From positions 1 through 24,063 of IMG/VR virus record IMGVR_UViG_3300010373_000138: 24,063 nucleotides of DNA. One strand, given 5' to 3'. Origin of the DNA: a virus. Position numbers and translations under genes: made by a program. The notes under the pieces are model-generated. The model was given only the letters and a program-made list of their open reading frames with translations. It did no database searches and had not been told where the DNA came from. Below, in pieces: positions 1-24,063 of this stretch (positions are counted from its first letter, which is position 1; the number at the start of each line of letters is the position of its first letter).

Positions 1-433
1 CGGTCGTTGCGGCAGATACGCTAACGCTGGAAATACTCAAGAAAGCCTTTTGAGTATTCACAACCGTTGCATTACCCGCAGCAAGCGCCTGAGTCATCGG
101 CACGCCATAAGTATCGTAGCCACGCACGGTAACGGTCTTTGCCTGGTCAGCCGCATCAGTCGTAATAGCAACGGCGCGCGGGACATCGAAAGAGTAGATG
201 GTGATGCCACCAGCATTTACCGAGCGTGTAACGCCCGTTCCAGCCGTAAGCGTAAGATTTCCCGCAGCAAGGGGCTTCTGAGCTATTGCAACATTGGTTG
301 CATTGGCAGTAAGAGGAACGATATCATAGGTGTAGCTACGACCCATCGGGCCAAAACCAGTGCCGCCGGAACTTTCCCCAGCAATCAAAGTTTGAGCGCC
401 GCCGAGATATAGGTTGTCACTAATCTGGGTCAT
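1..433 (-). CDS. Phage structural (decoration-like) protein, C-terminus cut by window edge
   Basis: This open frame runs leftward off the window; 144 codons are visible. It starts at ATG 433 behind AAGGATAAAATCC, a good ribosome-binding site. The product is rich in Gly, Ala, Thr and Val with no charged clusters. It contains an alternating stretch (AVAITTDAADQAKTVTVRGYD) of the kind seen in beta-sandwich head or tail decoration proteins. It lies 11 bp downstream of the major capsid gene in the same direction, so a virion role is likely by context. I do not recognise a named family. A minor capsid or tail-connector protein is equally possible. Confidence 0.7.
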   Translation of the reverse strand, partial: MTQISDNLYLGGAQTLIAGESSGGTGFGPMGRSYTYDIVPLTANATNVAIAQKPLAAGNLTLTAGTGVTRSVNAGGITIYSFDVPRAVAITTDAADQAKTVTVRGYDTYGVPMTQALAAGNATVVNTQKAFLSISSVSVSAATT

Positions 434-444
434 GGATTTTATCC

Positions 445-1365
445 TTATCGGCCTGCGTTGCCAAAAAGCGAGCGAGGATCGGTGTTACCAACGTCATAGC
501 GCTCAATAGCTTTGTAGCGCCACGAATCGGTTTCAAAATCACCTTCCATCGTTTTTTTCAGCGGCGAACGCATCACCACCTGAAGACCAAAGGGAACCGT
601 TGCGGTGGAATTATGCACATACCAAGCCGTAGTGGAGGTAAGGCGCGTCATGACAGCAACGCCCTTGCTCAAATAACCACGAGACTTGATAGCATTGAGA
701 TCGTTGTTAGCCGTACCGCTGCGCAGTACCGATTTCACGATTACTTCGCCCTGGAACTCATTGGAAGGAGAAACAACCAACGATTCCGGCTCCAGGTGGA
801 TGAATTTGCCGTTGTTGTCCACGCCTTGTGCGCGAACTTGAATCAGCATCTGCTCGGCGGAGGTCTGAGAAAGCGCCGCTGCCGTCATCAAATTGGAGAA
901 CGTACCGGTTGCAATCGGGTGCGCCGTATTAATCAGCGATACACCGTCACCGCCAGCCTGCGTGAAGGAGGTGTTAAGCACGTTAGCGCACAGCAGCTCC
1001 TTAGTTTCAATGAGCGACTGCGCAAGATGCTGAGAATACACCGATCCGATACGGATATAGTCGCCATCTTCGATAAGCGTGCTGGTAAGGGCAAAAGCCA
1101 AGCCATAGCGCTTGTAGATATATTCCTTCAGGAACAGTACACCGCCAGCCTGATAGGTAACAGGCATGCCTTCAGGAAGCTCAGGTGCGGCACCAAAGCC
1201 AAAGAGCATCGGTTCCTCATGGCGATCACGAGGGATACCGGTCTTGACCTTGAATATCTGGAGATATTCATCTTTACGCTGGTCATAAACTCCGTCAAAC
1301 TCCTCGTTGAGAATCGGCTCAACGATAGAACGGAAGTCTGTATTCCGCATAATATTGGTAGCCAT
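445..1365 (-). CDS. Major capsid protein
   Basis: The 306-aa product resembles the Mu gpT-like/HK97-type major head subunits. An N-terminal segment of about 45 residues is followed by a mixed alpha/beta body. The body includes an INTAHPIATG-type segment near residue 145, a conserved-looking HLEPESLVVSPSN core near residue 190, and a C-terminal RYKAIERYDVGNTDP motif typical of capsid subunits. ATG 1365 has AAGGAG eight bases upstream. Position directly after the scaffold and head genes fits the assignment. The phage-encoded GroES-like protein at 3729-4160 may assist folding of this subunit. The fold assignment is from motif recognition, not from a search. Confidence 0.85.
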   Translation of the reverse strand: MATNIMRNTDFRSIVEPILNEEFDGVYDQRKDEYLQIFKVKTGIPRDRHEEPMLFGFGAAPELPEGMPVTYQAGGVLFLKEYIYKRYGLAFALTSTLIEDGDYIRIGSVYSQHLAQSLIETKELLCANVLNTSFTQAGGDGVSLINTAHPIATGTFSNLMTAAALSQTSAEQMLIQVRAQGVDNNGKFIHLEPESLVVSPSNEFQGEVIVKSVLRSGTANNDLNAIKSRGYLSKGVAVMTRLTSTTAWYVHNSTATVPFGLQVVMRSPLKKTMEGDFETDSWRYKAIERYDVGNTDPRSLFGNAGR

Positions 1366-1399
1366 TGATATTACTCCTTATTTCGGTTACATACCTGCG

Positions 1400-1981
1400 T
1401 TATACAGCGACCTTATTAGCAACATATTGATGCTGAGCGATCTGCACCTGCAGAATCGTATAAGCATCCCCCCACGCATTGCCGATGGACGGATCAAGCG
1501 CCACAATGCGGAGCTGATTCTGCCCGCTGGGCGTGATGCCGGAACTCGCTGCCGTGCAAGCCGATAGACCGGTAGTGGTGGAACCAGCCGTGATATTGGA
1601 AAAATCTACCTGAGAGCCGACGGAATCATAAGCGATGGAGCCATCCGCCTGGATGCTGAACACCATGTTCGGATCATCCCATACCCATGCATAAATCGGA
1701 GATGCCGTGCTGCTATAAGTCGTGCCAGCCGTCCACATATCGGTAGAGTGAGGTACGCCCTGCGAATCAACCCAAGTAACACCCGCGAAAACACCAAGGA
1801 TATCATTATCGCCCGCTGCGGCGGCAACGATGCCATCAGTGCCACTTAAAGCGACGGGCTGGTACTTTAGAATGTTAGCGTTATAGCCAGACTTGATACC
1901 CGCAACATACCCGCGCGCAGCCGCCATACCCTGAGGGCTATAAGCAGGACGCATGCCAAACGGATTAAGGACAGCACTCAT
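1400..1981 (-). CDS. Phage head protein, decoration/structural family
   Basis: The 193-aa product begins MSAVLNPFGMRPAYSPQG. It continues with a Gly/Ala/Ser/Thr-rich beta body containing DILGVFAGVTWVDSQG and an AWVWDDPNMVFSIQADG segment. This pattern recurs in phage head proteins encoded beside the capsid gene. I chose ATG 1981 because AGGGAG lies seven bases upstream; the in-frame ATG 24 bp earlier lies inside the upstream gene and lacks a site. The gene is 34 bp upstream of the capsid gene in one operon. Function is probably capsid decoration or head completion, inferred from context only. Confidence 0.75.
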   Translation of the reverse strand: MSAVLNPFGMRPAYSPQGMAAARGYVAGIKSGYNANILKYQPVALSGTDGIVAAAAGDNDILGVFAGVTWVDSQGVPHSTDMWTAGTTYSSTASPIYAWVWDDPNMVFSIQADGSIAYDSVGSQVDFSNITAGSTTTGLSACTAASSGITPSGQNQLRIVALDPSIGNAWGDAYTILQVQIAQHQYVANKVAV

Positions 1982-1991
1982 TGTATTCTCC

Positions 1992-2561
1992 CTATCTGAT
2001 GCCAACGAAAGTCGGCGGTTTTGCTTGACCTAAGTGACTATAACCATCCGAAACACCGGAATTAAATCCGCCGCCCGTATAGGCGACATTGCGCCCCTTG
2101 CCGTCCTGGCCGATGCGCACACTGTCACGGAGATTTTTTGCTGATTCATGGGGAACGGTGTGATGGAGATACGTCATATCTTCGATCCAGTCGTCATGAC
2201 GAATTTTGGCCAAGACCATCTCATTTACGCAGATACGATCATCGGTAAGATCACCGGATTTCTGGCTATTAAGGCAGAAATCGGGAAGTTCGGCGCGCTT
2301 TACAAGCTCGTAACCAAGGCGCTGGCGACTCTCGATGGTATCTTTGTTGTTATTAGTGGTAAGCCAGATAAGGTGATAGCCCGGCATCTCAGGGGGGATC
2401 GGAAGCAGCGTATTCGTATCACGCAGCATGGCATAGCGTTCCTGCTTGCGGACGCTATCGGTCTTCTCGCGGTTTTCGGTCGTAGACCGATCTAAAGTAA
2501 GACGGTCGGTGCGGGCTGATCCATTGTCGGCCCTCTTAGCAATACGTTCGTCGCCAGACAT
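1992..2561 (-). CDS. Conserved-looking phage protein of the head module, function unknown
   Basis: The 189-aa product begins MSGDERIAKR. It has a charged, probably disordered first 45 residues, then a compact domain with PIPPEMPGYHLIWLTTNN and IESRQRLGYELVKRAELP, and a Gly-rich tail. ATG 2561 sits six bases after GGAG (TTGGAGATGTTTATG); in-frame TTG and ATG codons just upstream are less well placed. It is the first gene after the gap that holds a candidate promoter (2682-2709) and hairpins, so it may open a capsid sub-operon. Location between scaffold and head genes suggests a virion or assembly role. No family is recognised. Confidence 0.75.
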   Translation of the reverse strand: MSGDERIAKRADNGSARTDRLTLDRSTTENREKTDSVRKQERYAMLRDTNTLLPIPPEMPGYHLIWLTTNNNKDTIESRQRLGYELVKRAELPDFCLNSQKSGDLTDDRICVNEMVLAKIRHDDWIEDMTYLHHTVPHESAKNLRDSVRIGQDGKGRNVAYTGGGFNSGVSDGYSHLGQAKPPTFVGIR

Positions 2562-2630
2562 AAACATCTCCAAAAGAATTAATGGGAATGATTATTCTAG
2601 CGATTAGACGCAAGCTATTCGGCATTATGC

Positions 2631-2687
2631 GGAAGAACCGTATTCTTCCTAGCCAAGCCCCAAATCTGGGAACTTGGGCTAAGAATA
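2631..2687. repeat. Two overlapping inverted repeats with mutually exclusive arms
   Basis: GGAAGAA (2631-2637) pairs with TTCTTCC (2643-2649) around a 5-base loop. TATTCTT (2641-2647) pairs with AAGAATA (2681-2687), enclosing a GC-rich imperfect hairpin (2651-2680, AGCCAAG...CTTGGGCT with CCCA/TGGG at its tip). The two structures share TTCTT and cannot form together. No T-run follows on the minus strand, so this is not a standard terminator. It may be an RNA processing or attenuation element between scaffold and downstream head genes. Confidence 0.5.
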
Positions 2688-2709
2688 TCGCATTCATCTA
2701 ATAAGTCAA
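2682..2709 (-). promoter_or_regulatory. Candidate promoter for the capsid sub-operon
   Basis: On the minus strand TTGACT (2704-2709) is followed after 16 bases by TATTCT (2682-2687). The -10 element coincides with the outer arm of the inverted repeat described at 2631-2687. It would transcribe the 189-aa gene, head protein, capsid and decoration genes. This rests on consensus match and position only. Confidence 0.4.
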
Positions 2710-2733
2710 GGGGATTTATTTAGAAAACCATCA

Positions 2734-3717
2734 TTAAACTCGCTGCGCCTTCTGACCGTCCAAATAATTCTTGATAATCCTGTCTCGCTTCGGTTTGTCA
2801 TCCCATATGCCATTATCCTTTAGCGTATTAATAAACGCTGTCGGAAGCGTGATGGAGACTTTGCCTCGGCTTTCACCACGGGCCGATCCACCGGCGACGG
2901 GCGGTGCGGAACGTTTTTTCGCCGGTTTTGGAGCAGGCTCATCTTCCTCATCGTCATCTGAGCTTTCTGCGTATTTTTCAGGAAGACGCTCGGCAAGCCG
3001 GTCATCCAGCTCATCCCAGAAATCATCGGTCTTAGGATCATATCCCTCATTAGCGAGAACGCCGCTAATGGCTTTCGCAATTTCGCTGTCCACATCTTTT
3101 CCATTGGGATTATACCAGCTGTGGCGAGCGGCCCATTCCTTTGCCTTATTCACCACAGCAGAGTCAACTTGCGGCGCTTCATTCTGTATCGGCGCAGGTT
3201 TTTGCTCCACCTGCGCCTTTAGAAGCTGCAGCTGCTCAATTTTGCGCTGGGCATCATACATGGTTCGCATGGAAGCGGTGGCCTTTGCAGCATCGCCTTC
3301 AGTGAATGCCTCGGTGTGCTTACGTTCGGCTTCGGAAAATTGAGCGAGCGTTTCGTTATATGCCTTGTCGATCTCAGCGCGGTTGATGCCCGATAAGCGG
3401 CCATCCACTTCATTTTTCCAGCGCGATAGTTCATCAATCTTTTGCTGCTGCGACTGAATAATGGAATCTTTTTCACTGAATTTCTCAGCAATGCGTTTTT
3501 TCCGAAGGTCGCGCTTCTCTTTATTGGAAAGCTGTGGGCGCTCTTTCTTTTCTACGCGCGGCTGACGCTCCTTTGCGATACGCTCATCCGATTCCTCGGT
3601 AATTTCGTACTCAGGGACATCATTGTCTTTATCTTCAACCCCCAATTCTTTTCCGATTGCCGCAGCTTTATCGGCGGTTTCGTCGGTTTCGTCTTCGATG
3701 TCGGTTTTTACGGTCAT
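2734..3717 (-). CDS. Candidate head scaffolding protein
   Basis: The 327-aa product begins MTVKTDIEDETDETADKAAA. It is highly charged, with an acidic N-terminus (residues 1-45), a Lys/Arg/Glu-rich coiled-coil region (about 60-180), a short globular part around WAARHSWYNPNGKDVDSEIA, an acidic linker (SSDDDEEDEPAPKPAKK) and a basic C-terminus. Acidic coiled-coil composition and location between portal and capsid genes are characteristic of scaffolding proteins. Sequence homology is not evident, so the role is an inference. ATG 3717 lies six bases after GGGGA; an in-frame GTG 12 bases upstream overlaps the preceding stop codon and is less likely. Confidence 0.7.
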   Translation of the reverse strand: MTVKTDIEDETDETADKAAAIGKELGVEDKDNDVPEYEITEESDERIAKERQPRVEKKERPQLSNKEKRDLRKKRIAEKFSEKDSIIQSQQQKIDELSRWKNEVDGRLSGINRAEIDKAYNETLAQFSEAERKHTEAFTEGDAAKATASMRTMYDAQRKIEQLQLLKAQVEQKPAPIQNEAPQVDSAVVNKAKEWAARHSWYNPNGKDVDSEIAKAISGVLANEGYDPKTDDFWDELDDRLAERLPEKYAESSDDDEEDEPAPKPAKKRSAPPVAGGSARGESRGKVSITLPTAFINTLKDNGIWDDKPKRDRIIKNYLDGQKAQRV

Positions 3718-3728
3718 ACTATTCCCCA

Positions 3729-4160
3729 CTAAATATATGCTTTAACTTCGAGCGGATTGCCCGTTTTCTTAGCCAGCAAGTCGATGTCATTAATCAGCAT
3801 GAAGAGAAGTTCGTAGTCCTCATGCTGAATAAACCATTTATCCTGGTTGAATTTGGGGATACGAACGTAATCCCCAACCTTGCACCAATCGCTTTCTGGC
3901 CAAGGGGATAATGTGTCCCGGCTCTTAAATGCTACTGGACCGATTGCGCGAATTTTCCCAATTTGCGTATTCCATTTTTCTGTTTCCATGGAATCGTGGG
4001 TAAGAATAATGCCGCCTTTGGTCTTTGTGGCAACTTTTCGGAGTTGAACAATAACGCGCGAGCCAAAAGGCTCAAAACCTGGATCAACATCAGGAAAAGC
4101 GGCGGCAATTTCTTCGTCAGTATACGTTACATCAGTACGGAGTTGCATTGAGCTACTCAT
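3729..4160 (-). CDS. Phage-encoded GroES-like co-chaperonin (Cpn10 family)
   Basis: The 143-aa product matches the Cpn10 layout. PFGSRVIVQL corresponds to the GroES start (PLHDRVIVKR). KTKGGIILTHDSMETEKWN covers the mobile loop, which contacts GroEL, and IGKIRAIGP and VGDYVRIPKF give the later beta strands. The C-terminal LLFMLINDIDLLAK parallels the GroES end (VLIMSESDILAIV). It is longer than the usual 95-100 aa because of an N-terminal extension of about 30 residues and an insertion. Phage GroES homologues such as T4 gp31 replace host GroES in capsid folding, a likely role here in the head operon. ATG 4160 follows AAGGA at five bases; the gene overlaps the upstream one by 8 bp. Confidence 0.85.
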   Translation of the reverse strand: MSSSMQLRTDVTYTDEEIAAAFPDVDPGFEPFGSRVIVQLRKVATKTKGGIILTHDSMETEKWNTQIGKIRAIGPVAFKSRDTLSPWPESDWCKVGDYVRIPKFNQDKWFIQHEDYELLFMLINDIDLLAKKTGNPLEVKAYI

Positions 4161-4332
4161 CTTCGTCCTTCTTTCTGGCATCCTCGATAATCCTCAGCGC
4201 TTCGCTAAGACCAATCCAGACACCTACTTGTTGTTTGTACCCCTCAAAATCCCGCTGCGGCGTCTTAACCAGAGACTCCATCGCGGAAAATTGCTTGGCC
4301 TTTATCTCTAAAATAATATTTTCAATTCTCAT
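4153..4332 (-). CDS. Small phage protein, 59 aa, unknown function
   Basis: The product begins MRIENIILEIKAKQF and ends in a charged helix (RIIEDARKKDEDE). It is predicted mostly helical by composition, with the segment EGYKQQVGVWIGLSEALRII in the middle. Its ATG overlaps the stop of the upstream MKKGG gene by four bases (ATGA) and its end overlaps the GroES-like start, which argues strongly for translation. Small helical proteins of this kind are common beside phage portal and terminase genes. No function can be assigned. Confidence 0.7.
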   Translation of the reverse strand: MRIENIILEIKAKQFSAMESLVKTPQRDFEGYKQQVGVWIGLSEALRIIEDARKKDEDE

Positions 4333-4631
4333 TTTTTCTTAGCAACGCCGCCTTTTTTCATCTTTAAATCTTCTTTTTTCACCATTTTTTTGATTAGTTT
4401 TTTGTCTTCAGCTTCATCCTTATGGACTGCGCCGCCTTTTTTCATGCCAGTGATTTTCTCACCCTCGGCCATACGCTTGTGTTGGTTTACGGGGCCACCA
4501 GTCTGGCCTTTGCTTCCACGATTATCGGTCATTGCAATATCTCCCTTCGTTAGCATTTGATTGAATACATAACCGCTCCGTCTGGCGCGGGCCTCATCCC
4601 TGGATTTCTGATCCAAGGTGTCCTTGGTCAT
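4329..4631 (-). CDS. Basic MKKGG-motif phage protein, 100 aa
   Basis: The product begins MTKDTLDQKSRDEARARR and ends in a lysine-rich tail with two MKKGG motifs (GMKKGGAVHKDE and KMKKGGVAKKK). MKKGG-containing basic proteins recur in marine podovirus-type genomes, but I know of no established function. ATG 4631 has AAAGGA seven bases upstream. A second in-frame ATG at 4532 also has a good site (GGGAG), so a shorter 67-aa form starting MTDNRGSKG could be made as well. The gene ends in an ATGA overlap with the next gene. Confidence 0.7.
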   Translation of the reverse strand: MTKDTLDQKSRDEARARRSGYVFNQMLTKGDIAMTDNRGSKGQTGGPVNQHKRMAEGEKITGMKKGGAVHKDEAEDKKLIKKMVKKEDLKMKKGGVAKKK

Positions 4632-4657
4632 TTTAGTTTCCTTTAAGTGTTGATATT

Positions 4658-4735
4658 TTAAGGTGCGATTTCGTCTATTCCATTGCCGCAAAACACATCC
4701 AAACGAGTTTTTCCATCCCAAGCAATCACTGTCAT
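4658..4735 (-). CDS. Tiny ORF resembling the start of a phage Ntn-hydrolase (HslV-like), possible remnant
   Basis: A 25-aa frame begins MTVIAWDGKTRLDVF at an ATG that overlaps the portal stop as ATGA (4732-4735) and ends at TAA 4658. The first nine residues resemble the start of phage proteasome-like (HslV-type) hydrolases, which typically begin M-T-x-I-A-W-D-G-K-T with the nucleophile Thr near the N-terminus. Here the frame stops after 25 codons, so it would be a decayed copy or an unrelated short peptide. The similarity is recalled, not searched. Confidence 0.4.
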   Translation of the reverse strand: MTVIAWDGKTRLDVFCGNGIDEIAP

Positions 4736-7245
4736 GGAGCCTCCGACTTACTTGCCTGAGCGCTGGCAGCATGCATCGCTGCTATTGCCTCATCGGATTT
4801 GTTATCATGCGCACCGAGTATCAAATCCGTTTGCGCCTGAAGCGCCGCCTTCTTCAATTCGGTTTCAGCATTCAAGCCCGCTTTCTTAAGCTCAGTATCG
4901 TATTTCTGCTGAGCGTCCTGCGCTTTGGCTTTAAGAGTTTCAAGCTTAACTGCGGTATCACCCTGAGACTTCTGCTGGGAAAGGGCTAGCTGGCCTTTGG
5001 CAATTTCCTGCTTGCCCTGCACATCTGCCTGTGCCACCTGCACCATCGGATCAACGGGGGGCTTCGGAGCCATCGCCTGAAGCGCTTGCATCGCTTGCGC
5101 CACGATAGCGGGAATCTTAGCGAATGCCGCCTCAGCAGCCTTATCCACCACGGGAGCTGCCTGCGCGAGTGCAATAGAACTATCCGGGTTGTTATCCCAA
5201 TCCACTTGCGCGCTCGCACCGATTTGTTCCGCAGCAGCGCGCTTCATCATCTCGCCGTACCAGACAAGCAAATGATCCTGCAGGTGATTAAGCGCAGCGG
5301 GAATAAAATGCTGCGCAATCACGGGCGATTTTCCAAAGAGCGGATTCTGCGCGAAGTCCAGCAACACCTGGATATGCGCCTCGTGGTTTTGGCCCTCGAA
5401 GGCTTTGACGGGTTTACCCATCACCATGTTCACGTTTTCATCCGCCGGATTGAGCGGCTGCGCTTCGGGAGGTATCGGCAGGAATTCCTCGTAGCCAGGA
5501 ATTTTTGCCATCTCGAATGCTTGCGCAAACAATTTTCTCCAGTCAAATAATGTGATGACCTGAGTATTTACCGCAGCAATTTGCGTAATGGACTGGATAA
5601 CGAACTGAACCTGCGCAAACCGCTGCGCTTCGCTAAAAATATTGGGGTCGCTTACGGGATGAACATCCATCGCGCCCTCAAAATCCGCGCGCAGGATATA
5701 ATCTTCCGGATCGGTGCCGTACTGGAATTTTTCAGGCAGATGATTGCGATTAAGGCGGTGCAGAATTTCCAGGCAGCGCATCTGCGAATTGTGCAGCCGT
5801 GAGTGAATAGCGCTAAATACTTTTGCACCCTGCTCAATCAACGCCAGTGTCGTGCCAACTGGCATGTTGTTGGACGCATCGGCGATTTTCTCTTCCGCCG
5901 TTCCCACAACACCCTGCGCCGCCGATGTCAGAAACCCAAGCAGCTCATACAGCACAGGTGACGGCTGATTGAAGGGAATGGGCATGTATATCTTGCGGAT
6001 ATCATCCTGCCCCATTGCATCCACTTCCGTCACCTGTGTCGGCGATACGGAAAGAGATGCACCGCCCGGCGTTCCCCGAAGCTTAAGACCACCCTGCAGA
6101 TTGGAAATCAGCGCCGAGTCCAGCAGCGCGCGCAGCGATCCGGTCAGCGCGTCCGGAAGACCGCTTAAGCACTGAAGAAGGCTTAAGCCAAATACGCCAT
6201 CGAACGGGATAAAGGTGAAGTCCACCAGATAATCCAGTTCCTGCTGCGTCTTGCTGTCCTCATCCCAGTTGCGGTAAAGCGCCAGTACCTTCCGGCTCTG
6301 GTCATCAATCGTAATGAGGTAAGGACACATCTTACCTTCGGGAGCTTTCGGATCGTCTAATTCCTCGTATACACAGCCTTCATAGATAACCCGCTCACCC
6401 GTATCACTGCTGTAATCGTTTTGCTTGCCCTCCACCTTCGCCTTTTGGCGCTGCGTTTCCGTCTCGTCTTCCGTTGCCTGATAGCTCGTTGGCAGGGATA
6501 AATCCAGATACAGCCCGGACGAAATACGGCGCTGATATTCGAAATCGCTCACCTGCATCCTATGGAACTTACGCGGCAGGTCATAGAAATTGTGTGCATG
6601 ATAGGGCAGCACAATCTCATCAATCGACACGAATTCCACGTTGGGGCGCTTGCGGGATTCGTCCTGGTAAATCTTCATATACTGCGAACCACCGACCGGC
6701 AGTTGCGAGAGAAGAATCTCAAGTTCAGGGCGATAAGCAGGAATCTGCGTGGTTAGCTGCCAGTTTAGGAAAGCAGCCTTACGCTTGGCACGCTCCATTT
6801 TGTCTTTGCTCGGCTTACCCTCAATCTTGGTGCGCACTGGGCCATTCGGCGGAAACAGCTCCTTAATCGCCGACGATGCAAAGTCGATATACGCTTCCAT
6901 CAGCACCGGATGCGTCACCCGGCTTGCACCCTCAAAGTCGGCGCCACCCGGAGCCGGACCGCCAAGGCCCGCTTTCTTTAAGCCCTCGGCCTGCATCTTA
7001 TCCCGGTCTGCGCGCGCCTCCATGTCTTGCTCAATCAGAACAAGATATTTCTCAGCCAGTTCATCTAATTCATCAGGGGAAAAAGTATCGGCGAGATTAC
7101 TAAACCACTCGGTATCGGTCGGCGGCTCGTTTCCATCTACCAATAGCGTGGTAGTGCCGTCTTCGTTATCAATTTCAGAGGGCTGTGCTATAGACGCAAC
7201 CTCGGGGTCAACGTCGATCTCTTCAGTTGGGAGTGCGGTATCCAC
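4732..7245 (-). CDS. Portal protein, P22-like
   Basis: The 837-aa product matches the P22-type portal family. It has a charged N-terminal region and a body with VTHPVLMEAYIDFASSAIKE near 115. The central core carries GGLKLRGTPGGASLSVSPT, MPIPFNQPSPVLYELLGFL and the conserved stretch EEKIADASNNMPVGTTLALI (roughly 390-480). A long Ala/Gln/Lys-rich helical C-terminus (about 740-837) would form the barrel. P22 portal is 725 aa, so this is a longer member. The dodecamer forms the DNA channel at one vertex and docks TerL. The start is GTG 7245, because a TAA lies five codons upstream and no ATG follows nearby; the ribosome site is weak (GGGCAG). Confidence 0.9.
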   Translation of the reverse strand: MDTALPTEEIDVDPEVASIAQPSEIDNEDGTTTLLVDGNEPPTDTEWFSNLADTFSPDELDELAEKYLVLIEQDMEARADRDKMQAEGLKKAGLGGPAPGGADFEGASRVTHPVLMEAYIDFASSAIKELFPPNGPVRTKIEGKPSKDKMERAKRKAAFLNWQLTTQIPAYRPELEILLSQLPVGGSQYMKIYQDESRKRPNVEFVSIDEIVLPYHAHNFYDLPRKFHRMQVSDFEYQRRISSGLYLDLSLPTSYQATEDETETQRQKAKVEGKQNDYSSDTGERVIYEGCVYEELDDPKAPEGKMCPYLITIDDQSRKVLALYRNWDEDSKTQQELDYLVDFTFIPFDGVFGLSLLQCLSGLPDALTGSLRALLDSALISNLQGGLKLRGTPGGASLSVSPTQVTEVDAMGQDDIRKIYMPIPFNQPSPVLYELLGFLTSAAQGVVGTAEEKIADASNNMPVGTTLALIEQGAKVFSAIHSRLHNSQMRCLEILHRLNRNHLPEKFQYGTDPEDYILRADFEGAMDVHPVSDPNIFSEAQRFAQVQFVIQSITQIAAVNTQVITLFDWRKLFAQAFEMAKIPGYEEFLPIPPEAQPLNPADENVNMVMGKPVKAFEGQNHEAHIQVLLDFAQNPLFGKSPVIAQHFIPAALNHLQDHLLVWYGEMMKRAAAEQIGASAQVDWDNNPDSSIALAQAAPVVDKAAEAAFAKIPAIVAQAMQALQAMAPKPPVDPMVQVAQADVQGKQEIAKGQLALSQQKSQGDTAVKLETLKAKAQDAQQKYDTELKKAGLNAETELKKAALQAQTDLILGAHDNKSDEAIAAMHAASAQASKSEAP

Positions 7246-7348
7246 CTTGAGTCTGCCCGTTATCAGCTAACCGATTTCACTTTCGGCCACCTCATCGAGC
7301 GCTAAGATAAGCACTTCGCCAGTTGTGGTACTAATGACTTATCTCATT

Positions 7349-7384
7349 TTTATAAGATTGGCGTCAAGATTAATCTTGGTTTAA
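7349..7384 (-). promoter_or_regulatory. CtrA-like box TTAA-N7-TTAA with a -10 element upstream of portal
   Basis: TTAA-TCTTGGT-TTAA spans 7370-7384 and overlaps a perfect 14-bp palindrome CAAGATTAATCTTG (7365-7378). On the minus strand TATAAA (7349-7354) lies downstream with no recognisable -35 hexamer, so the box falls where the -35 would be. That is the arrangement of CtrA-activated promoters in alphaproteobacteria. It would drive portal and downstream head genes. An 8-base match can occur by chance in 24 kb. Confidence 0.35.
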
Positions 7385-7386
7385 TA

Positions 7387-7452
7387 TCAAGAGTACGGAT
7401 CATGCAGGGGGCGATTCCAGTAGTTAGGATTTCTCAGCTCAGCCCTTAGCAT
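7387..7452 (-). CDS. Possible 21-aa peptide
   Basis: The frame starts at ATG 7452, about eight bases after AAAGGGA, inside the end of the preceding 53-aa gene, and ends at TGA 7387. The sequence includes RNPNYWNRPLHDP, which resembles a short motif (P-x-Y-W-x2-R-x-P) I associate with small phage proteins. It may be a real micro-gene translated by coupling, or chance. There are no other supports. Confidence 0.3.
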   Translation of the reverse strand: MLRAELRNPNYWNRPLHDPYS

Positions 7453-7600
7453 CGCAACATCCCTTTCCCCGAAAATGCTCTACGATTTTTCTGAGAAGTG
7501 GATACTCCGTGGTATTTTTATATACCTTTTCATCCAGTAACTTTCCGTACTCGTAGCGCCTAATCCACATGCATTTATTATCGTGGTCTTGCACCGTCAC
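7439..7600 (-). CDS. Small phage protein, 53 aa, unknown function
   Basis: The frame begins at GTG 7600, sharing its G with the TAG stop of the upstream 71-aa gene (TAGTG), which suggests translational coupling. The product contains MWIRRYEYGKLLDEKVY and then TEYPLLRKIVEHFRGKG. It is mixed hydrophobic and charged like a compact domain, and ends with a Cys pair (GCCDAKG). An internal ATG at codon 11 could be the start instead. Its neighbours between terminase and portal are likewise small and unknown. No family is recognised. Confidence 0.5.
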   Translation of the reverse strand: MTVQDHDNKCMWIRRYEYGKLLDEKVYKNTTEYPLLRKIVEHFRGKGCCDAKG

Positions 7601-7815
7601 TAGTGCGTATGGATAATCTTTTTCACTTCGTTGCCCTCATCACATATCTCTGTCATAACTTTGTTGCGCCTCTCCAACTCCGCTCGCTCACCCTCACATC
7701 TGCCAAGCCTCTCCAGCAACCTATTCACCACCTCCTGCATAGCGCGCGCATTCTCGCGCGAGGGATCGCCGAGTAATATAAGCAATCGCTGGACGGTTAA
7801 TGTTTCGAGATTCAT
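7600..7815 (-). CDS. Small coiled-coil phage protein, 71 aa
   Basis: The product begins MNLETLTVQRLLILLGD. It continues with a strongly helical, charged stretch (residues 20-60: ENARAMQEVVNRLLERLGR, EGERAELERRNKV) that fits a coiled coil. ATG 7815 has only a weak A/G-rich site (AAGTAAAGA). It lies in the leftward morphogenesis operon, 11 bp after the 79-aa gene and overlapping the next gene by one base. A small head-assembly accessory or regulatory protein is possible. No family is recognised. Confidence 0.6.
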   Translation of the reverse strand: MNLETLTVQRLLILLGDPSRENARAMQEVVNRLLERLGRCEGERAELERRNKVMTEICDEGNEVKKIIHTH

Positions 7816-7826
7816 TTCTTTACTTT

Positions 7827-8066
7827 CTAACTCAAGATATTTCCGGCATGTTTCCCTGGCGGAAGGTAATACTCCAACCCCAAAATAGACCTATCAGGAA
7901 ATTTCCATACCCGCCTCCCACGGATGAAACGCCTTCCTATGTCGGGGAAAGAGACAATATAATAATGATTACCGTTCTTATCAAATCGTGCGTATCCGTG
8001 CGGGTGCGCTCCCCACAAACGTCTTTCCAATACGTCAAGCTCTTCACGCTCTGTATCAGTAATCAT
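7827..8066 (-). CDS. Small phage protein, 79 aa, unknown function
   Basis: The product begins MITDTEREELDVLERRLWGA (a short helix). A beta-rich basic domain follows, with ARFDKNGNHYYIVSFP and GRRFIRGRRVWKFPDRSILG. It ends in YYLPPGKHAGNILS. It lies 38 bp after TerL in the same direction. No good Shine-Dalgarno is seen before ATG 8066, so the start is less certain. Composition and position suggest a small DNA- or protein-binding accessory, but no family is recognised. Confidence 0.6.
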   Translation of the reverse strand: MITDTEREELDVLERRLWGAHPHGYARFDKNGNHYYIVSFPDIGRRFIRGRRVWKFPDRSILGLEYYLPPGKHAGNILS

Positions 8067-8104
8067 TGATTGAAACTAAACCATCTATGCGCGACACGCA
8101 AGAT

Positions 8105-10465
8105 TTATCCATAATTCCCGCTCATCTGCCGTTTCCAGTAAGACTGCTCCCGAGCAACGGCAACACGGCCCCTCAGGAATCCAGCCTTATCCAGCACCGA
8201 TAGAGCCTGCACGAGAGAATCAACCCCATCATCGTTTTTTACATTGGGAAAATAAAGAAGCTGCTCGTACATCTTCGATAGCCATGACATCACATATCCC
8301 TTCCGGTTCCTGCTCTCGGGCATCCACAAATAACCGTCCCGAACCAGGTGAGACACCAAGTTGGCGCGCGCGGTCTTATCCAAATTCCCAGGACTGTACG
8401 GGTATACCGTAATTCCCGCGCGCCGCAGTTCGGGAATCAAAGCCGAACCACTCGACTTGTCTTCGATAATAACGGCATCCACCGCCTTATCGTTCTTTCC
8501 GAATTTGTTGGACCACTGCCGGAGTACCTCGTCTCTCAATTCCGGATAAGGAACCTTCTCCATATAGCAATCCAAAACCATCACCGAATGTTTGCTGCTC
8601 CCCTCCGTCGCCTTGAATAATCCCAGCGCCAAGATACACGAATCATCCGCCGTCGATTTCGCCGAAAACGCGCCGTCCAAACTAAGAAACACCGCGTCGA
8701 ATGCAGGTAGCTCCTTATCGGCTGGCCAGAAATGAACCCAGTCCGGCTGGAAGATCACCGAATCCTGCGCCAGCGGATTTTGCAACATCTGCGATGCAAT
8801 GATAGCAGGCGACATGTCACGCAACTTGTTCTCCCACTCCTCCTGCGTAAACAACCTCGGCGTTCCATCCGCGCGCCCATTATCCGTCGCGGGATAAATA
8901 CGCGGCTTTACCACACCGCGCTTGATGTATTCCTCATACGCGTCACTATTTTTAGAGCAAAAGCCATCGGCTATGTAATTACCCGTTTCAGTCTCCAACC
9001 AATAAACATCATGATAGCCAGCATCCTCAATGCCCTCTAGCTTCAATCTATCGGTGAACATTTGGCCATACAAAGAATCGATCAGCTTTTTGTTTCTAGA
9101 TGGTCGGCATTGCGTGAGAAATCTATATCTTTCCCTCCATCCGCCATTTATAGAAAAAACATATTTGTCATGATGATCGGGGAGATTTATTTTATAAAAC
9201 TGCTCGCTCCAGCTATATCCCAATTTAGCAGCGCTTAACCGGAACTGCTCGATAACATCCATATTCTTTACAGTCTGCACTAAGTTAATGTTAGCACTTG
9301 GATGATTGGGGTTTTTTCTAATTGTTCCCTCCCCATCGAAGAATCCCCCCAGCCACCCAGCATCCCAACTATCACTTGTCTCCGTCGGTATTAGTAGCTG
9401 GTGAATAAATTTGGATTCGTGATAACCAAAACCAAGCGAACCATACTCCCTACCACGAGACAGTTGCGCACCTTTCTTGCCCATTTGGGGGTGATTTGCT
9501 TTCGCAGACCAATGCGCACCACGCCACCAAAGATGTTCCTTGGTGCAAGTTACACTGCGCCCATTATTAAACGTATATTTGAACACTTGAAAATTGAGAT
9601 GCACTCCAGAATTTAAAACCCTCGATTTTTTCAATACACGTCTAGCCCCATCACCCTTTTCCCAACCTACAATCTCATCTCCAATACACACATCTTTTAT
9701 TTTCTTCTGAGAGAAATCCCCCATGGTAATTAAGGTATCGCCGACAGTGCAAAGCTTGTACCGAGTCCCAATCATGCGCATAAGGCCGCCGCGTTTACCT
9801 AAATTACTAGACATATCTAGCGCATCAAGAACCTTCCGCATTTGCTCCGGCGTACTCACGCTCTCCAGCGTCACAACGTCATCATAAACACGCAGCTGAA
9901 AGTGACGACCAGTCGGCGCGCCGTCCACTAAACCATGCGCCTCAATAGTTGCCTCGGGGGGATTGCCATTGCGCTTTACCGTGATCCCCTGATCCTCTGC
10001 CCATTTTGGACTTTCCGTCTGCGGGTCGGCATAGAGAATGTCCGGGAACAGTTTCTTTAGGAAAAGATTGGATTCAAATTCGCGCTTTATCGCGCGAAGG
10101 AACGACTTGGCAATTGGGCGCGTATGGGAAAAGATACCAATGGTTATCTCGGGATCGCAGAGAATATCTTGAATTGTTAAAGCTATTGTTATTACAGTGC
10201 TTTTTCCGCCTTCTCTAAACCACAGATCAACATAACCATTCGGATCGGATTGAACCTCGCGGCAACGGTCAAACCACCACTGGTTTTCCACGAACGGGCG
10301 GTTGAGGCCATATCGGAGGAGAAAATACAGGTCATTTTGACAGAGCCAGCGGAAAACAGCCGGAGCTTTTTGGGGGTCGAGACTATGAAGGAACGAAGTG
10401 TAATCCTTGTACGACCGTAAATGTTGGGATGGGGGGCTACCGGGGTCGCTTTTTTCTGGCGGCAT
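8105..10465 (-). CDS. terL: Terminase large subunit (TerL) with in-frame intein
   Basis: TerL powers DNA packaging at the portal and cuts the concatemer. The 786-aa precursor has a Walker A variant REGGKST (84-90), Walker B VYDD (193-196) and the ATPase coupling motif GTRY (233-236). An intein occupies residues 239-506. The nuclease domain follows, with SLDGAF (Asp597), VIIEDKSSG (Glu668/Asp669) and NDDGVDSL (about 744-751) giving the acidic RNase H-like triad. Without the intein the protein is 518 aa, normal for TerL. ATG 10465 is preceded by a weak GAGCGA site. The gene lies downstream of a promoter at 10581-10609. Confidence 0.95.
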   Translation of the reverse strand: MPPEKSDPGSPPSQHLRSYKDYTSFLHSLDPQKAPAVFRWLCQNDLYFLLRYGLNRPFVENQWWFDRCREVQSDPNGYVDLWFREGGKSTVITIALTIQDILCDPEITIGIFSHTRPIAKSFLRAIKREFESNLFLKKLFPDILYADPQTESPKWAEDQGITVKRNGNPPEATIEAHGLVDGAPTGRHFQLRVYDDVVTLESVSTPEQMRKVLDALDMSSNLGKRGGLMRMIGTRYKLCTVGDTLITMGDFSQKKIKDVCIGDEIVGWEKGDGARRVLKKSRVLNSGVHLNFQVFKYTFNNGRSVTCTKEHLWWRGAHWSAKANHPQMGKKGAQLSRGREYGSLGFGYHESKFIHQLLIPTETSDSWDAGWLGGFFDGEGTIRKNPNHPSANINLVQTVKNMDVIEQFRLSAAKLGYSWSEQFYKINLPDHHDKYVFSINGGWRERYRFLTQCRPSRNKKLIDSLYGQMFTDRLKLEGIEDAGYHDVYWLETETGNYIADGFCSKNSDAYEEYIKRGVVKPRIYPATDNGRADGTPRLFTQEEWENKLRDMSPAIIASQMLQNPLAQDSVIFQPDWVHFWPADKELPAFDAVFLSLDGAFSAKSTADDSCILALGLFKATEGSSKHSVMVLDCYMEKVPYPELRDEVLRQWSNKFGKNDKAVDAVIIEDKSSGSALIPELRRAGITVYPYSPGNLDKTARANLVSHLVRDGYLWMPESRNRKGYVMSWLSKMYEQLLYFPNVKNDDGVDSLVQALSVLDKAGFLRGRVAVAREQSYWKRQMSGNYG
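8948..9751 (-). mobile_element. Intein with single LAGLIDADG-type homing endonuclease motif, inside TerL
   Basis: The 268-aa insertion begins at Cys239 (CTVGDTLITMGDF, intein block A) and carries block B (TCTKEHLWW with the TxxH pattern). It has a LAGLIDADG-like helix WLGGFFDGEGTI (371-382) and ends DVYWLETETGNYIADGFCSKN, with Ser as the +1 residue. It interrupts the extein between GTRYKL and SDAYEEY, next to the ATPase coupling motif, a functional site typical for inteins. The penultimate residue is Lys instead of the usual His, and only one dodecapeptide motif is visible, so splicing efficiency and endonuclease activity are uncertain. The DNA looks more AT-rich than the flanking terL. Confidence 0.92.
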
Positions 10466-10569
10466 ACATTGTTCGCTCGTTAAAATCTTTGTTAAATAAC
10501 TTAACCAATCATATTCCCAATCGCATAATGTCCATTCTGGAAACTATTGCGCGTTGATATATATATCTA

Positions 10570-10609
10570 TTGAGATTATCTCTATAGTTAACGCTTGAGT
10601 TATCCTCAA
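10570..10609. promoter_or_regulatory. Two operator-like inverted repeats over the TerL promoter
   Basis: TTGAG-TTATC-CTCAA (10595-10609) covers the -35 region and TTGAG-ATTAT-CTCTA (10570-10584) covers the -10/start region of the leftward promoter. They are 25 bp apart. The core AGATTATCT of the second equals the core of the early operator at 22163-22177 read on the opposite strand. A repressor binding both sites would shut off terL transcription. Confidence 0.5.
10581..10609 (-). promoter_or_regulatory. Candidate sigma70 promoter for terL and late operon
   Basis: On the minus strand TTGAGG (10604-10609) is followed after exactly 17 bases by TATAGA (10581-10586). The start point would be near 10574, giving a leader of about 110 bases before terL. 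It lies between the candidate small terminase gene and terL and is overlapped by two inverted repeats that could be operators. Confidence 0.5.
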
Positions 10610-10624
10610 TTTCTCTCAACATAA

Positions 10625-11086
10625 TCAACTAATGGTATGCTCAATCACGCGCCCGCCAGTCCACTCGTTAATTAAAGACTTAACTTCATCACCTGACATC
10701 ATAGCTACAGTGCCAGACATATTCACATTCTGCTGCACAGTCTGAACAGCCTTCCCCTTCTTACGGTCTAACCACTCACGGATATTCGATAACGCATCCT
10801 TTGCGTCCGATGTAGTCAGCGCGTTGATTGCAAGCTTCAGCAGCATGCATTCAGCGATCTCATCATCCTTCATCAGCCCAATACCCCAAACCGCTTTAGA
10901 AACGCTCCCAATGAGCGCTACAAGCTCGGGCTTCGATAGCTTGTCCAAACGATCAATCGCGTCCTCTAATTCAGGTGGCGCAAAGCTCGCTGTCTTTGGC
11001 GGCGCTTTCAAAGGCGGCTCAATAAGCAAGCGCGGTGGATTTTTTCTGGGCGTAAAACCGGCAAGCGGATCAATCGGATTTGTCAT
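10625..11086 (-). CDS. Candidate terminase small subunit
   Basis: The 153-aa product has a Pro/Lys-rich N-terminus (PLAGFTPRKNPPR), a helical middle (about 40-105, including LEDAIDRLDKLSKPELVALI) and a C-terminal segment REWLDRKKGKAVQTVQQNVN, reminiscent of small-terminase C-termini. It lies immediately upstream of terL. TerS recognises the packaging site and stimulates TerL. The assignment rests on position and general character, since no DNA-binding motif is unambiguous. No Shine-Dalgarno precedes ATG 11086. A TTGACA-N17-TAGATT promoter ends six bases before it, so the message is probably leaderless. Confidence 0.55.
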   Translation of the reverse strand: MTNPIDPLAGFTPRKNPPRLLIEPPLKAPPKTASFAPPELEDAIDRLDKLSKPELVALIGSVSKAVWGIGLMKDDEIAECMLLKLAINALTTSDAKDALSNIREWLDRKKGKAVQTVQQNVNMSGTVAMMSGDEVKSLINEWTGGRVIEHTIS

Positions 11087-11092
11087 GCGTTT

Positions 11093-11121
11093 AATCTACT
11101 GTAATTGCGCATTTATGTCAA
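11093..11121 (-). promoter_or_regulatory. Promoter giving a leaderless transcript of the TerS-like gene
   Basis: TTGACA (11116-11121, minus strand) is followed after 17 bases by TAGATT (11093-11098). Only six bases separate the -10 from ATG 11086, so transcription would begin at or next to the A of the start codon. The absence of a ribosome-binding site agrees with this. The same spacing is seen before the Cro-like gene at 21395. Confidence 0.55.
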
Positions 11122-11239
11122 AAATTAATAAGCCTAAATAAGCAAGGCGCTCTGAATGAGCACTGTACGTAACCTGGACGGTCACTAATTAAATCTATGA
11201 TTCATATAAATATATAGACATAAAGATACACAGTGCACT

Positions 11240-11254
11240 AAGAGTCAAACTCTT
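11240..11254. repeat. Short perfect hairpin in AT-rich gap
   Basis: AAGAGT-CAA-ACTCTT forms a 6-bp stem with a 3-base loop. It lies in the 297-bp gap between the TerS-like gene and the small rightward gene at 11384. The rest of that gap is AT-rich and I see no other gene in it. No T-run follows, so a terminator role is doubtful. Confidence 0.3.
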
Positions 11255-11383
11255 TCTAATGGAATTTTAGAGACATACAAACCTACGGACACTGCGCACC
11301 CCTTTTCCCGCTTTACTGATAATCCACAATATGATAAACCGGTGCAGGACAGGTTCCGTCCATTTGAGCATTCGTGAGACCTT

Positions 11384-11599
11384 ATGACCATTGCTAATAC
11401 GAACAACATTATCCTCAAAAGAGCTAGCAAATACATGCTATTGCAGCTATTTCCCGCCGAGGGTCGGATCACGCATCGGATCACGGAAAACGGCAAACCT
11501 ATGTTTAATTATCATATGCTTACACGCAAACAGGCGCTCAAGCGGTGGAAGGCGTTTATGCTCACAATGGGCTTAGTGGATGATATATATCACTTATGA
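11384..11599 (+). CDS. Small basic protein, 71 aa, unknown function
   Basis: The product starts MTIANTNNIILKRASKYMLLQL. It continues through RITHRITENGKPMFNYHML to a helical, basic end (RKQALKRWKAFMLTMGLVDD). ATG 11384 is preceded by GTGAGA, a weak site. It converges on the XRE gene and overlaps its end by six bases. Composition suits a small phage regulatory or accessory protein. The opposite-strand frame (11245-11496) is rich in Cys and Ser and looks like a shadow, so I favour this strand. Confidence is moderate because there is no homology. Confidence 0.5.
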   Translation: MTIANTNNIILKRASKYMLLQLFPAEGRITHRITENGKPMFNYHMLTRKQALKRWKAFMLTMGLVDDIYHL

Positions 11600-11791
11600 C
11601 TTTGGGCGCGCCATTTTCTGACAGTGAACAAGCCACCTTAGGCTATAGAGAATCCACAATGGGGGGGATTCGGATTTATCATATTTCGCAATAGTTTGCC
11701 GTGATAAACCGAGGGCGTTAGCGAGGGTTTCTTGAGAAACGTCAATCTTATCGCGCAGGGTTTTTATCGTCTCTTTCGGCCTCTCATCCAT
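11594..11791 (-). CDS. XRE-family helix-turn-helix regulator, 65 aa
   Basis: The product begins MDERPKETIKTLRDKID. It has a clear HTH, with helix VSQETLANALG, turn LS and recognition helix RQTIAKYDKS (residues about 18-40). It is short, essentially one DNA-binding domain, and would dimerise on inverted repeats. I chose ATG 11791; the longer frame runs back through operator sequence to a TTG. Five copies of a 17-bp inverted-repeat site lie upstream of its start and one more (11794-11810) lies directly against it, with its candidate promoter (11834-11862) covered by two. It is therefore probably autoregulated and also controls the rightward genes from 12051. Confidence 0.75.
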   Translation of the reverse strand: MDERPKETIKTLRDKIDVSQETLANALGLSRQTIAKYDKSESPPLWILYSLRWLVHCQKMARPKS

Positions 11792-11833
11792 GATGCATGT
11801 CTCGCTTACATTTATGATTTTAAGTGTCAACTA

Positions 11834-11862
11834 AACATACATTATTGATCTTATAATGTCAA
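11834..11862 (-). promoter_or_regulatory. Candidate promoter of the XRE gene, embedded in two operators
   Basis: On the minus strand TTGACA (11857-11862) is followed after 17 bases by TATGTT (11834-11839). The -35 is part of the operator at 11857 and the -10 is part of the operator at 11825. Protein bound there would block RNA polymerase, consistent with autorepression. The leader would be about 36 bases. Confidence 0.5.
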
Positions 11863-11968
11863 CGTAACATACAGATAAAATTATAAATGTATGTCTCGCT
11901 TACAAGATTGATTCGTTACTATAAATTAGTTCCATCCCAAAAATGTCAACTAGACATACATTTTCTTC

Positions 11969-11996
11969 TTGCGCGCTTCCTCGGCATATGTATACT
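11969..11996 (+). promoter_or_regulatory. Candidate rightward promoter for the 12051 operon
   Basis: TTGCGC (11969-11974) is followed after 16 bases by TATACT (11991-11996). The operator at 11989-12005 covers the -10 and start point. Transcripts would start near 12003, about 48 bases before the first gene. Confidence 0.45.
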
Positions 11997-12050
11997 ACGC
12001 ATACAAACCGAGGGCAATTACGCTGAGGTTTTGATCGAAAGGCTCCTTGT

Positions 12051-12314
12051 ATGGCTTTCCACCTCGCGCTAACAACCAAGACGCTCCTCGAACAAGAAAC
12101 AGACGCTTGCAGCAAATTACTGAACGCGCTGGCCGCTGGACACAAGAATGCGGTTGGCCTCGTTCCCGATCATATCAGGCTCTCCCCCTCTTACCGTGAC
12201 GCTAAAGCAGCTTATGACGCCGCGTTTAAGGCTCAGCGCGCCTTCAATCAGCAATTTATGAAGCGCTACAAAAAGGAATACGCGGCACATGTCAAAGCTC
12301 GCCGCGCCGCTTAA
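12051..12314 (+). CDS. Small helical basic protein, 87 aa, unknown function
   Basis: The product begins MAFHLALTTKTLLEQETDAC. It contains helical segments rich in Ala and Lys, with a strongly basic C-terminus (FMKRYKKEYAAHVKARRAA). ATG 12051 is preceded by CGAAAGGCT six bases upstream, a leader shared almost exactly with the next two genes. It is the first gene after the operator array and candidate promoter at 11969. The basic tail suggests nucleic-acid contact, but this is a guess. No family is recognised. Confidence 0.65.
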   Translation: MAFHLALTTKTLLEQETDACSKLLNALAAGHKNAVGLVPDHIRLSPSYRDAKAAYDAAFKAQRAFNQQFMKRYKKEYAAHVKARRAA

Positions 12315-12342
12315 ATCACCCCATTATACGAAAGGCTAACCT

Positions 12343-12801
12343 ATGAAAAACTCCGCAGCACAAGCCGCCGCTCTTATCCGCAAGGAACTGAAAACCCTCG
12401 GTATCGCCGCAACGGTCAGTTCAAAGACCTATTCGATGGGTTCCAATGTCAACGTAAAGCTGGTTGATGCGCGCCCGGAAACGATGAAGCTGGCACGCAA
12501 GCTATGCGCAAAATACGAAGCAGGCCGTTTCGATGGCATGACGGATTGTTACGAATACAGCAACACCCGCGATGATCTGCCGCAAGCAAAGTTCGTATTT
12601 GTGAGCAACGAGATGACGGAAGCCACAAGTGAGGCGATCTATCAGCTTCTGCGCGCAGAGTGGGAAGGTGGACGCGAGCTTCCGGCTACGTATGAGAAGG
12701 GCTGCAATATTCGCTTCCAGAGCCACTATATCAGCGATATGGTACGCAGCTATTTTAGCGGCGATATCGAGGGTTACTGGACGCAGCAGATCGCCGCTTA
12801 A
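12343..12801 (+). CDS. LPD29-domain protein, 152 aa
   Basis: The product contains the signature of the large polyvalent protein-associated domain 29. An N-terminal helix (AAQAAALIRKELKTLGIAA) is followed by SSKTYSMGSNVNVKLVD and YEAGRFDGMTDCYEY. This domain occurs as a stand-alone small protein or as a module in large polyvalent proteins of phages and conjugative elements; its biochemical role is not established. A C-terminal helical part follows (IYQLLRAEWEGG to YWTQQIAA). The start is ATG 12343 with CGAAAGGCT five bases upstream. It is second in the rightward operon, which may deliver early or host-interaction functions. Confidence 0.75.
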   Translation: MKNSAAQAAALIRKELKTLGIAATVSSKTYSMGSNVNVKLVDARPETMKLARKLCAKYEAGRFDGMTDCYEYSNTRDDLPQAKFVFVSNEMTEATSEAIYQLLRAEWEGGRELPATYEKGCNIRFQSHYISDMVRSYFSGDIEGYWTQQIAA

Positions 12802-12822
12802 TCACTCCTGAAAGGCTCTTAT

Positions 12823-13035
12823 ATGCGCATTACTTCCGCTGAACACCTAAAAGCCACTATCGACCTGTGTGTAGCCGCATTAGAACTCGATGAGGCGCTC
12901 GATATGCCCTATGCAGCCGGGCAAGCGATTCTAGTGAAATACGGCTTTATTCATGCGGATCGGTTTGAACTTCCCGCTAGTGAGTTCGTGAAACAGAAAC
13001 GGCGTGCTGCGCTGTTGGTTGCGAGGGGTGAATAG
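12823..13035 (+). CDS. Small helical protein, 70 aa, unknown function
   Basis: The product begins MRITSAEHLKATIDLCVAAL and appears almost entirely helical, ending in a basic segment (FVKQKRRAALLVARGE). ATG 12823 is preceded by TGAAAGGCT five bases upstream. The linker before it, GCCGCTTAATCACTCC, closely matches the linker before the LPD29 gene (GCCGCTTAAATCACCCC), so the junctions look duplicated. It is followed by the 260-bp structured non-coding region. No family is recognised. Confidence 0.65.
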   Translation: MRITSAEHLKATIDLCVAALELDEALDMPYAAGQAILVKYGFIHADRFELPASEFVKQKRRAALLVARGE

Positions 13036-13043
13036 AATTAGAA

Positions 13044-13294
13044 ATACCCCGCAAGGGGTATGGGCTGACTCCGAGCCTATATTTCGGAGCGTGTTGCCGA
13101 AAGGCGCGCAAACGGTGGCTAACGCCGCCCGTCCACCGGACGTAAAACAATGCATTGTGGAGCTATATTGCGCGGATTCGTGCGCGATTAAATGCGAAGC
13201 CTAGTGAGTCGGTTAATAACCCAATAACCCACTCAGATGCACGTCGCCCGGTACGGCGAACCGAAGAGCCAGCGCGCGGCTCGGAGGATACCGG
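13044..13294 (+). ncRNA. Hairpin-dense non-coding region, candidate structured RNA or 5' leader
   Basis: There is no plausible gene between 13036 and 13294. The stretch instead holds a chain of potential stems: ATACCCC-GCAA-GGGGTAT (13044-13061, GNRA loop), CTCCGA/TCGGAG (13069-13089), GCC-GAAA-GGC (13096-13105, GNRA loop), CGGTGG/CCACCG (13113-13138), palindrome ACAATGCATTGT (13147-13158), ATTGCGC/GCGCGAT (13167-13188), an 11-bp stem TGAGTCGGTTA/TAACCCACTCA with one C-C mismatch (13205-13235), TCGCC/GGCGA (13244-13259) and GAGCC/GGCTC (13266-13282). It runs into the ribosome site of the next gene. No known RNA family is recognised. Confidence 0.5.
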
Positions 13295-13858
13295 ATGAAT
13301 ATACGCAGAGAGGAAACAATGAAAGCCATTACTCCCGATGACCGCGCCGTCTTAAACCGTATCCTCATGTCCACGGAGCCACTGAGCGAACGTGAAGACC
13401 AGCTACTCGACATCGCACTTCGCGCCGTGGCCGAACGCGACGAGCTGGCATTGGTCTTAGAGGAAATACGCGATGCCGATTGGAACGAGGAAGCTGGTGA
13501 CAGCGTGGAGCGAATCCGCAAATGTGCTGCCGCTGGATTGGCTGGAAGGTTGGCCGCAAAGCAGGCGGTGAGTGTGGAGGAGCGCGATAAATTAAAGGCT
13601 CAACTCGATGCGGAGGGGCGTGTGGCAAGACTGATGAATCTAAATAGAGGTGAGATCGAAAGCGGGCTTGACAGCCACATGACGCTTTCTAGCTATGACG
13701 GAATTTATGTCCAGCTACATCCAGACGCATTTGGCATCGCCTTCAAGCTCACTGAAGTTGGCGCAACAAAAGCTGAACGTCTTATCCACGCGCTCCAGCA
13801 AGTCATTGACAAAGTAAGAACAGGAAATTTGAAAGGTGGATGGAATGGCTTCCGATAA
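13295..13858 (+). CDS. Phage early protein, 187 aa, unknown function
   Basis: The product is largely helical and acidic up to about residue 120 (DDRAVLNRILMSTEPLSERE, ERDELALVLEEIRDADW, VSVEERDKLKAQLDAEGR). A C-terminal beta/alpha part follows (TLSSYDGIYVQLHPDAFGIA, then AERLIHALQQVIDKV). ATG 13295 has GGAGG seven bases upstream; an in-frame ATG at 13319 also has a strong site (AGAGG). The first site lies beside the hairpins of the upstream region (TACCGG arm ends next to the ATG), so translation may be structure-controlled. The gene end overlaps the next gene by 14 bp. No family is recognised. Confidence 0.65.
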   Translation: MNIRREETMKAITPDDRAVLNRILMSTEPLSEREDQLLDIALRAVAERDELALVLEEIRDADWNEEAGDSVERIRKCAAAGLAGRLAAKQAVSVEERDKLKAQLDAEGRVARLMNLNRGEIESGLDSHMTLSSYDGIYVQLHPDAFGIAFKLTEVGATKAERLIHALQQVIDKVRTGNLKGGWNGFR

Positions 13859-14591
13859 GCTAGACGAAGCGGCGCTGGCCGAGTGCCGGAAGGCGTTTGA
13901 GGAGCGAACCGCCTCTCGCGGCATCAGCATTGAGATGGAGCCGGATGCATGGGGCAGGCCGCGATATAAACATTCGCACGTTGATTCAATGTGGGATGGC
14001 TTCCAAGCCGCCTGGTCAGCGCGCGATTCTAAACCCGTCGAATCCGACACCTTTAACGCCACCTGCGAGACAGCGCCGGAGGTGAAAGAAACCGCGAGAG
14101 AATATCTTGAGCGCACTTGCTTCGCTGCGCCGAGTACGCCTTCTATGCAGCCTCCTCCCCGCGAGGCAGCGCGGGAGATGAGGAGAGGTAGGGGTATGGA
14201 CAAAGAGAGAATTCTTATCGACCTAGCCTTAAAGTTCACCAAAGACTGTCTAGGGCTGGAATCGTTTTCCAGCAATGGTTCTGTGGAGGATGAAGCCATA
14301 ATCACTATACAAAAATGCGGTGATGGAAAAAACCGGCCATTCAGCTTCTATTATAACAATATTGCTGATGTTCTGGAAAGCGTGCGTAACTGGTGCCAGA
14401 AAAATTCTTTTGGGTGGCATATAGGAAGCGCGGATGAAACAGACCGTCTTACAGCAGTAATTTATATTGATATGGACGAAGTGGAGCGCCCGTGGATATC
14501 AGAACATGGCGATCTAGATGAAAATCCTTGTTACACTTTAATGTCCGCCTGTGTTGAAGCAGCTAAAGTTATTTCGGAGGCAAAACCATGA
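13845..14591 (+). CDS. Phage protein with two apparent domains, 248 aa
   Basis: The N-terminal part (1-115) contains the pattern HVDSMWDGFQAAWSARDSK, which recurs in phage early proteins. A Pro/Arg-rich linker (PPPREAAREMRRGRG) leads to a second part starting MDKERILIDLALKF. This second part ends DENPCYTLMSACVEAAKVI, resembling phage ABA-sandwich domains that often end with a helix of this kind. The internal ATG near 14196 has AGGAGAGG upstream, so the second part may also be made separately, or the gene may be a fusion. Start ATG 13845 follows AAGGTGG. The gene end overlaps the next gene as ATGA. Function is unknown. Confidence 0.65.
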   Translation: MASDKLDEAALAECRKAFEERTASRGISIEMEPDAWGRPRYKHSHVDSMWDGFQAAWSARDSKPVESDTFNATCETAPEVKETAREYLERTCFAAPSTPSMQPPPREAAREMRRGRGMDKERILIDLALKFTKDCLGLESFSSNGSVEDEAIITIQKCGDGKNRPFSFYYNNIADVLESVRNWCQKNSFGWHIGSADETDRLTAVIYIDMDEVERPWISEHGDLDENPCYTLMSACVEAAKVISEAKP

Positions 14592-14854
14592 CCACCCTGA
14601 CCAAGCTGGAGAGCGTGAGGGCGGCGCTGACTGCTTCCAAAGAATTTTCTGACTGGTTTATGCGGCACTCATGTCAGGCGGATTACGCACACTCTGAATT
14701 AGGTGAGAAATTGGAAGAAACCGCTGGATGGAAAGAAATAGTGGACGCTGGTTACAACGGATTGATGGCATCATATCATAGTCAATTTGAAGAAGCCCTC
14801 ATCACACTAAATGAGGTGATCGCGGAAGTGGTAATTGCCAACGGGAGAAAATGA
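14588..14854 (+). CDS. Small acidic helical protein, 88 aa, unknown function
   Basis: The product begins MTTLTKLESVRAALTASKEF. It contains aromatic-rich and acidic helices (FSDWFMRHSCQADYAHSE, GWKEIVDAGYNGLMASYHSQ) and ends EVIAEVVIANGRK. ATG 14588 overlaps the previous stop as ATGA and has GGAGG eight bases upstream, so translation is well supported. It lies in a run of rightward early-type genes. No family is recognised. Confidence 0.65.
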   Translation: MTTLTKLESVRAALTASKEFSDWFMRHSCQADYAHSELGEKLEETAGWKEIVDAGYNGLMASYHSQFEEALITLNEVIAEVVIANGRK

Positions 14855-14857
14855 GCC

Positions 14858-15003
14858 ATGAAGCAAATATCTGAGGAAGTAAGTCTGATTGCTTTTTTTC
14901 AGCGCTCATAGGATACGGGATATTACATTCATGGCTCATAACTGTCTTTGGTTTCATCGCCGCTATTATTGTGGATATTCTCACGCTAAAAGACAATTAT
15001 TAA
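14858..15003 (+). pseudogene. Small membrane protein gene with a -1 frameshift at a T7 run
   Basis: ATG 14858 opens MKQISEEVSLIAFF, then the frame stops at TAG 14909. Directly at the TTTTTTT run (14893-14899) the -1 frame continues SALIGYGILHSWLITVFGFI and AAIIVDILTLKDNY, stopping at TAA 15003, five bases before the next gene. Joined, they give a 48-aa protein with one or two hydrophobic membrane segments and a charged end. The -1 frame has no ATG, GTG or TTG of its own after an upstream TGA. Either one T was lost from a run of eight, or ribosomes slip on the run. Function is unknown; a small phage membrane protein is likely. Confidence 0.6.
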
Positions 15004-15007
15004 TCCC

Positions 15008-15202
15008 ATGACATCTGAAGAATTGAAATTATTGCGCAAGACGCTAAAAATCTCTCAACAAGCGCTCGCAGATAAACTAAATATCTCATGCAGTGTAATT
15101 AAAAAGATCGAAACAAACCGTGTCAAAATGCGGGAATCGTTAATTGCTAAAATAGAGGACATTAAAAATGGCAAAAATGACGAACAAGGAAAAATTCCGT
15201 GA
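15008..15202 (+). CDS. XRE-family helix-turn-helix protein, 64 aa
   Basis: The product has a compact HTH domain: ELKLLRKTLKIS, QQALADKLNIS and CSVIKKIETNRVKM (residues 5-40), followed by a short basic tail. It is Cro/C1-like in size and would bind DNA as a dimer. ATG 15008 lacks a convincing ribosome site but follows the preceding stop by five bases. The end overlaps the next gene by 35 bp. It is a third small regulator in the window, separate from the repressor pair near 21400, and its target is not evident. Confidence 0.75.
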   Translation: MTSEELKLLRKTLKISQQALADKLNISCSVIKKIETNRVKMRESLIAKIEDIKNGKNDEQGKIP

Positions 15203-15419
15203 AACTTATGCGCAGGCATTCCGTGAAGTGCAGCATTATTACATCCACCTGCGCGACGTGAATCCGCAGAAGCTCATTGATGATGTGATGAAAGTAGCAC
15301 TGGACAATATCGGTCTGGTACAAATCAATACGCCAGCTTTTGAGCTTACGACCAAGCGCCTAGGGATTCGGCATACATACCGCTCAATTGCCAAATACCT
15401 CAATGAAAAAAGCGCCTAG
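15168..15419 (+). CDS. Small phage protein, 83 aa, unknown function
   Basis: The product begins MAKMTNKEKFRETYAQAFRE. It is helical in the first half and has a possible DNA-binding-like second half (INTPAFELTTKRLGIRHTYR, then SIAKYLNEKSA). ATG 15168 has AGAGGA about nine bases upstream; ATG 15177 is an alternative. The end converges with the VapE gene and overlaps it by four bases, with no terminator between the opposing operons. The Lys/Arg-rich pattern suggests nucleic-acid contact, without proof. Confidence 0.65.
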   Translation: MAKMTNKEKFRETYAQAFREVQHYYIHLRDVNPQKLIDDVMKVALDNIGLVQINTPAFELTTKRLGIRHTYRSIAKYLNEKSA

Positions 15420-16645
15420 TATAACCGCAGCGCCGGTACTTTAAGCAAGCGCTTCCCATTTGAGTTACGCCTTTCATCGCCATTCAATTTCAAGATATGG
15501 CCGGTAATAATACGCGTTTCTTTAGGGGTGATGTTTTTAATCCCGATGTCTTCCGCTATTTTTGTGGCGGTCTTCCATTCGGCAACTAGCCCCATTTCAT
15601 CCCAGCGGTATTTATCTTGGATTATTTCGCCAATGGGATCAATTTGCATATGCGTTTCGTTGATCCGGCGGATATGCTCCTTCTCATCGGGAAGCAGTCT
15701 CCAATCTTCGCCGTGATTTTCAACCAAATCCATTACCTCGGCCCATAGCTGCTGCATGTCAATTTCATGGTAGCTATTGATTTTTGTGCAAGGGATCGTC
15801 CAGAAACGCCGGTTTCCAGCCGTATCGCTGAGGTAAATCGTTTGATCGACGCTGGCGACCATTGCGGTGCGCCGTGGATAGCGTTTATCCCCCTCCCCGT
15901 ATGGACGGCGCATCGTATCGTGATCTCGCGTAATAAACGCCTTCAGGGCGTCTATATCGGCTTTCCTGAAGGTGGCTCCAATTTCCCCCAGCTCCACAAT
16001 CCAGTAGCTAATAACCTGGCTGATACTATCCTTGTCTTTGGGGTCAACGGTGGCATCGGTACGAATCAGCTCTTTGCGCACGTTCTCCGGTACAAGTTTC
16101 TTTACCCACCACGTTTTTCCCAAATCCTGAGGGCCTTGTAAAACCAGACACCCGGCGCTGTCCACCCCTTCCCCGCGCGCCATGCATACCGCAGTAATCA
16201 GCCAGCGCCGTACCAGTAATTCCTTTGCTTCCGTTTCCGGGCTTTCCAGCGTATTATAAAACTGCTGAAGGCGGCTGACACCATCCCAGCGCGCGCTCTT
16301 TATCCATTGCAATACCGGATTGTATTGGTTTTCATCGGCGATACGCGTGAGGTACATCTTATAGCCGTCCGTGGGTATCTTCCATTCTTTCAGCCGGGAG
16401 TAAATACAGGCAAGCGCTGCCTCTTCTTCGTTTTCGGAGCTAAAAGATTCATCCGGGATAGAGTGAAAATTGCGTTTGCTTATGACATTATAGCGGCATG
16501 TGATGTTATAATAATTAAGCAAATCACGCATGTTCTCGATGGTTGCCAAGAACTTGCTTCTGTTGGAAGGATCGGCGTGCGTGAATAAAAGCTCGGCGCG
16601 CTGTTCCTTCGTCTCGGCTGGTGTGTCCGATTCGAGCGCAGCCAT
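15416..16645 (-). CDS. VapE/virulence-associated E-type helicase (phage replication ATPase)
   Basis: The 409-aa product matches the VirE/VapE domain family of phage and island replication proteins. An N-terminal region includes YNPVLQWIKSARWDGVSRL. Walker A is GPQDLGKT (about 171-178) and the Walker B-like strand is YWIVELGE (216-223). Further conserved stretches are KAFITRDHDTMRRPYGEG, VASVDQTIYL and GNRRFWTIP. Members are SF3-like ATPases, often coupled to primase domains; no primase domain is present here. ATG 16645 has AGGAA seven bases upstream; the frame stays open 34 codons further to 16747 with several Cys residues. It is the last gene of the leftward early operon and probably serves phage DNA replication. 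Confidence 0.85.
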   Translation of the reverse strand: MAALESDTPAETKEQRAELLFTHADPSNRSKFLATIENMRDLLNYYNITCRYNVISKRNFHSIPDESFSSENEEEAALACIYSRLKEWKIPTDGYKMYLTRIADENQYNPVLQWIKSARWDGVSRLQQFYNTLESPETEAKELLVRRWLITAVCMARGEGVDSAGCLVLQGPQDLGKTWWVKKLVPENVRKELIRTDATVDPKDKDSISQVISYWIVELGEIGATFRKADIDALKAFITRDHDTMRRPYGEGDKRYPRRTAMVASVDQTIYLSDTAGNRRFWTIPCTKINSYHEIDMQQLWAEVMDLVENHGEDWRLLPDEKEHIRRINETHMQIDPIGEIIQDKYRWDEMGLVAEWKTATKIAEDIGIKNITPKETRIITGHILKLNGDERRNSNGKRLLKVPALRLY

Positions 16646-16765
16646 GCTTTTTCCTGGTTTCTTGGCCAATTTTTTCTCAAAGAAATAAAAGTTGGTGCCA
16701 CAGGCGCACGCCAACCGGGGGAGGCAGCGCGGCCTATGACATAGCAAAACTGAACGGTTTAATAA

Positions 16766-17173
16766 TTAACTGGGAACCACGGTGCGCTCCCCCTTTGCGC
16801 AGCTAGTATCCGCATCGCCTGCGGTTTCCGGGGCAACCTTCGTCAGTTCTTTTAATTGTTTTTTTAGCGCAATGATTTGTCGTGAATTATCAGCTATCGC
16901 CCGCTGCAATACGATATGCCGCTCTAACTCTTCGCCGAACAATTGGACAATTTGCGCATGGTGTTCCTTGATTTCTTCATAGCCAAGGAATGACTGTGCC
17001 AGCAAAATAACGTCGATTTTTAGTCCGAGAATATCCGCCACCACCTTGTCTCGCCGATATTCAGGGCTGTCATGATATGCGCCTGGTTTTTCCAGCGCCC
17101 ATCGTTGCTCTATTTTCTCTAGCTCTTGATAAAGGTACTCCGTATCTCGGCCCGTGATATTGCGGAGGCTCAT
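16766..17173 (-). CDS. Phage protein with helical/coiled-coil regions, 135 aa
   Basis: The product begins MSLRNITGRDTEYLYQELEK and is mostly helical. A first half contains PEYRRDKVVADILGLKIDVI; a long charged helix follows (ERHIVLQRAIADNSRQIIAL, KKQLKELTKV), probably a coiled coil, then a polar tail. Its ATG overlaps the stop of the NrdR-like gene as ATGA, with GGAGAG about eight bases upstream. It precedes the VapE gene, so a replication-associated accessory role is possible. No family is recognised. Confidence 0.65.
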   Translation of the reverse strand: MSLRNITGRDTEYLYQELEKIEQRWALEKPGAYHDSPEYRRDKVVADILGLKIDVILLAQSFLGYEEIKEHHAQIVQLFGEELERHIVLQRAIADNSRQIIALKKQLKELTKVAPETAGDADTSCAKGERTVVPS

Positions 17174-17418
17174 TTGCCACTCTCCGCGCGCTGGAGAACT
17201 TCTTTTAATGCGTTCAAAAGATCGTAATGCGGGCGCACCTGCTCTGGATGAGTTGACTCCACTTGGTGTCTAGTCATCTCATAGGTGTTGAATTTAGCAC
17301 CGCAATCACAGCATTTTCTGCGGCGGAATTGTAAATATCGGAATTTCTGCGCCATAGCATCCGTATGGCCTTCGGGACGCGAATTAATAACTTTGCTGAC
17401 GGTATGGCGGCAGGTCAT
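17170..17418 (-). CDS. NrdR-like zinc-ribbon protein without ATP-cone, 82 aa
   Basis: Cellular NrdR is a repressor of ribonucleotide reductase genes with an N-terminal zinc ribbon and an ATP-cone. This product retains the ribbon pattern: VINSRPEGHTD parallels the NrdR V-x-D-S-R-P region, and FRRRKCCDCGAKFNTYEMTR parallels RRRREC-x2-C-x-RFTTYE. It is followed only by a short helical tail (LLNALKEVLQRAESGK), so no ATP-cone exists. The first zinc pair appears altered to Cys-Arg-His (MTCRHTV) instead of CxxC. Start ATG 17418 overlaps the previous stop (ATGA). It could be a DNA-binding mimic or regulator of nucleotide metabolism; this is inference. Confidence 0.6.
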   Translation of the reverse strand: MTCRHTVSKVINSRPEGHTDAMAQKFRYLQFRRRKCCDCGAKFNTYEMTRHQVESTHPEQVRPHYDLLNALKEVLQRAESGK

Positions 17419-17645
17419 TGCAGCCCCCACGCCACAACGATTTCCTGTTCTCCCTCCGGGGAGATCGTAGATACTCTCAGCACCTTTGTCCGGATAATAT
17501 CGTTGAAGTTTTTATCTTCCTTCATAAAACGCCGCATGCCGGATTCGGTGGCGAACATATGCCTGTCTTCCCATTTGTAATCGTGACGAATGGAAAGCGT
17601 CCACATGCCAGGACGGTAAGGCTTTCCCGTGTAATTGATCTTCAT
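17415..17645 (-). CDS. Small phage protein, 76 aa, unknown function
   Basis: The product begins MKINYTGKPYRPGMWTLSIR. Its beta-rich composition continues through HDYKWEDRHMFATESGMRRF and ends VSTISPEGEQEIVVAWGLQ. ATG 17645 has GAGGAG seven bases upstream and overlaps the preceding stop as ATGA; a longer upstream extension of the frame has no such support. It is part of the densely coupled leftward operon. No family is recognised. Confidence 0.65.
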   Translation of the reverse strand: MKINYTGKPYRPGMWTLSIRHDYKWEDRHMFATESGMRRFMKEDKNFNDIIRTKVLRVSTISPEGEQEIVVAWGLQ

Positions 17646-17866
17646 GATTGACTCCTCATGTAATGAGCGAGAGATGAGCCACAGCAGGAGCAGCGTTTCT
17701 TGATGCTCTTCAGCTTTCTTTGGTTGCATTGCTGCGAAAGAAGGACGCTGATAGTTCGCCGCGTGGCCGGGCGCGTTTCGTTAACCATTTTCTCTACTTG
17801 GCCACGGGTAATACCGTCCGGATGGTCGGTTACGATTTGTAAGATAAGCAGCCGCAGAGAGGTCAT
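17642..17866 (-). CDS. Small winged-helix-like protein with C-terminal Cys motif, 74 aa
   Basis: The product begins MTSLRLLILQIVTDHPDGIT. The segment RGQVEKMVNETRPATRRTIS resembles a helix-turn-helix pair, followed by VLLSQQCNQRKLKS and a Cys motif (RCSCCGSS). This looks like a small winged-helix DNA-binding protein with a partial zinc knuckle, by pattern only. ATG 17866 overlaps the upstream stop as ATGA. Position between a nuclease gene and small early genes suggests a role in DNA transactions or regulation. Confidence 0.55.
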   Translation of the reverse strand: MTSLRLLILQIVTDHPDGITRGQVEKMVNETRPATRRTISVLLSQQCNQRKLKSIKKRCSCCGSSLAHYMRSQS

Positions 17867-18333
17867 GGCGCGCCCCACGCAATTGCATCATCCACTTTCT
17901 TTTCCCATGACCGTAAATCCGGCTCGATAATCATGTCATGAGTGCGCTTGAGGCCGTGCGCCACGAGGATATCGCTAAACTGCTTTACAGACCCCGGCGT
18001 ATGGCACGGAATGTCCATTTCGCGCATGTTCCAGCCGAAAGCCTCCTGATCCTTGGATAAGCGACTATCGACCTTAAAATCCATCCAGAGGAAGCCCTGA
18101 CGCGGCCAGAAAAACATATCGTAAATACCGCGCCTCAATCCCATCATTTTTAGGAAAAATCCCTCGCGCTTATCCCGTCCCTGAGCGATATGAGTAAATC
18201 GCTGGCGTCCGTCATGATCGAAAAGTTCAGGGAATGGGCGTGAGACTTGGATCGCCTTTTTCCCCTCGCCAAGCTTGCCATTGAGATAGGCCACACTTGC
18301 GACTTGCAGTATGAATTCCGGGTTGTGGCTCAT
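17863..18333 (-). CDS. VRR-NUC-type endonuclease
   Basis: The 156-aa product carries a PD-(D/E)XK nuclease pattern typical of VRR-NUC proteins. GLRRGIYDMFFW supplies the first acidic residue (Asp). GFLWMDFKVDSRLSKDQEAF supplies the second acid and Lys (D-x-K) and the family's conserved Gln (KDQ). A C-terminal helix (VKQFSDILVAHGL) resembles the family end. VRR-NUC enzymes cut branched or structured DNA and are common in phage replication modules. ATG 18333 has GGAGG about eight bases upstream and overlaps the upstream stop as ATGA; an in-frame ATG at 18351 is less well placed. Confidence 0.75.
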   Translation of the reverse strand: MSHNPEFILQVASVAYLNGKLGEGKKAIQVSRPFPELFDHDGRQRFTHIAQGRDKREGFFLKMMGLRRGIYDMFFWPRQGFLWMDFKVDSRLSKDQEAFGWNMREMDIPCHTPGSVKQFSDILVAHGLKRTHDMIIEPDLRSWEKKVDDAIAWGAP

Positions 18334-18536
18334 TCCACTTCCTCCATGCAATAAGCAGCCATGACGCCACGTATCTGCCGCTGCAGCGTCTGAACCTCTC
18401 GGGCGCGCGCACTGTCAAGACGTATGAATTCGTCATTATTTGACTGAAGCGTATTTAATTGCGCCTCAAATTCCCTTAGTTTTTGCTCAAGACGGCGAAT
18501 GCGCGCGTCATTGTCAATATTTGGTAGTTCGCTCAT
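18330..18536 (-). CDS. Small coiled-coil protein, 68 aa
   Basis: The product begins MSELPNIDNDARIRRLEQKL. It is a continuous heptad-like helix (REFEAQLNTLQSNNDEFIRL, REVQTLQRQIRG) ending AAYCMEEVE. ATG 18536 has AAGGGGGGA just upstream, an excellent site. It overlaps the nuclease gene as ATGA. It probably oligomerises; the partner is unknown. Similar small coiled-coil proteins are frequent in early phage operons. Confidence 0.65.
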   Translation of the reverse strand: MSELPNIDNDARIRRLEQKLREFEAQLNTLQSNNDEFIRLDSARAREVQTLQRQIRGVMAAYCMEEVE

Positions 18537-18561
18537 ATTCCCCCCTTAAAGATATTCGGTT

Positions 18562-18978
18562 TCAAAACCCCTGTTGCATGGAGTCGATAAAATCCCTCAT
18601 TTTTTTGAAATCAACTTTGTATATCTCGGCGATTTTCGTTATGTTAAATCGCTGCTTATTCATCATTTTCTCAATAGCTGGCCAATCGCTCGCATCTAGG
18701 GGTTGTCCATTCGGACGTGTGCCGATATATTCCTCGGCTGGGGCTGGTAGTTGAGCGGGTTCAACGCCATCAGCAATGACAAGAGCGCTAAATGCAGCTC
18801 CTCCCTTCAGTTCCAAATGTGCTCTTGCCGCAATCTCAGCGTGAACGCTGGCGTTTACTTGCGCCGCTAGCTTTGCAATCTGTCCCGCCCGCGCCTGGTC
18901 AAGCGTTCCGGCGCGAACATCCTGCATTGCTTGGGTAAGAAATTTTCGCAAATCTCCCATGGTTTTAAGCTCGGGCAT
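18562..18978 (-). CDS. Conserved-looking phage early protein, 138 aa
   Basis: An N-terminal helical domain (MGDLRKFLTQAMQDVRAGTL, DQARAGQIAKLAAQVNAS) has a pattern seen in many phage early proteins (LR..L....DVRAG.ID...A). A linker follows with PAPAEEYIGTRPNGQPLDAS, and a C-terminal putative helix-turn-helix (FNITKIAEIYKVDFKKMRDF). The product may bind DNA. ATG 18978 has GGAGGG about seven bases upstream and overlaps the previous gene by 14 bp. The specific role is not known. Confidence 0.65.
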   Translation of the reverse strand: MPELKTMGDLRKFLTQAMQDVRAGTLDQARAGQIAKLAAQVNASVHAEIAARAHLELKGGAAFSALVIADGVEPAQLPAPAEEYIGTRPNGQPLDASDWPAIEKMMNKQRFNITKIAEIYKVDFKKMRDFIDSMQQGF

Positions 18979-19348
18979 TCGATTCCCTCCTAAAAGCTCC
19001 GATCAATTTCTCCGTTTCTTTCCAATCGCGGATTTTTCTTTGCAGCGCCCTAAGCGTATTGCGGCATCCAAGACAAAACTGTCCATATTTGCTCTTGTCA
19101 TATTGGCTGTTCTTCTCAGCAAAGTTAAAATAACCGCAGGTAATATGCTGCCTGCCGCCAATTTTCCCACAACGTTCACATTGTTTGAGTTTTGAATAGC
19201 GGTATGCTGTGCATTGGTATCGGTTGCCTGGGCCGCGCTTAATCATCGTTCTTTCGTATTCAAAAATAAATTTATTCCCCCATTCCCGGTATCCATTATC
19301 CAGATACTCTTTTGAGGGAAGATCATTGAATTTAGACGCTCTCCTCAT
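18965..19348 (-). CDS. Zinc-finger phage protein, 127 aa
   Basis: The product contains CERCGKIGGRQHITCGYF and a later FCLGCRNTLRAL, giving two CxxC pairs plus His and Cys that could form one or two zinc sites (about residues 57-96). The N-terminus (SKEYLDNGYREWGNKFIFEY) and C-terminus (KIRDWKETEKLIGAFRR) are basic and helical. An HNH-like nuclease is possible, but the catalytic His-Asn pattern is not clear. Its start overlaps the preceding gene as ATGA. It lies beside the VRR-NUC and GapR-like genes, which suggests DNA metabolism. Confidence 0.65.
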   Translation of the reverse strand: MRRASKFNDLPSKEYLDNGYREWGNKFIFEYERTMIKRGPGNRYQCTAYRYSKLKQCERCGKIGGRQHITCGYFNFAEKNSQYDKSKYGQFCLGCRNTLRALQRKIRDWKETEKLIGAFRRESNARA

Positions 19349-19638
19349 GCAGCCTTCGCTTTCCGAACGCCACGTAACGCTTCTACATCGTCAATATAAA
19401 ACAGATGTGACTGGTTTTTAATTATATACCGGGCGTTCTCATTTCTTAGTCGCTTGCGTGCGGTTGCTACGCAGCAGTCCATAATCGTTGCTGCGGCATG
19501 AATAGTAAGGAAATTTATAAGGAGTTCTTGGTGGTAAACTCGATCAAATATTCCATACGATCCGCTCTCAATCTCTGCGCGGCGCGCCTCAAGCATTCCC
19601 CATGCACCACCGAATATTTCCTCGACAGTTGTTTGCAT
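19345..19638 (-). CDS. Possible small DNA-binding protein, 97 aa
   Basis: The product begins MQTTVEEIFGGAWGMLEARR. Its C-terminal half resembles a helix-turn-helix of excisionase or MerR style: HAAATIMDCCVATARKRLRN, then IIKNQSHLFYIDDVEALRG. Proteins of that kind read a short DNA site and often end in a short strand plus helix like this. ATG 19638 has GAGG about six bases upstream; the frame extends further upstream but into the GapR-like gene. The gene ends in an ATGA overlap. Assignment as DNA-binding is tentative. Confidence 0.6.
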   Translation of the reverse strand: MQTTVEEIFGGAWGMLEARRAEIESGSYGIFDRVYHQELLINFLTIHAAATIMDCCVATARKRLRNENARYIIKNQSHLFYIDDVEALRGVRKAKAA

Positions 19639-19645
19639 GGGAACC

Positions 19646-19963
19646 TCACTCAGAATCATCATTTGGCAGCATGCCAATTGCGCGCATGTAGAGTTCCAGT
19701 ACGGTTTCTTCCTCGTCGCGCTCGGCGGCATCCTGCTTGCGCAGGCGGATTATTTTGCGGATCGCTTTGATGTCAAATCCGTTTGCCTTGGCTTCAGCAA
19801 AAACATCCTTAATGTCGGTGCTGAGTTCGGCCCTTTCTTCTTCCAAACGCTCAATGCGCTCGATGATGCTGCAGAGTTGATCCCCCGCAACACCACCGGT
19901 ATGCAAGCGGCTATGGCCGATTACCGTTTCTTCTGAGTTTTCTATTGATTCAGTAATCGCCAT
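19646..19963 (-). CDS. GapR-like nucleoid protein (DUF2312)
   Basis: The 105-aa product matches GapR over nearly its whole length: GVAGDQLCSIIERIERLEEE, DIKDVFAEAKANGFDIKAIR and KIIRLRKQDAAERDEEETVL. GapR of alphaproteobacteria encircles overtwisted, AT-rich DNA and helps topoisomerases ahead of replication and transcription. An N-terminal extension of about 23 residues (MAITESIENSEETVIGHSR) precedes the domain. ATG 19963 has GGGGGA just upstream. Its place in the early leftward operon with VapE and a nuclease suggests use in phage replication or takeover of host chromosome structure. It also supports an alphaproteobacterial host. Confidence 0.88.
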   Translation of the reverse strand: MAITESIENSEETVIGHSRLHTGGVAGDQLCSIIERIERLEEERAELSTDIKDVFAEAKANGFDIKAIRKIIRLRKQDAAERDEEETVLELYMRAIGMLPNDDSE

Positions 19964-19974
19964 ATATCCCCCAA

Positions 19975-20157
19975 TTAGAATTTTGTTTGAGTTGTTGCGG
20001 CTGTGATTTGAACACCGGGGAGTTCATACCCAGCTTTCAGAGCCGCCCGGATTTTAACGTGATCGGGAACATCTTTGGCCGGTACTTGTCGGAATAGATG
20101 CGGCGCAGCGGTAAGAAGAGCAGCTTCGTCGGTGATGGTATATTTAGTTCTAGACAT
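19975..20157 (-). CDS. Small phage protein, 60 aa, unknown function
   Basis: The product begins MSRTKYTITDEAALLTAAPH and continues LFRQVPAKDVPDHVKIRAAL, ending PGVQITAATTQTKF. ATG 20157 has AAAGGA seven bases upstream. It sits 11 bp upstream of the GapR-like gene and 19 bp after the gp49-family gene, in one operon. No family is recognised. Confidence 0.65.
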   Translation of the reverse strand: MSRTKYTITDEAALLTAAPHLFRQVPAKDVPDHVKIRAALKAGYELPGVQITAATTQTKF

Positions 20158-20176
20158 GGTTTTTCCTTTGAGTTGG

Positions 20177-20503
20177 TTATGCAGTGGTGGTGGGATTTTC
20201 GGATTTCAGTTTATTTTTTTCTGCAAGCAGGAAGCCAAAGAGCGGCCATAGCTGACGGAACGCATTGTCATAGGCGATGCGCTCACCGATCTCTTGATTG
20301 TAATTCTCGGCATTCACGCAGGCAGATTCGCCGCTGACGCTAAAGCCGTTATCCAGTACGATGCGGCAGTGAGTAATGGTTTCACCGATGCGGGTGAATT
20401 CCGGTGATTGAGGAATGCGCGATTCGATATATTCTTTCGTTACGCGCTCAGCCGGAGATGCGGCTAAAAGCTCATCCAATTTTTCATTCGTAATAAGCGG
20501 CAT
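20177..20503 (-). CDS. N4 gp49/Sf6 gp66-family phage protein
   Basis: The 108-aa product matches this family of small phage proteins: RVTKEYIESRI near residue 20, ITHCRIVLDNGFSVSGESAC in the middle, and GERIAYDNAFRQLWPLFGFL near the end. The family is widespread in lambdoid and N4-like phages, with no established biochemical role. ATG 20503 has AAGGAAA upstream. It follows a gap that holds an opposing candidate promoter (20528-20556), so its expression may be influenced by antisense or convergent transcription. Confidence 0.8.
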   Translation of the reverse strand: MPLITNEKLDELLAASPAERVTKEYIESRIPQSPEFTRIGETITHCRIVLDNGFSVSGESACVNAENYNQEIGERIAYDNAFRQLWPLFGFLLAEKNKLKSENPTTTA

Positions 20504-20527
20504 TATTAATTTTCCTTTAATTGAGTG

Positions 20528-20556
20528 TTGACAAAGTTAATTTTAGTAGCTATTCA
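20528..20556 (+). promoter_or_regulatory. Candidate rightward promoter in leftward operon
   Basis: TTGACA (20528-20533) is followed after exactly 17 bases by TATTCA (20551-20556). It points against the surrounding leftward genes. Its transcript would start near 20563 and meet a strong hairpin at 20601-20635 followed by a T-run. Confidence 0.45.
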
Positions 20557-20562
20557 CCGCAT

Positions 20563-20646
20563 CGAAATGTTTGCTTTTTTTAACAACACTATTCCGAATA
20601 CGATGAAAGCTCCTTTAGGGGGAGCTTTCGGATCGGCGCCGTTTTT
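20563..20646 (+). ncRNA. Possible short antisense RNA
   Basis: A promoter at 20528-20556 and a terminator-like hairpin ending in Ts at 20641-20646 would define an RNA of about 85 bases. Its 3' part is complementary to the last codons of the MUG113-type gene, which ends at 20615. This resembles the arrangement of lambda OOP RNA, a short antisense RNA in an early control region. No expression evidence exists. Confidence 0.35.
20601..20646 (+). terminator. Strong hairpin with downstream T-run
   Basis: GAAAGCTCC (20605-20613) pairs perfectly with GGAGCTTTC (20621-20629) around TTTAGGG, and CGAT/ATCG extends the stem after a GG bulge. GGCGCCG and six Ts (20641-20646) follow on the plus strand. 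On the minus strand the hairpin covers the stop of the gene ending at 20615 but has no T-run, so the terminator reads better rightward. Confidence 0.45.
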
Positions 20647-21181
20647 TGGATTTTGGGGGCCGCTGCAATTTGGAGAGATAGACGCGATATTGGCGAAGAC
20701 CGACTTTGATGCCGCGAATAGAATCACTATCAATCAGCTTCTGGCGATCACCCCATTTAACCAAATCGAATACAGAAACATTATTTGTTTTCATTATTTC
20801 CGTGAAAATCGGCCAATTTTCATGCGTATAGTGGGGCTTCACTCGAAAATATGCTCTTCTCAGTTTCTCGTTAAAGGCGGAGTCGATAAGGGCATTGGCA
20901 TCAAATTTTCCGCATTTTTTATCAATAAACCTGGTCAATTCATCGACCGCCTTAAACCATTCCCCGCGTATTTTAGCTGTTGTGAACTGTTTGTGAATTT
21001 TACGTTCATCACTGAATGTGCCAAGAAAGAAGCCCAACAGGGAAAGATCATATGGAGTATGAGATTGGACAATTTTCGCGCGCTCCATTGGGTGACGGCG
21101 AGTAATTCCAATTTTTATGGCACCGTTCTTTCCGGCTTGCATAAAATATATAAAACCTTTGGCAGAACTATTTTTTTGCAC
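20615..21181 (-). CDS. MUG113/T5orf172-type protein (GIY-YIG-related)
   Basis: The N-terminal 90 residues fit the T5orf172/MUG113 family: GFIYFMQAGKNGAIKIGITR (GIY-YIG-like start, with Arg in R-x-P), SLLGFFLGTFSDERKIHKQF and RGEWFKAVDELTRFI. These are distant relatives of GIY-YIG nucleases found in many phages. The C-terminal 90 residues are basic and unassigned, ending KSKKRRRSESSP. The start is GTG 21181, with AAGGTG about nine bases upstream and a 14-bp overlap with the regulator gene; the next ATG would cut into the first strand of the domain. It may be a nuclease or DNA-binding protein; activity is unproven. Confidence 0.75.
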   Translation of the reverse strand: MQKNSSAKGFIYFMQAGKNGAIKIGITRRHPMERAKIVQSHTPYDLSLLGFFLGTFSDERKIHKQFTTAKIRGEWFKAVDELTRFIDKKCGKFDANALIDSAFNEKLRRAYFRVKPHYTHENWPIFTEIMKTNNVSVFDLVKWGDRQKLIDSDSIRGIKVGLRQYRVYLSKLQRPPKSKKRRRSESSP

Positions 21182-21395
21182 TTTTCTTCACCTTTTTCGA
21201 AGGAGGAGAATTCTCAAAAAAATCAGCCGGACCTATACCAATATTGTTATTACGCGCCCAATCGAGCAAGGTTTGCTGATGTGATGCAGGAATAATCTCC
21301 CATTGCGAAACTGCCCCAGGCGTAATGCCGCAAATACCAGCTACGACCACCACTCCACCGAATGCGGAGACAATTTTATCTTTAATTTCACTCAT
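21168..21395 (-). CDS. Cro/YdaS-like helix-turn-helix regulator, 75 aa
   Basis: The product MSEIKDKIVSAFGGVVVVAG has the form of YdaS/Cro-type proteins: GG near residue 14, an HTH (ICGITPGAVSQWEIIPASHQ) with the characteristic AVSQWE recognition helix, and a basic tail (PSKKVKKSAKK). It is divergent from the CI-like repressor, the classic immunity arrangement, and heads the leftward early operon. AAGGA lies immediately against the ATG, too close to act as a ribosome site. The promoter TTGCAT-N17-TAAATT ends six bases before the ATG, so a leaderless message is likely. The operator at 21402-21420 covers the -10. Confidence 0.8.
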   Translation of the reverse strand: MSEIKDKIVSAFGGVVVVAGICGITPGAVSQWEIIPASHQQTLLDWARNNNIGIGPADFFENSPPSKKVKKSAKK

Positions 21396-21401
21396 TCCTT
21401 C

Positions 21402-21430
21402 AATTTAGGTTATCTAAATTCAGAATGCAA
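21402..21430 (-). promoter_or_regulatory. Leftward early promoter with perfect operator
   Basis: On the minus strand TTGCAT (21425-21430) is followed after 17 bases by TAAATT (21402-21407). The operator AATTTAG-GTTAT-CTAAATT (21402-21420), with perfect 7-bp arms, covers the -10 and spacer. Repressor bound here would block the Cro-like gene and the whole leftward operon. Confidence 0.6.
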
Positions 21431-21460
21431 GAGGAATTTATAAGTTCTAAATATACAGGT

Positions 21461-21475
21461 TTTAGTTTTTCTAAT
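21461..21475. promoter_or_regulatory. Weaker operator-like site before the repressor gene
   Basis: TTTAG-TTTTT-CTAAT repeats the TTTAG-N5-CTAAA form with one arm mismatch. It lies 57 bp from the perfect site and 12 bp before the repressor ATG, over its ribosome-binding region, suggesting feedback on repressor expression. Confidence 0.4.
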
Positions 21476-21486
21476 AGGATGGCCCC

Positions 21487-22044
21487 ATGGCTTATGAACA
21501 CTTAAAGAAACTGCTTGCCAAAAACGGCATGAAACAAGCGGATTTGGCGCAGTTAATTAATCGCAGCGCCGCTGTTGTTACCAATCTATTTCAAGGCGTG
21601 AGAAGCCTCCAGGTAGAAGAGGTGGAAAGAATTGCCAGTTATTTTCAAGTGACCACTAATTTTGTGCTTTATGGCGAAGTGCCGAGAGAGTATATCTCCA
21701 TTAAAGGCACTATAAGGGGGGATGATATAGTGGAGCTTCTAGATGCCGACCAAGTAGAACGCGTGGATTTACCACCTGACGTTGCGACTGGTGTATTTTC
21801 CTGCGCTTATAGATATTCTAGCAAGAATTGGCTATGCTTGGTGGGGGCTAGAATAATGGGAAATTGTGACGATTTTTCCGATACTCCTTATATAGTGAAA
21901 ATAAAAAACGGAGAAACGGTGCTTTGCTATATTCGGCGCGGGCATCAAGTAAATCATTACAATCTTCTTCAAGATAAGACCCTCATAGAGAATGTTCAAA
22001 TCGAGTGGTGTGAGCCTGTAGAACGCATAATCACTAGACTGTAA
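21487..22044 (+). CDS. CI-like phage repressor with degenerate S24-type C-terminal domain
   Basis: The 185-aa product has an N-terminal HTH (residues 3-60: YEHLKKLLAKNGMKQADLAQ, SAAVVTNLFQGVRSLQVEE). A linker and C-terminal domain follow with the outline of S24 repressors (ISIKGTIRGDDIVELLDAD, then FSCAYRYSSKNWLCLVGAR and YIVKIKNGETVLCYIRRG). The G-x-S-M nucleophile motif and catalytic Lys of self-cleaving repressors are not visible; VGARIMGN stands at the Ser position. RecA-stimulated autocleavage therefore seems unlikely, and induction may use an antirepressor. ATG 21487 has AGGA eight bases upstream. Operators at 21402, 21461, 22128 and 22163 flank the gene. Confidence 0.8.
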   Translation: MAYEHLKKLLAKNGMKQADLAQLINRSAAVVTNLFQGVRSLQVEEVERIASYFQVTTNFVLYGEVPREYISIKGTIRGDDIVELLDADQVERVDLPPDVATGVFSCAYRYSSKNWLCLVGARIMGNCDDFSDTPYIVKIKNGETVLCYIRRGHQVNHYNLLQDKTLIENVQIEWCEPVERIITRL

Positions 22045-22066
22045 TTCCACCCCATTTTTTACAGGA

Positions 22067-22091
22067 CTGTATTGATTCCATACCAATACAG
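22067..22091 (+). terminator. Hairpin after the repressor gene, possible terminator
   Basis: CTGTATTG (22067-22074) pairs perfectly with CAATACAG (22084-22091) around a 9-base loop, 22 bp after the repressor stop. A run of six Ts follows only about ten bases later (CCTTTTTTAT), so it is a weak or unusual rho-independent terminator. It would separate repressor transcription from the early operon starting at 22205. Confidence 0.45.
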
Positions 22092-22127
22092 CAAAAATCA
22101 CCTTTTTTATCAGTTACAAGAAAATAT

Positions 22128-22177
22128 TTTAGGTAATCTGAATTTTCCGCTTGCGTTGCTCGTTTAGATAATCTAAA
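22128..22177 (+). promoter_or_regulatory. Rightward early promoter region with two operators
   Basis: TTTAG-GTAAT-CTGAA (22128-22142, one mismatch) and TTTAG-ATAAT-CTAAA (22163-22177, perfect arms) lie 35 bp apart before the gene at 22205. The second overlaps a -10-like TAGATA (22165-22170). The -35 is poor (TTTTCC 22143-22148, 16-base spacer). Repressor binding would shut the rightward early genes. Confidence 0.55.
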
Positions 22178-22204
22178 GTGTCCTCAAGATCAACGGAGGA
22201 CATT

Positions 22205-22363
22205 ATGGAAAACACCACATACCAAATCATCGACGGCCAAACCGGGAAAAAGATCGGGAGCATTTACAAATACGCTCAGCGCAATCGCGCTCGTAACCGC
22301 GCCGAGCGGGTGAATCAAGAATACGGCGCGCATCGTTACTCCGCTAGACCGATCTTTGCGTAG
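22205..22363 (+). CDS. Small basic protein, 52 aa, first rightward early gene
   Basis: The product begins MENTTYQIIDGQTGKKIGSI. Its second half is Arg-rich and helical (YAQRNRARNRAERVNQEYGA) and it ends ARPIFA. ATG 22205 has GGAGG followed by ACATT, a strong site. It lies directly after the operator pair and so is probably the first repressor-controlled rightward gene. The basic helix suggests nucleic-acid binding. Early phage antiterminators or modulators can look like this, but no family is recognised. Confidence 0.65.
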   Translation: MENTTYQIIDGQTGKKIGSIYKYAQRNRARNRAERVNQEYGAHRYSARPIFA

Positions 22364-22374
22364 GAGATTTGGTC

Positions 22375-22590
22375 ATGAAAACCCAACGCCAGATACGCAA
22401 ATCCACGCAGGAGAGATTCTCTGGAATCTCGATTGAGGCAAGTATCGCGCTCGAAAACCGCCGTGCGGCAATGGAGGCGGAAACTGTTGCCTTTATGCTT
22501 CAGGATATGGACACCTCCAAATTTGGGGCGGAAAAGGACGCTGCCGCATGTGGATACGCTCCCAAGGAGGCCCGCGATGAGCGCCGCTGA
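22375..22590 (+). CDS. Small phage early protein, 71 aa, unknown function
   Basis: The product begins MKTQRQIRKSTQERFSGISI. It has an acidic helical middle (ASIALENRRAAMEAETVAFM) and a charged end. ATG 22375 has AGGAG nine bases upstream. Its end overlaps the next gene by 14 bp, where that gene's AAGGAGG ribosome site is located. It is part of the rightward early operon. No family is recognised. Confidence 0.6.
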   Translation: MKTQRQIRKSTQERFSGISIEASIALENRRAAMEAETVAFMLQDMDTSKFGAEKDAAACGYAPKEARDERR

Positions 22591-22957
22591 GCATACGAAG
22601 GGGCCGTTGATGGTTCACTGGAACAAAGGCGATGGTGACTTCCATCATCTCGTTCCAGCTAACCAGCAGCATGAGCTGATCGCCAAGGTTAACGCCTACG
22701 CTCCGACCGACGGGGACATGGAAACCGAAGGAAAAGCCAACGCCCTGCGCCTCGCCGTCTGCTGGAACGCCCTCAGCGCCCTGACGACTGAGCAGATCAA
22801 GGGCGGGGTGGTGCAGGAGCTTTTAGCCGCTCTCGATGATGTGCGAGATAGCCTTGAATATGTAAACACAGCCCACCCGGAAGCCACAGGGTTTGGTGTG
22901 CGCCGCAATCTTTCGCAACGCATAACATCGATTCTCGCTCAATGGGGGAAAAAATGA
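22577..22957 (+). CDS. Phage early protein, 126 aa, unknown function
   Basis: The product begins MSAAEHTKGPLMVHWNKGDG. Its body (HELIAKVNAYAPTDGDMETE, ANALRLAVCWNALSALTTEQ) has a pattern common in phage early proteins that start with HTPGPW/HTKGP-like segments followed by an ADA-L-x-A-x-N-A helix. Function of that group is unknown. The C-terminus is helical (LLAALDDVRDSLEYVN). ATG 22577 has AAGGAGG six bases upstream; the longer open frame has no support. The gene overlaps the next as ATGA. Confidence 0.75.
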   Translation: MSAAEHTKGPLMVHWNKGDGDFHHLVPANQQHELIAKVNAYAPTDGDMETEGKANALRLAVCWNALSALTTEQIKGGVVQELLAALDDVRDSLEYVNTAHPEATGFGVRRNLSQRITSILAQWGKK

Positions 22958-23385
22958 CCAGCTTTCTCCCCATGCTGCTTGGCCCCGGCGACTTCGATCC
23001 GCCGCCAGAGGATGAAAAGGATCACTGCCATATCTGCCAGGCGGAATGCCATATAGACGCCATGGAATGCGATTTGGCGCTAGACGCGAACCTTTGCGCG
23101 ATTGCTCCGAGGCGTTGGAAGAAGAACGCGAAACTGAACTTAATGAAGGAGATTAACATGAAACCCTCTATCACCCCCGAAAAACCTAAATCCAACGGCC
23201 AGATACGCGCATGGTTACGCGGCGCGTTTACTGCGGTTTCCATAATCTCCCTCGCTGTGAATGTGGCGATATGGAGAGGGAATCTGGCTGTTCACTCCGC
23301 ACAGGAAGCGCAAGCAACGGAGGGCGATGTTACCGCCGCTGCCGAGGCAACGAAGCCCATCAAGCTTAGCCGGAACGGTCGATAG
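22954..23385 (+). CDS. Small Cys-rich protein with C-terminal membrane segment, 143 aa
   Basis: The N-terminal part has a possible zinc site (HCHICQAECHIDAMECD, residues about 24-42). The second part begins MKPSITPEKPKSNGQIRAWL and carries one membrane helix (AFTAVSIISLAVNVAIW) followed by an Ala/Glu-rich polar tail. The internal ATG 23158 has AAGGAG eight bases upstream, so a separate 75-aa membrane protein may be made from the same frame. The two parts may have been independent genes before loss of a stop. Start ATG 22954 overlaps the previous stop as ATGA. No family is recognised. Confidence 0.6.
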   Translation: MTSFLPMLLGPGDFDPPPEDEKDHCHICQAECHIDAMECDLALDANLCAIAPRRWKKNAKLNLMKEINMKPSITPEKPKSNGQIRAWLRGAFTAVSIISLAVNVAIWRGNLAVHSAQEAQATEGDVTAAAEATKPIKLSRNGR

Positions 23386-23387
23386 TC

Positions 23388-23582
23388 ATGGCTACCAAGA
23401 TGAACAAGAGCGATGCCAGGAAGTTTGCGGATACTTATGTGCATATGGTTGAGAAGGTTCATGAGCATTTGTACGGAGACGCGAATAAAGCGGATCGCTC
23501 AGGCGCTAAAAAAGAAATTTCCCATGTGCTAGTCGCGCTTCAGGAAGCCGGTATTGCAATCGAAAAAGCGAATGGATTATAA
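23388..23582 (+). CDS. Small helical protein, 64 aa, unknown function
   Basis: The product begins MATKMNKSDARKFADTYVHM. It appears fully helical with alternating charges (VEKVHEHLYGDANKADRSGA, KKEISHVLVALQEAGIAIEK). ATG 23388 follows the preceding stop by two bases; only a weak GGAACGG is upstream. It is in the rightward early operon. No family is recognised. Confidence 0.6.
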   Translation: MATKMNKSDARKFADTYVHMVEKVHEHLYGDANKADRSGAKKEISHVLVALQEAGIAIEKANGL

Positions 23583-23584
23583 TT

Positions 23585-24063
23585 ATGAAAATAACATCAG
23601 AATGGCTGAAGAAAAATAACGCATGCGATGATGGTTATTCTTGGTTTTCCCAGAACTTCCCCGCAGATTCCGAAATCGAGCCGCTTTTTTCAAAGTTAGC
23701 GGAAGATAAACGCGATGATTGGGCAAATTGGATTCTGTTCCGAATTTCCGATCAGACGGACTTTGCCACGCACCTGAAGTTGTGGATTGGCCTTTGCATA
23801 AAGCGTGATGGAGAAGTCAGCACGACGGGCGACGAAGCGCACAGCAGCACGACGGGCTGGCGAGCGCACAGCAGCACGACGGGCTGGCGAGCGCACAGCA
23901 GCACGACGGGCGACGAAGCGCACAGCAGCACGACGGGCGGGGGAGCGCACAGCAGCACGACGGGCGACGAAGCGCACAGCAGCACGACGGGCTGGCGAGC
24001 GCACAGCAGCACGACGGGCGACGAAGCGCACAGCAGCACGACGGGCGGGGGAGCGCACAGCAG
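23585..24063 (+). CDS. Protein with STTG-xx-AHS nine-residue repeats, C-terminus cut by window edge
   Basis: An open frame from ATG 23585 runs off the window. The first 78 residues form an N-terminal domain starting MKITSEWLKKNNACDDGYSW, with the pattern W-L-x4-A-C-x2-G-x3-F that I recall from phage and prophage proteins carrying low-complexity C-termini. From Ser79 the protein is nine tandem repeats STTG-xx-AHS, where xx is Asp-Glu, Trp-Arg or Gly-Gly. Nine-residue Gly/Ser/Thr repeats suit a beta-solenoid or other fibrous fold. The opposite strand is also open because of the repeats but looks like a shadow. A role in host or DNA mimicry, or in binding, is unproven. Confidence 0.7.
   Translation, partial: MKITSEWLKKNNACDDGYSWFSQNFPADSEIEPLFSKLAEDKRDDWANWILFRISDQTDFATHLKLWIGLCIKRDGEVSTTGDEAHSSTTGWRAHSSTTGWRAHSSTTGDEAHSSTTGGGAHSSTTGDEAHSSTTGWRAHSSTTGDEAHSSTTGGGAHS
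23819..24063 (+). repeat. Nine perfect 27-bp tandem repeats with a 6-base variable slot
   Basis: Each unit reads AGCACGACGGGC, six variable bases, then GCGCACAGC. The nine units carry GACGAA, TGGCGA, TGGCGA, GACGAA, GGGGGA, GACGAA, TGGCGA, GACGAA, GGGGGA. Outside the slot every unit is identical. Units 3-6 and 7-9 follow the same order, suggesting duplication of a 108-bp block. The array continues past the window end. Confidence 0.95.

Follow-up and report, generated by a model that had tools for sequence, protein, structure and literature searches.

A homogenised protein repeat array with a varied two-codon slot in a family of probably early phage proteins

At the end of one virus contig lies a protein-coding repeat in which two adjacent codons change from unit to unit on a constant frame, which raises the question of how such a pattern is maintained and where the protein would act. 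The window, meaning the whole stretch of DNA that was analysed, is a virus record of 24,063 bases, and the array occupies its 3' contig end. Nine units of 27 bp start at 23819, 23846 and so on to 24035, and TRF reports an array at 23818-24063 with a period of 27 and 9.1 copies. Each of the nine units is composed of AGCACGACGGGC, a slot, and GCGCACAGC, and this 21-base frame is invariant. The slot is GACGAA (Asp-Glu, DE) in four units, TGGCGA (Trp-Arg, WR) in three and GGGGGA (Gly-Gly, GG) in two, in the order DE WR WR DE GG DE WR DE GG. Unit reading and TRF confirm the nine-unit array, the constant 21-base frame and the three slot states that a sequence-only reading had described. Its count of six variable bases holds for the length of the slot, but the sixth base is A in 9/9 units, so that five bases vary. 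Block duplication had also been proposed from the likeness of units 3-6 to units 7-9; the two orders do resemble each other, but shuffling yields a repeated block of at least three units in 19% of cases, which is within chance. Because the last 93 bases copy 23863-23955 exactly, the array is taken to be truncated by the contig end, and the nine units are those seen. A self-copy of this kind is the sort of spot where short-read assembly breaks off. The features at this end of the window are as follows (slots by unit reading).

23585-24061, plus strand: open reading frame of the array protein, 159 amino acids seen, running off the contig; N domain and nine units, with the C-terminal cap missing (ORF, alignment, profile matches)
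23585-23818, plus strand: YdhT-type domain at the N terminus; the model of relative L117 is helical here (alignment with L117, L124, L136 and others; model)
23819-24061, plus strand: array of nine 27-bp units, S-T-T-G-x1-x2-A-H-S (TRF and unit reading)
23831-23836, plus strand: slot 1, GACGAA (Asp-Glu)
23858-23863, plus strand: slot 2, TGGCGA (Trp-Arg)
23885-23890, plus strand: slot 3, TGGCGA (Trp-Arg)
23912-23917, plus strand: slot 4, GACGAA (Asp-Glu)
23939-23944, plus strand: slot 5, GGGGGA (Gly-Gly)
23966-23971, plus strand: slot 6, GACGAA (Asp-Glu)
23993-23998, plus strand: slot 7, TGGCGA (Trp-Arg)
24020-24025, plus strand: slot 8, GACGAA (Asp-Glu)
24047-24052, plus strand: slot 9, GGGGGA (Gly-Gly)
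23971-24063, plus strand: terminal 93 bases, exact copy of 23863-23955 (sequence self-comparison)

Over its first 78 residues the window protein can be aligned to the N domains of further array proteins, and the repeats match the YdhT family (NCBIfam NF007410, E 1.1e-9) and phrog_4433 (E 7.6e-8). Together, these matches indicate that the array frame is coding. The NF007410 match falls in the repeats and not in the N domain, and its score of 38.2 bits, obtained with a truncated protein, lies below the curated cut-off of 300; therefore, a relationship is claimed and not an equivalog of E. coli YdhT. Identity with L117 is 38% over an alignment that includes the repeats, and the N domains have Cys, Gly and Trp columns in common. 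PF24703 (DUF7666), which is strong in relatives, has no match in the window protein, and a Pfam search of this protein returned no WD40 match. No close relative was found by a search of viral contigs with the exact 27-bp frame or by a search with the window N domain alone, phage records contained no near DNA match to the window, and a sequence search for a solved structure found none.

Relatives were sought with a degenerate pattern in which the slot and the third bases were unconstrained. This pattern yielded 108 stretches in viral contigs and 32 in a far larger genome collection, and several of the latter were unrelated low-complexity genes that were removed by hand before analysis. About 100 comparable arrays of the same design were obtained, mostly in phages, and they use few peptide frames (GxxA-H/N-S/A-A/S-T/S-T/S and variants). 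Two N domains, YdhT-type or DUF7666, account for most arrays, and complete arrays close with a similar cap. Named phages with such genes are ES18 (gp53), Edwardsiella GF-2, Komagataeibacter phiKX1, Acinetobacter fLi-Aba02, Salmonella SEN22 and many Pseudomonas phages. The family is annotated under unrelated names (collagen-like, ADP-ribosyltransferase, c-type lectin, flagellar hook-length control, attR), and the array of Vibrio phage 1.185.O (L006, 3243-3460) is annotated as four CRISPR spacers, yet its repeats are protein-coding. Shortly upstream of the array gene of L136, a pentapeptide-repeat-like protein (1576-2223, plus strand; SGANL/SGAYL/SDANL) has units that seem to differ at few positions. 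In open-access literature the slot pattern of this YdhT/DUF7666-type array family was not found, although it may have been described elsewhere.

The chromosomal relative of E. coli, ydhT, is decayed and stable in length. Its repeats are diverged and non-identical, it was matched over at least 80% of its length in 5,362 of 5,426 genomes, and among the matches listed, sampled at even ranking steps, 59 of 60 cover the full 813 bases. ES18 gp53 had no near match among E. coli genomes. In phages, the number of units changes while the surrounding protein does not. L086 and L149 have 12 units, against 14 in L099 and L116; the protein parts on either side are identical, and the difference is one two-unit insertion; L084 has 27 units and L128 has 19, also beside identical flanks. 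The P. aeruginosa phages phi1, BR208a, phi2, Flu_PA14_4 and YA3 have 9, 10, 16, 27 and 28 units, respectively, made mainly from three hexamers. Near-identical isolates have identical arrays (BR208a and BR228a; Flu_PA14_4 and Komp_PA14_gP). Gain and loss of units are thus supported. Stability of unit order and number, which the sequence-only reading had named as evidence against itself, gives a split outcome: arrays change between relatives with identical flanks and are stable between near-identical isolates.

Diversity within arrays separates the slot from the frame. In 104 arrays with at least four units, which are not fully independent in descent, mean pairwise diversity was 0.36 at the first and second codon positions of the slot and 0.037 at four-fold sites of the frame. 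The slot was the more diverse in 101 of the 104, and four-fold diversity was zero in 68. When one array was taken per DNA frame, the slot was higher in 77 of 80, with a ratio of 9.2 (Wilcoxon p 2e-14), and ten isolate phages read separately gave the same result. Arrays that share a peptide frame differ from one another at 59% of four-fold sites while the frame within each array is uniform, which indicates that each array is homogenised on its own. A dipeptide that occurs at least twice in a scanned array is encoded by one hexamer in 271 of 271 cases, where about 120 would be expected from independent draws; the slot states are therefore mostly copies. This rule is not absolute, since the isolate P7869 encodes Tyr-Gln by two hexamers. 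The earlier suggestions of active homogenisation and of discrete slot states are both upheld by these results. Serine codons in the scanned arrays are mostly TCC in slots (217/248) and mostly AGC in the frame (572/996), a slot bias that may reflect one-step changes among T-N-C codons.

The slot diversity appears to lie above the neutral expectation, as selection for variety would give. The alternative is neutral expansion, in which the array is a young slippage product, a spacer rod whose turn residues are free to vary, and diversity is not selected. Turn positions do accept many residues, complete arrays range from 3 to 27 units without a clear parity preference, and the slot order looks random: lag correlation gave no signal of neighbour avoidance or two-unit periodicity at lags 1-8. 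The missing lag correlation also counts against the copying route favoured below, since tandem duplication alone would be expected to leave some, although assembly from short reads drops arrays that contain long internal repeats. Repeated blocks were longer than in shuffled arrays (p<0.05) in only 1 of 73, a count in which assembly bias may hide more, and long repeated blocks are visible by eye in the isolates YA3 and Flu_PA14_4. However, neutrality predicts no excess of replacement diversity in the slot, which is about ten times the synonymous level, and at x1 the residues D, N, Y and E predominate, which shows some constraint on the slot. Neutral expansion is therefore considered unlikely.

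The position of the slot in the protein can be predicted from AlphaFold models of two relatives, L059 (DUF7666 type, mean pLDDT 87) and L117 (YdhT type, mean pLDDT 74, with repeat blocks at about 60-75). In both models each unit forms a single strand of five residues (positions 5-9 if the glycine is position 1), and G-x1-x2-A lies between strands, which places the slot in the turn. The sequence-only reading had imagined a beta-solenoid with one exposed dyad per turn, and a nine-residue strand unit with one dyad is what both models predict. Exposure of the slot is likewise suggested by the secondary structure of these models, and the nine-residue spacing would give two strands per coil, with slots alternating on two edges. 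Structure comparison gave moderate matches of several kinds (RTX beta-roll, MinC, CAP), with VIA Z below 8 and none decisive. The DUF7666 domain, absent from the window protein, resembles Arr ADP-ribosyltransferases (Z 7.5).

Gene context suggests where the protein would act. In ES18 the array gene, gp53, follows N and precedes cIII, kil and recombination genes. It also follows N in GF-2 and SEN22, and elsewhere it is near repressor-type genes. A repressor-like gene, read by eye, lies upstream in L117, and the window has a comparable feature.

21487-22044, plus strand: Cro/C1-type HTH protein, probable repressor, upstream of and on the same strand as the array; immunity-region context (Pfam HTH_26, HTH_3)

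Elsewhere in the window, a large terminase gene (8105-10465, minus strand) has an intein-like insert, in which residues of about 238-508 match an intein-containing model (E 3e-12) and the intein_Nterm match is below its cut-off; a gene at 20615-21181 (minus strand) encodes a T5orf172/MUG113 domain. Because the gene of the sequenced relatives belongs to the early operon, where the repressor is its neighbour and N often precedes it, an early protein acting inside the cell is indicated, and a role on the virion surface is unlikely. The array had been pictured as a modular surface, and a particle-surface or tail protein with exposed dyads that alter host range would be one form of it. Beta-solenoids are common in tail spikes, and one relative has a weak PHROG tail-fibre match (E 0.013). 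In the named phages, nevertheless, the gene is part of the early immunity operon and at a distance from the structural genes, and a signal peptide is not evident by eye, so the particle-surface idea is not borne out and is regarded as very unlikely. PADLOC returned no defence match for two relatives.

Targeted mutagenesis of the slot, as in a diversity-generating retroelement, would explain why only defined bases vary and why all four combinations of two x1 and two x2 states are found in 15 of 75 arrays. However, it is highly improbable, because the one hexamer per dipeptide in scanned arrays points to few alleles that are copied, and slot variation is not adenine-specific; neither a reverse transcriptase nor a template copy came to notice in the fragment that the window represents. 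That the array was created by assembly at the contig end is scarcely credible: 62 of 112 viral arrays do run off a contig end and the window closes with its 93-base self-copy, but deposited isolate phage genomes hold the same kind of array internally, which refutes this doubt for the family and leaves truncation, not creation, as the artefact.

Several known systems resemble parts of this design. The YdhT family/PHROG 4433 has a similar layout in relatives (N domain, nine-residue repeats and C-terminal cap); in contrast, the E. coli copy is decayed, with a constant length in nearly all sampled genomes, whereas the window units are identical in frame and fall below the NF007410 cut-off. DUF7666 (PF24703) phage proteins such as ES18 gp53 have a like array, cap and early position, but the N-terminal domain of the window protein is different. 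The RTX beta-roll also has nine-residue units with one short strand each and is among the best structural matches of the relatives' models (VIA Z 6.6-7.6, a score that unrelated solenoids equal), but its calcium motif GGxGxD is absent from the array by reading. TAL effectors share near-identical repeats and a two-residue variable slot with a limited menu; however, their repeats are helical, DNA-binding and 33-35 residues long, whereas the array units are of nine residues and predicted to be beta in relatives. A TALE-inspired screen covered repeats of 30-43 residues only (PMC5472282). The HIC WD40 repeats of fungal NLRs (het-d, het-e) evolve in concert, are under diversifying selection at a small number of positions and are polymorphic in unit number (PMC12222747), traits that the phage arrays appear to share, but HIC repeats form a beta-propeller in a fungal receptor and homology with the array protein is not claimed. 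The array logic is closest to TALE diresidues and fungal HIC repeats, and the protein belongs to neither.

The explanation favoured here, and considered probable as a whole, is an early, probably cytoplasmic phage protein with a solenoid whose varied slots would serve modular binding of a host-side partner. Its parts differ in strength. The array anatomy, homogenisation and unit turnover are read directly from the DNA. The fold and slot position are predicted: an N-terminal YdhT-type domain would be followed by a beta-roll-like solenoid of nine-residue units and a C-terminal cap (cut off in the window), each unit supplying one short strand (its last five residues, H-S-S-T-T in the window) and one turn, G-x1-x2-A, that holds the slot. 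For the route, we infer that unequal recombination or slippage copies units within an array, which would keep the 21-base frame identical and change unit number and order; rare point changes would create slot states that copying then spreads, and diversifying selection would retain several of them per array. The binding role is a guess from gene context, and its most likely form would be a modular face that binds a partner which varies within the host, for example a host target or a defence component. By analogy, the slots might even be a readable code: every dyad along the solenoid would touch a single element of an ordered partner, much as a TALE diresidue meets a base, and recombination of units would let phages re-target the protein. 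This extension is decidedly unlikely.

These findings describe a large phage family of unassigned function that appears to pair a constant scaffold with slot diversity at about ten times the synonymous level and with changing repeat number and order. Short-read assemblies cut these genes: of the viral arrays recovered, over half end at a contig edge. Should the slots determine binding, such arrays would amount to recognition scaffolds of a very compact, modular kind, and they would mark a contest that is still under way within infected cells.
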